Shown: positions 1 to 64,000 of the stretch, in pieces
How positions within the stretch are numbered: the first letter of the stretch is position 1
Layout: every line of letters starts with the position of its first letter
From: Candidatus Sedimenticola sp. (ex Thyasira tokunagai)
GTDB lineage: Bacteria; Pseudomonadota; Gammaproteobacteria; Chromatiales; Chromatiaceae
Direction: 5' to 3'
Assembly: GCA_037318855.1 (NCBI GenBank)
Contig: CP134874.1
Location: 372,598-436,597, forward strand
Length of the DNA: 64,000 nt
Translations under genes and position numbers: made by a program
Notes under the pieces: generated by a model
What the model saw: the letters and a program-made list of their open reading frames with translations, nothing else
Told to the model about the DNA's origin: nothing
The model's database searches: none

Positions 1-2
1 GG

Positions 3-932
3 ACGGTGATCTCCTCACGCCATATTCTTACTGCCGCCCATTGTGTAGATGAGGGCGGCGATGGCTCCGTCATGGACCTCTCCCTGGACGAGAATAGTCT
101 CAATGTAGGCTTCAACCATAGTGGTGATATAGCTGACGTCATCTCGGCTCAAAGCGTAACCATCCATGCTGACTATGATGGCTTCAATATTTGTCCGGGT
201 GGTGGCACAGGCTGTGTTAATGATGACCTGGCAGTAATTACCCTGGACCGGGAAGTTCCGGTGGGGGTGGAGATATACGACATATATCAAGGCGCTGCCA
301 GCAAAACAGAACCTGTCATCGATGGTCCGGACGTGGATGGTACCGAATTCACCATGGTCGGCTATGGTCAGCCGGGAGATGGGTACTGGGGCTACTACAA
401 TGATTCTGGCGTGACGGACGTCATCGGCCCCAGCTTTTCGAAAAAGCTTGTCGGCGGCAATATTGTCGATGAGATTTATACGGATGATGAAGGTAGCGGT
501 CAGTCTGAAGTGTGGTTCGCGGACTTTGATGGATATGACGATTATTATGCCAATGACCGGAATCCAAATACTGACCCTAGCATCGACACCCTTTGCACCT
601 ATGATGACATATGTAGCTCCTGGTTGAGCGAGGATGTTGAAACCATAATTGGCGGTGGTGACTCAGGCGGCCCCTCTTTCATCTACGATGCTGATCTCGG
701 TGAGTATCTACTGGCGGGTATCAACACCTTCACTATCCATGGTGAAGATGGCTATGGCTGGAGAGCAGGGGCGTTTGGCGATCTCTTTGGCGGTATTCTG
801 CTTAACCCCTACAGAGACTGGATCGCTCAACAGACAGTCGCTGCGGTACCTGTTCCCGCCTCTCTGTTTCTGTTTAGTGGTGGCTTAGCCTTTTTTGCCG
901 TGGCAAAAAAGAGAAAGGGCTCGGTGGTGTAG
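3..932 (+). CDS. Trypsin-like serine protease, exported, 5' truncated by window edge
   Basis: The reading frame is open at the left edge, so the gene starts outside the window; the in-frame GTG at base 6 lies just before the active-site TAAHC motif and cannot be the true start. The chymotrypsin-fold catalytic triad is visible: His in TAAHC, Asp in NDDLAVITL and Ser in GGGDSGGPSF. Known for the family: secreted S1 endopeptidases. The C-terminus ends in VPVPASLFLF, a hydrophobic stretch and a KKRK cluster, which matches VPLPA/PEP-CTERM sorting tails that are cut and anchored by exosortase or a related enzyme. The protein is therefore probably exported and held at the surface. The next gene carries the same kind of tail. 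Confidence 0.88.
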   Translation, partial: TVISSRHILTAAHCVDEGGDGSVMDLSLDENSLNVGFNHSGDIADVISAQSVTIHADYDGFNICPGGGTGCVNDDLAVITLDREVPVGVEIYDIYQGAASKTEPVIDGPDVDGTEFTMVGYGQPGDGYWGYYNDSGVTDVIGPSFSKKLVGGNIVDEIYTDDEGSGQSEVWFADFDGYDDYYANDRNPNTDPSIDTLCTYDDICSSWLSEDVETIIGGGDSGGPSFIYDADLGEYLLAGINTFTIHGEDGYGWRAGAFGDLFGGILLNPYRDWIAQQTVAAVPVPASLFLFSGGLAFFAVAKKRKGSVV

Positions 933-1058
933 TATCCCCCTTCGTCTTATCTTCGGGATTGTGTTCTTAACCTGTAACTTCACCCACTGACAATAGTGCC
1001 TCTAAACTGGTGGAGTCATTCACCGGTGCCTCACGGTGGGTGTTCCCACAGAGGTAGA

Positions 1059-1083
1059 CAGTGGTTCTTCCACTGATTTTTCA
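1059..1083 (+). terminator. Candidate intrinsic terminator after the serine protease
   Basis: Six-base stem CAGTGG/CCACTG with a TTCTT loop, followed by ATTTTT. It sits about 130 bases past the protease stop codon. A second palindrome with a 9-base stem (AATGCCAAC/GTTGGCATT) lies at 1101-1120. The rest of the 933-1264 gap shows no gene. Confidence 0.5.
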
Positions 1084-1264
1084 TTAATTATGCCCTTATG
1101 AATGCCAACTGGTTGGCATTTTAACGTCACCGCCTCTTTTCAAGCTTTAGCCCTCTCGCCTGATATCGTAGAGTGTGTTGTTACTGCGACACAACGCTCT
1201 ATCTTGTCTAGAAATTATCTCAACCGCTGGGCATTTCCCAAAAAATTATCAGGTAGTAATTGTA

Positions 1265-2122
1265 GTGAGCAAAGAGACACGGCTCGATAGCACTCCACGA
1301 AAAAAGCAGCTACTGGTAACTCTCCGCGCCTTCATCTGTGCAACCGCCCTCACCCTGGGTTCTTCACCAGCTACGGCTGTAGGCTTTGACATAACCCTGA
1401 ACTTCCTTGGTGGTATATCGAGCTCACAGGAGAGCATCTTCACCCAGGCTGAACTCTGGTGGGAAGATATCATCAGCGGCTACCAGCCAGGGGTGAAATT
1501 GACGGGGGTATCCATTGATGCCTCGGCTGAGGCCATGGATGGGGAGTACGGGATACTCGGCTCGGCGGGACCCTCTAGAATAGCGTCTCCCTACTCCAAT
1601 GCGGGCTATTACCTGCCTACTGATGGAGCAATGAGTTTTGACAGTGCGGACTTATCTCGGCTTGAGGTCAGCAACACGCTGTTTGATGTTATTGCTCATG
1701 AAATGGCGCATGTGTTCGGGTTTGGTACTCTCTGGGAATTAAATGGTCTTTATGACGAGGTTTCAAGTCCCGGGCAGTACACTGGGGCTAATGCCTTGGC
1801 TGCCTATCAGGCGGAGTTTGATTCCAGCGCCACCTTTGTACCGGTGGAGCAGGAGGGGGGAGGCGGTACAGCCGGCGGGCATTGGGATGAGATCTACCGA
1901 GGAGCAGGTCTCACAGGTATTACCGATGCTGAGGCCAACGATCTCCGTAATGAGTTGATGACTGGTTGGTACAATGCTCCGGCCTTTCTCAGTAATACCA
2001 CCCGCCAATCTTTTGTCGATCTTGGCTACACTGTTAATAGCCCGGTTCCGCTTCCAGGCGCCTTTTGGCTCTTCCTCTCTGGTCTGGTTGCCTTTGGCTT
2101 TGTGAGGCGACGCCACACTTGA
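1265..2122 (+). CDS. Zinc metalloprotease (metzincin-like) with VPLPA-CTERM tail
   Basis: The protein contains HEMAHVFGFGTLW, an HExxHxxGxxxxW zinc-binding motif as in metzincins and leishmanolysin-like peptidases. The start is uncertain. The open frame reaches an ATG-type codon at 1175, but a GTG at 1265 gives a normal signal peptide: a KETRLDSTPRKK basic region, then a hydrophobic segment ending in SSPATA. The C-terminus ends VPLPGAFWLF, a hydrophobic helix and RRRHT, a VPLPA-CTERM sorting signal like that of the preceding serine protease. The function is probably an exported, surface-anchored peptidase; the substrate is unknown. The gap between the two genes holds hairpins, so they are probably separate transcription units. 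Confidence 0.8.
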   Translation: MSKETRLDSTPRKKQLLVTLRAFICATALTLGSSPATAVGFDITLNFLGGISSSQESIFTQAELWWEDIISGYQPGVKLTGVSIDASAEAMDGEYGILGSAGPSRIASPYSNAGYYLPTDGAMSFDSADLSRLEVSNTLFDVIAHEMAHVFGFGTLWELNGLYDEVSSPGQYTGANALAAYQAEFDSSATFVPVEQEGGGGTAGGHWDEIYRGAGLTGITDAEANDLRNELMTGWYNAPAFLSNTTRQSFVDLGYTVNSPVPLPGAFWLFLSGLVAFGFVRRRHT

Positions 2123-2231
2123 GAGCACAGAGGAAAGCTGTATAACCTATTCCGACTCCTCCCTTCATCTCACCGAATGAGATGGCAGTCGTATTATTTA
2201 TCCTGCGCTCTCTGAATCCAGTTTTTTAGGG

Positions 2232-3302
2232 CTACAGCTCCAGCCCAAGGGGGTTGTCGGGATCCACGCCCTCCATAAAGGGCAGCTTGCGATCACTGTT
2301 GGTGACTTGGTACATCATGCCGATCCAGTTGCCGATAATCGCTTCGGCGGTGTCGTGCCAAGTGTTGTTGAGCCGTTGGGTGATTAGCTTCTCTGGGAAT
2401 TCCGGCGGTTCACTTCCTTCATCCATGGTTTTTTGCAGGTGCGTCTGGTACTCGTTGAAAATCGCCTGCTCCCTGAGTGCAAAGAGGTTGTCGGGAAAAG
2501 GCGGATAATCGTCACGCCTGCGATTGGCGTACTCCAGCACCTCCCGCTTGTACTCTTTCAGCAGGCTGACGGTGTCGTACTCCGGGTGGCCCTGGAGATA
2601 GACCATGCGGAAACGGTCGGCACTGACCGCCAGATGAACGCCGGAGACCTCTCCTTCCGCCAGGATATGGAGCCCTGCCGCTTCAAACTGTTTACGATAA
2701 ATCTCGTTATGGCGGGAGTGGGGGACGTCAAAATGGGTGTTAACGTCGTTGACCAGCGGGTGGAGGCGGTCGGTCACCCTGTGGGCATACACCCCCCACC
2801 GTTTGAAGCCGATAGGGCAGCGGCGCTGCCGGTGCCGTGCCTGAAGTACCGCATGGGTGGCGAGACAGGAGCAGAGGGTTGATGTGACGTTTTGATAGGC
2901 CCACTCCACCACCTCGGTGAGGGGCTCCCAGAAGGGTTCGTCTTCCAGGTTGGGGTGGGTGGGGGCGGCGCCGGTGATAATTAGCGCATCCAATCCATCC
3001 TCACGGATCTTGTCGAAGGGTTCGTAGTAGGCACTGATATGCTTGGCGGCCTTCTCTCCCCGTGGCAGTGCGTCGAGAGTGAAGGGGTGGATATAGAACT
3101 GGGCAATCGGATTGCTTTCGCCGACCAGCTGGAAAAATTGTCGCTCGGTGGCCTCCAATGCGGCATCGGGCATCATGTTGAGGAGGCCGATATGGAGCTC
3201 ACGGATATGCTGTTTTTGAGCGCGCAACGGCTCAAGTACCGTCTGTCCGGAGCGGCGCAGGCGGTCAAAAGTGGGAAGTCTGTTGTGGGATACCAGTGGC
3301 AT
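2232..3302 (-). CDS. metXS: Homoserine O-succinyltransferase (MetA/MetXS type)
   Basis: The enzyme makes O-succinyl-L-homoserine from homoserine and succinyl-CoA, the first committed step of methionine synthesis. The N-terminus (MPLVSHNRLPTF) and the block IRELHIGLLNMMPDAALEAT are typical of the MetA family. The catalytic Cys lies in LCSCLATHA, and the His/Glu partners are probably in LQGHPEYD. An in-frame ATG at 3338 exists but would overlap the upstream ATPase gene; the ATG at 3302 starts at the conserved MPLVxHN and is preferred. No strong ribosome binding site is seen, so translation may be coupled to the upstream gene, which ends 7 bases before. Confidence 0.9.
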   Translation of the reverse strand: MPLVSHNRLPTFDRLRRSGQTVLEPLRAQKQHIRELHIGLLNMMPDAALEATERQFFQLVGESNPIAQFYIHPFTLDALPRGEKAAKHISAYYEPFDKIREDGLDALIITGAAPTHPNLEDEPFWEPLTEVVEWAYQNVTSTLCSCLATHAVLQARHRQRRCPIGFKRWGVYAHRVTDRLHPLVNDVNTHFDVPHSRHNEIYRKQFEAAGLHILAEGEVSGVHLAVSADRFRMVYLQGHPEYDTVSLLKEYKREVLEYANRRRDDYPPFPDNLFALREQAIFNEYQTHLQKTMDEGSEPPEFPEKLITQRLNNTWHDTAEAIIGNWIGMMYQVTNSDRKLPFMEGVDPDNPLGLEL

Positions 3303-3309
3303 AGGCGTG

Positions 3310-4164
3310 TTATTTGTCGTTATTGCGTTTGATGGCAATCTCCATCAACTCAAGGAAGTCCGCTTCGTCTCTTATTGCACTCACCTCTTTTGAGGTGACG
3401 GTATAGCCCTGGGGCGCGGCTATCGCTTCATAGCGGGGGATGCGGGCATGGAACAGCTTGGGAAAAACCCAGCGGGTAAAGTCTTTAGGGTCTATCTCCG
3501 CGGCGTATTGGAGCTTCTTTTCATCCAGATAGGCCGCCAACTGCTCGGTGAGAAAACCGGGCCTGAAATAGAGCGGCTTAGGATTGTTCTGAGCGCGCTG
3601 AATCAGCGCCTCTTCCTCCTCACTGGAGCTGGTCTGGATATAGAGTATCAGCGTATGTCGGGACAGCAGGTCGATAATACCCGGTTCTTCCAGTTCACAT
3701 AGGCTGCCGCCGACATCATTGACAAAATGTTGGTAGCCGTAGATCTTCTTCGCCTTTTCGATAAAGACCGGCACATCTCTCATGGCATTGATCTCCGCTT
3801 GGCGGTAGAGCGCCTGACGCTGTTCAAACTCCTGTAGCGGTATGCCACCCAGTTCGGGGTTGCCCAGTTTGCCGACAAAGCCCAGCACCGGCCCCAGATC
3901 GTCCACTTTGATGTTGTTGCGGATATAGATCCAATCTTTACGCAGCAGGTCACGCAGAAACGGCACCTGCATCGCCTGCTGTTTTATCAGGTCAAGAATA
4001 AACTCATCCAGATAGCGCGTACCTATGCGGTAGTCACCGGAGTAGTGGAACCAGTTGTGCCGACGCAGCAAGGTAGAGAGATCTGTCTTGCCGACACCGG
4101 ACATCCCAAGCAAGGTGATGCTCTTGCTGTTCCAGGCTCTGAACTGTTCCAGGCTCAGTTTCAC
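3310..4164 (-). CDS. P-loop ATPase encoded with metXS
   Basis: A 284-residue protein with an N-terminal Walker A motif (GMSGVGKTDLS, about residues 19-29). No membrane segment is evident. The middle is rich in charged residues, and an apparent strand HTLILYIQTSS lies about two thirds along. I do not recognise a named family beyond a P-loop NTPase or kinase fold. It lies immediately upstream of metXS on the same strand and nearly touches it, so the two are probably cotranscribed. That suggests a role linked to methionine or sulfur metabolism, but this is inference from position only. Confidence 0.75.
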   Translation of the reverse strand: MKLSLEQFRAWNSKSITLLGMSGVGKTDLSTLLRRHNWFHYSGDYRIGTRYLDEFILDLIKQQAMQVPFLRDLLRKDWIYIRNNIKVDDLGPVLGFVGKLGNPELGGIPLQEFEQRQALYRQAEINAMRDVPVFIEKAKKIYGYQHFVNDVGGSLCELEEPGIIDLLSRHTLILYIQTSSSEEEEALIQRAQNNPKPLYFRPGFLTEQLAAYLDEKKLQYAAEIDPKDFTRWVFPKLFHARIPRYEAIAAPQGYTVTSKEVSAIRDEADFLELMEIAIKRNNDK

Positions 4165-4294
4165 GATTTCGATCCCACTGTTAATTTTGTTAAAGGATGA
4201 TTATACCCACGGTGCTAAAAAGTGATACATCAGGTATCTCCAGAAGAGGCTCCTTAAGTATCGATACAATAAGAATATCTCCGTGTTACACGTA

Positions 4295-7200
4295 TTATTT
4301 ACTTTCTGCCGCCGCAACTGGTGCCCGCCGCCGCACCACCCACTCAAAGCCCATAAATATACGATAGAGCAGGGGGGTGACAAACAGCGTCAACACGGTT
4401 GAGACCAGCAGTCCCCAGACGATGGCGGTGGCCACCGGCCCCCACATCAGGGAGTGACCGCCAAGGCCGGTGGCCAGTGAGAAGAGCCCGGCGATGGTGG
4501 TCATGGAGGTGATGAGGATCGGGATCACCCGGCGGCGGGCGGCGTAGAGGGTGGCGTGGAGTACGCTCATGCCGCGATTCAGTCGCTCATTGGCGGCGCT
4601 GATGAGTACGATGGCGGCGTTAACGGCGATACCCGAGAGGGCGACGACACCGTAAAGAGTGAAGAGGCTCAGCGGATTGTCGGTGATCCACAAGCCGGTG
4701 ACCACGCCGGTGAAGGCCATGGGGACGGTGGCGAGGATCATCAGCGGCTGGAAGTAGCTCTTGAACTGGGTGCCGAGGATCATATACATCAGGCCGACAC
4801 CGAAGAGGAACAGCACCAGAATCGAGTCGATACTCTCCTGGATATCGTCCAGCTCGCCGGTGAGGTCGAGATTGATGCTGGGGTAGTTATCACGCACCTT
4901 CTCCCACTCTGCCAGGATTAGGTTGTTGGCGGTAACGGTATCGGTCAAAGTTTTGTCGATATCCGCCTCCACGGTGATGGTGCGGCGGAAGTTGTAGTGG
5001 CGGATATTGCCGAGACTCGCTGTGGTCTCGGTATGGAACAACTCCTTGAGGGCGATACGACCGCCGGCCGCCAGTGGCAGGGTGTAGTTGCCCGGCTCCA
5101 TGATGCTCTGCAGGGTGCGGGGTTTGGCCTGCACCCGAACCTCCAGTTCTTCACCGCGGTCCTGCATCCTGGCCACTATCTCGCCATCCACCAGCAGCCG
5201 CAGTGTGCGCATCGCCTCGGCGGGGTTGATGCCGGCGCGGCGGGCGGCATCCTGGTTGACCCGCGCCTGTAGCTCCATCTGGCCGCGGCTGTCGTCATCG
5301 GTGATGTCACGGATGGCGGGATCTTCCGCCATGATTTTTTTTAGTATCGCAGCGGCTTGCCGGATTTTCGTGCTGTCGTCTCCACGTACCTTGATGATGA
5401 TCGGTTTGGAGGTGGGAGGGCCGCCGGCGATACGCAGAAATGAGAGATTATTGGGCCCGGCGGTAGACATCACCTGGCTGCGCATCGACTCGATCATCTC
5501 ATCGACACCGCGCAACTCATCCTCCTTGGGATTGAGTGCCACCAGCACTTGGCCGTAGTGGTCGCCAAAGAAGGGGGCGGTTTCGGTAAACTGCTGTCCG
5601 GCATAGCTGATGATGTTGCGCACCTCGCCGGGGCGTGCCTGGGCGCGTACTTTCTTCTCCACCTCCAAAACCTTCTCCAGGGTGCGATCCAGGGGTGTGC
5701 CGGCAGGCATCTCCAGACTGACGTAGAAGAGACGGATGGGATCGGAAGCAAAAAAGTCGATCTTGATGTGACCGCCCGCGGTGACGGTGACGGCGCCGAT
5801 GAAAAGCAGCACCATACCGAGCAGTATAGTCTTCGGCCAACGCAGAGCGCGCACCAGAAGCTTGGTGTATTTCACCCGGATCCAGTGAAGGGTGTTGGTT
5901 CTTATGCGCTGCAGTGGTGAAGGGCGGCTGAAGTCTAGGTTCATTGCCGTGATGTGGGCCGGCAGCATCCAGTAGGCCTCCACCAGGCTGATGGCCAGCG
6001 CGATGGTGACCACCAGGGGGATGACCATCATGTACTTGCCGAGAATGCCGGGGAGCAGCATCAGTGGCAGAAAAGCGGCCATGGTGGTGAGCACGGCGGT
6101 GGTCACCGGCCCGACCACCTCCTTCAGAGAGGCGAGGGTGGCGGGCAGTACCGCCGCACCGCGCTGCAGGCGGTAGTAGATCGACTCCACTACCACCACC
6201 GCATCGTCCACCAGCATACCGAGGCTGATCACCACCCCCAGCAGCACACTGACGTTAAGGGTCTGCCCGATGACACTGAGCAGCCAGAAGGTGCCGGCGA
6301 GAATAAAGGGGATACCGATGGTGGTGAGCAGGGCGATGCGGCTGCCGAGAAAGAGCCAGGTCACCAGCAGCACCATCAGCAGGCCGAGGAGGGCGTTGGT
6401 CTGCATGATGTTAAGGGCGTTGCGGGTGATCTGGGTCTGGTCATCCACCAGCATCAGGTCAGCGCCGTTCTGCTCACGGAAGCGGTTGCGGCCGGCGATG
6501 TAGTCGTTGATTCGCTCCACCAGTTGCAGGGTGTTGGCGCCCTCTTTTTTTGTCAGTGCGAGCATCACCGCCGGTCGACCGCCATAGCGCACCAGTTCGT
6601 CGGCCTTGCCGCGGGCGCGCACCACCTCAGCAATATCACCCAGCAGGATCTCTCCCTCTGCGCCCGCCACCGGCAGAGCGGCCAGCGCTTCGGGGCTGCT
6701 GTCACGGCCGATGATACGCACCAGCCATGTGTGATCACCGACCCGGGCTCTGCCGGCGGCGAGGTCGCGGAAACTGGCGGCTACCGTGTTGGCGAGTTGT
6801 GCCGGGGCGATACCTGCAGCCTCCAGGCGGTGGGGGATAAAATTGATCTGCAGCTCCGGCGGGTGAAGGGCGGTCTCGAGGATGCGGTCCACCCCCTTGA
6901 TCCGCTCCAGATCCTTCTTGATGCTCTCGGCCTGGCGGCGCAGGTTTTCATCATCCGCAGACCCGACCACAGCGAGGGTGGCGGAGGGGAATGCGTTGGC
7001 GGTGGTGATCTCGAAGACGAAGGGTGAGGAGGCGTCATCCGGCAGTTCAGCTTCGGCGTTCTGTACCTCGCGGCGCAGATCGGCCACCCGCTTGTCGAAG
7101 CGTCGGGAAGGGATGTCCTCGAACCTCACCAGTATGCTGGAGGCGCTTTCACGGCTGACACTGGAGACGAACTTGATGTCGGAGATGCCGCGGATCTTCT

Positions 7201-7399
7201 TCTCTATTACCTCGGTGACCTGTTTTTCCACATCCTCTGCTGCCGCACCCGGCAGTATTGTGGTGATATTGATCCAGTTGAAGTTGATGCTTGGATCCTG
7301 CTCCCGGGGCAGCAGGTTGTAGGAGAGGTAGCCCACCAACAGCACCAGAACAAAGGTGAGGTTGGCAAGCACATGGTTGCGGTAGAGGCGGGCGAGCAT
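4295..7399 (-). CDS. RND-family efflux pump permease (AcrB/HAE1-like)
   Basis: An inner-membrane proton-driven exporter of about 1034 residues, the usual length for hydrophobe/amphiphile efflux RND pumps. It starts MLARLYRNHVLANL, has one membrane helix and a large periplasmic loop, and then the helix cluster containing the conserved block GMLVDDAVVVVESI with its paired Asp residues. A second periplasmic loop and helix set follow. Start chosen at 7399: the ATG follows the fusion-protein stop by one base, while the upstream in-frame start at 7426 would overlap it. It is the last gene of the padR-MFP-RND operon. No TolC-type outer-membrane partner is in the window. Confidence 0.9.
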   Translation of the reverse strand: MLARLYRNHVLANLTFVLVLLVGYLSYNLLPREQDPSINFNWINITTILPGAAAEDVEKQVTEVIEKKIRGISDIKFVSSVSRESASSILVRFEDIPSRRFDKRVADLRREVQNAEAELPDDASSPFVFEITTANAFPSATLAVVGSADDENLRRQAESIKKDLERIKGVDRILETALHPPELQINFIPHRLEAAGIAPAQLANTVAASFRDLAAGRARVGDHTWLVRIIGRDSSPEALAALPVAGAEGEILLGDIAEVVRARGKADELVRYGGRPAVMLALTKKEGANTLQLVERINDYIAGRNRFREQNGADLMLVDDQTQITRNALNIMQTNALLGLLMVLLVTWLFLGSRIALLTTIGIPFILAGTFWLLSVIGQTLNVSVLLGVVISLGMLVDDAVVVVESIYYRLQRGAAVLPATLASLKEVVGPVTTAVLTTMAAFLPLMLLPGILGKYMMVIPLVVTIALAISLVEAYWMLPAHITAMNLDFSRPSPLQRIRTNTLHWIRVKYTKLLVRALRWPKTILLGMVLLFIGAVTVTAGGHIKIDFFASDPIRLFYVSLEMPAGTPLDRTLEKVLEVEKKVRAQARPGEVRNIISYAGQQFTETAPFFGDHYGQVLVALNPKEDELRGVDEMIESMRSQVMSTAGPNNLSFLRIAGGPPTSKPIIIKVRGDDSTKIRQAAAILKKIMAEDPAIRDITDDDSRGQMELQARVNQDAARRAGINPAEAMRTLRLLVDGEIVARMQDRGEELEVRVQAKPRTLQSIMEPGNYTLPLAAGGRIALKELFHTETTASLGNIRHYNFRRTITVEADIDKTLTDTVTANNLILAEWEKVRDNYPSINLDLTGELDDIQESIDSILVLFLFGVGLMYMILGTQFKSYFQPLMILATVPMAFTGVVTGLWITDNPLSLFTLYGVVALSGIAVNAAIVLISAANERLNRGMSVLHATLYAARRRVIPILITSMTTIAGLFSLATGLGGHSLMWGPVATAIVWGLLVSTVLTLFVTPLLYRIFMGFEWVVRRRAPVAAAESK

Positions 7400-7400
7400 G

Positions 7401-8420
7401 TCAATTCTTTTCCCGAACCGAATCACCGTTGTTCAGTCCCTGGCGGCCGTCTATGATCAACCGGCTCGAGGGCGGCAGGGTCACCGCTGCAGGTTGTCCC
7501 TCCAGCGCATCAGGCAGGGGGTGAAAACGTGCAGCCCCATCAACTGCCAGGAAGAGACCAATCCGGCCGTCCCGTTGCAGCAGCAGGTCTGAAGGCAGGT
7601 GAGGGGTGGGGGCTTGCCATAGCAGGCGCCCGCTGCTGCCCGGCAGTGCTTTGTCGGCGGTAAATACCAGGCGGGCTTCACGGTAGCGCCCGCGGGACTC
7701 CACCACCGGCAGAAGCCGTCGTAGTTGCAGACTGAACTGTTGTCGGTTTGACTCAAACGTGAGGCTCTTGGCCTTTTCCAGGCTTTTGATCCGGTCGCTT
7801 GGAATCTGTGCGGAGATCTCCAGTCGGCGGTTGTCCAACAACCGGATCAGAGGTTCTCCGGGAGAGACCCACTCCCCTTCACCGGCCAGTCGTTCGAGGA
7901 TGATGCCGCCGAAGGGGGCGGTGGTGCGGCAGCGGCCCACGGCGACCTCGGCTTCCTCTTTTGCCGCCAGGCGGGAGGCGAGGTCGGCCCTGGCCATCTT
8001 TAAGTCAGCCTCACGCTGATTGAACAGCTCCTCGGAGATGTTGCGATCCTTACGCAGGGAGCTGGTGCGTTTTTTCTGCCGCTCAGCGAGAGTCACCTGG
8101 GCGTTGGCTCTGGTAACTGCAGCTGATGCCTGGCGTAGCCGCAGCCGGTTGTCGGTGCAGATCAGCTCTATCAGTAGCGCACCCTTTTCAATGGTATCTC
8201 CCACTCGTACCGTTATCCGGCCGATGCGTCCGGCGGTCTCGGCGCTGATGCGGCTGTCGTTTAGACTCAAGGTGGTGGCGGGTGCGCTGTACTCCGGCTG
8301 GTACGCAATTTCACTGATACCACTTGTGGTGATGTGCGTGGTGGCATCTTCGGCAATCAGCTGTTGTGTCGGCAGTAGCAGGCAGAGCAGCAGAGCGAGG
8401 TAACTTTTTGTGTGGCTCAT
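7401..8420 (-). CDS. RND efflux periplasmic adaptor (membrane fusion protein)
   Basis: A 339-residue HlyD/AcrA-type adaptor. A signal peptide (MSHTKSYLALLLCLLLPTQ, ending near IAEDA) is followed by a lipoyl-like barrel with ISAETAGRIGRITVRVGDTIEKGALL. A coiled-coil hairpin (about residues 100-160, rich in Leu, Arg, Glu and Ala) and the returning half APFGGIILERLAGEGEWVSPG come next. It bridges the pump at 4295-7399 and an outer-membrane channel. Its ATG overlaps the padR stop (ATGA, bases 8417-8420), and its own stop lies one base before the pump start, so the three genes form one operon. Confidence 0.9.
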   Translation of the reverse strand: MSHTKSYLALLLCLLLPTQQLIAEDATTHITTSGISEIAYQPEYSAPATTLSLNDSRISAETAGRIGRITVRVGDTIEKGALLIELICTDNRLRLRQASAAVTRANAQVTLAERQKKRTSSLRKDRNISEELFNQREADLKMARADLASRLAAKEEAEVAVGRCRTTAPFGGIILERLAGEGEWVSPGEPLIRLLDNRRLEISAQIPSDRIKSLEKAKSLTFESNRQQFSLQLRRLLPVVESRGRYREARLVFTADKALPGSSGRLLWQAPTPHLPSDLLLQRDGRIGLFLAVDGAARFHPLPDALEGQPAAVTLPPSSRLIIDGRQGLNNGDSVREKN

Positions 8421-8965
8421 GATGCAGACACCTCTCTCTTTTCCATCTCGATCTCCAGCACCAACGGCTCTCTACGTTGCTCCATCAGTGCCAACAGGCT
8501 CTGGTTGACGGCGATGCCATACTCCAGGGTAAAGCGCATACCGCTGGTTAGCCGCCGATCATTGGCGTAGATCTCTTGCAGGGTCTCCAACTCAGCTTTG
8601 ATCTGTGCTGTCTGACGCTCCAGCACCTCTGTCAGCCGCTCTTGCGGCAGTAGATGGGCAAAGGTCATCAGCACCATAAAGTCACTGCGATACTGCTCTT
8701 GGGGTTCAGTTTTGCAGAGGGTATCCACGAACTGTTTTTGCCCCGAAGGGGTGATGGTAAAGACCTTCTTGGTCGGCCGCTTTTCCTGAGTTTCTTCGCG
8801 GAAGCTGACCAGTCCCTGCTCCGTCAGTTTGGCCAGGGCGGGATAGATCGAGCCAAAGCTGGCCGCCTGAAAGTGGCTGAACTGCTTTTCGAACATCTTC
8901 TTGATTTGGTAGCCGCTGGCTTCACCCAGTGAGAGTGCGCCGAGGCAGAGATTGTTGATATCCAT
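8417..8965 (-). CDS. PadR-family transcriptional regulator of the RND pump
   Basis: A winged-helix repressor of about 182 residues: LGALSLGEASGYQIKKMFE at the N-terminus, then the recognition part SFGSIYPALAKLTEQGLVS, as in PadR. The C-terminal dimerisation helices are rich in Glu and Leu. The frame stays open to 9028, but the extra 21 residues (containing TRYILTRYIA) are a translation of DNA repeats in the promoter. Start chosen at 8965 (MDINNLCLGAL). It is probably autoregulated and probably represses the two downstream pump genes until a toxic ligand binds; the ligand is unknown. Confidence 0.88.
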   Translation of the reverse strand: MDINNLCLGALSLGEASGYQIKKMFEKQFSHFQAASFGSIYPALAKLTEQGLVSFREETQEKRPTKKVFTITPSGQKQFVDTLCKTEPQEQYRSDFMVLMTFAHLLPQERLTEVLERQTAQIKAELETLQEIYANDRRLTSGMRFTLEYGIAVNQSLLALMEQRREPLVLEIEMEKREVSAS

Positions 8966-8975
8966 GGCCGCTATG

Positions 8976-9010
8976 TATCGAGTCAATATATATCGGGTAA
9001 ATATAGGTCG
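8976..9010. promoter_or_regulatory. Tandem 15-bp repeats, candidate PadR operator
   Basis: Two head-to-tail copies of a 15-base unit, TATCGAGTCAATATA (8976-8990) and TATCGGGTAAATATA (8991-9005), then a partial third (GGTCGAG). They lie directly upstream of the padR start and within the short space shared with the divergent rlmI gene at 9074. The position fits an operator or overlapping promoter. Binding is inferred, not shown. Confidence 0.55.
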
Positions 9011-9073
9011 AGGGCGGTTCTGTGTCAAATCTGCTACCCTTGCGCTCTTTTAAAGTTTGCCAGGTCTCTCCCC

Positions 9074-10270
9074 ATGAATGCGATCCCCCTGCGTCTCAAG
9101 AAAAACCTCGATCGTCGCCTGCGTGCCGGCCACTGCTGGGTCTATAGCAATGAGGTGGATACCGCGGCAACTCCACTGAAAGAGATGGCCCCCGGCCAGT
9201 CGGTGGATATTCTCAGCCATCAGGGGAAGTGGCTTGGCTCAGGTTATGCCAATCCCCATTCATTGATCTGTGCCCGTTTGGTAAGCCGGGATCGTGAGCA
9301 CCCACTCACAGCATCACTGTTGGTACATCGGCTGAAGATGGCCCTGGGGCTGCGCCGGCGGCTCTTTGCTAAAGCTTACTATCGCCTTGTCTTTGGTGAG
9401 AGTGATGGTCTGCCTGGGCTTGTGGTTGACCGCTTTGGTGATTACCTGGTGGTTCAGATCACCACTGCCGGGATGGAGCAGATGAAGCAGGAGATTGTGG
9501 CCGCGCTCGAGAAGGTGGTGAAGCCAGCCGCTGTTCTCTTTCGCAACGATACGCAGATTCGGGAGATGGAGGGGTTGGAGCGCTATGTGGAACCGGCTCT
9601 GGGTGACTGGCCGGAACAGCTTGAGGTGGAGGAGAATGGCGTACATTTCCAGGTGCCTTCCCGTGAAGGGCAGAAGACCGGCTGGTTCTTTGATCAGGCG
9701 GCCAACAGGCAGCGAATGGCGCCCTATGTTGGTGGTAAACGGGTGCTGGACGTCTGCAGCTACGTCGGTGCCTGGGGTGTTCAGGCGGCGGTTCAGGGTG
9801 CCACCGATGTACTCTGTGTCGATGCCTCAGCAACAGCACTGGATGCGGTGGATGCCAATGCGGCATTGAATGGTGTTACTGAGAAAGTAGCCGGTCTGCA
9901 GGGGGATGCCTTTGATGCTTTGCGGGAGTTGCGGGCGGAGCGGCAGCGCTTTGATGTAGTGATGCTTGATCCCCCTGCCTTTATCAAGCGCAGAAAGGAT
10001 ATCAAGGAGGGGACACTGGCGTATCGACGTCTGAATCAGCTGGGGCTGCAGCTATTGAGTAGGGACGGCATGTTGGTCACCTCCTCCTGTTCACACCATA
10101 TGAGCAGAGATAGCTTACTGCAGGTGGTACAGCAAGCGGCAAGGCATACAGATAGAAGTTTGCAGCTATTGGAGCAGGGGCAGCAGGGGCCGGACCATCC
10201 TATACATCCGGCAATGCCCGAGACCGCCTATCTCAAGGCGTTCTATCTGCGGGTATTGCCGGCTTTTTAG
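9074..10270 (+). CDS. rlmI: 23S rRNA m5C1962 methyltransferase RlmI
   Basis: A SAM-dependent methyltransferase of 398 residues, the usual RlmI/YccW length. The N-terminal PUA domain (RLKKNLDRRLRAGHCWVYSNEV) binds RNA. The central EEHD-like region follows, then the Rossmann methyltransferase domain with DVCSYVGAWGVQAA (SAM binding), DVVMLDPPAFIK (the DPPxF catalytic block) and TSSCSHHMSRD, where the catalytic Cys lies. It acts in the cytoplasm on 23S rRNA. Divergent from padR, with 108 bases between the starts. Confidence 0.92.
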   Translation: MNAIPLRLKKNLDRRLRAGHCWVYSNEVDTAATPLKEMAPGQSVDILSHQGKWLGSGYANPHSLICARLVSRDREHPLTASLLVHRLKMALGLRRRLFAKAYYRLVFGESDGLPGLVVDRFGDYLVVQITTAGMEQMKQEIVAALEKVVKPAAVLFRNDTQIREMEGLERYVEPALGDWPEQLEVEENGVHFQVPSREGQKTGWFFDQAANRQRMAPYVGGKRVLDVCSYVGAWGVQAAVQGATDVLCVDASATALDAVDANAALNGVTEKVAGLQGDAFDALRELRAERQRFDVVMLDPPAFIKRRKDIKEGTLAYRRLNQLGLQLLSRDGMLVTSSCSHHMSRDSLLQVVQQAARHTDRSLQLLEQGQQGPDHPIHPAMPETAYLKAFYLRVLPAF

Positions 10271-10279
10271 GGGGTGAGT

Positions 10280-10606
10280 TTAACGGGCCAGGTTCTGAAT
10301 CTCCTGACGGATTCTTGATCTGTCAGGTTCCGGGATCCTATTCCATTCATTGGCGACAGTCATTGCCTCTTCAGGCAGAGTGGCAGCCAGTTCGTCACCG
10401 AACATCAGCCATGCCGGGTTGACATCAAGCACGGCGGCAATCTGGTCGATTTTCCGCGGTCGCAGGCTCTTGCCGTTCTCTATCTTTTGAATAACGGCTT
10501 GGTTGGTGCCTGCCCGTACGGCAAGCTGCTCTTGAGTCCATCCTTTCTCTTGGCGACGAAAGCGCATGCGGTGACCCAGAGTCCCGAGGTCTAGGGGAGT
10601 CTTCAT
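10280..10606 (-). CDS. XRE-family helix-turn-helix regulator
   Basis: A small 108-residue DNA-binding protein. The HTH (about residues 12-65) reads LGHRMRFRRQEKGWTQEQLA, then GTNQAVIQKIENG and the end ALDVNPAWLMFGDE, typical of the Cro/C1 type. The remaining C-terminal residues are short and acidic to neutral, with no effector domain. It is convergent with rlmI, 9 bases between stops. An imperfect palindrome GTTAGT-8-ACTAGC at 10625-10644 just upstream could be its own operator. The target genes are unknown. Confidence 0.85.
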   Translation of the reverse strand: MKTPLDLGTLGHRMRFRRQEKGWTQEQLAVRAGTNQAVIQKIENGKSLRPRKIDQIAAVLDVNPAWLMFGDELAATLPEEAMTVANEWNRIPEPDRSRIRQEIQNLAR

Positions 10607-10624
10607 AAAAGTAACCTATAATGT

Positions 10625-10644
10625 GTTAGTCCATTTGTACTAGC
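10625..10644. promoter_or_regulatory. Imperfect palindrome upstream of the XRE gene
   Basis: GTTAGT and ACTAGC separated by 8 bases, about 20 bases before the XRE start codon and next to a CCTATAATG box that resembles a -10 element. Position suggests an autoregulatory operator. In the rest of the 10607-10973 gap I see one weak hairpin (CCCGA...TTCGGG followed by TTTTTA near 10845-10877) and no gene. Confidence 0.35.
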
Positions 10645-10973
10645 GACCCCTGATTTCAGTTCTTAAGCGCTTTCTTCATCGAATTCCCGGTCTGAATCAT
10701 GCGGGGCTTTGGCATGACGACAGATTGAACCCTTTGTAGTAACGCACCTAACAACAAGAACCACAGAGCAGGTGTCCCGGTCCGACCATTCGTCCGGTTA
10801 TTGCAACCCGATTAGACTGGCTGCATATTGATATAGTAGCAAAATCCCGAGAGTTGTTTTCCTTTTCGGGGTTTTTATTCTCTTTAGATTAAGAATTTAG
10901 ATAATAAATCGGTGGTTGGAGTGGCATATTCTTGTAGTGTGCGCTTCAACTTATCTCCTGTACCATAACGGCC

Positions 10974-11825
10974 ATGCTGACTTACCCAGATATCGACCCC
11001 GTACTCCTCTCGATCGGCCCACTCAAAGTTCACTGGTACGGCGCCATGTACCTGGTTGGTTTTTTTGGCGGCTGGTGGTTGGCCAGGATGCGCGCGGCCC
11101 GTCAGGGATCGGGGTGGGCTCCACAGCAGATCGATGACCTGCTGTTCTATATCGCACTTGGGGTGGTGCTTGGAGGTAGGCTGGGTTACACCCTCTTCTA
11201 CAAATTCGATCTGCTGCTACAAGATCCCCTCTCGCTGTTACGAATATGGGAGGGCGGTATGTCATTCCATGGCGGGCTGCTCGGTGTGCTGTTTGCCATG
11301 TGGCTCTATGGTCGGCGTTTTCAGCGGCGGTTTTTCGATCTTACCGACTTTATTGCACCCCTGATCCCTATTGGCCTTGGTGCTGGTCGTCTGGGTAATT
11401 TCATCAATGGGGAGCTCTGGGGTGGGCCGGGATCGGTACCCTGGGCGATGCAGGTCTCCTGTGATCGCTTTTATGATCTCTGCGCCAACAAACTGCAGCT
11501 GCCGGCGGTAACCGGGTTTACCCCGCCGCTCCATCCCAGCCAGCTCTATGAGGCACTGCTGGAGGGGGTGGTTCTATTTATTATCCTCTGGCTCTACTCT
11601 GCCAAGCCGAGGCCTGTTATGGCAGTCTCCGGTATGTTCCTCCTCTGCTACGGCCTGTTCCGGTTCCTGGTTGAGCTGGTTCGGATGCCGGACAGCCATA
11701 TCGGTTATCTCGCCTTCAACTGGTTGACTCAGGGACAGCTGCTAACCCTGCCGATGCTGCTGGGTGGGCCACTGCTGCTTGTGATTGCTTACCGCCGACA
11801 GAAACAGACAACAACGGATTCATAG
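10974..11825 (+). CDS. lgt: Prolipoprotein diacylglyceryl transferase
   Basis: An inner-membrane enzyme that moves diacylglycerol from phosphatidylglycerol to the lipobox Cys of prolipoproteins. The 283 residues carry about seven hydrophobic segments, and the diagnostic motifs are present: [11 protein letters not shown] at the N-terminus, MSFHGGLLG, and the Lgt signature [13 protein letters not shown]. The start is an ATG preceded by a short spacer. thyA begins 6 bases after its stop, so lgt-thyA form an operon, as in many Gammaproteobacteria. Confidence 0.95.
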
Positions 11826-11831
11826 CCGCTT

Positions 11832-12626
11832 ATGCACCAGTATCTCGACCTTATGCGCCATGTGCGCGACAACGGTACTCACAAGGAGGATCGGACCGGC
11901 ACCGGCACCATCAGCCTGTTTGGTCACCAGATGCGCTTCGATCTCTCCCAGGGCTTTCCCCTGGTCACTACCAAGAAGCTGCATCTGCGCTCGATCATCC
12001 ATGAACTGCTTTGGTTTCTTCAGGGCGACACCAATATTCGCTACCTGAAAGAGAACGGTGTACGTATCTGGGATGAGTGGGCGGATGAGAGCGGCGACCT
12101 GGGGCCGGTCTATGGTTACCAGTGGCGCTCCTGGCCTGCACCTGACGGTGGTCATATAGACCAGATCAGTCAGCTGATCGAGCAGATCAAGAATAATCCG
12201 GACTCAAGGCGACTGATGGTTACTGCGTGGAATCCCGCTGATGTGGAGCGGATGGCGCTTCCCCCCTGTCACTGTCTGTTTCAGTTCTACGTGCTGGATG
12301 GGCGGCTCTCCTGCCAGCTCTACCAGCGCAGTGCTGACATATTTCTGGGTGTACCCTTCAATATCGCTTCCTACGCCTTGCTTGCCATGATGGTTGCTCA
12401 GGTCACGGGGCTGGAGCCTGGAGAGTTTATCCACACCTTTGGTGATGCGCACCTCTACTCAAATCATCTGGAGCAGGTGGATCTACAGCTCTCGCGGGAG
12501 CCTCTGCCGTTACCTGAAATGAAACTGAATCCTGATGTGAAGTCCCTTTTTGATTTCTGTTATGAGGATTTTGAGCTGACAGGGTATGAGGCGCACCCCC
12601 ACATCAAGGCTGAAGTAGCGGTTTAA
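11832..12626 (+). CDS. thyA: Thymidylate synthase
   Basis: Converts dUMP to dTMP using methylene-tetrahydrofolate, giving dihydrofolate. Length 264 residues, identical to the classical enzyme. Conserved blocks: [28 protein letters not shown], the active-site Cys in [12 protein letters not shown], and [20 protein letters not shown]. It lies directly behind lgt and 0.7 kb before folA (13362), which regenerates tetrahydrofolate; the small-protein pair sits in between. Confidence 0.96.
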
Positions 12627-12643
12627 TTCCTAATCAAAATTAT

Positions 12644-12671
12644 TTGACCAAGCATAAATATCTGATATATT
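12644..12671 (+). promoter_or_regulatory. Promoter of the first 39-residue gene
   Basis: TTGACC (12644-12649), 16 bases, TATATT (12666-12671), continuing as TATATTAG. The start codon is 30 bases past TATATTAG. A very similar arrangement precedes the second small gene, which supports both as real promoters. Confidence 0.6.
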
Positions 12672-12703
12672 AGCAATCAATTATTTAATTAAAGGCTGCT
12701 GCC

Positions 12704-12823
12704 ATGAACGATGTACTGAGAGTAGATTGTGCCGAGTGGCGCGAGGTTGCCGAGGTTTTTCCAGTTGAGATGGAAGTGATCATGGATATGATGATCGAGG
12801 CCGAGTTCGAGGTCTGCAACTAA
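12704..12823 (+). CDS. Conserved tandem 39-residue acidic protein, copy 1
   Basis: Short ORF (ATG, 39 codons, TAA) with an AAAGG ribosome-binding element 8 bases upstream and its own promoter-like box. The product is strongly acidic (11 Asp/Glu against 2 Arg) and carries Cys at residues 9 and 38. It aligns without gaps with the ORF at 12971: 23 of 39 residues are identical, including DC.EW, FP.EMEVI and DMMIEA. Matching codons differ at third positions, for example GTG ATC against GTC ATT, so the protein is what is being kept. The function is not recognised. Candidates are a small regulatory or metal-binding protein, a RiPP-like precursor, or an antitoxin; no partner gene is adjacent. Confidence 0.75.
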   Translation: MNDVLRVDCAEWREVAEVFPVEMEVIMDMMIEAEFEVCN

Positions 12824-12851
12824 ATTCGGGTGCTGCACAGGTATTCCCGTA

Positions 12852-12877
12852 GAAACACCCGCTTCGGCGGGTGTTTC
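12852..12877 (+). terminator. Hairpin terminator after small gene copy 1
   Basis: Perfect 11-base stem GAAACACCCGC/GCGGGTGTTTC with a TTCG tetraloop. The T tract after it is weak (GCTTTG), so it could also be a 3' stability element. The core CACCCGC-TTCG-GCGGGTG is repeated after copy 2. Confidence 0.65.
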
Positions 12878-12907
12878 GCTTTGTGGAGCGGGAGCAACAA
12901 AAATCAC

Positions 12908-12935
12908 TTGTAATAAGGGAGGTATGGGCTATATT
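12908..12935 (+). promoter_or_regulatory. Promoter of the second 39-residue gene
   Basis: TTGTAA (12908-12913), 16 bases, TATATT (12930-12935), again continuing as TATATTAG. Spacing and the -10 box match the promoter of copy 1. Confidence 0.55.
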
Positions 12936-12970
12936 AGTAGTAGGTGTATTACTAATTAGAGGGCGTTGCC

Positions 12971-13090
12971 ATGAAAGATGCATTGGTATTTGATTGTAGT
13001 GAGTGGCAGATGTTGTCCGAGATGTTCCCTAGAGAGATGGAAGTCATTGTCGATATGATGATTGAGGCCGACGTTGAGCTCTGCAGCTGA
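12971..13090 (+). CDS. Conserved tandem 39-residue acidic protein, copy 2
   Basis: ATG, 39 codons, TGA, with a GAGGG element 7 bases upstream. Same length as copy 1 and 59% identical without gaps. Charge is again very acidic (10 Asp/Glu against Lys2 and Arg21). Cys9 and Cys38, Trp12 and the FPxEMEVI and DMMIEA blocks are all kept. Its own promoter box precedes it and a TTCG-loop hairpin follows. The duplicated promoter-gene-hairpin unit points to a tandem duplication followed by divergence under protein-level selection. Function unknown. Confidence 0.75.
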   Translation: MKDALVFDCSEWQMLSEMFPREMEVIVDMMIEADVELCS

Positions 13091-13133
13091 AGCTTCCGAG
13101 TGACCCCCATACTGTTTTGGGACGATTTCATAG

Positions 13134-13162
13134 CACCCGCTTCGGCGGGTGTTTCAGTTTTT
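13134..13162 (+). terminator. Intrinsic terminator after small gene copy 2
   Basis: Stem CACCCGC/GCGGGTG with a TTCG loop followed by TTTCAGTTTTT. Same stem-loop as after copy 1 but with a proper T-rich tail. Confidence 0.75.
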
Positions 13163-13178
13163 GGCTCTGATATTGTTC

Positions 13179-13292
13179 AACCTAGAATCCTCAGTTGACC
13201 GCTCCATTCTACGGGCAAGAGATTGATTCTAATTGTATTGACTGCAATTACCTACCACACTCTCCACCCTGCCCAACTGAGGATTCTAGGTT
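13179..13292. repeat. MITE-like element with 19-bp perfect terminal inverted repeats
   Basis: AACCTAGAATCCTCAGTTG at 13179-13197 and its exact reverse complement at 13274-13292, with 76 non-coding bases between. No ORF lies inside. The size and perfect ends fit a non-autonomous miniature transposable element or a large intergenic palindrome. No flanking target duplication is obvious. Confidence 0.6.
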
Positions 13293-13343
13293 CAAAGGTG
13301 GTGTTTCACCAATCAACAGGGCCCTGAATCAATACCGGATTGA

Positions 13344-13859
<516 letters not shown>

Positions 13860-13900
13860 TCATAGGACCTAGTTCAACGGTCCCCCGATTCACTGTCTAA

Positions 13901-14746
13901 CTACCCGTCAACTCCGGGTGTCTTTGCTCCGGGGCAGTCGAGGTGAGTCGGCGTGGGCGCTTTCTTGTTGCGTAGTTTCAGAGCGGTTAGTTTACCGCCC
14001 CACAGACAACCGGTATCGAGAGCCCAGACGTTGTTCTGTTGCAGGTAGCCGAGAGTTGACCAGTGGCCGAAGATGATGCGGTCGCGGCGACTGGCCCGTG
14101 CCGGGTGCTTAAACCAGGGTAGTAATCCTTTCCCCTGTTTTCCCGGTGTCCCCTTCTCCCGCAGAGCCAATGAACCGGCCGTATCGCAGTAACGCATGCG
14201 AGTGAAGCTGTTGGTGATGAATCGTAGACGGTCCATCCCTTTGAGTTTCGGCGACCAGCGGTCCGGGAGGTTGCCATACATCTGCATGCAGTAGCGGTGG
14301 AAACCCGCCCCCTGGAGCGCAGCCTCTACCTCGCCGGCACAAGCGAGAGCTGTAGCTATGTTCCACTGGGGAGGGAGCCCCGCGTGAACCAGACTGAAGC
14401 CACGCTTTTTATCATGATGCATCAGCGGTTGGTGGCGTAGCCAGTGCAGCAGTTGGTCCCGGTCTTTTGCCTTGAGAACGGGGTCAAGGGTGTGATCTTT
14501 GGCCTTATGCTTGAAGTTGCCCTCGGATATTGCCAATAGGTGGAGGTCATGATTGCCGAGTACAGTGACCGCACTGCTTCCAAGCTTACGAACAAAGCGC
14601 AGTACTTTCAGGGAATGAGGGCCACGGTTGACCAGATCTCCGGCAAACCAGAGAGTGTCTTTTGCCGGATCGAAGTCAAGCTGATCCAGCAGTCGCCTCA
14701 ACTCATCGTAGCAACCCTGGATATCACCAATGGCGTATATTGCCAT
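13901..14746 (-). CDS. apaH: Diadenosine tetraphosphatase (symmetrical)
   Basis: Hydrolyses Ap4A to two ADP and also decaps Np4-capped RNA in bacteria. Calcineurin-type phosphoesterase motifs are all present: YAIGDIQGCYDELRRLL (D-x-H/Q-G), WFAGDLVNRGP (GDxxxRG) and TVLGNHDLHLLA (GNHD), with a later FGHWSTLG and LDTGCLWGGKL. Length 281, normal. It lies behind apaG on the same strand, 30 bases apart, and faces folA. Confidence 0.95.
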   Translation of the reverse strand: MAIYAIGDIQGCYDELRRLLDQLDFDPAKDTLWFAGDLVNRGPHSLKVLRFVRKLGSSAVTVLGNHDLHLLAISEGNFKHKAKDHTLDPVLKAKDRDQLLHWLRHQPLMHHDKKRGFSLVHAGLPPQWNIATALACAGEVEAALQGAGFHRYCMQMYGNLPDRWSPKLKGMDRLRFITNSFTRMRYCDTAGSLALREKGTPGKQGKGLLPWFKHPARASRRDRIIFGHWSTLGYLQQNNVWALDTGCLWGGKLTALKLRNKKAPTPTHLDCPGAKTPGVDG

Positions 14747-14776
14747 ATCAGCAGACCCTGCCGTTGGTTTTGGTAA

Positions 14777-15163
14777 TCAATGGAGTATCTTTGGCGAGGC
14801 CAGAGAGAAGGGTGGAATAGGTGCGTCGAAATGCTCTCCCTTTTCAGAGCGCATCTGATAGCTGCCCTGCATGCTGCCTACCGGGGTTTTCAATGCAGTT
14901 CCGCTGGTGTAGCTGAAGTCTTCCCCCGGCTTGAGAAAGGGTTGTTGGCCGATAACGCCGTCACCGTAGACGTCCTGGACACCGCCATCGGCATCGGTAA
15001 TGGTCCAGTGGCGCCCCATCAGCCGTGCCGCCACAGAGCCGTTGTTACGGATAGTGACGGTGTAGGCAAAAACGTAGTGGTCATCGCCGGGGCGTGACTG
15101 ATCCTCAATGTACTGGCTCTGCACATCAATCTCTATCTTGTGACTGGACTCTCTCGACATCAT
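14777..15163 (-). CDS. apaG: ApaG protein
   Basis: A 128-residue single-domain protein with a fibronectin-like fold. Recognisable blocks are YVFAYTVTIRNNGSVAARLMG, HWTITDADG and GVIGQQPFLKPGE, with a G-rich loop of the VxGxxP type that is typical of ApaG. Its function is poorly known: it is linked to cobalt/magnesium handling and to resistance phenotypes, and the domain recurs in F-box proteins. It is cotranscribed with apaH. In most relatives rsmA and pdxA lie just upstream; here an ankyrin gene and accessory DNA follow instead. Confidence 0.92.
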   Translation of the reverse strand: MMSRESSHKIEIDVQSQYIEDQSRPGDDHYVFAYTVTIRNNGSVAARLMGRHWTITDADGGVQDVYGDGVIGQQPFLKPGEDFSYTSGTALKTPVGSMQGSYQMRSEKGEHFDAPIPPFSLASPKILH

Positions 15164-15400
15164 TCCAACTATACTTCTGTGAATTTGGATGCACGTTATC
15201 GGCAGTGACAGGGAAAAGCAAGATGGAAATGGTTATTGCTTGATCAATCGGCTATGTTGGATATCCAGGGAGCCTGTGAAAAGTCAGAATGATCTGAATT
15301 GTGTCCATGTAAGAGTTCCCTTAAGTTTGTTAATGATCGGCCGATGGGGAATTTATAGTGTATGAGCCCTTGGCTGTCCTGTTTTTTCGATGGGGGAAAG

Positions 15401-15853
15401 ATGAAGTCGCTGATCTTGTCTGTTTTGCTGCTTGTGGCCACTGCTGGATTGGCCGCTGATAACAATGCATCGCTGCTGGCTGCCGCCGGTTTGGGTCAGG
15501 TGCAGCGCGTACAGGATCTGATCTCGCAGGGAGCGGATGCCAACACTAAAAATGCCGCCGGTCGTCCCGTTCTGGTGCTGGCGGCGTTTAACGGTAATGT
15601 GCGTACTCTGCGAGTGCTTATCGGTGCCGGTGCAGATGTTAACGCCGTTGATGGTGTAGGCAATAGCGCAGTGATGGAGGCGGCGGCTTTTGGTCACAAG
15701 GATGCGGTAGCGGCCCTGATTATGGCGGGTGCCGATGTTAACCTCAAAAATGCGGCCGGTTTCGATGCTCTGAAGCGTGCAGCACTCGGTAAATATGAGG
15801 CAATTAAGCAGCTGTTGCTGGAGTCGGGTGCCGTGGAGGGAGGTGCTGAGTAG
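15401..15853 (+). CDS. Exported ankyrin-repeat protein
   Basis: Start chosen at the ATG at 15401, which has a GGGGGAAAG ribosome-binding element and opens a clean signal peptide (MKSLILSVLLLVATAGLAAD). The mature part (about 130 residues) contains four ankyrin units with the usual patterns, for example LISQGADANTKNAAGRPVLV, LIGAGADVNAVDGVG and LIMAGADVNLKNAAG. It is probably periplasmic and binds a protein partner. A second exported ankyrin protein lies at 47923. Ankyrin proteins are common in host-associated bacteria but also in free-living ones. Confidence 0.85.
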   Translation: MKSLILSVLLLVATAGLAADNNASLLAAAGLGQVQRVQDLISQGADANTKNAAGRPVLVLAAFNGNVRTLRVLIGAGADVNAVDGVGNSAVMEAAAFGHKDAVAALIMAGADVNLKNAAGFDALKRAALGKYEAIKQLLLESGAVEGGAE

Positions 15854-16116
15854 AAGAAGTGGTCACTCTCACCGTTTCCCCTATTGGTGCTTTTCGTGAA
15901 AAATTGCAAAGAGATCAAGGTGAGATAGAGAAGCGTCCCGCTTCTCTTTGACTCTATAAGCGAGAGTAGACTGGCTAAACCTGTGGCATCCTCCACTCAA
16001 ATTGAATTATTTCCCGGACAAAATATCACCTCAGGCCGGGAATAGTTTAAAATCCCTCTCTATTTGGCCGGTAGCTTCCAGCTTCGGCGGCAATTTGGCA
16101 GATTTTTAGGTATCTC

Positions 16117-17073
16117 ATGAACGAAAAATTACGTGTTGGCGTAGTTGGCGTCGGTTATCTCGGGCGGTTTCATGCCCTAATCTACTCCCGCATGGAGAAT
16201 GTGGAGTTGGTCGGCGTGGTCGACAGCAATAGTGAGACCGCTGCTCGGGTGGCTGAAGAGGCCGGCTGTAAGGTGTTTCAGCGGGGTGAGGATATGATTG
16301 GGCATATCGATGCGGTGAGCATCGTGGTACCGACTTCTCTCCATCTCGAAGAGTCGCGGCCATTCCTCGAGCAGGGCATACATATGCTGCTGGAGAAGCC
16401 GATCGCCTCCACCGTCGAGAATGGGCGGGAGATTGTCGATCTGGCCAGGCAGAACGGGGCGATTCTGCAGATCGGCCACCTGGAGAGATTCAATGCCGGG
16501 GTCATGGCTCTGGCCGATCGTATCAACAAGCCGCGCTTTATCGAAGCCCACCGTATGGGTGGATTTGTTGCACGGGCGACCGATGTGGATGTGGTGTCTG
16601 ATCTGATGATCCACGATATCGATATTATCCTCTCACTGGTGAAGTCGGAGATTACCTCTATATCTGCAGTAGGTACGCCAGTGCTTACCTCGCACGTCGA
16701 TATCGCCAATGCCCGCCTGGAGTTTGCCAACGGCACCGTTGCCAACGTTATCGCCAGTCGGGTATCGGAGAAGAAGATGCGGCGTATCCGCGTGTTCGAG
16801 GAGAACCGTTACGAGTCTCTCGATTTTATCGAACAGCGGATCGAGACCGCTTTCCCACGGCCGCGCCCGAACGAGGAGTGGCCGGAGGTGGTGGCCGAAC
16901 AGATCGATATCGAACCTGTCAAACCACTGGATGCGGAGCTGGCGGCATTTGTAGACTGCGTCTGCTTCAAACGATCACCGCTAGTCGATGGCGAGGTCGG
17001 ACAGGAGGCGCTGGAAGTAGCGCTACGGGTCAAGGAGCAGATCATGGGGCGTCTTGAATCTTTCTCTGACTGA
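16117..17073 (+). CDS. gnnA: Gfo/Idh/MocA oxidoreductase, GnnA-like
   Basis: An NAD(P)-binding dehydrogenase of 318 residues. The Rossmann start LRVGVVGVGYLGRFHA carries the dinucleotide motif, and LLEKPIAST is the EKP motif with the active-site Lys. The block GHLERFNAG follows. The general shape, and the aminotransferase gene right behind it, match GnnA of Acidithiobacillus ferrooxidans. That enzyme oxidises the 3-OH of UDP-GlcNAc as the first step to UDP-GlcNAc3N for lipid A. The substrate is inferred; WlbA/WbpB-type sugars are the main alternative. 42 bases separate it from the next gene, so the two form an operon. Confidence 0.75.
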   Translation: MNEKLRVGVVGVGYLGRFHALIYSRMENVELVGVVDSNSETAARVAEEAGCKVFQRGEDMIGHIDAVSIVVPTSLHLEESRPFLEQGIHMLLEKPIASTVENGREIVDLARQNGAILQIGHLERFNAGVMALADRINKPRFIEAHRMGGFVARATDVDVVSDLMIHDIDIILSLVKSEITSISAVGTPVLTSHVDIANARLEFANGTVANVIASRVSEKKMRRIRVFEENRYESLDFIEQRIETAFPRPRPNEEWPEVVAEQIDIEPVKPLDAELAAFVDCVCFKRSPLVDGEVGQEALEVALRVKEQIMGRLESFSD

Positions 17074-17115
17074 TCGACAGAGACACTAAATTTTGTAACT
17101 TAGCCGGAAATTGTA

Positions 17116-18231
17116 ATGACAGACCAAGCAGCTCCACAGGGCGTTCCCTACCTCTCACTCCAGCAGGAGTTCAGCGGACTTAAGGATGAGTGGTTCAGTG
17201 CCATCGAGGGGGCGGGTGCCACCGGCGCCTTTATTCTCGGCCCGAATGTACGGGCATTTGAGGAAGAGGCGGCAGCCTATGTTGGCAGCCGGCACGCTAT
17301 CGCCGTCGCTAACGGTACCGATGCGCTGGTGCTGTCGTTGCGGGCGCTGGATATTGGTCCCGGCGATGAGGTGATTACTACACCCTTCACCTTTTTTGCC
17401 ACCGCCGAGGCGATCTCGGTAGTCGGGGCGACCCCGGTGTTTGCCGATATCGAGGAGGGTAGTTTTAATCTCGATCCGGCCAGTGTCGCTGCCAAAGTGA
17501 CGGAACGGACCAAGGCGATATTGCCGGTACATATCTTCGGTAATCCTGCAGATATGAGCGCTATCAATGCATTGGCCCAAGCGCATGGCCTGCGAGTCAT
17601 TGAAGATGGTGCTCAGGCATTCGGTGCCCGCCATGGCGAGGCGACCGTGGGCAGTCTCGGTGACACCGGTTGCTTTAGCTTCTACCCCACCAAGGTGCTC
17701 GGCTGCTATGGCGACGGCGGTCTGATCACCACCAACAGTGACGCGGTGAAGGCGCGGCTGCTGAAACTGCGCAACCATGGAGCCAGCGCCCCCTTCACTC
17801 ACGATGAGCTGGGTTACAACAGTCGTCTGGATGAGGTGCAGGCGGCACTGCTTCGCATCAAGCTGCGCAAGCTGAAGGATGATGTTGCCGCCCGCAACAG
17901 GATAGCAGACCTCTATGACCGTCACTTGGCAGGCCTTGATCTGGTCACCCCGGTACGCCCGGCAGGTGGCCGTCACGCCTTTAACCTCTACACTATTCGT
18001 CACCCACGCCGGGATGCCCTGCGGGCTCATCTTAATGAGAACAAGGTGGGCAATAGCCAGTGCTACCCCCTGGGGCTGCACCTTCAGGCGATCTATCAGG
18101 GTCTGGGCTACAAAGCAGGTGATCTGCCGGTGGTGGATGGTCTCTGCAATGAGACCCTCTCACTGCCAATTTTCCCTGCGATGACCGCCGAGCAGGTGAG
18201 CCGCGTTTGTGAGTTGGTGGCTGAGGTTTGA
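17116..18231 (+). CDS. gnnB: DegT/DnrJ-family PLP aminotransferase, GnnB-like
   Basis: A sugar aminotransferase of 371 residues. Motifs: VANGTDALVLSLRAL, TPFTFFATAEAIS, EDGAQAFGA, and FSFYPTKVLGCYGDGG, where the Lys is the pyridoxal-phosphate residue. GYNSRLDEVQAA is the usual family block. Together with the upstream oxidoreductase it would convert UDP-3-keto-GlcNAc to UDP-GlcNAc3N. That nucleotide lets LpxA place an amide-linked acyl chain on lipid A. The substrate is inferred from the pairing, not from sequence alone. A 24-bp perfect hairpin follows 75 bases after its stop. Confidence 0.8.
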   Translation: MTDQAAPQGVPYLSLQQEFSGLKDEWFSAIEGAGATGAFILGPNVRAFEEEAAAYVGSRHAIAVANGTDALVLSLRALDIGPGDEVITTPFTFFATAEAISVVGATPVFADIEEGSFNLDPASVAAKVTERTKAILPVHIFGNPADMSAINALAQAHGLRVIEDGAQAFGARHGEATVGSLGDTGCFSFYPTKVLGCYGDGGLITTNSDAVKARLLKLRNHGASAPFTHDELGYNSRLDEVQAALLRIKLRKLKDDVAARNRIADLYDRHLAGLDLVTPVRPAGGRHAFNLYTIRHPRRDALRAHLNENKVGNSQCYPLGLHLQAIYQGLGYKAGDLPVVDGLCNETLSLPIFPAMTAEQVSRVCELVAEV

Positions 18232-18305
18232 GTTTGAGCGGGAATAGATAGGCTGCGAATGAATGTAAATGAACCCAACTAGTTGATATTGCAGCCGCCT
18301 GTCTG

Positions 18306-18422
18306 CCCCCTCACCCTAACCCTCTCCCCACCGGGGAGAGGGTTAGGGTGAGGGGGTCAATAGGTAACTTATTGATTTAATACACCCTCATCCTAGCCTT
18401 CTCCCTCGTAGGGAGAAGGGAC
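18306..18422. repeat. REP-like palindromic element, copy 1
   Basis: A perfect 24-base inverted repeat (18306-18329 and 18333-18356, rich in CCCTAACCCTC and GAGGGTTAGGG) with a 3-base loop. A 41-base segment (18353-18393) recurs reverse-complemented at 36752-36793 with one mismatch. A second, smaller palindrome (TTCTCCCTCGTAGGGAGAA) closes the element. It sits between gnnB and hisC and could also terminate gnnB transcripts. Confidence 0.75.
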
Positions 18423-18506
18423 GGTCTAATCAAGCTTTGTTATGTCATTTGAACACCGAAACTTAAGTGTGAATAGAATGTTGAACTTGACCAACTGGAG
18501 TTTCCC

Positions 18507-19568
18507 ATGAGCCGTTTCTGGAGCGAGTTGGTAGATAAACTGACCCCCTATGTACCGGGTGAACAGCCCAAGGGGACTGATCTAACCAAACTCAATACCA
18601 ATGAGAATCCCTACGCTCCTTCACCCAGGGTACTGGCGGCACTAAAGGAGGAGGCGTCGGAGAGCCTGCGCCTCTATCCCGATCCCAACGGTGATCGCCT
18701 CAAAGGGGCGGTGGCAGATTTCTACAGCATCTCACCCCGCCAGGTGTTTGTCGGCAACGGCTCCGATGAGGTGCTTGCCCACTGCTTTCAGGCGCTGCTC
18801 AAGCAGTCACAGCCGATTCTCTTCCCGGATATCACCTACAGCTTCTATCCGGTCTACTGCGGCCTCTATGATGTTGCCTACCAGACAGTGCCTCTTACCG
18901 ACAGTTTTGAGATAGACCCTGCGGACTACCGGCAGCCCAACGGCGGCATTATCTTCCCCAATCCCAATGCCCCCACTGGCTGCCTGCTGCCGCTTACGGC
19001 CATTGAATCAATACTTGAGGCAAATCCTGACTCAGTGGTGGTGGTAGATGAAGCCTACATCGACTTTGGCGGTGACAGTGCCGCAACTCTGGTCTCCCGC
19101 TACCCCAATCTGCTGGTAATCCAGACGCTGTCGAAATCACGCTCTCTGGCCGGGCTACGGGTCGGATTTGCCATTGGTGATGAAGCGTTGATAGAGGGGC
19201 TGGAGCGGGTAAAAAACAGCTTCAACTCCTACCCACTGGACCGTTTTGCCATCGCCGGCGGTGCCATCGCCATGGAAGACCGCGACTACTTCAACCAGTG
19301 TCGCCAACGCATCATCAACTCCCGTGACGATCTGGCCGGAAAATTGAACAGCCTCGGTTTTCAGGTACTCCCTTCGGCAGCCAACTTCCTATTTGTCCGC
19401 CACCCCGAGCAGGATGCCGAAACACTGGCTTTGAAGTTGCGTGAGAAGGGGATCATCGTGCGTTACTTCAAAAAGCCCCGCATCGATCAGTTCCTGCGTA
19501 TTACCGTGGGTACGGAAGATGAGTGCGGAAAGCTCTGTTCGGCGCTGGAAGAGATGCTGCCAGGGTAG
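18507..19568 (+). CDS. hisC: Histidinol-phosphate aminotransferase
   Basis: A PLP fold-type I enzyme of 353 residues that aminates imidazole-acetol phosphate in histidine synthesis. Seen: [55 protein letters not shown], and the Lys motif [18 protein letters not shown]. The C-terminal [15 protein letters not shown] is typical of HisC. It is not inside a his operon here, so it may be a second copy or serve aromatic amino acids. The stretch 19569-19864 after it holds no gene; it contains a 21-base palindrome (TAGTTACAT-CAC-ATGTAACTA, 19627-19647). Confidence 0.88.
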
Positions 19569-19864
19569 GGGTAGGTTTCAGCTCTGTGAGTCGGTAGTGG
19601 TGAAGGTGTTCATTGCGGCAGAGGTTTAGTTACATCACATGTAACTACCCAGATCGTATCCTGGGCTGAGCTTGCAAAAATCGGGGTGAAAGGTGTGCTG
19701 ACGCTGATTCTGGTGGAGCAGGCGCATTAGCGCATATTTACCACAAACTGAGGGTTGTCATCGATTGTTACCATGCCCCTTGGATGTTCAATCTTTTCTA
19801 AAATTGATCGAGTCTGACCCCGTCGATCTGTACAAGGTGTCTACTAATTGTGGGTAACTCGGAC

Positions 19865-19948
19865 GCCTAACGCCTAAATTTGGGGCGTATTTTTTGATGC
19901 GAGGAACGAGCAGCGAAAAATACGTCTCTCAACATTTTCTTGTTGGGC
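19865..19948 (-). repeat. attC-like recombination site 1 (integron cassette end)
   Basis: On the minus strand the site runs from GCCCAAC to GTTAGGC; on the plus strand GCCTAAC (19865-19871) and GTTGGGC (19942-19948). Both fit the RYYYAAC/GTTRRRY core pattern. Inside, a 9-base stem CGTATTTTT/AAAAATACG (19886-19894, 19916-19924) gives the expected hairpin. It begins 6 bases after the stop of the gene at 19955-20302 (minus). Confidence 0.7.
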
Positions 19949-19954
19949 GACAAT

Positions 19955-20302
19955 TTAGTCGAACGCATCCCTAACCTCTCTTGCAACAATCAGCCTTAGC
20001 GCTGTTACAGACGCTAATAGTGCTAGTAATGAGCAAATCTTGACCATCCAATTCATCAGATTACCACCTGCTGAGGCAACATCGAAGAAAAGAAAAAGGA
20101 TAAAACCTCCACTTACAGCGGTGTATAAAAAAACACCGATGGCAGACCACACTCCAAATTTCCTTCTGTTGTATATTCCATACACTGCAAGTGTTGTAAA
20201 TCCAATTAGCAACAGGTTTTCAATCAATAAGGACAAAACACCTATCACTCCTAGCAGGGCGATTATGATCTTGATCCTATGGTCGACCTCATCCTCTGAC
20301 AT
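19955..20302 (-). CDS. Small membrane protein in an integron-type cassette
   Basis: A 115-residue protein with about four hydrophobic segments (IIIALLGVIGVLSLLI, LLLIGFTTLAVYGIY, WSAIGVFLYTAVSGGFILFLFF, MVKICSLLALLASV) separated by short charged loops. No family is recognised. It starts 28 bases after the attC core at 20331-20337 and ends 6 bases before the next attC-like site, exactly the layout of a gene cassette. The base composition is clearly more AT-rich than in the flanking housekeeping genes. Confidence 0.65.
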   Translation of the reverse strand: MSEDEVDHRIKIIIALLGVIGVLSLLIENLLLIGFTTLAVYGIYNRRKFGVWSAIGVFLYTAVSGGFILFLFFDVASAGGNLMNWMVKICSLLALLASVTALRLIVAREVRDAFD

Positions 20303-20330
20303 TAGAACACTTTTCGCCTCTTTCTTGTTC

Positions 20331-20375
20331 GCCTAACGTTCAGCGCCGGAGTCTGCGTTTCGCTGCTTGTTAAAT
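20331..20375 (-). repeat. attC-like recombination site 2 (short)
   Basis: Plus-strand cores GCCTAAC (20331-20337) and GTTAAAT (20369-20375), with CAGCG/CGCTG pairing inside. At 45 bases it is shorter than most attC sites. The TAA stop of the upstream cassette gene (minus strand) lies inside the core, which is common in cassettes. Confidence 0.6.
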
Positions 20376-20742
20376 GCATTCTCTATCAGTATTTTTTTGC
20401 AATTCCATGACAGCTCCTTTGTAACTAGAAATGCTTTCTTTGAATGGCATAAAGCTTGTTAGGCAGTAACCGTATTTATTGTATGAGATGCTTGGCCACT
20501 CCATGATATAGCCTGACAAGCCTCCGGTGCCACCCAATAGCTTTTGTTTTTTTATATATACAGAGTACTTTCCCTTGTTGTCTGTGATTCCTGTCCCCAG
20601 AATTTTGGAATTATTTGTATATGCCGTCACTGCCTCATAGCGTATTTCAACAAGAACACCTTCGATAGGCAGGTAATCCCCCCGAGAAATAGTGGCGTTT
20701 ATAAGTAGAATTTTCCAATATAGAGGTTCAAGGAGAATCTAC

Positions 20743-21135
20743 ATGAAGAGATCACGCTACAGCGAGTCACAGATCATCAGTATCCTGAAAGAGGCTGAAA
20801 GCGGTATACCGGTTGCCGAACTCTGCCGAAAGCATGGTATGAGTGATGCCACTTTCTACAATTGGCGCTCCAAATATGGTGGCATGGACGTCTCCATGAT
20901 GAAGCGGATGAAAGAGCTGGAAGAAGAGAACCGGCGCCTAAAAAAGATGTATGCCGAAGAGCGACTGAAGGCTGAGATTGTTCAGGAAGCCCTTGAAAAA
21001 AGTGGTGAAGCCATCTCGACGAAAAGAGATGGCCAAACGTGCGGTAGAAGAACGCCACGCCTCTATTCGCCTCGTCTGCCAGGCCTTCAGCATCAGCGAG
21101 ACCTGTTACCGTTACCAGGCAAAGCTGTCCGGTGA
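20743..21135 (+). CDS. IS3-family transposase OrfA
   Basis: Starts [21 protein letters not shown] with a helix-turn-helix ([24 protein letters not shown]) followed by a Leu/Glu-rich coiled coil ([14 protein letters not shown]). These features are standard for OrfA of IS3 elements. The stop at 21135 lies well past the usual OrfA end; after EALEK the frame reads through DNA that encodes orfB in the +1 frame. A run of six A at the junction (GAAAAAAGTGG) is a likely frameshift site for the OrfAB fusion. Confidence 0.88.
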
Positions 21136-21829
21136 TAATGCGTACATAGCAGATTGGCTGCTGCGCCTGACAACGACTAACCGCACATGGGGTTTCGGCC
21201 TCTGTTTCCTGTATCTACGCAATGTGAAAGGCTACGGCTACAATCACAAGCGCGTATACCGGATATACCGGGAGCTTGAGCTGAACCTGCGAATCAAACC
21301 AAAACGCCGCCTCAAGCGGGACAGGCCGGATGAACTGTCAGTACCCCGGCAGATCAATGACATGTGGTCGATGGACTTCATGCATGACCGGCTGAATGAT
21401 GGTCGCAGCTTCCGCACTTTCAATGTAATCGATGACTACAACCGTGAAGGGCTGGGCATTGAGGTGGACTTATCGTTACCCGCACTTCGAGTGATACGCT
21501 CACTGGAACGAATCATTGAGTGGCGTGGGGAACCCAGGGCAATACGTTGTGACAATGGCCCTGAATACATCAGCCATCAGCTTGTGGAATGGGCCGCCAA
21601 AAGAAAAATTGTCCTCCATTACATTCAACCAGGCAATCCTCAGCAAAACGCTTATGTGGAGCGATTCAATCGTACCGTGAGGCACGAATGGCTGGATCAA
21701 CATCTATTCGAATCCATCGTCCATGCACAAGATACTGCGACCCAATGGCTATGGCGTTACAATAATGAAAGACCCCATATGGCGCTGGGAGGAATAACAC
21801 CAGCACAGAAGTTGGCTCAGGCCGCATAA
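20978..21829 (+). CDS. IS3-family transposase OrfB (DDE integrase)
   Basis: A retroviral-integrase-type catalytic domain: the HTH_21-like region [20 protein letters not shown], then the DDE acids in [17 protein letters not shown] and [10 protein letters not shown]. The end [14 protein letters not shown] is typical. It overlaps orfA in another frame and is probably made as a frameshift fusion. No disabling mutation is seen in this copy. Confidence 0.92.
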
Positions 21830-21995
21830 CTGCTACTTTTGAGCGCCACTATAAATGGGGGGATTACCGGCATTGATGTTTCTGAGTCAATTACTTTTCC
21901 AGATACGTAATAACCACCCACATGCTTATATGAAGCACACCCTGACAACAAGAGTATTGAGGAAGTGAATATTAAGTAAGAGTAATTCATACCGC

Positions 21996-22061
21996 ATTTA
22001 ACGTTGCCTTCAGCGGAGCAGGCGCGTTAGCGACTGCGTCCGATGGAAGGCCTGGTTATGC
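21996..22061 (-). repeat. attC-like recombination site 3
   Basis: Plus-strand cores ATTTAAC (21996-22002) and GTTATGC (22055-22061), with GCCTTC/GAAGGC pairing inside. The site lies 10 bases past the stop codon of the gene at 22072 (minus strand) and 5 bases before the ATG of the next cassette gene. A further core-like GCATAAC at 22521-22527 precedes the first gene of the array. Confidence 0.7.
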
Positions 22062-22071
22062 GCTGGCATTC

Positions 22072-22512
22072 TCATTTTGGTAACACCAACGTTTTTTCGT
22101 CTGAATAATAATGCTCTGGGAGTACAGAAGGCTGTTTCCCGGCACACTCGTTCATTGGAACACCCGCTAAATCATATTTAGCGCAATCGCTACACACAAA
22201 GCCCTTTTTCAAATCAAAACTGGATAGTTGACTACCATCACGGCAAGGTGAGTAAGTTACAAAAAGGTCCTTTCTGATTGAACGATAGATATTCTTCACA
22301 ACACCAGGATCTTCTTCATAAATAGGATGCTTTTGACTTTCCAGTTTAGCGATCGCTTCATGAGACCTTTTGACGACAAGTACATATCCATTGCTGGTTT
22401 TCATTCGCATTAACCCACTATCTGGGAATCGTGATACATCAAATATTACTTTGTCGTCACCGGCGAATGCTGATGAACAAGTTAGTATAATAATTAGTGC
22501 TATCTTATTCAT
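22072..22512 (-). CDS. Exported cassette protein with Cys-rich C-terminal half
   Basis: A signal peptide (MNKIALIIILTCSSAFAGDD) is followed by about 125 mature residues. The start at 22512 is preferred over 22524. The C-terminal half carries YSPCRDGS, FVCSDCAKYDLAG and MNECAG. The CxxC-xxDxxG pattern loosely recalls the second Rieske cluster motif, but the His ligands are missing, so an iron-sulfur role is not supported. It is more likely a small periplasmic disulfide or metal-binding protein. It sits between a core-like GCATAAC upstream and an attC-like site downstream, the layout of an integron cassette. Confidence 0.6.
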   Translation of the reverse strand: MNKIALIIILTCSSAFAGDDKVIFDVSRFPDSGLMRMKTSNGYVLVVKRSHEAIAKLESQKHPIYEEDPGVVKNIYRSIRKDLFVTYSPCRDGSQLSSFDLKKGFVCSDCAKYDLAGVPMNECAGKQPSVLPEHYYSDEKTLVLPK

Positions 22513-22524
22513 TTTTTTACGCAT

Positions 22525-22885
22525 AACAGTCAGTAGCGGGAAACCTGCCTTAAAACCCGCCTATATTCAATTTCGGTGTGCAACATGCCCTGAAACCCGC
22601 AGAATTCGACATGGATTCGGGAAAATAGCTTGGAAAAATCGGGCTGTTTGCCGTCTATAAACGGTTGAGGCAGTTCCATTGCGTGTGAAATTATTTCCCT
22701 GTTTTGATTATTATTAACTGATTTTTATGCAGTTTACCAGAGGCCAAAACCTGCTTCTGCAATTAACTCTGCTTTGCGGTGTCTGTGAAAAGCGGAGTTT
22801 TGCCTTCTATCCCGCACATTCTTAAATTATGAGCATAATAGTTGGTGCGGAGGCTGTGCCATATTCTTTGCGGCGGGGGGTGCTC
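22525..22885. other. AT-rich intergenic boundary of the cassette region
   Basis: About 360 bases without a convincing gene. It begins with the core-like GCATAAC and contains small GC-rich inverted segments (GCGGG near 22540, CCCGC near 22558) and a partly palindromic stretch (GCAAAACTCC-like sequence near 22793-22812). It separates the cassette array from pdxA. No integrase gene is present here. Confidence 0.4.
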
Positions 22886-23875
22886 CTACTGCGATGGTCC
22901 CGTTCCCCCAACCATCTCACAAGCACAAGCAATCGCCGCTTCAAGGCTGCCCAGTTCTGCGTTACCGCTGCCTGCCAGCTCCAGGGCAGTGCCGTGATCC
23001 ACTGAGGTGCGGATGATGGGGAGTCCGAGGGTGATGTTGACGGCGCGGCCAAATCCCAGATGTTTGAGCACCGGTAGCCCCTGGTCGTGATACATCGCCA
23101 AGACGGCGTCGGCATGCTCCAGGTAGCGGGGGGTGAAGAGGGTGTCGGCTGGGAGGGGACCTTCCAGTGCCATGCCTTCCTGTCGCAGCTTTTTCAGTAC
23201 CGGGGTGATGGTTTCAATCTCTTCCATCCCCATATGCCCACCTTCTCCGGCATGGGGATTAAGCCCACACACCAGTATGCGTGGATTTTCGATAGCGAAA
23301 CGGTTGACCAGATCCTGGTGGAGGATGCGCGTTACCTGTTCCAGTGACTCCTGGGTGATGGCGGCGCTGATATCCTTCAGCGGTAGATGAGTGGTGGCCA
23401 GGGCGACTCGCAGTTCGGGGCAGGCGAGCATCATTACCGGTGTTCCACCGGTGATGTCGGCCAGAAACTCGGTGTGCCCGGAGAAGGGGATACCTGCCTC
23501 GTTGATGATGCCTTTGTGGACCGGGCCTGTCACCAGAGCGCTGAATTTTCCGGAAAGGCAGCCACCGGCCGCCTGTTGCAGTGTCGCCAGTACATAGGGG
23601 GCGTTGGCGGCATTGAGCACTCCGGCATCCGCCGGTTCGAGCATGGTCACCGGCAGAATCCCTATCTGCCCCGCCTCCAGGGGTGGCGTACGCTCCTCGT
23701 CATAGAGCTCTATCTTCAGCGGCAGGCCGAGTGTGGCGGCTCTGGCGTAGAGCAGGTCGGGATCACAAACAGCGACCAGTGGGTAGTCACGGTGCTGCTG
23801 GGCCAGGGTAACGCAGAGATCGGGGCCAATACCGGCGGGATCGCCGGGTGTCAGGGCGAGAGGGGCGTGCAGCAT
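22886..23875 (-). CDS. pdxA: 4-hydroxythreonine-4-phosphate dehydrogenase
   Basis: An NAD-dependent dehydrogenase that feeds the deoxyxylulose-5-phosphate-dependent pyridoxal-phosphate route. The 329 residues begin [15 protein letters not shown], a PdxA signature. Further blocks are [26 protein letters not shown], where metal and substrate contacts lie, [17 protein letters not shown] and [17 protein letters not shown]. It follows surA with about 37 bases between, in the usual lptD-surA-pdxA order. The rsmA gene normally next in line is missing. Confidence 0.95.
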
Positions 23876-23912
23876 CTATTTGTCGCCTGTTCGAGGTGGC
23901 TGTTTGCCGGAA

Positions 23913-25229
23913 TCAGTTCTGGTTGAGGCGAATTTCGATATAGGCCTCATCCTTTAGCCGTCGCAGGAAGAGCTCAGTCTGTTCCGTGGTCTTTCTTTTG
24001 CGCACTGCTTCACGAGCCTTTGATTTGAGTACGTCCTCGGTGCTGTCGTGTTGGCGCTGTCCCAGTACCTGAATCAGATGCCAGCCAAACTCCGTACGGA
24101 AAGGCTCACTCAGCTGATCCTTTTCGAGTTTGCCCATCTCCTCTTCATAACGGGGCAGCAGGTCGCCCGGGTTGACCCAACCGAGATCGCCGCCTTTGAT
24201 GGCAGAACCTTTGTCGTCGGAGTGGGAGCGGGCCAGCAGTGCAAAGTCATCACCGCCTTCTATACGCTGTTTCAGCCGCTCCAGGCGGCCTCTGGCATCA
24301 TCGTCCGATGTCACTTCATTGGTATGGATCAGGATATGGCGGGTATGGGTCTGGGTGATAATGTGACGCTCTCCACCCTTATAGTCGGCGAGCTTGACGA
24401 TGTGGTAGCCGCTGGGGGTGTGAATGGGGTCGCTGATCTCGCCGCGCTCCATCTTCTCAACCCGGTCGACAAACAGGGAGGGGAGTTGCTCGGCGGGGCG
24501 CCAGCCCAGATCACCACCCTCAAGCGCCTTGCCCCCTTCGGAATGGGTCAGGGCGATGGTGTGGAAATCGGCGCCACCGCGCAATCTCTTAACGATCTCT
24601 TTTGCTCTCTTTTCGGCGGTACTCAGCGCTTCGGGTGATGCCGCTTCCGGCGTACTGACGAGAATGTGCCGCAGATGGTAGGCAGATCGCCCGCTGGATG
24701 ATCCGGACTGACGAGAGATGAGGGCCGCTACCTCCTGGTCGGTAACACGGATATGCCGGCGTATCTGCTGCTCACGCATGCGCTGTAGCAGGATCTGGTC
24801 ACGGATACTGTCACGGAAAGAGGCATAGCTAAGTCCCTCCGCTTCCAGTGCCTGCCTGAATTGTGAGAGTGTCAGGTTATTTTTGCGGGCGATATTGTTC
24901 AGTGCCTGAGCCACGACCCCCTGGCTGACACTGATACCGGCCCGTTCAGCAGCACTGATCTGCAGCTTTTTCATGATCAGGCGGTCGAGTACCTGCTTCT
25001 CCACAACCGAACGGGGTGGCAGCTGTTTTCCACTCTGTCTCAGCTGGGTAACAATGGTGCGAATATCATTATCAAGTTCGCTGCGCACCACCACGTCGTC
25101 ATCAATGATGGCGACGATGTTATCGATTTCTTCCGTCGCGGCGATTGCCGTGGTGATTGTGCTGCTGAGAATGAGAGTACCCAGTAGAGCATTTCTGAAA
25201 AACTGTTTAAATATCATCTTGGTTGTCAT
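23913..25229 (-). CDS. surA: Periplasmic chaperone and peptidyl-prolyl isomerase SurA
   Basis: Chaperone for outer-membrane barrel proteins such as LptD. A signal peptide (hydrophobic LLGTLILSSTITTAIA) is followed by the N-terminal substrate-binding core (INDNIV-like IDNIVAIIDDDVVVRSELD). Two parvulin (PpiC) domains come next: the first near YHLRHILVSTPEA to GGDLGWRPAEQLPSLF, the second near THTRHILIHTNEV to GGDLGWVNPGDLLP. A C-terminal helix closes the protein. The 438 residues are normal. It lies 35 bases behind lptD and is surely cotranscribed with it and pdxA. Confidence 0.95.
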   Translation of the reverse strand: MTTKMIFKQFFRNALLGTLILSSTITTAIAATEEIDNIVAIIDDDVVVRSELDNDIRTIVTQLRQSGKQLPPRSVVEKQVLDRLIMKKLQISAAERAGISVSQGVVAQALNNIARKNNLTLSQFRQALEAEGLSYASFRDSIRDQILLQRMREQQIRRHIRVTDQEVAALISRQSGSSSGRSAYHLRHILVSTPEAASPEALSTAEKRAKEIVKRLRGGADFHTIALTHSEGGKALEGGDLGWRPAEQLPSLFVDRVEKMERGEISDPIHTPSGYHIVKLADYKGGERHIITQTHTRHILIHTNEVTSDDDARGRLERLKQRIEGGDDFALLARSHSDDKGSAIKGGDLGWVNPGDLLPRYEEEMGKLEKDQLSEPFRTEFGWHLIQVLGQRQHDSTEDVLKSKAREAVRKRKTTEQTELFLRRLKDEAYIEIRLNQN

Positions 25230-25264
25230 GAAGTCTGTTGTTGCCCGGTGGTTGTGGGAGTCGC

Positions 25265-27838
25265 TTACTGCTTTGTGCTGTAGCCGAGAATACCCTTCTC
25301 TAAAAATTGATCGACTTTGTCGCCGATACTGCTCAGCCCCTTCAGCTCAAGCTGAAGAAATATCGATGCTGTCGCCTCTGCAGTGGCGCTTGTGCGGTAC
25401 TGGCGCGCCACAAGTCGGGTGGTCCAGCAGCAGCTGTCATACTCCAGACCGGCAAAGGCCTCCATCATCTGCTCATCTCTAAGTGAGTGGTACCAACGGC
25501 CCACAAGGCTCAACTGGTGGTTGACCGGCCAGCGGCCGGAGAGATCGATCTGCTCGATACTATTGTCGGTGAAACGGTATGAGAAGTTGAGAATGCGCTG
25601 TTGGTCATCCAGATAGTTCAACGATAGGGCGGATTTTTCGATACCGGCATCGTTGTGCGGGCTCCACTGCAGGTCTGTGGAGAGGCGCCAGTTGTCACCC
25701 ATGTTCACCGCCAGTTCTGCAAAGGTAGCGGAGCTGCTGTCATCGGCAACGACAACGCCAGGCAGTTGGACGTCACGGTCACGGAAATAGAAGGTCTGGC
25801 CAATACTGGCTCGCAATATCTCTCTGCCGTTTTCGCCATTGAGGCTGCGGCTGGTGAGCGCTGCGGTCAATTGGTTGGCATCGCCCACACGGTCGGCACC
25901 GGAGAAACGGTTCTCCAGGAATAAGTTACCGAAGCTCAAGCCGTGACTGGAGGTATCGAAAACCGGCAGGCTACTCTGGTCCTCGTAGGGGGTGTAGAGA
26001 TAATAGAGCCTGGGCTCAAGGGTCTGGTCTATCTTCTCACCAAACCAGTTTGTCTCACGATCAAAAAAGAGACCGCTGTCGATGCTCAGCGTGGGCAGGG
26101 TGCGGCTCTGGCTGGAGTCTACACCGACACTCTGGTCGGTCAGATTGTACTGTGTGTGGCGTAGGCTGAGTTTTGGCCTCAGATAGCCCCAGCTACGCTC
26201 CAGGGGCAGGCTGATGCCCGGTTTGAGGTCGATACGCTGAGCCTTTACCTTGGTGCTGGACGGGTGATCGAAGCGCACATACTCTGAGTAGAGGTTGTAG
26301 TCGAGCCCATAGTGCTGATCCGGCCTGCTGAAGTTCAGCGTCAGCTGCGGCATGCGGCTATAGGGGCGGCTGTCGAGGGCGATGCTGTTGTCTACGGTCT
26401 GATAGTGCTGGACGCGGCCTAAGACGTTCCAGCCATCACCGTGGTAGTTCAGGTCAGCGCGACGCTCCTGGTGTTGTGCGCTGGTCGCCGCCAGGCTGTT
26501 GCCCAGGTCGTTGAGGTAGTCGCTGTCAGAGACGTAGTCAGCCTTGACGTCATAGCTCCAGCGTGGTGCAGGGGTGCCCCCCACCCTCAATTGATAAGCA
26601 CCGCGGGTGCTGTTCTCTCCAGCCCCTCTGTCGCTGTCGCTGGGGAGAAGCTCAGCCTGTATCTGCCCCTGGAAACTCTCGGCCAGGTAGCGCACCTCGC
26701 CACCCAACAGCAGGCCGCGCTTGGTCATCACCCTGGGGGTGAAGGTGGCGTCCATATTGGGGGCGATATTGAAATAGTAAGGCACTGACAGGTCAAAGCC
26801 GGTGTTGTCACTGGAGCCGATGGAGGGCACCAGAAAACCTGACTTGCGACGATCATCTATCGGGAACGTGAAATAGGGGGTATAGAGAAAAGGGACCCCT
26901 TTGAAGGCGAGGGTGACGTTATGTGCGACACCGACACCTGTTGATTGATCAAGCTCCAACTCATCGGCCTTGATAATCCAGTCATCCTCACCGGGACGGC
27001 AGGTGCTGTAGGTGACTTTCTTGTAGTGGGAGAGGCCGGGACCATCGATCACCGCCTCTTCGGCGCTACCCCTGGCGGTGCGGTCAAGTAGACGGAAGTC
27101 GGCCGGCGCAGCATGGCCTGTGCGGGAATCGAGGTTGTAGTGGATGGTTGGTCCGGCAACGCGGATGCCCTTCTGCTCCAGGTAGCCTCCGCCCTGGGCG
27201 TCGATATCATCGCTCTCCCTGTTGTAGCGAACAGTTTGTGCCTCCAGCAGTTCACCCTCCTGTTTAACCTGAACGTTACCGTTGAAGAGGGCAATCTGCT
27301 CACTGTGAAGCAGCTCGGCGCCATCGGCCTCGATATGAATTACCCCATCAGGCAGGTCAGCAGCTGCGCTGGTGGTTGCCGATTGTGGCAGGTAGCATCG
27401 GGACCAGTCGATGCCCCGGTCGATGCGGGAGCTTGAAGCTAGCGCCGCCACAGGTTGGTGCTTGACTGTGGACGTGTTGCTCGTGCTCTCTGGTACAGTT
27501 GCGGCTTTTGCTTCAGGCTTCGGCTCAGGCCTCTGTTCTGGTTTTGGTTGAGGCTCGGGCTTCGGCTCAGGCTTTGGTTGGGGCTTTGGCTCTGGGCGTA
27601 ACTCTGGCTCGGGCTCGGGTTGAGGCTTAGGCTCAACCTTTGGTGTGGTTTTATCCACGCTACTGGTTGTGGCCGCCGGGGGAGTGGCGATCAGGTCGGG
27701 TACCGGCACGCCATCTTTAGAACAGCTCCAGCCGCCTTCGGCTGTTGCCCGGCAATCCCAAGTGGCTTCCGCCTCGATGGCGGGTGTCATCAATAGTGTG
27801 CTGATGACAAGAGGTAGTATCCGTTGTTTTCCTGGCAC
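25265..27838 (-). CDS. lptD: LPS-assembly outer-membrane protein LptD
   Basis: The outer-membrane barrel that inserts lipopolysaccharide, working with the LptE lipoprotein. A signal peptide ends near IEAEATWDC. The periplasmic OstA-like domain contains IHIEADGAELLHSEQIALFNGNVQVKQ. The long C-terminal barrel runs from about residue 330, with the conserved CC pair in EYDSCCWTTRL near the end that forms the inter-domain disulfides with N-terminal Cys. Odd feature: about residues 65-115 are a low-complexity Pro/Glu/Lys segment of alternating PEPKPQP-like units that most LptD proteins lack. Length 857 reflects that insertion. Confidence 0.93.
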   Translation of the reverse strand: MPGKQRILPLVISTLLMTPAIEAEATWDCRATAEGGWSCSKDGVPVPDLIATPPAATTSSVDKTTPKVEPKPQPEPEPELRPEPKPQPKPEPKPEPQPKPEQRPEPKPEAKAATVPESTSNTSTVKHQPVAALASSSRIDRGIDWSRCYLPQSATTSAAADLPDGVIHIEADGAELLHSEQIALFNGNVQVKQEGELLEAQTVRYNRESDDIDAQGGGYLEQKGIRVAGPTIHYNLDSRTGHAAPADFRLLDRTARGSAEEAVIDGPGLSHYKKVTYSTCRPGEDDWIIKADELELDQSTGVGVAHNVTLAFKGVPFLYTPYFTFPIDDRRKSGFLVPSIGSSDNTGFDLSVPYYFNIAPNMDATFTPRVMTKRGLLLGGEVRYLAESFQGQIQAELLPSDSDRGAGENSTRGAYQLRVGGTPAPRWSYDVKADYVSDSDYLNDLGNSLAATSAQHQERRADLNYHGDGWNVLGRVQHYQTVDNSIALDSRPYSRMPQLTLNFSRPDQHYGLDYNLYSEYVRFDHPSSTKVKAQRIDLKPGISLPLERSWGYLRPKLSLRHTQYNLTDQSVGVDSSQSRTLPTLSIDSGLFFDRETNWFGEKIDQTLEPRLYYLYTPYEDQSSLPVFDTSSHGLSFGNLFLENRFSGADRVGDANQLTAALTSRSLNGENGREILRASIGQTFYFRDRDVQLPGVVVADDSSSATFAELAVNMGDNWRLSTDLQWSPHNDAGIEKSALSLNYLDDQQRILNFSYRFTDNSIEQIDLSGRWPVNHQLSLVGRWYHSLRDEQMMEAFAGLEYDSCCWTTRLVARQYRTSATAEATASIFLQLELKGLSSIGDKVDQFLEKGILGYSTKQ

Positions 27839-28086
27839 TGGGTTTCTCTGGCTTTTTTGAAGGATCTGCTCCGCTTGGATCGATCCTATAGTTATTGTTC
27901 CGTGAAAGCAGCCCTGGATCGCTACCGTCCCCTTGAGAGTGATTAACTCAGCCTCTATCTACCGTTGCTGCTTTTTTATAGCAAGCGCGGCATAAAATCG
28001 CATAGAATCGCCTTTTCTTCAATGACTATGAGGCCAACAGGGATTCCCGGCATCTCATATTAATTGCTCAAAACAGGAACAACTCT

Positions 28087-29091
28087 ATGCCTGAACGTCT
28101 GGCAGCACTCAAGACCTGGATCGGTGAAACGCTCAGCCTGGGTGATTTTACCATCGAAGCGGCATCAGGTGATGCCAGCTTTCGGCGCTATTTTCGTCTC
28201 ACCCTGGCTGATACACGCACTTTTATCGCCATGGATGCCCCCCCGGAGAAGGAGGATTGTCATCCGTTTGTCGCCATCGCCGACACCTTCTCGAGCTTGG
28301 GGCTGCATGTACCGAAAATAGATGCCGCGGATCTTGAGCAGGGCTTTCTGCTGCTGGAGGACTTGGGTTCCACCCACTATCTGGACAGGCTTGACGGTGA
28401 CAGTGCCGACCGGCTCTATGCCGATGCGCTGAGCGCCTTGGCGGTGATCCAGGCGTGTGGTCCACAGCAAGAGCTGCCCTCTTATGACGCGGCGATGCTG
28501 CAGCGGGAGATGGCGCTATTTCCAGAGTGGCTGCTTCAGCAGCAGTTGGAGATCTTGCTGAATGAAAGTGAGCTGGAGCAGTTGGGAGATACCTTTCAAT
28601 TACTGGCTGACAATGCACTGGCTCAGCCACAGGTCTGTGTTCATCGCGACTACCACTCCCGCAACCTGCTGCTGACCCACTCTCCCAATCCCGGCATTAT
28701 CGATTTTCAGGATGCAGTGGTGGGGCCTGTGACCTATGATCTCGTCTCTCTGTTGCGTGACTGCTACATCAGTTGGCCGCTGGAGCGGGTAAGAGGTTGG
28801 GCCATGGGTTATTTTGAGTTGGCGCTTCAGTCTGGGATTTTGCGTGGTGAACATGAAGCGCTGTTTCTGCGCTGGTTCGATCTGATGGGCGTGCAGCGAC
28901 ACCTCAAAGCTGCCGGTATTTTTGCACGGCTCAATATTCGTGATGGTAAGCCCGGTTATCTGGCAGACATTCCCCGTACCCTTGGCTACATCGTTGAGGT
29001 AGCGGCGGATTATCCTGAATTGTCGTTTCTTGGCGGCTTGATAGAGGAACGGGTGCTGCCGGCACTGGCTAAAGGTTCCAGTCCATTGTAG
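28087..29091 (+). CDS. amgK: Aminoglycoside-phosphotransferase-like sugar kinase, AmgK-like
   Basis: An APH-fold kinase of 334 residues, divergent from lptD. Motifs: ASGDASFRRYFRL at the N-terminus, the Brenner-type catalytic loop CVHRDYHSRNLLL and the metal-binding IIDFQDAVVGPVTYDLVSLL. In Pseudomonas the gene divergent from lptD is amgK, an anomeric kinase for N-acetylmuramate and GlcNAc in peptidoglycan recycling, and the position matches. The usual partner murU does not follow here, so the role is probable rather than certain. Confidence 0.8.
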   Translation: MPERLAALKTWIGETLSLGDFTIEAASGDASFRRYFRLTLADTRTFIAMDAPPEKEDCHPFVAIADTFSSLGLHVPKIDAADLEQGFLLLEDLGSTHYLDRLDGDSADRLYADALSALAVIQACGPQQELPSYDAAMLQREMALFPEWLLQQQLEILLNESELEQLGDTFQLLADNALAQPQVCVHRDYHSRNLLLTHSPNPGIIDFQDAVVGPVTYDLVSLLRDCYISWPLERVRGWAMGYFELALQSGILRGEHEALFLRWFDLMGVQRHLKAAGIFARLNIRDGKPGYLADIPRTLGYIVEVAADYPELSFLGGLIEERVLPALAKGSSPL

Positions 29092-29171
29092 GAGCGACTT
29101 CAGTCGCGAGAGAATTTGGTGCTGAACTCATACAGTGTGCCATATTCCTTCGCGACTGAAGTCGCTCCTAC
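29088..29171. repeat. REP-like GTAGGAGC palindrome, copy 1
   Basis: Perfect 22-base inverted repeat: 29088-29109 (GTAGGAGCGACTTCAG...) and 29150-29171. It includes the stop codon of amgK. Members of the same family lie at 30539-30617, 47627-47695 and 54579-54656. Probably a terminator or REP element between convergent amgK and purD. Confidence 0.8.
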
Positions 29172-29182
29172 AGACAGTATTC

Positions 29183-30469
29183 TTACCCCTGCTCTCTGGC
29201 GACTGCTCGGTAGCCGATATCGGTACGATAATAGACACCGTCCCATGTGACTTGGCGGGCCAGGGCGTAGGCGTTGGCCTGAGCTTCGGCGACACTCTTC
29301 CCCAGAGCGGTGGCACAGAGCACGCGTCCGCCGGCGGTGACCACTTCACCATTTTTCTCGGCGGTGCCAGCATGAAATACTTTGGCATCGCCGTTGCCGT
29401 TCTCCGGCAGGCCACTGATTACATCACCTTTGTCGTAGTCGGCTGGGTAGCCACCGGCAGCCAGCACCACGCCAAGTGAGGCGCGCTCATCCCACTCGGT
29501 CTGCTCTTCATCCAAACGGCCGGCGATGGCCGCCAGACAGTGGGCAACCAGATCGGAGCGCATACGCAACATAATTGGCTGGGTTTCGGGATCGCCGAAG
29601 CGGCAGTTGTACTCCAGTACTTTGGGAACACCGTCTGCATTGATCATGACACCGGCATAGAGGAAACCGGTGTAGGAGAGTCCTTCTGCCGCCATACCGT
29701 CGACGGTGGGCCGGATTACCTCATCCATAATCCGTTGATGCATCTCAGGCGTCACCACGGGCGCGGGTGAGTAGGCGCCCATACCGCCGGTGTTGGGGCC
29801 TTGGTCGCCATTATCCCGCGCCTTGTGGTCCTGTGAGCTGGCCATTGGCAGAATATTCTTACCGTCTGCCATGACAATAAAGCTCGCCTCTTCCCCTAAA
29901 AGAAACTCCTCTATCACCACCCGGTGGCCGGCCTCACCAAAGCTGTTGCCGGCGAGCATATCCTTGACGGTCTCCTCGGCGATGGCCATGTCGTCGGCGA
30001 GGATGACTCCCTTGCCTGCGGCCAGTCCATCGGCCTTGATAACAATGGGTACACCGACCTGGTGCAGATAGGCGAGTGCCTCGTCACGGTCAGTGAAATT
30101 GCCGTAAGCGGCAGTGGGGATGTTGTGGCGGGCGAGGAAGTCTTTGGTGAAGGCCTTGGAACCCTCCAGCTGTGCCGCCCCCTGGGTGGGGCCGAAACAC
30201 TTGAGCCCCGCCGCTGTGAAGGCGTCTACAACACCGATCACCAGGGGAACTTCCGGGCCAACGATGGTCAGGCCTACGTCGTTCTCGGTGGCAAAAGCGA
30301 CCAACTGCTCGATATCCTCAACACCGATATCGACGTTTTCCAGCAAGGGTTCACGCGCGGTACCTGCATTACCCGGTGCAACGTAGATCTTGCTTGCCAG
30401 TGGGGATTGGGCTGCTTTCCAGCCGAGAGCGTGTTCACGCCCGCCGCCTCCGATGATAAGGATGTTCAT
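29183..30469 (-). CDS. purD: Phosphoribosylamine-glycine ligase
   Basis: The second step of purine synthesis: ATP-dependent joining of glycine to phosphoribosylamine. ATP-grasp enzyme of 428 residues. Motifs: ILIIGGGGREHALGWK at the N-terminus, VIKADGLAAGKGVI in the grasp loop, HRVVIEEFLLGEEASFI, and CRFGDPETQPIM near the end. The start is an ATG without close competitors. A GTAGGAGC-type repeat (30539-30617) separates it from the upstream lpxA-like gene. Confidence 0.96.
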   Translation of the reverse strand: MNILIIGGGGREHALGWKAAQSPLASKIYVAPGNAGTAREPLLENVDIGVEDIEQLVAFATENDVGLTIVGPEVPLVIGVVDAFTAAGLKCFGPTQGAAQLEGSKAFTKDFLARHNIPTAAYGNFTDRDEALAYLHQVGVPIVIKADGLAAGKGVILADDMAIAEETVKDMLAGNSFGEAGHRVVIEEFLLGEEASFIVMADGKNILPMASSQDHKARDNGDQGPNTGGMGAYSPAPVVTPEMHQRIMDEVIRPTVDGMAAEGLSYTGFLYAGVMINADGVPKVLEYNCRFGDPETQPIMLRMRSDLVAHCLAAIAGRLDEEQTEWDERASLGVVLAAGGYPADYDKGDVISGLPENGNGDAKVFHAGTAEKNGEVVTAGGRVLCATALGKSVAEAQANAYALARQVTWDGVYYRTDIGYRAVAREQG

Positions 30470-30538
30470 ATTGGTTATGCCTTTTTGCCTAAGACTAATA
30501 ATAATTCCAGCTAATCAGCATAGGGAGCTGATTTCACT

Positions 30539-30617
30539 GTGGGAGCCCCCACCTCGGAGTGATGAATGTGGCAGGGATTGTGCGACGTCCATCGCGGCGA
30601 GGGCGCCGCTCCTACAC
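30539..30617. repeat. GTAGGAGC-type repeat, copy 2
   Basis: Contains TGGGAGC at the left and GCTCCTAC at the right (ends at 30617), with the core ATCGCGGCGAGGGCG shared with the copy at 47627. The palindrome is imperfect. Intergenic, between purD and lpxA-like. Confidence 0.5.
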
Positions 30618-30637
30618 TGTAGCTTGAGATATAAATA

Positions 30638-31417
30638 CTAACGGTGGTCGGTCACACCCCGAGTGCTGCTGTCGAAGAAGCGGATGATATTCTCAACCTC
30701 TTCTGTCTGCTTCTCCTGTCGTAACTGCTCCATCGCCTGGCGGGTGTTGAGGCCTGAGCGGTAGATGGTTTTATAGGCCTGTTTGATCGCCGAACGTGTT
30801 GCTGCATCCATCCCCGCACGCCGCATACCGACACTGTTGAGGCCGATAACTCTTGCCGGGTTGCCATCACCTGTGGAGTAAGGGGGGATGTCCTTCACCA
30901 CCTTGGCACAGCCGGCGATCATGGCGTAGTCACCGATAAAACAGAACTGGTGGATGGCCACCACGCCGGAGAGGAATGCGTAGTGGCCAATCTCCACGTG
31001 ACCGGCCACGACACTGTTGGGTCCATAGACACTTTGGTTGCCGAATCGGCAATCGTGCCCGGCATGGAAGCCGCACATGAAGTAGTTGCCGTCACCGATA
31101 ACGGTTCCCTCATCGGTTTTGACGCCACGGCTGATGTTGACCCCCTCCTTGAAGTGATTGTCATCACCAATGGTAAGGGGCTTGCTCAGCTCCGGGGTAA
31201 AGCCAAGGTCGTGAGGTTCGCAGCCGAGAACGGTACCGTGGTAGACACGGTTATTGCGCCCCAGACGAGTGCCGCTGAAGATGCGTACACTGCTGTCGAT
31301 GCGACAGCCCTCACCGATAGAGACACCGCTCTCAATGATGGAATAGGGACCGATCTCCACTGACTCATGGATCTCGGCCCCAGCTTCAATAATGGCTGTA
31401 GGATGAATTCTGCTCAT
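30638..31417 (-). CDS. lpxA: LpxA-like UDP-sugar acyltransferase
   Basis: A left-handed beta-helix acyltransferase of 259 residues: the hexapeptide repeats run from IHPTAIIEAGAEIHE onward. The catalytic His pair is kept (HAGHD, residues 118-121, matching E. coli His122/His125). A Gly at residue 169 occupies the acyl-chain ruler position of E. coli LpxA (Gly173), predicting a long acyl chain. Substitutions near the substrate site (CEPHDLG for the usual NQDLK) mark it as divergent. It stands alone between purD and purH, not in an lpxD-fabZ-lpxA-lpxB operon; a second copy elsewhere is likely. With gnnA/gnnB it may use UDP-GlcNAc3N. Confidence 0.82.
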   Translation of the reverse strand: MSRIHPTAIIEAGAEIHESVEIGPYSIIESGVSIGEGCRIDSSVRIFSGTRLGRNNRVYHGTVLGCEPHDLGFTPELSKPLTIGDDNHFKEGVNISRGVKTDEGTVIGDGNYFMCGFHAGHDCRFGNQSVYGPNSVVAGHVEIGHYAFLSGVVAIHQFCFIGDYAMIAGCAKVVKDIPPYSTGDGNPARVIGLNSVGMRRAGMDAATRSAIKQAYKTIYRSGLNTRQAMEQLRQEKQTEEVENIIRFFDSSTRGVTDHR

Positions 31418-31445
31418 GCGTTATCTACCGGGTGGCAGAGCATCA

Positions 31446-31508
31446 CGGAGAAGAGAGAGCTTTTCTCTGCGCTCTCCGCGTCTCCTCCGCGATCTCTGCG
31501 TCCAGGCT
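31446..31508. repeat. CTCTGCG-type dispersed repeat
   Basis: Sequence of the kind TTTTCTCTGCGCTCTCCGCG then TCTCCTCCGCGATCTCTGCG, which recurs in related form at 57838-57882 and 58010-58068. Non-coding, between purH and the lpxA-like gene. Confidence 0.5.
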
Positions 31509-31515
31509 TGTCTGA

Positions 31516-33075
31516 TTAGTGACGGAAGTGGCGCATGCCGGTGAACACCATGGCGATATCGTGCTCGTCAGCAGCGGCGATCACCTCTTCGTCACGCATT
31601 GAGCCACCCGGCTGGATAACGGCGCGGATACCCGCCTCAGCGGCACTGTCGAGGCCGTCGCGGAAGGGGAAAAAGGCGTCGGAGGCCATTACCGAACCCG
31701 GTACTTCGAGTCCAGCGTGTTCCGCCTTGAAACCGGCGATACGGGCGGAGTTGATTCGGCTCATCTGGCCGGCACCGACACCGATGGTCATGTTGTTCTT
31801 ACCGTAGATAATGGCGTTGGACTTAACGAACTTGGCCACTTGCCAGGTGAAGAGCAGATCCTTCATCTCCTGTTCGGTTGGGACACGTTTGGTCACTACG
31901 CGGATATCGTTGGAGAGTTGCAGGTCGGCATCCTGTACCAGCAGGCCGCCATTGACTCGTTTGAAGTCGAGGCGGTGTATCGCTTCGCTGCTCCACTCGC
32001 CACAGGTGAGCAGGCGTACATTTTTCTTGGCACTGAGTGCTTCACTGGCTTCTGCGGATACGCTGGGGGCGATGATCACTTCGACAAACTGACGGTCAAT
32101 AATTGCCTGTGCGGTCTCTGCGTCGAGCTCCTGGTTGACGGCGATGATACCGCCAAAAGCGGACTCGGGATCGGTGCTGAATGCACGATCATAGGCATCG
32201 AGTAGTGATGATCCTATGGCTACGCCACAGGGATTGGCATGCTTGACGATGACGCAGGCCGGGCCCTCGTTAAACTGTTTGACGCACTCCAGTGCGGCAT
32301 CGGTATCACCAATGTTGTTGTAGGAGAGCTCCTTGCCCTGCAGCTGTGTAGCGGTAGAGATGCACGCTTCCGGCTGATCGCGCTCAACAAAGAAGGCCGC
32401 TTTCTGGTGCGGGTTCTCGCCGTAACGCATGGTCTGTACCTGCTGGTACTGCATATTGATGGTGCGGGGGAAGTCGCTGACTTCATCACCGAGGCGTGTT
32501 CCCAGGTAGTTGGCGATGGCACCATCGTAGTTGGAGGTGTGCTCAAAGGTCTTTACCGCTAAGTCGAAGCGGGTGGCATCGGTGACGGCGCCACTGTTCT
32601 CATCCATCTCCTGCAGTACGCGGGGGTAGTCTGCTGCGTCCACAACCACAGCGACATCTGCATGGTTCTTTGCTGCCGCACGCAGCATGGTAGGGCCACC
32701 GATATCGATGTTCTCAATAGCGGTGGGCAGGTCACAATCCGGGTTGGCTACGGTCTGCTCAAAGGGGTAGAGGTTGACCACAATGATATCGATAGGAGCG
32801 ATGCCGTTGTCAGCCATTACCTGATCATCGGTGCCGCGGCGACCGAGAATGCCGCCGTGAATTATTGGGTGGAGTGTTTTTACACGGCCGTCCATCATCT
32901 CTGGAAAGCCGGTATGTTCGGATACCTCGGTGACCGGCACCTGGTTCTCGGTGAGGAGACGGGCTGTGCCGCCGGTGGATAGGATGTCGACACCGCGCTG
33001 CTGGAGTTCGCGGGCAAAATCAACGATGCCTGTTTTGTCGGATACGCTGATGAGAGCTCGGGTTATGGCTGCCAT
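31516..33075 (-). CDS. purH: Bifunctional AICAR transformylase / IMP cyclohydrolase
   Basis: The last two steps of IMP synthesis. The N-terminal MGS-like domain [29 protein letters not shown] carries the cyclohydrolase. Further on, [14 protein letters not shown] and the transformylase region with [14 protein letters not shown] (catalytic Lys-His) and [18 protein letters not shown] follow. Length about 519, as usual. The frame opens at 33096, but MAAITRAL at 33075 is the conserved start. Downstream of fis and dusB on the same strand. Confidence 0.95.
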
Positions 33076-33149
33076 GTTTCTGCCTTTGTGAGTCATGTTT
33101 AGATAAGGGGGCGGCCTGGTGTTCCAGGCCGAGACGTATTCTGTCTGTT

Positions 33150-33407
33150 TCAGTCGAGTTTGTAGTGGGCCAGTTTTTTACGCAGGGTACTGCGGCTGAT
33201 GCCGAGGATCTCCGATGCGCGAGTCTGATTGCCCTCGGTATGTATCATTACCGTCTCCAGCATAGGTTGTTCCGTTTCGGCCAGCACCATGTGGTAGACA
33301 TTGACGGCACTGTGGCCGTCGAGCTGCTCAAAATAGCTTGTGAGTGCTTGGCGAACACACTCACGCAGTGGCTCGTTTTCCTTTTTCTTTCGGCTGCTAA
33401 ACGTCAT
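33150..33407 (-). CDS. fis: DNA-binding protein Fis
   Basis: A small nucleoid-associated factor. The C-terminal HTH block [27 protein letters not shown] is the Fis signature. The N-terminal part [17 protein letters not shown] forms the dimer helices and [14 protein letters not shown] follows. Start chosen at 33407 (MTFSSRKKK), since 33434 would nearly touch dusB. dusB-fis are cotranscribed as in E. coli. Confidence 0.95.
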
Positions 33408-33440
33408 CAGCTGGAATTTCCACAGTTGAATCACTCCATG

Positions 33441-34436
33441 TCATGCCGCTAACTCTCCGGTGGTAGTCAGGCGGCTAAAAAAATCCTTGATTAGGGACAG
33501 TTGCTGTGCGGCGCTGCTGCTCTGGTTTATCATTTTTCTGAAAGCGGGGCCGCCGGGCTGAGTTTTGCTGTACCAGGCGATGTGCTTACGAGCCACTTTT
33601 ACACCACTCCGCTCACCATAGAAACTGTAAAGATTCTCCAGGTGCTCGGCCAGAACCTCGCTTATCCATGCCGGGGAGGGGGTATCGAGGAGCTCTCCGG
33701 TTTTCAGGTAGTGGGATATCTCGCGAAAAATCCATGGTCTGCCTTGAGCGGCACGGCCAATCATCAAACCATCAGCCCCCGTTAGTTGCAGCACCTGTTT
33801 GGCTTTTTTCGGGGTGGTGATATCGCCATTGGCGATAACTGGAATAGTGATGTTCTGTTTTATCTCTCTGATGGTGTCGTACTCCGCTTCACCTGAAAAG
33901 CCACAGCTGCGGGTGCGGCCGTGGATTGCAAGTGCCTGAATGCCGGATGCCTCAGCAATGTGGGCGATTTCCAGAGCATTCCTCTCATCGCGGCTCCAGC
34001 CGGTGCGAATCTTCAGTGTCACTGGTACATCGACTGCCTGTACCACAGCCTGCAGTATCCTCTCTACCTGTTGTGGTGCCTTCATCAGGGCGGCGCCGGC
34101 GGCCACCTTGCACACCTTCTTCGCAGGGCAGCCCATATTTATATCGATGATCTGAGCGCCACGCTCAACATTGAGTTGTGCTGCCTGTGCCATCATCTCC
34201 GGGTCGGCGCCGAGTATCTGTACCGATACGGGACCAGATTCACCGGTGAAGTTGAGACGCCGCATCGTCTTGGGTGTTCCCCAGAGGGCGGAGTTTGAAG
34301 CGACCATCTCCGACACCGCCATGCCTGCACCGAGTTTGCGACAGAGCATACGGAACGGACGATCAGTGACGCCGGCCATGGGTGCAACTATCAGGTTGTT
34401 GTCGAGTTGATAGGGGCCGATACGCATGTCGCTCAA
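33441..34436 (-). CDS. dusB: tRNA-dihydrouridine synthase B
   Basis: An FMN enzyme that reduces uridine in tRNA D-loops. TIM-barrel start IGPYQLDNNLIVAPMAGVTDRPFR, then INMGCPAKKVCKVAAGAAL with the catalytic Cys, IPVIANGDITTPKKA, and DGLMIGRAAQGRPWIF for FMN binding. Length 331, usual. It precedes fis by 33 bases on the same strand. Confidence 0.95.
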   Translation of the reverse strand: MSDMRIGPYQLDNNLIVAPMAGVTDRPFRMLCRKLGAGMAVSEMVASNSALWGTPKTMRRLNFTGESGPVSVQILGADPEMMAQAAQLNVERGAQIIDINMGCPAKKVCKVAAGAALMKAPQQVERILQAVVQAVDVPVTLKIRTGWSRDERNALEIAHIAEASGIQALAIHGRTRSCGFSGEAEYDTIREIKQNITIPVIANGDITTPKKAKQVLQLTGADGLMIGRAAQGRPWIFREISHYLKTGELLDTPSPAWISEVLAEHLENLYSFYGERSGVKVARKHIAWYSKTQPGGPAFRKMINQSSSAAQQLSLIKDFFSRLTTTGELAA

Positions 34437-34639
34437 GGTCTCAGATAATTCTCTTATTATTTAGGCAGAAGGGTGTATTCATCTTCTGTGAAGCAGTACG
34501 GTCCCGGAGTTTTTCCGAGAGGGGGTGACATGTTACGCCGAAATGGATGGCGGGCAAACCCCGTATTTAGCTGCATGTTTCGGATTAAAATGAGGTGTGC
34601 TAGGTAACTCTTTGATTTTCTGGTTTTATGCTCAGTGCT

Positions 34640-35659
34640 TTAAAGAAAATCAAACTTGAAGCCGGTGTTCTCTTCCCCCGGATCTTCCAATTCAAGCTGA
34701 ACCTGAACCTGTGCTCCAGGCAAAAACAGACCCTTTCGGTCCGCCGGGCGTTGCAGGTATTCGGCGGGTTGAAACACCCGCTGGGCGGCAAGCTGTTCGT
34801 TACTGCCGTAGAAGGAGAGTTGCAGAGCGGGATAGGGCTGTGGGTGGCCGGCCTTGTTGATAAAACTGATTACCACCAGCAGTGCGTTGTCGTTATCGGG
34901 GTGGATGCCGATGGAACGGTCGGTGATGGCGATCTCATCTATCGCCTTCCGTAGTGGTAGTTGGCATCCGACATGGCGGCAAGCCAGTTCGAGCAGTTGG
35001 CGTCCCTCCGGGTACTGTATCAGATGCTTTCTACCAAACCAGCTGAGTTGTCCCAAGGTAAGCAGTAGAAAAAGAGTGATTAACAGTGACCATGCCAGGG
35101 TGCCCCGGTTTGATGTCTGTTGTCCGGTGTATATCTCATCGCTGGAGATTGTTTTCTCCTCGATAGCATCGATCTCGGGCAGGTCACTGGGTATTCTGAA
35201 GGGGAGATTGTTCTCATTCTCCAGGGCTGATTTGCTCGGCTCTATCTCCGGAATAGTACCCCCGGTATTGGAGAGGAACTGTTGCAGATCAACGCGTTTT
35301 AACTCACTGTTTTCACCGACACTATCTGTGGCTGGAGTGACGGTGTCATTGGCTTCCTGTGGAGGTGTGGAGTGAACGTCGGTCATCTCCTCCATCGCGG
35401 CATTTTCCACGCCGCCTCCGATGGGTAAGTTACTGGCCTCTGCCTCTGCCTCTGCCTCTGCCTCTGCCTCTGCCTCTGCTACTAGCTCCTCTAGTATCGA
35501 AACAGGATCCGGCTCCGGTAGTTCAATGCCCTCTTCAAGGTTATCGAGGGCATTAAATACCTGATGACAGCGGCAGCAGTGAACTTTGCCGTCGGCGGCT
35601 TTCAGCTGCACGTCGCTAATTCGGAATAGTGTGAGGCAGTGAGGGCAGCGGGTATGCAT
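34640..35659 (-). CDS. Zinc-ribbon, single-pass membrane protein with DUF3426 domain
   Basis: The N-terminal MJ0042-type zinc ribbon has CPHC and CCRC pairs (CPHCLTLFRI, VHCCRCHQVF). A long acidic linker follows with a run of Glu-Ala repeats encoded by seven tandem CCTCTG units (35437-35478). Then comes one membrane helix (LAWSLLITLFLLLTLGQLSWFG, about residue 190) and a periplasmic DUF3426 region to the end. It lies between dusB and prmA, a common neighbourhood for this family. Function unknown; such proteins are often annotated as zinc-ribbon domain proteins. Confidence 0.85.
   Translation of the reverse strand: MHTRCPHCLTLFRISDVQLKAADGKVHCCRCHQVFNALDNLEEGIELPEPDPVSILEELVAEAEAEAEAEAEAEASNLPIGGGVENAAMEEMTDVHSTPPQEANDTVTPATDSVGENSELKRVDLQQFLSNTGGTIPEIEPSKSALENENNLPFRIPSDLPEIDAIEEKTISSDEIYTGQQTSNRGTLAWSLLITLFLLLTLGQLSWFGRKHLIQYPEGRQLLELACRHVGCQLPLRKAIDEIAITDRSIGIHPDNDNALLVVISFINKAGHPQPYPALQLSFYGSNEQLAAQRVFQPAEYLQRPADRKGLFLPGAQVQVQLELEDPGEENTGFKFDFL
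35437..35478. repeat. Seven tandem CCTCTG hexanucleotides
   Basis: Units at 35437, 35443, 35449, 35455, 35461, 35467 and 35473, all identical. They encode alternating Glu-Ala in the linker of the DUF3426 protein. Unit changes would alter linker length without shifting the frame. Confidence 0.9.
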
Positions 35660-35661
35660 GG

Positions 35662-36555
35662 CTACGCCTCCTCCGGTGACTTGCGGCGGCCTTCAAGCAG
35701 GATCCAGTCATCCAGCTGTTTTGGAGGCTGCATTTCAAATGCCGGGGCAAAAGCGTCACTCACCTCTTCGGCCTGCTCTGCCAGTATGCCGGAGAGAACG
35801 ATTTTGCCTCCTGGCAGTGTTAGGTCGGCAAGCTGCTGCCTTAAAGCGATCAGTGTGCCGGCGAGGATGTTGGCCAACATGATGTCGGCGGGCTGAGGTA
35901 GTGGGTCATCACTGCCAAGAAGCGTCAGGTGGTCACTGACCCCGTTTTTCTCGGCATTGGCGGTGGTCGCCTCCAGCGCCTGAGGATCGTGATCGATGGC
36001 GGTGACGGTGGTGGCTCCAAGCCGTAGAGCGGCAATGGCGAGTATGCCGGAGCCGCAACCGAAGTCGATAATCTGCTTGCCATCCAGTGCCTGACCATCC
36101 AGCCACTGTAGGCAGAGTGCAGTGGTGGGGTGAGTGCCGGTACCAAAGGCGAGCCCCGGGTCCAGTTCAACCACGGTGGCTGCTGAATCCGGTGGTGTCT
36201 CTCCTGTCGGGCAAATCCACAGGCGTTGGCCAAAAGACATCGGGTGGAAGTTTTCCATCCAGACGCGTTCCCACTCCCGGTCCTCCAGCACCTCCAGCTC
36301 CAGCTGTTGGCTGACGTCCCTATTGAGTACCTGATTGATGGCACTGCGCAACTGGTCCGGATTGGTGTCGCCGGTGAACAGCCCGGTGACCCGGGTGCTT
36401 CGCCACAACGGCAACTCACCGGGTTTGGGTTCGAGGAGCGGCTCATCCTCGGCATCACCCAGGGTTGTAGAGAGCGCCCCCAGATTTTCGAACAGCAGTT
36501 CCACCAGTGGTGCTTGTTCTTTGCCGGTTATTAGGTGTGCTTGAATCCAGGGCAT
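35662..36555 (-). CDS. prmA: Ribosomal protein L11 methyltransferase
   Basis: Trimethylates ribosomal protein L11. PrmA-type N-terminal ferredoxin-like region, then the SAM domain: LDPGLAFGTGTHPTTALCLQWL, IDFGCGSGILAIAALRLGA and MLANILAGTLIALRQQ (the NPPY-like N in the catalytic loop). Length 297, normal. Its start MPWIQAHLITG is typical, and it is on the same strand as accBC, which lies 400 bases upstream behind a block of repeats. Confidence 0.94.
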   Translation of the reverse strand: MPWIQAHLITGKEQAPLVELLFENLGALSTTLGDAEDEPLLEPKPGELPLWRSTRVTGLFTGDTNPDQLRSAINQVLNRDVSQQLELEVLEDREWERVWMENFHPMSFGQRLWICPTGETPPDSAATVVELDPGLAFGTGTHPTTALCLQWLDGQALDGKQIIDFGCGSGILAIAALRLGATTVTAIDHDPQALEATTANAEKNGVSDHLTLLGSDDPLPQPADIMLANILAGTLIALRQQLADLTLPGGKIVLSGILAEQAEEVSDAFAPAFEMQPPKQLDDWILLEGRRKSPEEA

Positions 36556-36593
36556 GACAGGTCGGCTTAATTACTCAAGTTTTGGAGTTCATT

Positions 36594-36638
36594 GACACCC
36601 TCCGTAGGGAGAGGGAACCGGAGTTTCAGCGAAGACCC
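36594..36638. repeat. 45-bp direct repeat, copy A
   Basis: Identical to 36874-36918. It contains the segment GACACCCTCCGTAGGGAGAG, itself partly palindromic. Between the two copies lie REP-like units, including the reverse-complement copy of the 18.3-kb element. Confidence 0.85.
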
Positions 36639-36659
36639 TCTTCCTCGTAGGAGGGTGTC

Positions 36660-36835
36660 GTAAAAGCACCAGTCCCTTCTCCCTACGAGGGAGAAGGTTA
36701 GGTCGCTACGGGCTCCTGCCCTCTCGCGACACTACTACGTCCATGTAGGTCGGATGAGGGTGTATTAAATCAATAAGTTACCTATTGATCCCCCTCACCC
36801 TAACCCTCTCCCCCGGTGGGGAGAGGGGACTTTTG
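36660..36835. repeat. REP-like element, copy 2 (opposite orientation)
   Basis: Contains TTCTCCCTACGAGGGAGAA and CCCTCACCCTAACCCTCTCC, and the 41-base segment 36752-36793 that matches 18353-18393 in reverse complement with one difference. The whole 36556-36957 gap is built of such repeats, with no gene. Confidence 0.7.
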
Positions 36836-36873
36836 CGACACCCTCCGTAGGAAGGAGGAGCAGGTGCTTTTAC

Positions 36874-36918
36874 GACACCCTCCGTAGGGAGAGGGAACCG
36901 GAGTTTCAGCGAAGACCC
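36874..36918. repeat. 45-bp direct repeat, copy B
   Basis: Identical to 36594-36638, 280 bases apart. Both copies lie between prmA and accC. Confidence 0.85.
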
Positions 36919-36957
36919 AAACCTCATGTGTCATTCGAACTCCAGTGCTTGGATTGC

Positions 36958-38298
36958 TTAGAGTTCCAGCATCTTCTCAAGATAGTGAATATTGGCTCCG
37001 CCGGCAGCAAATGCGCCATCCCGCATGATCCGTTCCTGCAGAGGAATATTGCTCTTGATTCCCTCGATGACCATCTCATCGAGCGCTGTACGCATACGTG
37101 CTATGGCGGACGCCCGGGTCTCACCATGAGCGATCAACTTACCGATCATTGAGTCGTAGTAAGGAGGGACTCTATAGCCATGGTAGATATGGGTATCCAC
37201 ACGGATACCTGGGCCACCGGGGATATGCAGGTGGGTGATGTCACCGGGGCTAGGCATGAAATTATCGGGGTTTTCAGCGTTGATCCGACACTCGATGGCA
37301 TGGCCGTTGATGCTGATCTCTTCCTGTTTGTATGAGAGCTTTTCGCCGGAGGCGATGAGCAGCTGCTCCTTGACGATATCAACACCGGTGATCATTTCGG
37401 TTACCGGGTGTTCCACCTGGACGCGGGTGTTCATTTCGATAAAGTAGAATTCGCCATTCTCATAGAGGAACTCGAAGGTACCGGCACCGCGGTAGCCGAT
37501 CTGACGGCAAGCCTCGGCACAACGTTCACCGATGCGTTGGCGCATCTCATCGGTAATGCCGGGTGCGGGTGCTTCTTCCACCACCTTCTGGTGGCGTCGC
37601 TGCATGGAGCAGTCGCGTTCACACAGATGGATAGCATCACCATGGGTATCGGCAAGTACCTGGAATTCGACATGGCGCGGATTCTCCAGGAACTTCTCCA
37701 TGTAGACGACATCGTTGCCGAAGGCGGCGCCCGCTTCACTCTTGGTCAGGGAGATGGCATTGAGAAGGTGCGCTTCGGAGTGCACCACCCGCATGCCGCG
37801 GCCACCGCCACCACCGGAGGCCTTGATGATGACCGGGTAGCCGATTTCACGGGCCATCTCCAGCGTGTTTTTGTTGTCATCTGTAATCGGACCATCAGAG
37901 CCGGGAACACAGGGTACGCCGGCGCTCTTCATCGCCTCGATAGCGGTGATCTTATCGCCCATGGTGCGGATGGTCTCCGGCCTGGGGCCGATAAAGATGA
38001 ATCCGCTCTCCTCCACCCGCTCAGCAAAGTCGGCATTCTCAGACAGAAAACCGTAGCCGGGGTGGATGGCGTTGGCGTCGGTCACCTCTGCAGCGCTTAT
38101 CAAGGTTGGAATCTGCAGATAGCTTTCAGTGGAGGGTGGAGGGCCGATACAGACGGTCTCATCCGCCAAGCGGACGTGCTTCAGGTCCCGGTCGGCTTCG
38201 GAGTGAACTGCCACGCTCTTGATGCCCAGCTCTTTGCAGGCACGCAGGATACGCAGTGCGATCTCGCCGCGATTGGCGATGACGATTTTTTCAATCAT
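36958..38298 (-). CDS. accC: Biotin carboxylase subunit of acetyl-CoA carboxylase
   Basis: ATP-grasp enzyme that carboxylates the biotin on AccB for fatty acid synthesis. Sequence blocks: [18 protein letters not shown] at the start, [44 protein letters not shown], and [16 protein letters not shown]. Length 446, normal. The start is the ATG at 38298, 11 bases after the accB stop, so accB-accC form an operon. Confidence 0.97.
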
Positions 38299-38309
38299 AT
38301 GCTGCTGCC

Positions 38310-38759
38310 TTATTCGATGATGAACATCGGCTCGTTGTACTCAACGGGCTGACCGTTCTCCACCAGGATCTTCTTAACCACACCGCTCTTGTCACTCTCA
38401 ATCTGATTGAGGATTTTCATCGCTTCGATGATGCAGAGGGTGTCCCCGGCGCTGACACTCTGGCCTTCGGTGACAAACGGTTTGGCACCGGGAGTGGCAG
38501 CGGCATAGTAGGTGCCGACCATAGGGGATTTAACCTGATGCCCACTGATTATCTCTGCAGTTTCCTCTGTGGGAGCGGCTGGAGCTGGAGCGGGTGCTGC
38601 AGCGGCAACTGGTGCAGGTGCTGGTGCAGCGTATGCGACAGGGACTGTGGCGCTGTTGCGGCTGATGCGTACGGACTCTTCGCCTTCGTGAATCTCGATT
38701 TCGGCGATGTCAGATTCTTCAACCAGTTCGATCAGTTTTTTTACTTTTCTGATGTCCAT
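38310..38759 (-). CDS. accB: Biotin carboxyl carrier protein
   Basis: A 149-residue protein. The N-terminal helix ([18 protein letters not shown]) is followed by an Ala/Pro-rich linker ([19 protein letters not shown]). The lipoyl/biotinyl domain carries the biotin Lys in [11 protein letters not shown], and [16 protein letters not shown] ends the protein. Cytoplasmic carrier for acetyl-CoA carboxylase. The small gap before it (38760-38788) leads directly to aroQ. Confidence 0.97.
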
Positions 38760-38788
38760 GATGTCTCTTCTCTGGAAAATTTGTATGT

Positions 38789-39241
38789 TTAGGTACTTCG
38801 TTGGGTGTCAATGTGGGCCACTGCGGCTTCCAGGGCCAGCTGATAGCTATGAACTCCCAGGCCGCTGATGACACCTTCTGCTATATCTGAAAAATAGGAG
38901 TGGGCTCTGAACTCTTCCCGGGCGTGAACATTCGACAGGTGAACCTCGATGAACGGGATATCAACACCGAGTAGGGCGTCGCGCAGGGCGACGCTGGTGT
39001 GGGTGAATGCAGCGGGATTGAAAATAATAAAAGCGACCCCTTGTTGGCGGGCCTGATGGATCTCCCCTATCAACTCATGCTCGGCATTGCTCTGGACAAA
39101 CAGAAGCTGGTGGCCTGCTTTATGGCACTGAGCCTCCAATCCATCACGGATGTCATCCAGGGTGTCGTGGCCATAGACCTCGGGCTCACGGCTCCCCAGC
39201 AGGTTCAAATTGGGGCCGTTCATGACCAGGATAGTTGACAT
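38789..39241 (-). CDS. aroQ: Type II 3-dehydroquinate dehydratase
   Basis: Third step of the shikimate pathway. Type II signature [21 protein letters not shown], with the catalytic Tyr in PEVYG, then [42 protein letters not shown] with the catalytic His, and [17 protein letters not shown]. Length 150. The usual aroQ-accB-accC order is kept. Confidence 0.96.
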
Positions 39242-39442
39242 TTATTACTGTTCCGGTGGGTTTTACAGTGAGTGATACGGGTCAGTGGCTTATCTGGGCA
39301 ATTTTCGCTCAATAGGGCGAGCTTGTCCAGATTTTAGACCATTTTCCTTCAAGATCGCGACAGTTTATCTGCCAAGCTGTGGTAAATACCGTTATTTGAG
39401 GTGGGATTAAATGGAAAAAAACGGCTAGGGGACGGATGTTCA

Positions 39443-39958
39443 CTACAGCAGAGGAAGCAATTTCTGTTGGAGGGTATCCTCGGAGATCATGCCCGCCTGT
39501 ACATAACGGGTGTTGCCATCACGGTCGTAGATGGCGGTAAATGGCAGGGAGTTGAAGCTGTTGCCCATCTGCTCGGCCAGCTCCATCGCCTCGACGTCAC
39601 CGAGCAGGACTGGAAAGTTGATGCCATAGACTTCGGAGAACTCTTCCACCATCTGCGGATTGTCGATGGCGATGCCGATAAATTGCACGCCCTTGGCGGC
39701 ATACTTATCCTGGGTTTCGATGAACAGCGGCATCTCACGGCGACAGGGTGGGCACCAAGTGGCCCAGAAGTTGATGACCAGCAGTTTATTCTGCCACTCG
39801 CGGCTGTTGCGCTTGGTGCCCTCAAGATCGACAAAACTGAACTGGGGCAGGCTTTTTGCCCCGGGACCGTTGTACGCCGCTTCGCTGACGCCGTCGCAAC
39901 CGGTGAGATTGAGGACGGTTATCAGCAGCAGGGCTGCAAGAGCGGAGACGGACTTCAT
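39443..39958 (-). CDS. TlpA-like thioredoxin-fold lipoprotein
   Basis: A signal peptide with a lipobox (LITVLNLTGCDG) is followed by a 145-residue thioredoxin domain with the WCPPC active site (NFWATWCPPCRREMP). The cis-Pro loop (LPFTAIYDRDG) is also present. It is probably membrane-anchored in the periplasm and gets electrons from the adjacent DsbD; the stop and DsbD start are 3-4 bases apart and overlapping. Candidate jobs are cytochrome c maturation or general thiol reduction; ResA/TlpA similarity alone does not decide. Confidence 0.88.
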   Translation of the reverse strand: MKSVSALAALLLITVLNLTGCDGVSEAAYNGPGAKSLPQFSFVDLEGTKRNSREWQNKLLVINFWATWCPPCRREMPLFIETQDKYAAKGVQFIGIAIDNPQMVEEFSEVYGINFPVLLGDVEAMELAEQMGNSFNSLPFTAIYDRDGNTRYVQAGMISEDTLQQKLLPLL

Positions 39959-42273
39959 TTTACCGTGCTCCTGACATGATCGGCAAAGTCCCCTGCAGCC
40001 ATAAAGCCCACTACCCGGCGATTCTTTCGCTCCACACCATCACTGCCGTAGAACATGATGCTTGGTGGTCCGGGCAGGCCGAAGTGGCCATGAATCAGTG
40101 CCTGGTCGACCTTATCATTGGCGGTCACATCCGCCTGTAGCAGCACAAAGTTGCTGAGAGCGGTGATCACCTCCGGATCAGAGAAGGTGTAGCGCTCCAT
40201 CTCTTTACAGGAGACGCACCAGTCGGCATAAAAGTCGAGCATCACCGGTTTGCCGACTTTGCCGGCAGCGGTGACTTCGCGCTGCAGATCGTCGACACTC
40301 TTGATGCGTTTGAACTGGAGGTGGGTGGCTTCACCTCCACTTCCGGCGAAGGCACCGATGCCGCGAAGGGGTTGAACGGTATCTTTGCCGCCGGCGGCAG
40401 CACCCACCAGCATCAGGCTGCCGTAAACCAGCATCACCATACCCAATCCTTTCCACAGGCGATCCCATCCAGAGGCTTCAACCGCCAGTGACTGCATGGC
40501 ACCCATATAAATCGCACTGGCAATCAGCAGTACGCCCCATAGCACCATGGCAACTGCGGGTGGAATGATACGTTCCAGCATGATGATAGCGACAGCCAAC
40601 ATGCCGACACCAAATACCGCCTTAACCGTGTCCATCCAGGCTCCCGCCCGGGGTAACAGCTTACCGGCGGAAGTGCCGATGGCGATCAGCGGTGCCCCCA
40701 TACCCATGGAGAGCGCAAATAGAGCGAGGCCGCCAAGCACTGCATCACCGGTCTGGCCGATAAAGATCAATGCACCGGCCAGAGGTGGGGCAACACAGGG
40801 GCCGACGATAAGAGCTGAGAGCAGACCCATAACGGCGACACCGGTGAGGCTGCCACCCTTCTGGCGGTTACTGGTATCGCTCAGTCGACTCTGCCAACTA
40901 CTTGGCAGTTGCAACTCGTAGAAACCAAACATAGAGAGAGCCAGCAGGACAAAGACAACGGCAAAGGAGCTGAGAATCCACGGGTCCTGGAATGCCGCCT
41001 GCAGGTTTTGCCCGAACAGTCCCGCCAATACGCCGGCACCTGTGTAGGTGAGAGACATGGCAAGCACGTAGACCAAAGAGAGAGAAAATGCTTTGCTGGT
41101 GGTGATACTGGTGCCGTGACCGGCAATGATTCCCGAGAGGATGGGAATCATCGGGAAGATACAAGGGGTGAGGGAGAGTAACAGGCCAAAACCGAAGAAG
41201 GTGATTACAATCAGCCAAGTGTTACCACCAGCCAGAGTATTGGTTATCTCGTCCAGCTCCGAAATCTGAGTCTCTTCAGCTGCAGTGGCTGGTGCTCCTG
41301 GTGTCGTTACTCTCTCTGCCGCAGAGGTGGCAGAGGTTGCCGCGACAGCCGTCATCGGCGGCAAGGTCAGCTTAAGCTCCTGTCGTTGTGGTGGATAGCA
41401 GACGCCAGCCTCGGCACAGCCTTGGTAGACTGCCTTCAGGGTGATCTCCATGGCCTCACCGGGGCTACGTTGAAGCGGCAGCAGCAGATCAATCTGGTGA
41501 TGATAGACCGCCAGATCACCGGTAGTGCCATCCGGTCGCAGGGCACTCTTTTTGATCTCGGCTTCCGGTAGTTGGTATTCGCCGAGGGCGATGCCGTTAC
41601 CCATGACGGCGAGCTTGATCTGATCCTGGTAGAGGTAAGTGCCGTCGGCAATCTGCCACAGTAGCCGCAGCTGGTCGGGCGCCGCCACCTCGGCGGTGAA
41701 ACGGAACGCCTCGTCCACCGGCAGAATGACTACCTCCTCTTCATCCTCGGGATCGATGCTCTCGCCAAAGTTGCTCAGTGCCGAGAGGGCGCTCTCCGAT
41801 GCCTGTTGTGTCGGGTCCGCCGGTAGGGAGATACTCGCCTTTTTACGTTGGGGTGGGTAACAGAGACCTGCATCGGCACAGCCCTGGAATTTGGCGGTTA
41901 GGTCAAGGGCGTCAGCTGCTCCCGTCTGGCGGGTGATCGGGATGCGAATCGAAACTTTGCCACGGAGAATCGCTACATCACCAAAATTTTCATCATGTTT
42001 TATTTTGCCTGGGGGGATCTCCGCCTCACCAAGTGTGATCCCATCGCTCTCTGATGTGAATTTGAACTTGCTCCTGTAGAGATAGTAATCCTCGACAATA
42101 GCCCACTCGGCGACAATCGCGTCAGCCCCATCCGCTTTGGCCGAGAACTTGAAGGCGACATCCGGACGCAGAAACTCCTCATCTGACTGAGCCGCTGTGA
42201 TGCCGGTGCTCAGTAGCAGAAACAGTGAGAGAAAGAGCAAGGTGAGCTTGCTTGGTTTTATTCTTCTGTGCAT
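39955..42273 (-). CDS. dsbD: Thiol:disulfide interchange protein DsbD with duplicated N-terminal domain
   Basis: Carries electrons across the membrane to periplasmic thiol proteins. The 772 residues exceed the usual about 570 because the N-terminal DsbD-alpha domain is present twice: one copy ends CADAGLCYPPQRKK and the second CAEAGVCYPPQRQE, each with its CxxxxxC pair. Then follow eight hydrophobic helices (from LIVITFFGFGLLLSLTPCIFPMIPILSG, with the first membrane Cys, to LMLVG) with the second Cys in LIVGPCVAPPLAG. The C-terminal thioredoxin-like domain holds ADWCVSCKEME. A signal peptide ends near ITAAQS. Confidence 0.94.
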   Translation of the reverse strand: MHRRIKPSKLTLLFLSLFLLLSTGITAAQSDEEFLRPDVAFKFSAKADGADAIVAEWAIVEDYYLYRSKFKFTSESDGITLGEAEIPPGKIKHDENFGDVAILRGKVSIRIPITRQTGAADALDLTAKFQGCADAGLCYPPQRKKASISLPADPTQQASESALSALSNFGESIDPEDEEEVVILPVDEAFRFTAEVAAPDQLRLLWQIADGTYLYQDQIKLAVMGNGIALGEYQLPEAEIKKSALRPDGTTGDLAVYHHQIDLLLPLQRSPGEAMEITLKAVYQGCAEAGVCYPPQRQELKLTLPPMTAVAATSATSAAERVTTPGAPATAAEETQISELDEITNTLAGGNTWLIVITFFGFGLLLSLTPCIFPMIPILSGIIAGHGTSITTSKAFSLSLVYVLAMSLTYTGAGVLAGLFGQNLQAAFQDPWILSSFAVVFVLLALSMFGFYELQLPSSWQSRLSDTSNRQKGGSLTGVAVMGLLSALIVGPCVAPPLAGALIFIGQTGDAVLGGLALFALSMGMGAPLIAIGTSAGKLLPRAGAWMDTVKAVFGVGMLAVAIIMLERIIPPAVAMVLWGVLLIASAIYMGAMQSLAVEASGWDRLWKGLGMVMLVYGSLMLVGAAAGGKDTVQPLRGIGAFAGSGGEATHLQFKRIKSVDDLQREVTAAGKVGKPVMLDFYADWCVSCKEMERYTFSDPEVITALSNFVLLQADVTANDKVDQALIHGHFGLPGPPSIMFYGSDGVERKNRRVVGFMAAGDFADHVRSTVK

Positions 42274-42581
42274 TGGTTGACCCAGTTGAGATAGCCCGGA
42301 AGGCCGCGTTCTACAGTGACCGCAACAATCTCTGGAAGTTCATAGGGGTGGAGTGTTTGAATCCTCCGCTCCAGTTCCGGATAGCGTGGCCGTGTCGTCT
42401 TAATCAGTAGTTGCAACTCTTCCGCAGTTTCACAAGCGCCCTGCCAGTGGTAGACCGAGGTAACCGGTGTGCTGATTGTGACACAGGCGGCAAGCCTCTC
42501 GTCGATCAACCGACCGGCAATTGTCGTGGCTGTTTCGCGATCAGGGCAGGTGCAGTAGACCAAAAGAGCTTCAGCAGTCAT
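42258..42581 (-). CDS. cutA: CutA-family divalent cation tolerance protein
   Basis: A trimeric ferredoxin-like protein of 107 residues. Blocks: LVYCTCPDRETATTIAGRLIDERLAACV, VTSVYHWQGACETAEELQLLIKTTRPRYPELE and HPYELPEIVAV, all typical of CutA1. The start at 42581 (MTAEALLVY) is preferred over 42617. Its stop overlaps the dsbD start region, so cutA-dsbD-tlpA is one operon, the order known from E. coli. Confidence 0.93.
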   Translation of the reverse strand: MTAEALLVYCTCPDRETATTIAGRLIDERLAACVTISTPVTSVYHWQGACETAEELQLLIKTTRPRYPELERRIQTLHPYELPEIVAVTVERGLPGYLNWVNQCTEE

Positions 42582-42617
42582 CGGCAGAAAGATACAGGAT
42601 CGTTTTGTCCGGTGCAA

Positions 42618-43346
42618 AAGATGGAATCCAGAGGTGCTGTAGGGGTTTATATGAACTAATGGGTGATCTGTTAGATCTGTTTCCGGCGATTTTACCGCGG
42701 CAATTTTGGATAGAGCGACTCAGGGCGGTAACTTCCGCATGAGGCAGCATCTCGGGAAATGTGAGCTTCATGGCCCCGGTTATGTGAACAGAAACCGAGG
42801 CGCCCATAACCGTTGTTTTAACGCGCTTCCCCCACCAGTTAACCGCACGTTGAAGCTGTAGAAAAACCCCTAAAAAGCGATTTGTTTGATAAAACTAAGG
42901 CAAAGCAAAAAGGGAACAGCAAATGCCAAATTTTAAGCCCTATAATTATAATCAGACAACAATGGTTGTAATTACCGCATGGCCCACTAGTGACCCAGTT
43001 CCCCTCAATGTTTGCTCAAGGATGATAGCAGTCCATTAACGTGGGCAACTCGATGACTCTATATTAGTCATAAGCGGTATAAGAAATTGAGATTTTACCT
43101 CCTTATCGTGCCAGTTCCGGTTATTCATTGCAGACTGAATCAACGACAGAGTTATGCTCTTTTGAGACTATTAAATTAATCCTGTCGGGTTCAGGTGACC
43201 ATAACATGATATTGAAAATATACTTGTTGTCACATAACCATTTGTTCTTTATAGTAAATTCCAATCAGTCATTAGGTAACTTTCTTGACGTGCAACAGGT
43301 CATTTAATTTACACCTCCAATACATTTAAGAAATTGGTTTTTTCTA
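42618..43346. other. Gene-free region upstream of the TonB receptor
   Basis: 730 bases, increasingly AT-rich towards the right. I find no convincing gene. It contains the 16-base string CCGCATGGCCCACTAG (42975-42990), which recurs at 60396-60411, and an AT-rich region likely to hold the receptor promoter. groES/fxsA, often next to cutA, are not here; fxsA lies at 60.5 kb. Confidence 0.4.
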
Positions 43347-43675
43347 ATGAAAAAGCGTTCTATAGAAACAAATGGCTTGCTCACTCTCATATTTATATTT
43401 GCCATTTATAGTTGCAATCTTTCTGCTGAAGAGTATGCGGCTGGTAGTTTTCTGAACGAGGATCTTGAAGATTGGTTGGAAATGGAAGTATTTTCCACAA
43501 CAAAGACTTTCATGCCTATTAAAAAGAGTCCAGGTGTAGTTAGAGTGTTTACGCGGCAGGATTTTAAACGCTTTGGCTTTAAAACACTCAAAGACCTGAT
43601 GACTGTAGTTCCTGGCATACAATTAGTACGCTCCTACAAGAACCATACCAATATGTGGGTTAGAGGGATACAGAC

Positions 43676-45238
43676 CCGAATGGCACTAAGTTAAGCCTGC
43701 TTTGCAGTATATCGGCTGCGATGTGGGATCTCGATCATTTCATGCCGTGGAGCTGTTAAAAGTGCATAGGGCTTTGCTCTTCGTTTGATACATCTCGGCT
43801 CTCGCCTACCTGGACGAGAGGTGATGACATTGGCAGCAATGGCTTGAGTTAATGCGACAATCAAGCGGCGTCTTTCCCTGTCATTTATATCTGTCCTATT
43901 GAACAAGGGTTCCCATTGCCTCAGGGCCTGGATCGTGGCTTTGAAACTGATCTGTCTTGGTCGTTGATCGACTGCACCAGCAGCATCGAGCATCAACAGT
44001 CGGATGGCATTGTAGGCTATCAGGTGCATGAGGATTTCTTTATGTACCATAGCCGGGGTACGGCACAGCGCAGGATATCCATCCCCATAGTAGTTTTTAT
44101 GTCTCGAAAAAAGAGTTCTACATCCCAGCGCTTGTAGTACAGATCGGCTAATTCTGCAGCGCTGTACTTCGATACATCTGTCAACGTGGTGACAAGATAA
44201 AGGACTTAACGCGAAAACCTGGTGTATCAACAGTAATCTTAATTTGCCGAAGGATAAGCTGCTCAGGCAGCGCCTGCCATTGCTCTTTGCTGTAGCTTAG
44301 TACCTTGTTCCAACGGGGTTTAGGCCACTGGATAAGCAAATCATCAGCGCCTAAAACTTTAATGGCTGATGAGGCCTCGACCGGTGTGCGGCGTGCCAGA
44401 GTGAGTATCGAGTCAATCCCACCCTGCTGGAACTTCCAGACATCGTAGTAACTGCAAAAACCCTTGTCTCCGAGAAAGATGTCACCGGGCTCAAAAGTTT
44501 CCATCTGCTGGCGTAGCAGCGGTAGTTCCTGCTGCTTCCTGTTCCCAGTGCGATAACTCAGCAAAGCACCTGTTTGTAGACAAAAGCAGGCACATACACG
44601 TGCCTGTGGAAAGCCACAACCAGGCTTTTGTATGGCCTGCTGTGGCCAGATAGCCTGGTTAGCCTGCGTATCCGGCATGCTTACACCGGTACCGTCTACT
44701 ACAACGACCCGTCGTTGTTTCCACCATTGGCTGCGGCCACGTTGCTGTAGGCCCTCCGCAGTATGGGGAGAGGATCGACTCCAGGCAGTCTTGCTCAAGT
44801 TTGGCACGTGCCTGACAATAGGCAGAAGTCGATGCCGATGGGGTTGGCATGGAGCGGGCTGCGGCGAATGCTTGGACCTTACGAACGACTTCCTGGCAGC
44901 CGCCATCCGCATCAATAACTTGAGAGAAAAAGGCCCAGAAGGTATTCGCTTTGCTGAACAAACGGCGGCGACTGAATACGCCTCTTGCATCCGATTCCAA
45001 TACTGTAGATGGCAATATTCTTGAAAACAGATCGCCCAATTGACTGAGCGAATGGCGGCGGATGCGCGCTCTTTCATCAGCTAGTATCTGACTTGGTGAA
45101 CGCGGTTTGCGGCGCAGGGTGGAAAGATGAAATCCGGGTAGCAATAAGGTCTTGTTTTTCATGCCCAATTGTCTCATTCTGGGCATAAGGCAGCACTCAA
45201 TAATTCGTGCAGATTTAGCTTAACTTAGTGCCATTCGG
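43676..45238 (-). mobile_element. IS4-like insertion sequence, degenerate, about 1.56 kb
   Basis: Ends begin with CCGAATGGCACTAAGTTAAG on both sides, as inverted repeats. The flanks show TACAGAC at 43669-43675 and 45239-45245 (7-base duplication); if the element starts at 43680 instead the duplication is the 11 bases TACAGACCCGA. The transposase is on the minus strand. Confidence 0.85.
43691..45186 (-). pseudogene. IS4-family transposase, broken by frameshifts
   Basis: Three overlapping frames share the protein: the N-terminal part 44659-45186 (ADERARIRRHSLSQLGDLFSRI), the middle part 44181-45077 (VVVVDGTGVSMPD and LGDKGFCSYYD, carrying the DDE-like acids) and the C-terminal part 43691-44230 (CRTPAMVHKEILMHLIAYNAIRLLM). 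Normal IS4 transposases are one continuous frame, so at least two frameshifts have inactivated this copy, or it depends on undetected frameshifting. Confidence 0.85.
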
Positions 45239-47070
45239 TACAGACCCGATATAACAGTAAATTGCTTTTACTGATTGATGGTGTGCCAATCCGTGAAAAT
45301 TACTATGGCCATTTTAATATCGATAAAGGAATGGTGCTTGATAATGTTGAACGGGTGGAAATTATCAGTGGTCCGGGTTCCGTTCTCTATGGGGCAAATG
45401 CATTTGCTGGCGTGATCAGTGTGACGACTAAGACCGCTGGTCAAAGTATGAGTTTTGAAGTGGCTGCACAGGAAGGCTATGGATACCATAGTAATGCACC
45501 TGAACTTATCAATGAAAAACCCCACGATAGGCACACCTACTCTGGAATGGTTTCCATTGAGGCCGATGCGGATCTAAATGAAAATAATCGCTTATATGCG
45601 TTTGCTCAATTAGGTAGTGGTAACCCATTTAACCCTGAGCGCGATCATGAACAAGGACAGCCTTATCAGCATGACTTGAAAGAAGAAAAACGGTATTTCA
45701 TGGGGAAGCTGATTATTGATAATCTGACATTAACTGTTTCTGATAATGAAACCAACATACCGGATGTTTATGGAAAACACTTTAAAGACTACCAACATAT
45801 CCATCGTCCCCAATATATTTCACTGGCCTATAATGGCCTGGCAGACTCAACTGGTAATTTGAATGGCCTGATCTGGTATGAAAATTATAATTATGATGAA
45901 ACAAAAAAAGAATACGAAGATAATGGTTCAGGAGTAATTGAGGAACTTAAAGAGTCTTTTATCTATAGTCTTATGTATGGGATGGATTTTGACTATACCA
46001 CGACTTTCGCTCAATCCCATCAACTTACTGCTGGCGTTTCATGGCTGCATGATGAATCAATAGGCCGTATCAAAGAACATGTAAATGATGGTAGTGGATG
46101 GGGTGAGTGGGAATACTCGATGAGTAACAATATATCCAGGGATACAGTAGGATTATTTTTACAGGAAAACTGGGAGATCAATAATACTTTGAGTCTCATT
46201 TCAGGAGTCCGCTATGATTTCTTATCTGACTTTGATGATCAGCTTTCTTACCGCATAGGGCTAACCGGACTTAGTGAAAGTGGTAATTATGGAAAGCTTT
46301 TGCTAGGGAGTGCTTATCGTACTCCGAATTATCGTGAATATACCAAAGTTGGTATGGAGAACTATTCTATTAAATCAGAGGAGCTTATTACTACTGAGCT
46401 TCAGGTTGGTAAAATATTTGCCGATGGCGACGTTAATCTGACTGTTTTTTATAATCTATATAATGAGTTCATAAATGACATATTGGTTCCGGAGGATGGC
46501 AGTAGTTGTGCCAATACCGATCAGTATTATACCAATTTTGATAACCGTGAACTGTTCGGTCTGGAATTTAACTCAACTTATTTCCCAACTAAAAAACTCT
46601 CGCTAAAAGTGTCTGCCACTAGTATTTTAAGAGCTACAGAGGAAAATGGGGATATCCCAGCTGACGTGATTGCAAAAGGTGGCAGCTGCGATAGTGCCGG
46701 CTATGAAAGTGGGGAACAGGATATTAAATTATTGAGTAAACATATACTGTCAGTGTTGGCATCCTATCGATTCAATGAGCGTTATCAGGGTGGAATAAAT
46801 CTTCAATATGCCTCAGCAAGAAAAACGCCTGATAATTACCATGAAAATATTATTCCTGAACTGAAACAGAGTAGTACTGATAATCCAGACGCATATTATC
46901 TGCTGGATCTGTTTGCTAAGATTGATTTTAATAAAAACATGAATCTTGATTTGAGGATCAATAATCTGTTGGATGGAAAAATTTATCACCCCAGATTATC
47001 TGATGTAGGGGATTATGATGTCGAACTACCCGGTAGGCATTATGAATTAAGATTTAATTATGAGTTTTGA

Positions 47071-47886
47071 TAACCTGTTTTAGGTTACTGTTATGTAGAA
47101 ACGAGCTTGCTGTATGGATAGACAGCATATAGGTTTATCTAGAGTCGCTAATAGATGGCCGGTAACCTTTTGTTATCTATACATCAAGTCCTCTAGAAAT
47201 TGTAGCGCCTTAACACTTCTAAGGAGATCTTAGTCACTATCATTCGATTGGATATTTCTCACTCATGATTTGAAGGAATGTCTCGTTCGGATAAGTCATA
47301 CTCATGTTGAGATAACGCTTTCGCGCTAGATTGTGGATTGCGTGTTCTTTACCTGATTCAATCAACTCTCTCTCCGATAAAACCTGAGTGGCGCAGATGC
47401 TCCTTACCGTCGATAGTCTGTATGCGTGCCGTCTCTCCACGGGTGCGACCCAAATCCTGTATCTTACTGGTATATAAGCAGACCTATTGCAAAGGGTTTC
47501 AAAAATTATTTTTAAGTGGCTCTGTACTATCTTACCGTTCCACGCCTATGGTGCTCTGACTGCAGTTGATTCCAGGCAATGGTATAAAGCCGGCATCATG
47601 CCATGTGGTAGAGAATGTGTAGTGTTCATCGCGGCGAGGGCGGGGGCACTGCCTTTCTGGATAAGTGCGTGTAGGAGCCCCGCCCTCGGGGCGATAGGGC
47701 GGGCACATTGCTCACTATCTGCGTATGAATAAACTGCGTGGAACAGTAGTTTTGTACACAACCATTTGTTCTATTGAAATGATTTTCAACGGACAGGAGA
47801 TCTCTGACTTATCAGGCTGAACGTTTTACGATAGAAATAATGTGTTTGTTGCCTATTATTTTTCAGCCCCCCCATGACAATTTTCA
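47071..47886. other. Intergenic stretch with REP-like repeat
   Basis: About 800 bases without a supported gene. A minus-strand ORF of 66 codons (47240-47440) has no recognisable motif or clear start. It holds a GTAGGAGC-type repeat at about 47627-47695 with ATCGCGGCGAGGGCG and CCCCGCCCTCGGGGCGAT arms. Confidence 0.4.
47627..47695. repeat. GTAGGAGC-type repeat, copy 3
   Basis: GCGGCGAGGGCGGGG at the left and GTAGGAGCCCCGCCCTCGGG at the right form an imperfect inverted pair. Same family as 29088, 30539 and 54579. Confidence 0.6.
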
Positions 47887-47922
47887 ATGCATAAAGATAC
47901 TTTACCGGGGCCTAATAACCGC

Positions 47923-48483
47923 ATGAAATTCACTTTCCTTTTCCTGTTAATTCCCCCGGTTACGGCTTGGCTGGCACTGCGCGAGCCTGCGCCTGAAATG
48001 GTAGAGCCTGTTCCCGCTATCGTGGCGGCGGCCGAACGGGGCGACTTGCCACGGATCGACCAACTACTCTCCCAGCAGGCTGAAGTTAACAGTCGCGATT
48101 TCTGCCGTTGGACACCGCTGATGAAGGCGGCACTCAACGGCCATGAGCCGGTAGTGGAGCGGCTGCTGCAGGAAAAGGCCCGTCTGGACCTGTTCGATAA
48201 GGGGCACTACACTGCAATGATGCTGGCCGCCTCAAACAATCATGCGGGTATCGTCAGGTTGTTGGCCGAACAGGGTGCAGACCTGGATGCAGTGGAGAGG
48301 ACGGAAGGATTTACCGCCTTGGTCTGGGCTGCCCGACAAGGCCACCTTGAGACTGTCCAGGTGCTGTTGGAGCTGGGCGCCTCACCCCAAGTGGCCGATC
48401 TCAAGGGTAAGACTGCAATCCAATGGGCAATGGCGAGAGGTCACCACGAAGTGGCGGCCCTACTTCTAAGTGCAATGAAGTGA
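47923..48483 (+). CDS. Exported ankyrin-repeat protein
   Basis: Frame opens at 47887, but MKFTFLFLLIPPVTAWLALREP at 47923 is a plausible signal or anchor sequence, so this start is preferred. Five ankyrin units follow (IVAAAERGDLPRIDQLLSQQ, WTPLMKAALNGHEPVVERLL, YTAMMLAASNNHAGIVRLL, FTALVWAARQGHLETVQVLL, KTAIQWAMARGHHEVAALLL). A single protein-interaction domain with no catalytic part. The partner is unknown. Related in kind to the protein at 15401. Confidence 0.85.
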   Translation: MKFTFLFLLIPPVTAWLALREPAPEMVEPVPAIVAAAERGDLPRIDQLLSQQAEVNSRDFCRWTPLMKAALNGHEPVVERLLQEKARLDLFDKGHYTAMMLAASNNHAGIVRLLAEQGADLDAVERTEGFTALVWAARQGHLETVQVLLELGASPQVADLKGKTAIQWAMARGHHEVAALLLSAMK

Positions 48484-49385
48484 GCAGGCGGTGGGTGTTA
48501 TGTACTCCACTGTTTTATAAGCTCACACACAAGCAACTGCACAGCTGCAGCAATCAAGATCCAGCCGAATTATTACAAGCAAGCCGCCCTCTCCTTTACT
48601 TCCCCTCCCCATGACTCTCCTCAACCTCCATCTGCATCTGTCCGGCATAGTGCTGACGTAGAGCGATCCACTCCGCGAGACGCAGTTGGATGCGGTAATT
48701 GATACTCCCCTCGGGATAGATTCCCTGGGCATCGGGAACGCCAGCCTGCAGGCCGGTGAGGAGTTCCATCGCCTCCTCCACATGCTTTATTGCGTAGATG
48801 TTGAATAGGCCCTGTTCTGCTGCCTCAATCACCTCCCGTTTCAGCATCAGATCCTTGACGTTTGTCTCGGGGATGATGACGCCCTGTTTGCCGCTGAGCC
48901 CCCGTGCTCTGCAGATCTCAAAAAAGCCTTCGATCTTTTCACACACCCCACCGATGGCCTGTACCTGACCATGCTGGTTGATTGAGCCGGTGATTGCCAT
49001 CGACTGCTTTATTGGCAGGTCACCGAGGGCGGAGAGGAGGGCGCAAAGCTCGGCGGCGGAGGCGCTGTCGCCCTCGATCTGGCCATAGGTCTGTTCGAAC
49101 ACCAGGCTGGCGGAGACGGAGAGGGGCTGATGTTTGGCGTAACGCTCGCCAAGGTAAGAGGTGAGAATCAGTACCCCCTTGGAGTGGATGGGGCCGCCCT
49201 GCTCGGTTTCGCGGGAGATGTCGATCATCTCACCACCACCGATGCGTGCGGTGGCACTGATACGAGTGGGGGCGCCAAAGCTGTGATCCCCCAGTTGCAA
49301 TACCGAGAGGCTGTTGACTTGTGCCAATTGTGAGCCGTTGGTATCGATGGAGAGGCGACGATTATCAAGATAGTTGTCCAATTCT

Positions 49386-50449
49386 CTACGCTGCTTCGTC
49401 TCTAATTCCAGCTCCTCTCGAGTCCTGATTCTCCGGGTTCAGCCATACTTCACCGACTGGCGTCCAGTTCCGTGTTTCTCTACTCCAACGCTCTGGGTTT
49501 CGTTGCTTTGCAGCTTCGTAGACCGTCTCCCGATTCGCAAGAATCGACAGCTCCACACCACTATGACGTTGGGCGGGTGTCACGAACTGAATCCCGCTGT
49601 GACGGTGCTCTTCGTTATACCAGCGAATGAAATTGTAAACCCAGTCACGCGCAGCATCTAAGCTCTCAAACGGTTTCGACGGAAATGCCGGTGTGTATTT
49701 CATTGTCCCAAACAAACTCAGAATAGGGGTTGTCGTTGCTCACCGAAGGGCGACTGAATGACGGCACTACACCCAACTTTGCAGTGTCGCCAGCATGGTT
49801 GCACCTTTCATCGGTGATCCATTATCAGAGTGAAGCACCAGCCCACGTTCATGGATACCCTCCGTCAGGCAGGCTTTACGGATCAACAGCGAGGCATTAT
49901 CAGCTGTCTCATTTTCGTGGATTTCCCACCCGACAATCTTGCGGCTGTAGATGTCCATCACTAGGTAAAGCCTGTAGAACATTCCGGTGATGGTCGTTGC
50001 CAAGAATGTGATATCCCAACTCCATACCTGATTCGGGGCTGTAGCCTTGTAAGCCGCTGGCTTGCTCACTCGCCTCGGTGCTTGCACTCTCCCACGGCGA
50101 TGCAACTGATCTTCCTCCTTCAGTACCCTGTAAAAGCTGGACTCGGAAGCGATATAGGTGTCTTTGTCGGCCAGTGCCGGTACGATCTGTGATGGCGGTA
50201 GGCTTTGGTATGCTTCCTCATTACACGTCTCCAGGATCTGCTGTCGCTCCTCCGGTTTCAGTTTGTTCGCGGGCTCTGGGCGTTTAACATCCGGTCGGCC
50301 ATCGGCATTGACCGCATCACCATCAGTCCAGCGCTTATAGGTGCGCAGACTGATCTCAGTACCTCGCAGGCTTTTTGCGCTGATGCACCGGCACCTACCG
50401 CTTCTTCGATCAATTCAACAGCTCTACGGCGATCTGGGACATTGATCAT
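49386..50449 (-). pseudogene. IS3-family OrfB, frameshifted
   Basis: The DDE domain is spread over three frames: 50258-50449 (MINVPDRRRAVELIEEAV), 49767-50105 (NQVWSWDITFLAT and VLHSDNGSPMKG, two of the catalytic acids) and 49386-49715 (FGTMKYTPAFPSKPF, WYNEEHRHSGIQFVTPAQRH). The frame breaks near 50350 and 49740 with at least one more nearby. The element therefore cannot encode a working transposase in a single frame. Confidence 0.85.
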
Positions 50450-50940
50450 TCTTCCTCTCCGTCCCCCCAGATCGCCTGGGCTTTTTTCTCAAGAACCAGT
50501 AGGGCTGCGGTTTCAGCTAGCGCTTTCTCTTTGCGGTTAAGATCTCGCTCCAACTCTTTGATCCGCTTCTCATCCACTTTACGGATATCCTTTAACCGCT
50601 TGTTCTGATTTCGATCCCAGTCATTCGCTTGTTCACAGGCTTCTCGCCACTCACCGATCTGTTCGGCATACAGTCCACGCTCACGACAGTAAGCGGATAG
50701 CTCAGCCTCATTCATTGGTGCAGTCTCAACAACCGCTGTGAACTTATCTGTGGCACTCCATCCGGTGGGAGTGCTGTCTCCATCAGGCATCAATCGCCCT
50801 TCAGCACGGGCTGCTTTTCTCCAGTTGTACAGCGTGCCTTCGCAGATCCCTTCCTCCTTGGATATCTCTGGTATCGTTTTATTGTTCGGCGGCAGCATCT
50901 TTTTCAGTACCGATTCTTTCCGCTCTTTTGGATAACCCAT
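50446..50940 (-). CDS. IS3-family OrfA
   Basis: 164 residues. The N-terminal helix-turn-helix reads EISKEEGICEGTLYNWRKAAR, followed by a charged coiled coil (IKELERDLNRKEKALAETAALL). The last residues overlap the orfB start by 4 bases. This frame is intact while its orfB partner is not. Confidence 0.85.
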   Translation of the reverse strand: MGYPKERKESVLKKMLPPNNKTIPEISKEEGICEGTLYNWRKAARAEGRLMPDGDSTPTGWSATDKFTAVVETAPMNEAELSAYCRERGLYAEQIGEWREACEQANDWDRNQNKRLKDIRKVDEKRIKELERDLNRKEKALAETAALLVLEKKAQAIWGDGEEE

Positions 50941-52701
50941 TTATTGCTCTCTATGCCCACTCTCATTGGTTATTGAAGTCCCATCCTACCGGGTGGACAA
51001 CTATCCTGACAGAGGGGGAGGGTCCCTCGCAGCACCTGCTCACGGATCTGTTCCTGCAACTGGTTGCTGCGATACTCTTGGGCATCTATGCCGGCCTGTA
51101 CATCCTCCAGTCGAATCTGGTCACTCTCCGCCTGTCCTGCGCAGTAGTCGGCTTCTTGCAGCAGGTTGATCAGGCTGGCCATGTGCAGCGACAGTTTCTC
51201 CCCGTCCCACGCCGCTCTTGAGCTGTGTTCGATAATCCTGGCGATACCGTCACGGCTGATATCCCTCAGCCCTTCTCTGTGTTGCAGGGTGGCGATTAGT
51301 CGTGCAAAAAGCAGTTCATTCCCACCTTCACGAGAAAGCTGTTCGGTGAAGTCGGCGGTCACTTTGAACAGCAGGCCAAACTCCGGGTCGTACTCCTTCA
51401 GCATGTAGTAGAGATAGCGGCTGCCGATCAAGATCACCTTGAGATCGATCGGGATAGGCTGGGGCTCAAGGGAGATGGTACTGACCAGGCTCAGCTGCCG
51501 TTCCAGTGATTCGATACGAATTTCACGGCTCTTTAGTGCGCGCTTTAGTCCATCCCAGGCAAAAGGATTGGTAAGCACTTTTTCGGCATCGAGTATAAGG
51601 TAACCGCCGTTGGCACGGTGTAAGGCCCCCGCCTTGATCAGGGTGAAGTTGGTTTGCAGGGTGCCGTGGTGTGACAGGTGTTCGATCCGTCCTATCAGGT
51701 TCTGATAGGTGGGGTGATCCTCAAAGATCATTGGCGGGCCCTGGGTCTCGGCGTTATCTACCAGGGTATTGACGGTGTAACGGTTGAACTCCGGGTCATC
51801 GGCGGTGGGGGCGCTCTCCTCTGCACTCTCCTGACGACGGAAAAGTTCGCTGTTTTCGATAATATCCCTCTTCACTTCTCCCAGGTACTCCACCACTTTG
51901 GGATACCGGCTGTACTTCAGTTCCATCTTGGAGGTGAATTGAGATACCGTCAGTTCCATTGTTTCACGATCCAGTACCTTCAGGCTGCGGTGCATCTCTT
52001 GCTGCCAGAGGGGAAGTTGGCTCATGCTCTCCTTGAGGTCATCCTTGATCTCCTTCATCGCCTCTCCCAGTTGCCGCTGCTCCTCCTCGGGGAGCTGTTC
52101 AAAGTCGTCACCTGAGAGGACTTTTCCCTCCTTCTCAGGGGTGAGGGTGAAGCCGGTGGGGCCGCGTAGCAGAGCAATACTTTTTTGTGCCGCTTTTTGA
52201 CCCAGGCGGGTTGCCGCCTCGTCCTCCTTCTCCTTGAAGTTGTCGGTGGACTCTTTGGCGCGGCGGCGGTACTCATCGCCCTCAAAGGCAGCGGGGATGG
52301 CATCCAGAAGGTCTTCTACCAGTTGTCGCATGTCGCGGTGCAACTGACGGGCAGCTCCTGCCGGTAGGGTAAGTACATGAGGTGTGTGGGGTTGCTGAAA
52401 GTTGGCAACATAGCACCAGTCGTTGATCTCATTTACTGTCTCCCGCTCCTTGCTTAGGGCATCTCGTACCAGTGTGTGGCGTCCCAGGCCGGTAGAGCCC
52501 ATAACGTAGAGGTTGAATCCCTCGTGAGGCATGCCGACGCCAAATTCGATGGCGCCCAGAGCGCGCTCCTGGCCTATGCTCTCCGACAGGTGGGCCAAAT
52601 CTGCGGCGGAGTCAAAGTTGAGTTGCTCCAGATCACAGGGGTGGTAGAGCTGCGAGGGCGCCAGCGATTTGGTCATCTTTGTATCCCGTTATTGTTGTTG
52701 G

Positions 52702-53136
52702 TTACAGGCGTGCCGGCAGGCACTTGCGGATATCGGCAACACTATGTCCCGCCATGTTTTTTGCCACCTCACCAGCAACCCGCTGTTTGAGGGGGCTGGG
52801 CTCATGTTTTCTCATGATGCCGAGAAATGCAGGGGCGGCGATGATGTAGAGTTTGTCGAAACGACCGTCATTGCGGGCATGCTCCAATGTCTGGCACACC
52901 TGTCCGGCAAAGCGTACCGCCTCTTCATGTTTAGCGTCTGATTCACTGCCCAGATCGTGACTCATGGAGACCGGGTTGTGCTCACGGCCGGGTTGGTCGG
53001 AGACCAGATCCCCTTCATGTAGTCTGGCTTCCGGGTGGGCCAGTGTTGCGATTTCTGTCAGTGGGCTGTTGGGGGTGTCTGCGGAGAATATTCTTGCTCG
53101 ACTGTTGTCTGCTACTACGATCCAATTGGGATTCAT
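52702..53136 (-). CDS. Host-attachment-type protein
   Basis: A 144-residue protein starting NWIVVADNSRARIF, with DKLYIIAAPAFLGIMRKH in the middle and KNMAGHSVADIRKCLPARL at the end, matching the PF10116 Host_attach family. The name comes from plant attachment work in Agrobacterium; the fold resembles eRF1 domain 1, and the biochemical role is unclear. It is on the same strand as the broken Lon-like gene, 25 bases upstream of it. Confidence 0.85.
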   Translation of the reverse strand: MNPNWIVVADNSRARIFSADTPNSPLTEIATLAHPEARLHEGDLVSDQPGREHNPVSMSHDLGSESDAKHEEAVRFAGQVCQTLEHARNDGRFDKLYIIAAPAFLGIMRKHEPSPLKQRVAGEVAKNMAGHSVADIRKCLPARL

Positions 53137-53422
53137 GGTTCACCTCTGTTCGATTTGGCAGCCTCTCCCTGCTGCCCGCTACTCTCTTCCTTCATTCTAA
53201 GTATAGGGTGAAAATCACTCCCCGTATGTGCATGGCATGGGCAATTAAATTCCATTTTAATCAATGGATTGAGTTATTTTATTGGTGGTTATATGACGAG
53301 GTTGGGCGAGCTGACGGCCCGTTCTCTGGCCCCCCAGGATATTTTCAACGATTTTTCCGATACCTGCTTTAATTAGGGTAGGTCAATATAGACAAAAAGA
53401 GTTGCAGAAGGAGGGCTGCCCT

Positions 53423-54535
53423 ATGGGAGAGATATTTGATTATGTCGATGAGATGGGGCCGACCAAGATTATCCATATCCATGAGCCGAGCCATGGCCTG
53501 AAAGCGGTGCTGGTGGTCGACAATGTTGCTGCCGGTCCGGCGATTGGCGGCCTGCGCATGGCCCCCGATGTCAGCACCCGTGAGTGTGCTCGTCTGGCAA
53601 GGGCAATGACACTGAAGAATGCACTGGCGGAAATTCCCCATGGGGGAGCCAAATCGGTGATTTTTGGCGACCCGCGTATGCCCAGAGAGGATAAGGAGAA
53701 GCTGGTCAGAGAGCTGGCTTGTGCCCTTGGGAATATTGATGAGTATATCTTCGGCCCCGATATGGGCACCAATGAGGAGTGCATGGCCTGGGTCAATGAT
53801 GAGATCGGCCGCTCGGTGGGATTGCCCAGAGAGGTGGGGGGTATCCCCCTCGATGAGATCGGTGCCACTGGCTGGGGTGTGAGTCAGGCGGTGGATGTGG
53901 CGCTGCCCTACTGTGATTTTGACTTGGCCGGTGCCCGGGTGGTGGTGCAGGGTTTCGGTGCTGTGGGGCGGAATGCGGCCCGTTTTCTTGCCGCCAGGGG
54001 GGCGCTGCTGGTGGGTGCCGCAGACTCACGGGGTACCATCTATCATGCCGATGGGTTGGATATAGATGACCTCACGGAGCTAAAGCGCAAGGGCAGCAGC
54101 GTTATCGATTACAACCATGGTCACAAGATGAAACGTGATGAGGTGATCGATATTGAGTGTGAAATCTGGATTCCGGCGGCACGCCCCGATGTCATACACG
54201 AAGACAATGTCCACCGTCTTAACACACGGCTGGTGGTGGAGGGGGCTAATATTCCCATTACCTACGGTGCCGAGAAGATCCTCCATGAGCGCGGTGTTCT
54301 CTCCATTCCCGATGTGATTGCCAACGCCGGTGGGGTGATCTGTGCCGCCATGGAGTATCAGCACGCTAGCCAGGCGCTGGCGATGCAGGTGGTCGAGGAG
54401 AAGGTGCGGGCCAATACTGCGCGAATACTGGAGACGGCAAAGGCGGATAACATTCTACCCCGGGATGCAGCAGTGGCCCTGGCAACAGAGCGGGTGCGCC
54501 GGGCCATGGCGTTACGGCGCTGGTCTACTTTTTAA
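53423..54535 (+). CDS. Glu/Leu/Phe/Val family amino-acid dehydrogenase
   Basis: An NAD-dependent oxidative deaminase of 370 residues. Catalytic Lys in GGLRMAPD region and EIPHGGAKSVIFGDP (KNALAEIPHGGAK), and the Rossmann motif VVVQGFGAVGRNAARFL. Start chosen at the ATG at 53423 with a GGAGGG element 8 bases upstream; a TTG at 53402 is in frame but poor. The residues that set side-chain specificity cannot be read safely. The substrate is probably Leu, Val, Phe or Glu. The operon behind it takes 2-oxoacids, which fits a branched or aromatic amino acid. Confidence 0.88.
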   Translation: MGEIFDYVDEMGPTKIIHIHEPSHGLKAVLVVDNVAAGPAIGGLRMAPDVSTRECARLARAMTLKNALAEIPHGGAKSVIFGDPRMPREDKEKLVRELACALGNIDEYIFGPDMGTNEECMAWVNDEIGRSVGLPREVGGIPLDEIGATGWGVSQAVDVALPYCDFDLAGARVVVQGFGAVGRNAARFLAARGALLVGAADSRGTIYHADGLDIDDLTELKRKGSSVIDYNHGHKMKRDEVIDIECEIWIPAARPDVIHEDNVHRLNTRLVVEGANIPITYGAEKILHERGVLSIPDVIANAGGVICAAMEYQHASQALAMQVVEEKVRANTARILETAKADNILPRDAAVALATERVRRAMALRRWSTF

Positions 54536-54578
54536 ACAAATAGCGGGACGTGGAGTACGCAGAGCAAGGGGTTAGAGT

Positions 54579-54656
54579 GTAGGAGTGGCGCTCTCGCCGC
54601 GAAGAGTAGCGCACAGATCCTGCCATGTTCAATCGCCCCGTGGGCGGGGCTCCTAC
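54579..54656. repeat. GTAGGAGC-type repeat, copy 4
   Basis: GTAGGAGTGGCGCTCTCGCC at the left and GGGCGGGGCTCCTAC at the right, an imperfect inverted pair in the 54536-54699 gap between the dehydrogenase and the oxidoreductase genes. Confidence 0.65.
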
Positions 54657-54699
54657 ATCGCATCAGTAACCTCTGCGCCGAAAATGAAAGGAGCATTGG

Positions 54700-55635
54700 A
54701 TGTATCGCATACGTTTTCACGGCCGTGGCGGTCAGGGTATGAAGACCGCCAGCCGTATTCTCGGTACCGCCTTCTTTCTTGAAGGCTACGAGGTGCAGGA
54801 TGCACCGCGCTACGGTGCCGAGCGGCGTGGTGCGCCTATCTTTGCCTTTGTCCGTGCCGATCACAAACCCATCAATGAGCGCGGCATTATCCCCCAGGCT
54901 GACCTGGTGGTGGTGGCCGATGACACCCTGGTGCCGGTCCCCGCCGCCGGGGTGTTGGCGGGGACGGATGGTCACACTGTTCTGCTGATCAACAGTCATC
55001 TTCCCGCAGCCACTTGGCAGGAACGTCTCAATCTCGCCGGGCCGGTAGTGATACTGCCGGCCGGGGAGGGCGTGGAGGATAGGGCGGCGCTACCCTATAT
55101 CGGCGTCACCTGTGCTGGGGCGGCGGCTTGCCTGCTGGGCATAGGCAGCGATGCCCTGGAGCGCGGAATTCGCGATGAGCTGGAGCACCTCGGTGGTGAA
55201 GTGGTGGAGAAGAACCTCGCCATGGCACTGGCTGCATACTGGCGGATGGAGGAGCACCGAGGGAGGGTGACCCAGCAGGAAACGCTTGATGCGGAGAGCT
55301 GTACTGCACCGGCGTGGATCGATCTGCCGTTTGAGGGCGTTGATCTCTCCGCTCCCACCATCCACAACCCTGCCAACAGCGAACAGTTGAAGACCGGCCT
55401 GTGGCGTACCATGCGGCCCCAAGTGGAGTACGACCTCTGTAACCGCTGCTGGTGGGTCTGCAGCAGCTTCTGCCCCGATGGCGCCATCACCGTGGACGGG
55501 GAGAACTTTCCCCACATCGACTATGACCACTGCAAGGGGTGCCTGATCTGCGTCGCCCAGTGTCCACCCCACGCCATCACCGCCATTGCCGAATATCTGG
55601 CCCAGCAGGCCGAGTCTGAAGGAGATGAGCCATGA
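54700..55635 (+). CDS. 2-oxoacid:ferredoxin oxidoreductase, fused gamma-delta subunit
   Basis: The N-terminal gamma domain (about residues 1-185) starts YRIRFHGRGGQGMKTASRILG, the POR-gamma signature. The C-terminal ferredoxin-like domain has two 4Fe-4S motifs (CNRCWWVC..C and CKGCLICVAQCPPHAI). In many bacteria gamma and delta are separate genes, here they are fused in 311 residues. The gene overlaps the alpha-subunit start by 4 bases (55632-55635). Substrate not decided by this subunit. Confidence 0.88.
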   Translation: MYRIRFHGRGGQGMKTASRILGTAFFLEGYEVQDAPRYGAERRGAPIFAFVRADHKPINERGIIPQADLVVVADDTLVPVPAAGVLAGTDGHTVLLINSHLPAATWQERLNLAGPVVILPAGEGVEDRAALPYIGVTCAGAAACLLGIGSDALERGIRDELEHLGGEVVEKNLAMALAAYWRMEEHRGRVTQQETLDAESCTAPAWIDLPFEGVDLSAPTIHNPANSEQLKTGLWRTMRPQVEYDLCNRCWWVCSSFCPDGAITVDGENFPHIDYDHCKGCLICVAQCPPHAITAIAEYLAQQAESEGDEP

Positions 55636-56891
55636 GCCGTCTGCTACTCACCGGAAATGCCGCCGCCGCCTGGGGTGCCCGCCTCGCCGGTGTAGACTAT
55701 GTTCCCGCCTTTCCCATCACTCCCCAGACCGAGATCATCGAGTCCCTGGCGGCCTGGATCGACAGTGGTGAGATGGCGGGGCGTCTCACCACCCTCGATT
55801 CCGAGCACTCAATGGTGACGGCCGCCGGGGCAGCCGCCGCCACCGGAGTGCGGGTCTTCAGTGCAACCTCCAGCCAAGGGCTGCTCTACGCCATGGAGAT
55901 GCTCTATACCGTCGCCGGCTGGCGTGCCCCTTTTGTGCTGGTCAACGTCTCCCGGGGGCTTGCTGCTCCGATCACCCTGGAGCCGGACCACAATGATATC
56001 CTGGCGGCGCGAGACTCCGGCTTCCTGCAGATTCACTGCAGTGGTTGCCAGGAACTGCTCGATAGCATCCTTATGGCGTACCGTTTGGGCGAGGATTCGC
56101 GGGTGCGCTTGCCGGTGCTGGTCAACATGGATGGTTTCTACCTCTCCTTTACCCGTGAGCCGGTAACGCTCCCCGATGGGTCGAGGGTAGCTGCATTTCT
56201 TCCCCCTTTTGAGGCGGGGAGTGTCCGTTTCCGCGCCAGTGCACCGGAGAGCCAGGCGGTGGCGGTGTTGGGTGGGGCTCCCTACTCCTATTTCCGTTAC
56301 CAGACTCAACTCGCGGCCCAGAACGCCCTGTCGGTTTATCAAGAGGTTGCCGAACAGTTCGCCGAGATGTTCGGCCGTTACCAGCCGATAATGGAGTGCT
56401 ACCGCTGTGATGATGCCGAATTTCTGTTTGTGATGATGGGCTCTTTCGCCACCAAGGCGCGAGCGGCGGTGGATCGCCTGCGTGAAGCGGGCTGGAAGAT
56501 TGGCCTGTTGCGCCCACGGCTGCTGAGACCGTTCCCCGCTGAGCAGTTTCACCAACAGCTGGCTGGTAAGCGTGGTGTGGCGGTGATCGACCAGAATCTG
56601 CCGGTGGGTGCCGGGGGAGTACTCCATACCGAACTGACAGCAGCACTCTTCGGTTTAGTGGATGCTCCCCAGGTGGTGGCAAGTTTCATCGGTGGGTTGG
56701 GTGGGCGAGATATCCCCCCAGAAGAGTTCTTCGAGATCGCCCAGGTGGTTAAAAGGGCGGTGAAGGAGGGTGTCACACCACCACCGCGGCTACTCTTTAC
56801 CGAGACTGAACTGCGCGAGACCCGTAAACTCCAGGATATCGCTCGGGTGGAGCGCCATACCCTGCATGGTGGTGAGGGAGGTGAGTCATGA
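55632..56891 (+). CDS. 2-oxoacid:ferredoxin oxidoreductase, alpha subunit
   Basis: 419 residues. Early POR-alpha block AGVDYVPAFPITPQTEIIESL, then [42 protein letters not shown], and the C-terminal VAVIDQNLPVGAGGVL. Binds TPP with the beta subunit and decarboxylates a 2-oxoacid to acyl-CoA with reduction of ferredoxin. The stop overlaps the beta start by 4 bases. The acid could be a branched-chain or aryl 2-oxoacid. Confidence 0.9.
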   Translation: MSRLLLTGNAAAAWGARLAGVDYVPAFPITPQTEIIESLAAWIDSGEMAGRLTTLDSEHSMVTAAGAAAATGVRVFSATSSQGLLYAMEMLYTVAGWRAPFVLVNVSRGLAAPITLEPDHNDILAARDSGFLQIHCSGCQELLDSILMAYRLGEDSRVRLPVLVNMDGFYLSFTREPVTLPDGSRVAAFLPPFEAGSVRFRASAPESQAVAVLGGAPYSYFRYQTQLAAQNALSVYQEVAEQFAEMFGRYQPIMECYRCDDAEFLFVMMGSFATKARAAVDRLREAGWKIGLLRPRLLRPFPAEQFHQQLAGKRGVAVIDQNLPVGAGGVLHTELTAALFGLVDAPQVVASFIGGLGGRDIPPEEFFEIAQVVKRAVKEGVTPPPRLLFTETELRETRKLQDIARVERHTLHGGEGGES

Positions 56892-57817
56892 GCGAGGATC
56901 TTCTCAAAAACGAAACCCGTTTCAAGAGCGTAAAGCAGCTCCCATCCAGCCATCTGCTCGGCACCGGCACCCCCATGTGTGCCGGTTGCGGTGGGCTGGA
57001 GGCGCTGCACGGTATCTATGACATCCTTGGCGAGAAGAGCGTCTTCGTCAATGCCGCAGGCTGTATGACCCTGCTGGCGATCTACCCGTTTACACCATTT
57101 CGCGGCTCCTGGCTCTACGCCGCTATGGGCTCGGCCCCTGCCGGTGCCCAGGGTGTCAGGGATGCTCTCGATATCCTGCGTCAAAAAGGTGAAATCACAG
57201 CGGAGGAGGATCTTCAGGTGGTGACCCTCACCGGTGACGGCGCCGCTAACGGTATCGGTCTTTCTGCCACCTCCGGGGCTATCGAGCGCAACCTCGATTT
57301 CCTCTACATCTGTTACGACAACGAGGGCTACGGCAACACCGGCCAGCAGTACTCCGGTGCCACCCCCCATGGTGCCAGAACCTCCACCAGTCAAATGGGC
57401 TTCAGCGGCGACAAGAAGCCACTGTTCGATATCTGGGCGGCCCACAGACCGGCCTATGTGGCGACGGTGATTGGTGCCGAGCCCCTGGATCTGGCGCGCA
57501 AGATCGAGAAGGCGAAGGCGATGAAAGGACCGCGCCTGATTATCGCCCTCTCACCCTGTCCCACCGGCTGGGACTTCGATCCCAAAGAGTCGGTAAACAT
57601 CGGCAAACTGGCGGTAAAGAGTGGTGTCTGGCCCCTCAAGGAGTATGTCGACGGCAGGGTGGTTCACACCAAAGTACCTAGGCGTCGGGTAACCGTGGAG
57701 CGCTACCTGGAAACCCAGGGGCGCTTTGCCCACCTCTTCAAACCCCAGCGTAACGAAGAGCTATTGGCAGAGATTCAGCAGCAGGTCGATGACTACTGGG
57801 CAGCGGTGGAGGGGTGA
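56888..57817 (+). CDS. 2-oxoacid:ferredoxin oxidoreductase, beta subunit
   Basis: 309 residues. PMCAGCGGLEALHGIY carries the usual Cys pair near the [4Fe-4S] and TPP region, VTLTGDGAANGIGLSATSGA is the TPP-binding GDG block, and YDNEGYGNTGQQYSGATPHGA follows as in POR/KOR beta. This is the catalytic TPP-binding subunit. With gamma-delta and alpha it forms one enzyme (gene order gamma-delta, alpha, beta). Confidence 0.92.
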   Translation: MSEDLLKNETRFKSVKQLPSSHLLGTGTPMCAGCGGLEALHGIYDILGEKSVFVNAAGCMTLLAIYPFTPFRGSWLYAAMGSAPAGAQGVRDALDILRQKGEITAEEDLQVVTLTGDGAANGIGLSATSGAIERNLDFLYICYDNEGYGNTGQQYSGATPHGARTSTSQMGFSGDKKPLFDIWAAHRPAYVATVIGAEPLDLARKIEKAKAMKGPRLIIALSPCPTGWDFDPKESVNIGKLAVKSGVWPLKEYVDGRVVHTKVPRRRVTVERYLETQGRFAHLFKPQRNEELLAEIQQQVDDYWAAVEG

Positions 57818-57837
57818 TGTCGAATTTTAATCGCTGG

Positions 57838-58068
57838 ACGCAGAGTGCGCAGAGAAGACGCGGAGGGCGCAGAGGAGAGCTTCTGTTTTTAATACGCTAT
57901 GTTGTTTCTCTCGTTAGCTCTTATGATCATGGAGTGCATCGGCTGGGTGTAGTGCCATACATTTCAGCGAGGGTGACCCTTATGCACTCTATTTGTCCCG
58001 GCAGTTTGTGGCTTTTCTCTGCACTCTCTGCGTACCCTCTGCGCGCTCTGCGTCCCGCTTCTCTGAGA
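57838..58068. repeat. CTCTGCG-type repeat, inverted pair
   Basis: Left arm near 57838-57882 (GCAGAGTGCGCAGAGAAG and related), right arm near 58010-58068 (CTCTGCACTCTCTGCG and related) in the opposite sense. They flank about 130 bases with no gene between the beta subunit and the ligase. Same family as 31446-31508. Confidence 0.55.
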
Positions 58069-58076
58069 GTGAGGAG

Positions 58077-59771
58077 ATGAAAAAAAGCTATTTTCACCGT
58101 GGTGGCGAGACACCCCTGCTCGGCGCCACTATCCCCGAGCACTTTGCCGAGGTGGTTAGCCGCTATCCCGACAGGGAGGCGGTGGTCTCCTTGCCTCAAC
58201 AGCGACGCCTCACCTATCGCCAACTGGCCGAGGCTGTTGACCAGGTGGCCCATGGATTGATGGGGATGGGCTTTGTCAAAGGGGAGCGCATCGGCATCTG
58301 GTCCACCAACAACATCGAGTGGCTGCTGCTGCAGATGGCGACGGCACGCATCGGTGTGGTGTTGGTCAATATCAACCCGGCCTACCGTCCCAAGGAGCTG
58401 GCCTATGCCCTGCAGCGCTCCCAGGTACAGGGGTTGTTCGTCATCCCGGCATTTCGTCACAGCGACTATATTGCGATGCTGCAGGCATTGCTGCCGGAGT
58501 TGTCCCTGCCTCTTAAGCGCACCTTCGACAGTGCCGACTTTCCCCAGCTGAGGTCGGTAGTGGTTTATGACCCTGAGGCACCGGAGCTGACGACACGCCC
58601 TGCCCCCGGGTTTATCACTTGGCAGGAGATGCTGCAGGCAGGGGAGGGGATTGACGGCAACCTGCTGCAGCAGATCAGCGACTCTCTCGATATGGATGAG
58701 CCAATCAATATCCAGTACACCTCCGGTACCACCGGATTTCCCAAGGCGGTGCTGCTGACCCATCACAACATCCTCAATAACGCCTGGTTTGCCGCCCATG
58801 AGATGCACTTTACAGAGAAAGACCGGCTCTGCGTGCCGGTGCCTTTTTACCACTGCTTTGGCATGGTGCTCTCCAATCTGTTGTGCATGACGGTGGGTGC
58901 CTGTCTGGTGATCCCCTGTGAGCACTTTGATCCTCAGGCTGTGCTACAGGCCGTGGCCAAGGAGCGCTGCAGCGCCCTCCACGGCGTACCCACCATGTTC
59001 ATCGCCTTGCTGGAGCATCCTGGCTTCTCCGGCTTCGACCTCACTAGTCTGCGCACCGGCATCATGGCAGGTGCGCCTTGCCCGGCGGTGCTGATGAAGC
59101 AGGTGATTGAGGAGCTGCACTGCCGGGAAATTCTTATCGGCTACGGCCAGACAGAGGCATCCCCCCTGACCCACCTCACCACCCGGGAGGACTCAATGGT
59201 TCGCCGTACCGAGAGCGTCGGTCGCAATATGCCTCACCAGGAGGTGAAGGTGATCGATGTTGAGAGTGGCGCCACTCAGCCCATAGGTGAGGCGGGGGAG
59301 ATCTGCTTTCGTGGCCACCACATCATGTGTGGCTACTACGGCGACAGGTCGGCTACTGAGAAGGCCATCGATAGCAACCGTTGGCTCCACTCCGGCGATC
59401 TGGGTGTCATGGATGAAGAGGGTTATCTGCAGATCACCGGCCGGCTCAAGGATATGATCATTCGTGGTGGCGAGAATATCTATCCCCGCGAAATCGAGGA
59501 GCTGCTCTTCACCCACCCAAAGATTGCCGAGGTTGCCGTATTTGGTGTGCCCGATGATTACTACGGCGAAGAGATTATGGCGTGGGTTCAGCTGCACCAG
59601 GGGCAGTCGGCAACCGAGCAGGAGATACATGATTTCTGTATGGAGAGTCTTGCTCATTTTAAGATCCCTCGTTACATCCACTTTGTTGATGAGTTTCCCA
59701 TGACGGTGACCGGCAAGCTGCAGAAGTACCGGATGCGGGAGATGAGTATTGAGGGTGGGCTGGTTGGATAG
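58077..59771 (+). CDS. AMP-forming acyl-CoA ligase
   Basis: An ANL-superfamily enzyme of 564 residues. Motifs: INIQYTSGTTGFPKAVLL (A3 P-loop), GYGQTEASPLT (A5), HSGDLGVMDEEGYLQITGRLKDMIIRGG (A7-A8) and TVTGKLQKYRM with the late catalytic Lys (A10). Start at 58077 with GAGGAG 6 bases upstream; a far-upstream start would run through the repeat. It makes acyl-CoA from a free acid, ATP and CoA. The chain it uses is unknown; being next to the oxidoreductase suggests branched or aryl acids, with fatty acids as the alternative. Confidence 0.9.
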   Translation: MKKSYFHRGGETPLLGATIPEHFAEVVSRYPDREAVVSLPQQRRLTYRQLAEAVDQVAHGLMGMGFVKGERIGIWSTNNIEWLLLQMATARIGVVLVNINPAYRPKELAYALQRSQVQGLFVIPAFRHSDYIAMLQALLPELSLPLKRTFDSADFPQLRSVVVYDPEAPELTTRPAPGFITWQEMLQAGEGIDGNLLQQISDSLDMDEPINIQYTSGTTGFPKAVLLTHHNILNNAWFAAHEMHFTEKDRLCVPVPFYHCFGMVLSNLLCMTVGACLVIPCEHFDPQAVLQAVAKERCSALHGVPTMFIALLEHPGFSGFDLTSLRTGIMAGAPCPAVLMKQVIEELHCREILIGYGQTEASPLTHLTTREDSMVRRTESVGRNMPHQEVKVIDVESGATQPIGEAGEICFRGHHIMCGYYGDRSATEKAIDSNRWLHSGDLGVMDEEGYLQITGRLKDMIIRGGENIYPREIEELLFTHPKIAEVAVFGVPDDYYGEEIMAWVQLHQGQSATEQEIHDFCMESLAHFKIPRYIHFVDEFPMTVTGKLQKYRMREMSIEGGLVG

Positions 59772-59842
59772 TTATGGGTTGCCCAACGCCATCTCGCCGT
59801 CTAATCTCAATGTAGAAGAGTAGGTGGAATCAGGGGGATATC

Positions 59843-60319
59843 ATGGCAATAGCATCACAATTGGAAAAATATCTGCAACAGCGGGAGGTTGAGTACCAAG
59901 TGGTGGCTCATCCTCACAGTGAATACAGTATGGAGACGGCCGCGAAGGCCCATGTTCACGGTGACGCCCTAGCTAAAGGGGTATTGGTAAAGGATGACGA
60001 CGGCTACCTGTTGGTGGTTGTGCCTGCTGACTACCACATTGAGCTTGATTCCCTGCACAAGTTGCTGCGACAGGAGGTGGCGATGGTGGGTGAAGCTACT
60101 CTGGGGGAGGTCTTTAGTGACTGTGAATTGGGTGCAGTGCCCCCGGTTGGCATGGCCTACGGGATAAAGACGGTATGGGATCCGAAATCCAGCCTTGGCA
60201 AACTCAGTGAGATCTTCTTTGAAGCGGGTGATCATCAGAGTCTGTTGCGGATGAGCGGTGAGCAGTTCCACGAACTGATGGCACCGGCGGAGCGTGGTGA
60301 GTTCAGTCACCATCTCTGA
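59843..60319 (+). CDS. YbaK/ProX-like aminoacyl-tRNA deacylase
   Basis: A 158-residue YbaK-domain protein: VAHPHSEYSMETAAKAHVHGDALAKGVLVKDDDGYLLVVVPADYHIELD (landmark only), with the Lys in LAKGVLVKDD typical of deacylases, and PPVGMAYGIKTVWD. Members clear mischarged prolyl- or cysteinyl-tRNA or related species. The exact substrate cannot be read. It stands alone with about 70 bases to the ligase. Confidence 0.85.
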   Translation: MAIASQLEKYLQQREVEYQVVAHPHSEYSMETAAKAHVHGDALAKGVLVKDDDGYLLVVVPADYHIELDSLHKLLRQEVAMVGEATLGEVFSDCELGAVPPVGMAYGIKTVWDPKSSLGKLSEIFFEAGDHQSLLRMSGEQFHELMAPAERGEFSHHL

Positions 60320-60508
60320 CCTACACTCCTGACGGTACGTCTGTTTTGGCCAGAATAGTCATCACCTGTGAACTGGCTGTGGGTTACCGAATTTTCCGCA
60401 TGGCCCACTAGGCGGGACACCACTGCTGCAGGTAAAGGCCAGAGCGGTATCACTCTGCCACCTTTGCAGCTATTGAGCTAAGAGGCGCTGCAGCGTAAGC
60501 TTGCCGCC

Positions 60509-60967
60509 ATGAACCCACTGTTTCTTTTTCTGCTGATTTTTGTCGGCGCCCCTCTGGTAGAGCTCTATTTCCTTATCGAGGTAGGTTCGGTGATCGGTGC
60601 CATACCCACCATTGCCCTGACTATTTTTACTGCGGTACTCGGCGGTATGCTGGTGCGTCTACAGGGCTTTGCCACCGCCATGCGGGTGCGTGAGACGATG
60701 GAGCGGGGCGAGACCCCGGCTATCGAGGTGATGGAGGGGGTGTTACTGCTGTTGTGCGGCATCCTCTTGCTTCTGCCCGGCTTTCTCACCGATATCTTCG
60801 GCTTTCTCTGCCTTGTGCCTCAGCTCCGTCGTATGCTGGTGGTCGGTTTTCTCAAACGCTCTGGCGTGATGCAGCCACCACCCGGTGCTGCTTCCCGACA
60901 GCAGGAACACCAGAAACAGGATGGGCAGCGGGTGATTGAAGGTGAGTTCCATCGTCACGACGAGTGA
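60509..60967 (+). CDS. fxsA: FxsA family membrane protein
   Basis: 152 residues. The N-terminal LFLLIFVGAPLVELYFLIEVG and LTIFTAVLGGMLVRLQG are typical, with further hydrophobic segments LLLLCGILLLLPGFLTDIFGFLCLVP, and a polar tail. FxsA in E. coli eases exclusion of F-plasmid-bearing cells by phage T7; the normal role is unknown. It is usually near groES; here groES is absent from the window. Confidence 0.92.
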   Translation: MNPLFLFLLIFVGAPLVELYFLIEVGSVIGAIPTIALTIFTAVLGGMLVRLQGFATAMRVRETMERGETPAIEVMEGVLLLLCGILLLLPGFLTDIFGFLCLVPQLRRMLVVGFLKRSGVMQPPPGAASRQQEHQKQDGQRVIEGEFHRHDE

Positions 60968-61126
60968 CCCTTTGCCACTCGTGATCTGTTCAGTTTTCTC
61001 GCCGATATGCGTTATCTTGATTAGGTATATTCCTCAGCTGCCACTAAGGCCAAGACCCTGCTGAAGTCCAAGGGTCTGAAGGGGTTTGTCCGCATCTACT
61101 GCGACGGTTTTAGCAAAGGAAAACTC

Positions 61127-64000
61127 CTATCCTTCATTAAAATTTTTATTCAACAGACTTTGAAATGCTTCCTCTGGCAACGGCTTGCTGAATAAATACC
61201 CCTGAGCCAGATCGCACCCCTGTTCTGCAAGGAAATCTCGTTGTGCTTCAGTTTCCACACCCTCGGCAACAATGGACAACTGCATGCTTTTACCCAAAGC
61301 GATCACCGCTTTTGCTATCGCCAAATCATCTTTATCGTCAGGAATGCCTCGAACAAAGGACTGGTCGATTTTCAGATTATGGACAGGTAACTGTTTCAAA
61401 TAACTTAGAGAAGAGTAGCCAGTACCAAAATCGTCGATGGCAAGCTTAAGCCCCAATCTATTCAAGCAATTCAGAGTCTGAATGCCTTGCTCTGCCTGTG
61501 TCATGATAAAGGTTTCAGTCACTTCCAGTTCCAGATAACGGGGATCGAGCTCTGTTTCTTCCAGAACCTGCGTCACCGTCTCTAACAGATGTCCCTCTTG
61601 AATCTGCTGGCCTGCCACGTTGACACTCATGGATTGGAGAGGATATCCAGCTACCTGCCAGCGTTGCATCGCTTTACAAGCGGTACGTAAAACCCACTCT
61701 CCGAGGGAGATAATCAGACCGCTTTCCTCTGCCAGTGGAATGAACTTATCCGGTGAAATCATCCCCCTTTCAGGGTGATTCCAGCGTACCAACGCTTCGG
61801 CTCCTATCAACTGGCCATCTTGAAAGGAAAACTGTGGTTGGTAATGAAGGACCAACTGATCTTCATTGATAGCCCCGGAGAGCTCTCGTTCCAACACCAC
61901 TCGTTCCAAAGCTTGTGTGGTCAATTCATCGGTATAAAACTGGTAGCGGTTGCGGCCCAATTCTTTAGCTCGATACATTGCTGCATCGGCATTCCTGATG
62001 ATGGTGTCCACATCATGACCATCTTCTGGGTAGATGCTGATACCAATACTGAAGCTCACAAGTAATTCCTGACCATCTACCTCAACCGGAACCTCCATAG
62101 CCTTGATAATCTTTTGCGCCACATGTGCCGCGTCCTCCGGGTTTGTGAGGGACTCGAGTACGATTGTGAATTCATCTCCCCCCAACCTGGCCACCGTGTC
62201 TCCCTCACGAACCTGAGCAACCAAGCGTCTTGCTACGGTTTGCAAAAGTTTGTCACCAACCGGGTGACCCATGCTGTCATTAATGAGCTTAAAACGATCC
62301 AGATCCAAAAAAAGGACAGCAACGTTTTGTTTTTCTCTGTGTGCCCGTTGAAGAGCATGAGTACTGCGCTCCTGAAACAGTAAGCGGTTTGGTAGATCAG
62401 TAAGGATGTCGTAGTGGGCCAGATGACGGATCCGCTCTTCTGAAAGTTTACGTTCACTGATATCACTAAAGACGCTGATGTATTGAACAATCTCGCCCTG
62501 CTGATTCTTCACTGCACTGATATTCTGCCAGACAGGGAACACCTCACCACTCTTACGACGGTTCCAGATCTCTCCCTCCCATACTCCCCGCTCTTTCAAC
62601 TGAGTCCAGAAATTCTGGTAAAAGGCCTCATCATGGCGGTCTGATTTTATGATTTTTGGAGTGGCTCCTATGACCTCTTCCATCGAATAGTCAGTAATGG
62701 CGCTAAAGGCTGGATTAACTCTTAAAATGATCGCCTTATGATCGGTGATCATGATCCCTTCAGCCGTGTTAGCAAATACACTTTCTGATAGTCGCATACT
62801 CTCTTCGGCCTGTTTCTCCCGGGTTATATCTCTGATCGTAGCCACCATTTCCCTGGGTCTGCCATCATCCCATTCCAGCAACTCTCCACGATGAACAACG
62901 GTAATTACAGAGTCATCATCCCGAATCACCCGGTGTTCGAGTTCAAAATGAGAAAGTACCCCTTTCCGTACATTACCTATGGCCCGCTCCACAGAAGCAC
63001 GGTCGTGAGGATGAACAAAGTTGAGTATGCCGACTATAGAAGGTGGTGATGCAGATGGTTTGAGGGTAAAAAGGCGAGCACACTCAGCAGACCAGAACAT
63101 TTCATCCGTCTCCAGATTGCCGTTCCAGCTCCCCAGCTTGGCGATACTCTGGGCCTGGGTTAATCGTTCCTGATTCATCTGGAGTTCCAGAGTTTTTTCA
63201 GTGACCAGCCGTTCAGTCCGTTGCTGACGCCCCTGCAGGCTGATAATAAAGGCCAGTAACAATCCCATGAACAACACGCCACTGATCAGAACAACCATAG
63301 ATCCGTATTGGGTATGACCGGCCAGATAGGAGTCACCGGCCAGGATTTCAAACTGCCACTGACGTCCTGCAAAAGGAAATTCTGCTTTCCAGTGTAATCT
63401 ATCACCACGCAGTTCCGGGGCCACTTCCATCTGGGCACTGCTGTATAGATCGGCTCCATCATCCACAAAGAGGATTTGTTCCTCTACAGGAGCATTTATA
63501 TCCCTGAGGATTAACGTCAATTCTTCTGTGTCATGATCCGCAAGAGCCGTCGCAATCACATCACCAATACGTAACACTCCAACTGTGTATCCAGTTAGAT
63601 TATCGATATGCTCCTGAAGAGTGTTTAGAGGGCTATTCTTCTGATAGACAGGCTCAAATAACAAAACACCGTATTGGTTACCCATTTCCTGAACCAGCCT
63701 AATACGACCTGTAGCAACACTCTTTCCTGTATTACGGGCTTGTTCCAGAGCTTCTTGGCGTATTGGATTTGAAGCTACATCAAATCCCAGAGCATTTTTA
63801 TTTCCCTCCATTGGTTCAATATAAAGAACCGTTACATATTCATCACGCTGACTGGCTGGAACTAACACACCTGTCGAACTAAGTTCCTTAATCTGAAAGT
63901 TAGGAAAATTATTGGTCCTGACCTGGCTCTCAAAGGTTTCTCTTTCCTCATGAGAGATCCGTGGATTCCATGACAGAGCATGAATTCCACTATGACGTTC
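61127..64000 (-). CDS. CHASE-PAS-GGDEF-EAL cyclic-di-GMP protein, 5' truncated by window edge
   Basis: The frame is open to base 64000, so the start lies beyond the right edge; the GTG at 63868 is inside the CHASE domain and is not the start. Order: CHASE sensor (HALSWNPRISHEERETFE, ASQRDEYVTVLYIEP), a membrane helix (VVLISGVLFMGLLLAFIIS), two PAS domains (LTQAQSIAKLGSWNGNLE; SESVFANTAEGIMITDHKAI), GGDEF (the active-site RLGGDEFTIVLE), and EAL (LIGAEALVRWNHPERGMI, DDFGTGYSSLSYLKQLP and EGVETEAQRDFL). Both catalytic motifs look complete (GGDEF and EAL), so cyclase and phosphodiesterase activity are both possible. The input is an extracytoplasmic signal. Confidence 0.9.
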   Translation of the reverse strand, partial: ERHSGIHALSWNPRISHEERETFESQVRTNNFPNFQIKELSSTGVLVPASQRDEYVTVLYIEPMEGNKNALGFDVASNPIRQEALEQARNTGKSVATGRIRLVQEMGNQYGVLLFEPVYQKNSPLNTLQEHIDNLTGYTVGVLRIGDVIATALADHDTEELTLILRDINAPVEEQILFVDDGADLYSSAQMEVAPELRGDRLHWKAEFPFAGRQWQFEILAGDSYLAGHTQYGSMVVLISGVLFMGLLLAFIISLQGRQQRTERLVTEKTLELQMNQERLTQAQSIAKLGSWNGNLETDEMFWSAECARLFTLKPSASPPSIVGILNFVHPHDRASVERAIGNVRKGVLSHFELEHRVIRDDDSVITVVHRGELLEWDDGRPREMVATIRDITREKQAEESMRLSESVFANTAEGIMITDHKAIILRVNPAFSAITDYSMEEVIGATPKIIKSDRHDEAFYQNFWTQLKERGVWEGEIWNRRKSGEVFPVWQNISAVKNQQGEIVQYISVFSDISERKLSEERIRHLAHYDILTDLPNRLLFQERSTHALQRAHREKQNVAVLFLDLDRFKLINDSMGHPVGDKLLQTVARRLVAQVREGDTVARLGGDEFTIVLESLTNPEDAAHVAQKIIKAMEVPVEVDGQELLVSFSIGISIYPEDGHDVDTIIRNADAAMYRAKELGRNRYQFYTDELTTQALERVVLERELSGAINEDQLVLHYQPQFSFQDGQLIGAEALVRWNHPERGMISPDKFIPLAEESGLIISLGEWVLRTACKAMQRWQVAGYPLQSMSVNVAGQQIQEGHLLETVTQVLEETELDPRYLELEVTETFIMTQAEQGIQTLNCLNRLGLKLAIDDFGTGYSSLSYLKQLPVHNLKIDQSFVRGIPDDKDDLAIAKAVIALGKSMQLSIVAEGVETEAQRDFLAEQGCDLAQGYLFSKPLPEEAFQSLLNKNFNEG

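Follow-up and report, generated by a model that had tools for sequence, protein, structure and literature searches.

SqrR, BigR, SoxR and sHdrR are two-cysteine regulators of sulfur-oxidation genes that are relieved by sulfur bridging (PMC10451225; PMC12423496). The half-sites of SqrR are ATTC-N8-GAAT, and at its own promoter the binding of YgaV covers the RNA polymerase site (PMC9774250). The literature searched describes no regulator of the sulfur globule protein (sgp) genes, and holds little on how gammaproteobacterial sulfur oxidisers, including the symbionts of tubeworms and lucinid clams, time globule making. In a co-expression network of the Riftia symbiont, the rTCA cycle has the globule genes as its first neighbours, and sgpA reacts when O2 is limiting (PMC11636981), which hints at the conditions under which the small protein described here would be produced.

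The locus lies in a window of 64,000 nucleotides (the whole stretch of DNA analysed) from Candidatus Sedimenticola sp. (ex Thyasira tokunagai), a bacterium that is probably a sulfur oxidiser. Sequence comparison lends good support to the co-regulation of its small acidic protein genes with sulfur globule genes.

Two tandem small genes between thyA and folA

The ORF list of the window holds two reading frames of 39 codons, ATG to stop, which lie as a pair between thyA and folA. Their products are identical at 23 of 39 residues (59%) without gaps, both keep Cys9, Trp12 and Cys38, and the net charges counted from the sequence are -9 (copy 1) and -8 (copy 2). An earlier note, made from the letters of this DNA, had given the two reading frames, the 23 shared residues, the kept Cys and Trp and, as approximate values, the charges; all are confirmed. 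The features of the locus are as follows.

11832-12626, + strand: thyA (thymidylate synthase), upstream neighbour; ORF, with the same neighbour in many relatives
12644-12649, + strand: -35-like TTGACC of copy 1, from the promoter score
12666-12687, no strand assigned: operator-like element of copy 1, TATATTAGCAATCAATTATTTA; 16.8 bits with the globule-only motif (see below), p = 0.005 against shuffles
12704-12823, + strand: small acidic protein gene copy 1, 39 aa; ORF, homology, purifying selection
12852-12877, + strand: terminator-like hairpin of copy 1; folding z = -4.0
12930-12955, no strand assigned: operator-like element of copy 2, TATATTAGTAGTAGGTGTATTACTAA; 5.5 bits, p = 0.045, weak in the main register
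12971-13090, + strand: small acidic protein gene copy 2, 39 aa; ORF, homology to copy 1
13132-13153, + strand: terminator-like hairpin of copy 2, with a T-rich tail behind it; folding z = -3.3
13363-13859, + strand: folA (dihydrofolate reductase), downstream neighbour; its ATG, at 13363, falls within ORF 13344-13859 of the list

The predicted promoters are sigma-70-like: TTGACC-16-TATATT for copy 1 (12644-12671, 10/12), with the TATATTAG box ending 30 nt before the ATG, and TTGTAA-16-TATATT for copy 2 (12908-12935, 9/12), with the box ending 33 nt before it. Together with the folding of both hairpins, these scores bear out the earlier claim that each copy has its own promoter and hairpin; the tail behind the copy 1 hairpin is poor in T. 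An Rfam search of the locus gave no significant RNA family. Between copy 2 and folA stands an inverted repeat (13176-13197 and 13274-13295) with 22-bp arms that are 95% complementary and 76 nt apart, the core of which has no match elsewhere in the window or in the other loci fetched. When the whole genome (one contig, 4.56 Mb) was searched with copy 1, copy 2 was matched at E 9.6e-11 and no third copy was found.

A conserved family under purifying selection

With copy 1 as query, family members were found in 18 of 112 relatives. A profile of 20 members extended the family to 63 of the 210 genomes of the order, which fall in 15 of its 61 genera. When 369 genomes sampled from the class were searched, one further family was added. 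Named holders include Sedimenticola MAGs, Candidatus Thiodiazotropha, the Lamellibrachia and Escarpia symbionts and the Solemya velum symbiont. Members are mostly 36-49 aa long, with the consensus MxxxLxIDCxEWRExAExxPxEMEVIxEMMIEAEEELC, and conservation runs along the whole length.

Median omega is 0.20 over 246 pairs, which are not independent of one another, and 97% of the values are below 0.5. The two copies of the window also differ with omega = 0.20, at a dS of 1.47 that is near saturation, in agreement with the earlier statement, drawn from silent differences, that the protein is what is conserved. Between copy 1 and its same-genus orthologue omega is 0.03, with saturated dS (13 synonymous and 6 non-synonymous differences). 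A lack of homologues and a dN/dS near 1 had been named beforehand as the outcome that would speak against a small-protein family; homologues are widespread and omega lies far from 1. The genes are real, as this distribution and the purifying selection across the family show. Searches of Pfam, NCBIfam, PHROG and PDB sequences returned nothing significant for the small protein and, judged by sequence, the family is new and previously undescribed.

Two irregular loci were observed. In G001, of the same genus, the copy 1 orthologue (L003) is frameshifted by one base after the third codon (ATGAACGAT) while its remainder is under strong purifying selection; the frameshift is either a recent mutation or a sequencing error. 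A single genome, G041, holds four copies of the small gene (L017, L020, L021 and L051), one of which, L051, is truncated.

A palindrome in common with sulfur globule genes

In the alignment of upstream regions, TATATTAG is followed by an AT-rich, partly palindromic stretch, and the box proves to be one half of a 22-bp palindrome, TATATTAG-N6-CTAATATA. The earlier note had correctly seen the TATATTAG box, but had missed the palindromic operator common to globule genes and hence the regulon. The element of copy 1 overlaps both the -10 (12666-12671) and the expected transcription start. That of copy 2 contains an inverted repeat, ATTAGTA-N10-TACTAAT, which forms a stem in RNA folding. The possibility that the operator acts as a 5'-UTR RNA hairpin was rejected, as the copy 1 element folds no better than shuffles and the expected transcription start falls inside it.

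A pattern scan of 14 genomes gave 39 sites, against 14 for a reversed control pattern (one strand). Among the genes with such a site in front are those for exported proteins rich in Gly, Asn, Tyr and Trp, for SQR and for a thioredoxin-like protein. When only the window's genome was scanned, sites found by the plain pattern were no more numerous than those of the control; the argument for an operator is carried by tests across genomes. The exported proteins are sulfur globule proteins, with PF17228 matches at 1.4e-19 and 1e-11 in the examples tested and, for a globule protein from the window's own genome, at 1.6e-11. Of the 210 genomes of the order, 124 have globule genes.

The tests across genomes were made in both directions, the globule upstream regions being a sample fetched from globule-bearing genomes. 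A PWM built from small-gene sites scored at least 10 bits in 35 of 42 globule upstreams, as against 3 of 131 control upstreams. In the reverse direction, a de novo palindromic EM search on 32 non-redundant sulfur globule upstreams, and on these only, returned TATATTAG-TAATTA-CTAATATA, the identical palindrome. Applied to small-gene upstreams, this globule-only motif gave a median of 16.6 bits compared with -11.1 for controls (Mann-Whitney p 9e-29, among related and thus not independent sequences), and 58 of 69 small-gene promoters exceeded the 99th percentile of the controls. When each group was represented by one to six loci, at least one site at p 0.05 or better was present in each of 16 groups (the 15 genera and the outside family). 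The sites of copy 2 and of a few homologues (L010, L017, L114) are weak, and the operator is absent from the globule genes L224, L245 and L254, which belong to other genera of the order. As reciprocal motif tests place the same operator on both classes of promoter, weakly in the case of copy 2, the small gene very probably belongs to a sulfur-globule regulon.

Extent of the candidate regulon and search for its regulator

A covariance model of the palindrome, trained on 31 sites from small and globule genes, was run on 16 genomes and gave 41 distinct sites with an E of at most 1. With genes assigned by reading, 33 of these best sites precede globule or globule-like genes (28) or small genes (5). 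Two of the remaining eight stand before a conserved small membrane protein and six before other genes or no clear gene, among them a metallo-beta-lactamase protein and a hydrolase-like gene. Specificity is partly built into this model, which was trained on the same two gene classes, and the scan is accordingly supportive rather than independent. Among the best seven sites of the window's genome are those of two globule genes, copy 1 and one thioredoxin-like gene (PF13098), whose counterpart in Thiodiazotropha also carries a site; in G217 there is a weaker site at a rhodanese gene.

Operator-like sites were also observed in other settings. One (L331; G000:C1:338641-338666) stands, in the window's genome, directly before a gene that resembles those for RND-type membrane fusion proteins. 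In two genera (L135, L152) the palindrome occupies a divergent promoter, itself conserved, from which two small genes without an assigned function point apart.

A CRP/FNR-type gene beside a strong site in G002 (L277) looked like an autoregulated regulator, and was dropped because its relatives in other genomes have no such site in front. In several genera an FNR-like gene is found between a globule gene and a ccoN-like gene (L315, L316, L318, L324). No operator site precedes the FNR-like genes that lie beside globule genes in several genomes.

Cysteine pair and predicted fold

An automatic count found both cysteines in 54 members and neither in 12; inspection by eye of about 70 members gave 55 and 13, L081 being added to those with both and L111 to those with neither. 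The exceptions are L048, which has the second cysteine only, and the truncated L051. Judging from these sequences, the two cysteines behave as a pair that is not essential. AlphaFold2 predicts the same helical hairpin for both copies, with helices at 9-18 and 20-33 (pLDDT 86.8 and 83.3) and bridge residues 7 and 38, and in the model Cys9 and Cys38 are probably near each other. A PDB-fold search, made with the first model, gave no match for this short predicted hairpin.

Alternative explanations

The gene order thyA-small gene-folA, present in the window and in many genera, could suggest that the small protein modulates the neighbouring thymidylate synthase or dihydrofolate reductase. However, in Thiodiazotropha the small gene adjoins sat, and in tubeworm symbionts its neighbours are a Met/Cys gamma-lyase-like gene on one side and the sdh region on the other (names read from the sequences rather than from profiles). 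In each neighbourhood the small gene is preceded by a promoter of its own, and in most a terminator-like hairpin is present as well. Because the neighbourhoods vary and the gene has its own promoter, the function is not explained by the neighbours, and modulation of either enzyme is very unlikely. An account of a different kind would hold that the element amounts to no more than a strong sigma-70 promoter whose start region is AT-rich, and that the genes, although conserved, are not co-regulated with sulfur genes. TATATT does make a good -10, and overlap with a -10 is seen at many sites. Against this, the 22-bp palindrome recurs independently on non-homologous genes, is mostly missing from the 131 control upstreams and is differently placed in the two gene classes: mostly 16-26 nt before the ATG in small genes, where it overlaps the -10 and the start, and about 55-80 nt before it in globule genes, where it overlaps the spacer and the -10. 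An operator would be expected to vary in this way in its position relative to the -10, a promoter element would not, and the promoter-only account is improbable.

It has also to be considered whether the two cysteines carry the main function, as in a redox- or metal-binding protein. Their joint presence in most members and their probable closeness in the model favour this, but both are missing from genus g42 (in its thyA-folA copies) and from three members of g41, in which the remaining sequence of the protein is conserved, and the cysteine-less g42 retains the operator and the thyA-folA gene order. Because whole clades dispense with the pair in this way, it is not the core function, and we regard a protein working chiefly through its cysteines as rather unlikely. 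The redox or metal link proposed in the earlier note is to this extent upheld in that the cysteines are kept or lost together, and weakened by the clades without them. That note's further suggestion of a RiPP-like precursor, here widened to any secreted peptide, fits a short, duplicated and cysteine-containing protein, but conservation runs through the entire length with no variable core or division into leader and core, and no maturation gene was recognised in the several, varied neighbourhoods inspected. It can be given hardly any credence. Its third suggestion, that the small protein is a regulator, is possible.

Proposed function

We favour, with some confidence, the reading that the pair are paralogues of a new family within a sulfur-globule or sulfur-oxidation regulon, acting as a partner-binding helical hairpin with a switchable cysteine pair. 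The regulon's hosts would be Gammaproteobacteria of the Sedimenticola, Thiodiazotropha and tubeworm-symbiont types. One transcription factor would bind TATATTAG-N6-CTAATATA over the RNA polymerase site, such that, during storage of reduced sulfur, the small protein and the globule proteins would be made at the same time. The molecular part of this reading, that is, partner binding and its tuning by the cysteines, is more tentative. The protein may be cytoplasmic (no signal peptide is seen by inspection) and fold as a two-helix hairpin, whose conserved acidic second helix (EMEVIxEMMIEAE) could bind a partner, perhaps an enzyme or a regulator of sulfur metabolism. In most lineages a disulfide or sulfane sulfur might bridge Cys9 and Cys38, which stand at opposite ends of the hairpin, and so lock or release it.

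Taken further, and as a speculation that we would not yet expect to hold, a new class of small cytosolic protein might couple the thiol or sulfane-sulfur state of the cell to globule storage in chemosynthetic bacteria, both free-living and symbiotic, with control by a dedicated transcription factor, as yet undescribed, that binds before globule, thioredoxin-like and small-protein genes. What is gained is a concrete operator sequence and a candidate regulon comprising globule proteins, a thioredoxin-like protein and a small membrane protein. Inside it stands the small protein, and all of these can be tested in cultured Sedimenticola.

Comparison with known systems

DUF3135 (PF11333) shows a faint similarity, which is not significant, to two of 20 small-protein members (best E 0.041). 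This identity was dropped since the match is below the gathering cut-off; DUF3135 proteins are about 80 aa long and occur in other genomes, but not in that of the window. With the sulfur globule proteins SgpA/B/C (PF17228) the small protein has the palindrome and the host lineages in common. These are, however, exported structural proteins of about 90-140 aa, rich in Gly, Asn, Tyr and Trp, whereas the small protein is acidic and helical and has no signal peptide. Neither copy has a Pfam match, to PF17228 or otherwise, and no SGP was among the matches of 20 members. SqrR, BigR, SoxR and sHdrR are ArsR-type DNA-binding repressors of more than 100 aa, whereas the protein described here has 39 residues and no DNA-binding domain; nor does the operator agree with the SqrR/BigR half-sites, its consensus amounting to TTAG-N6-CTAA. 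These repressors are functional analogues.
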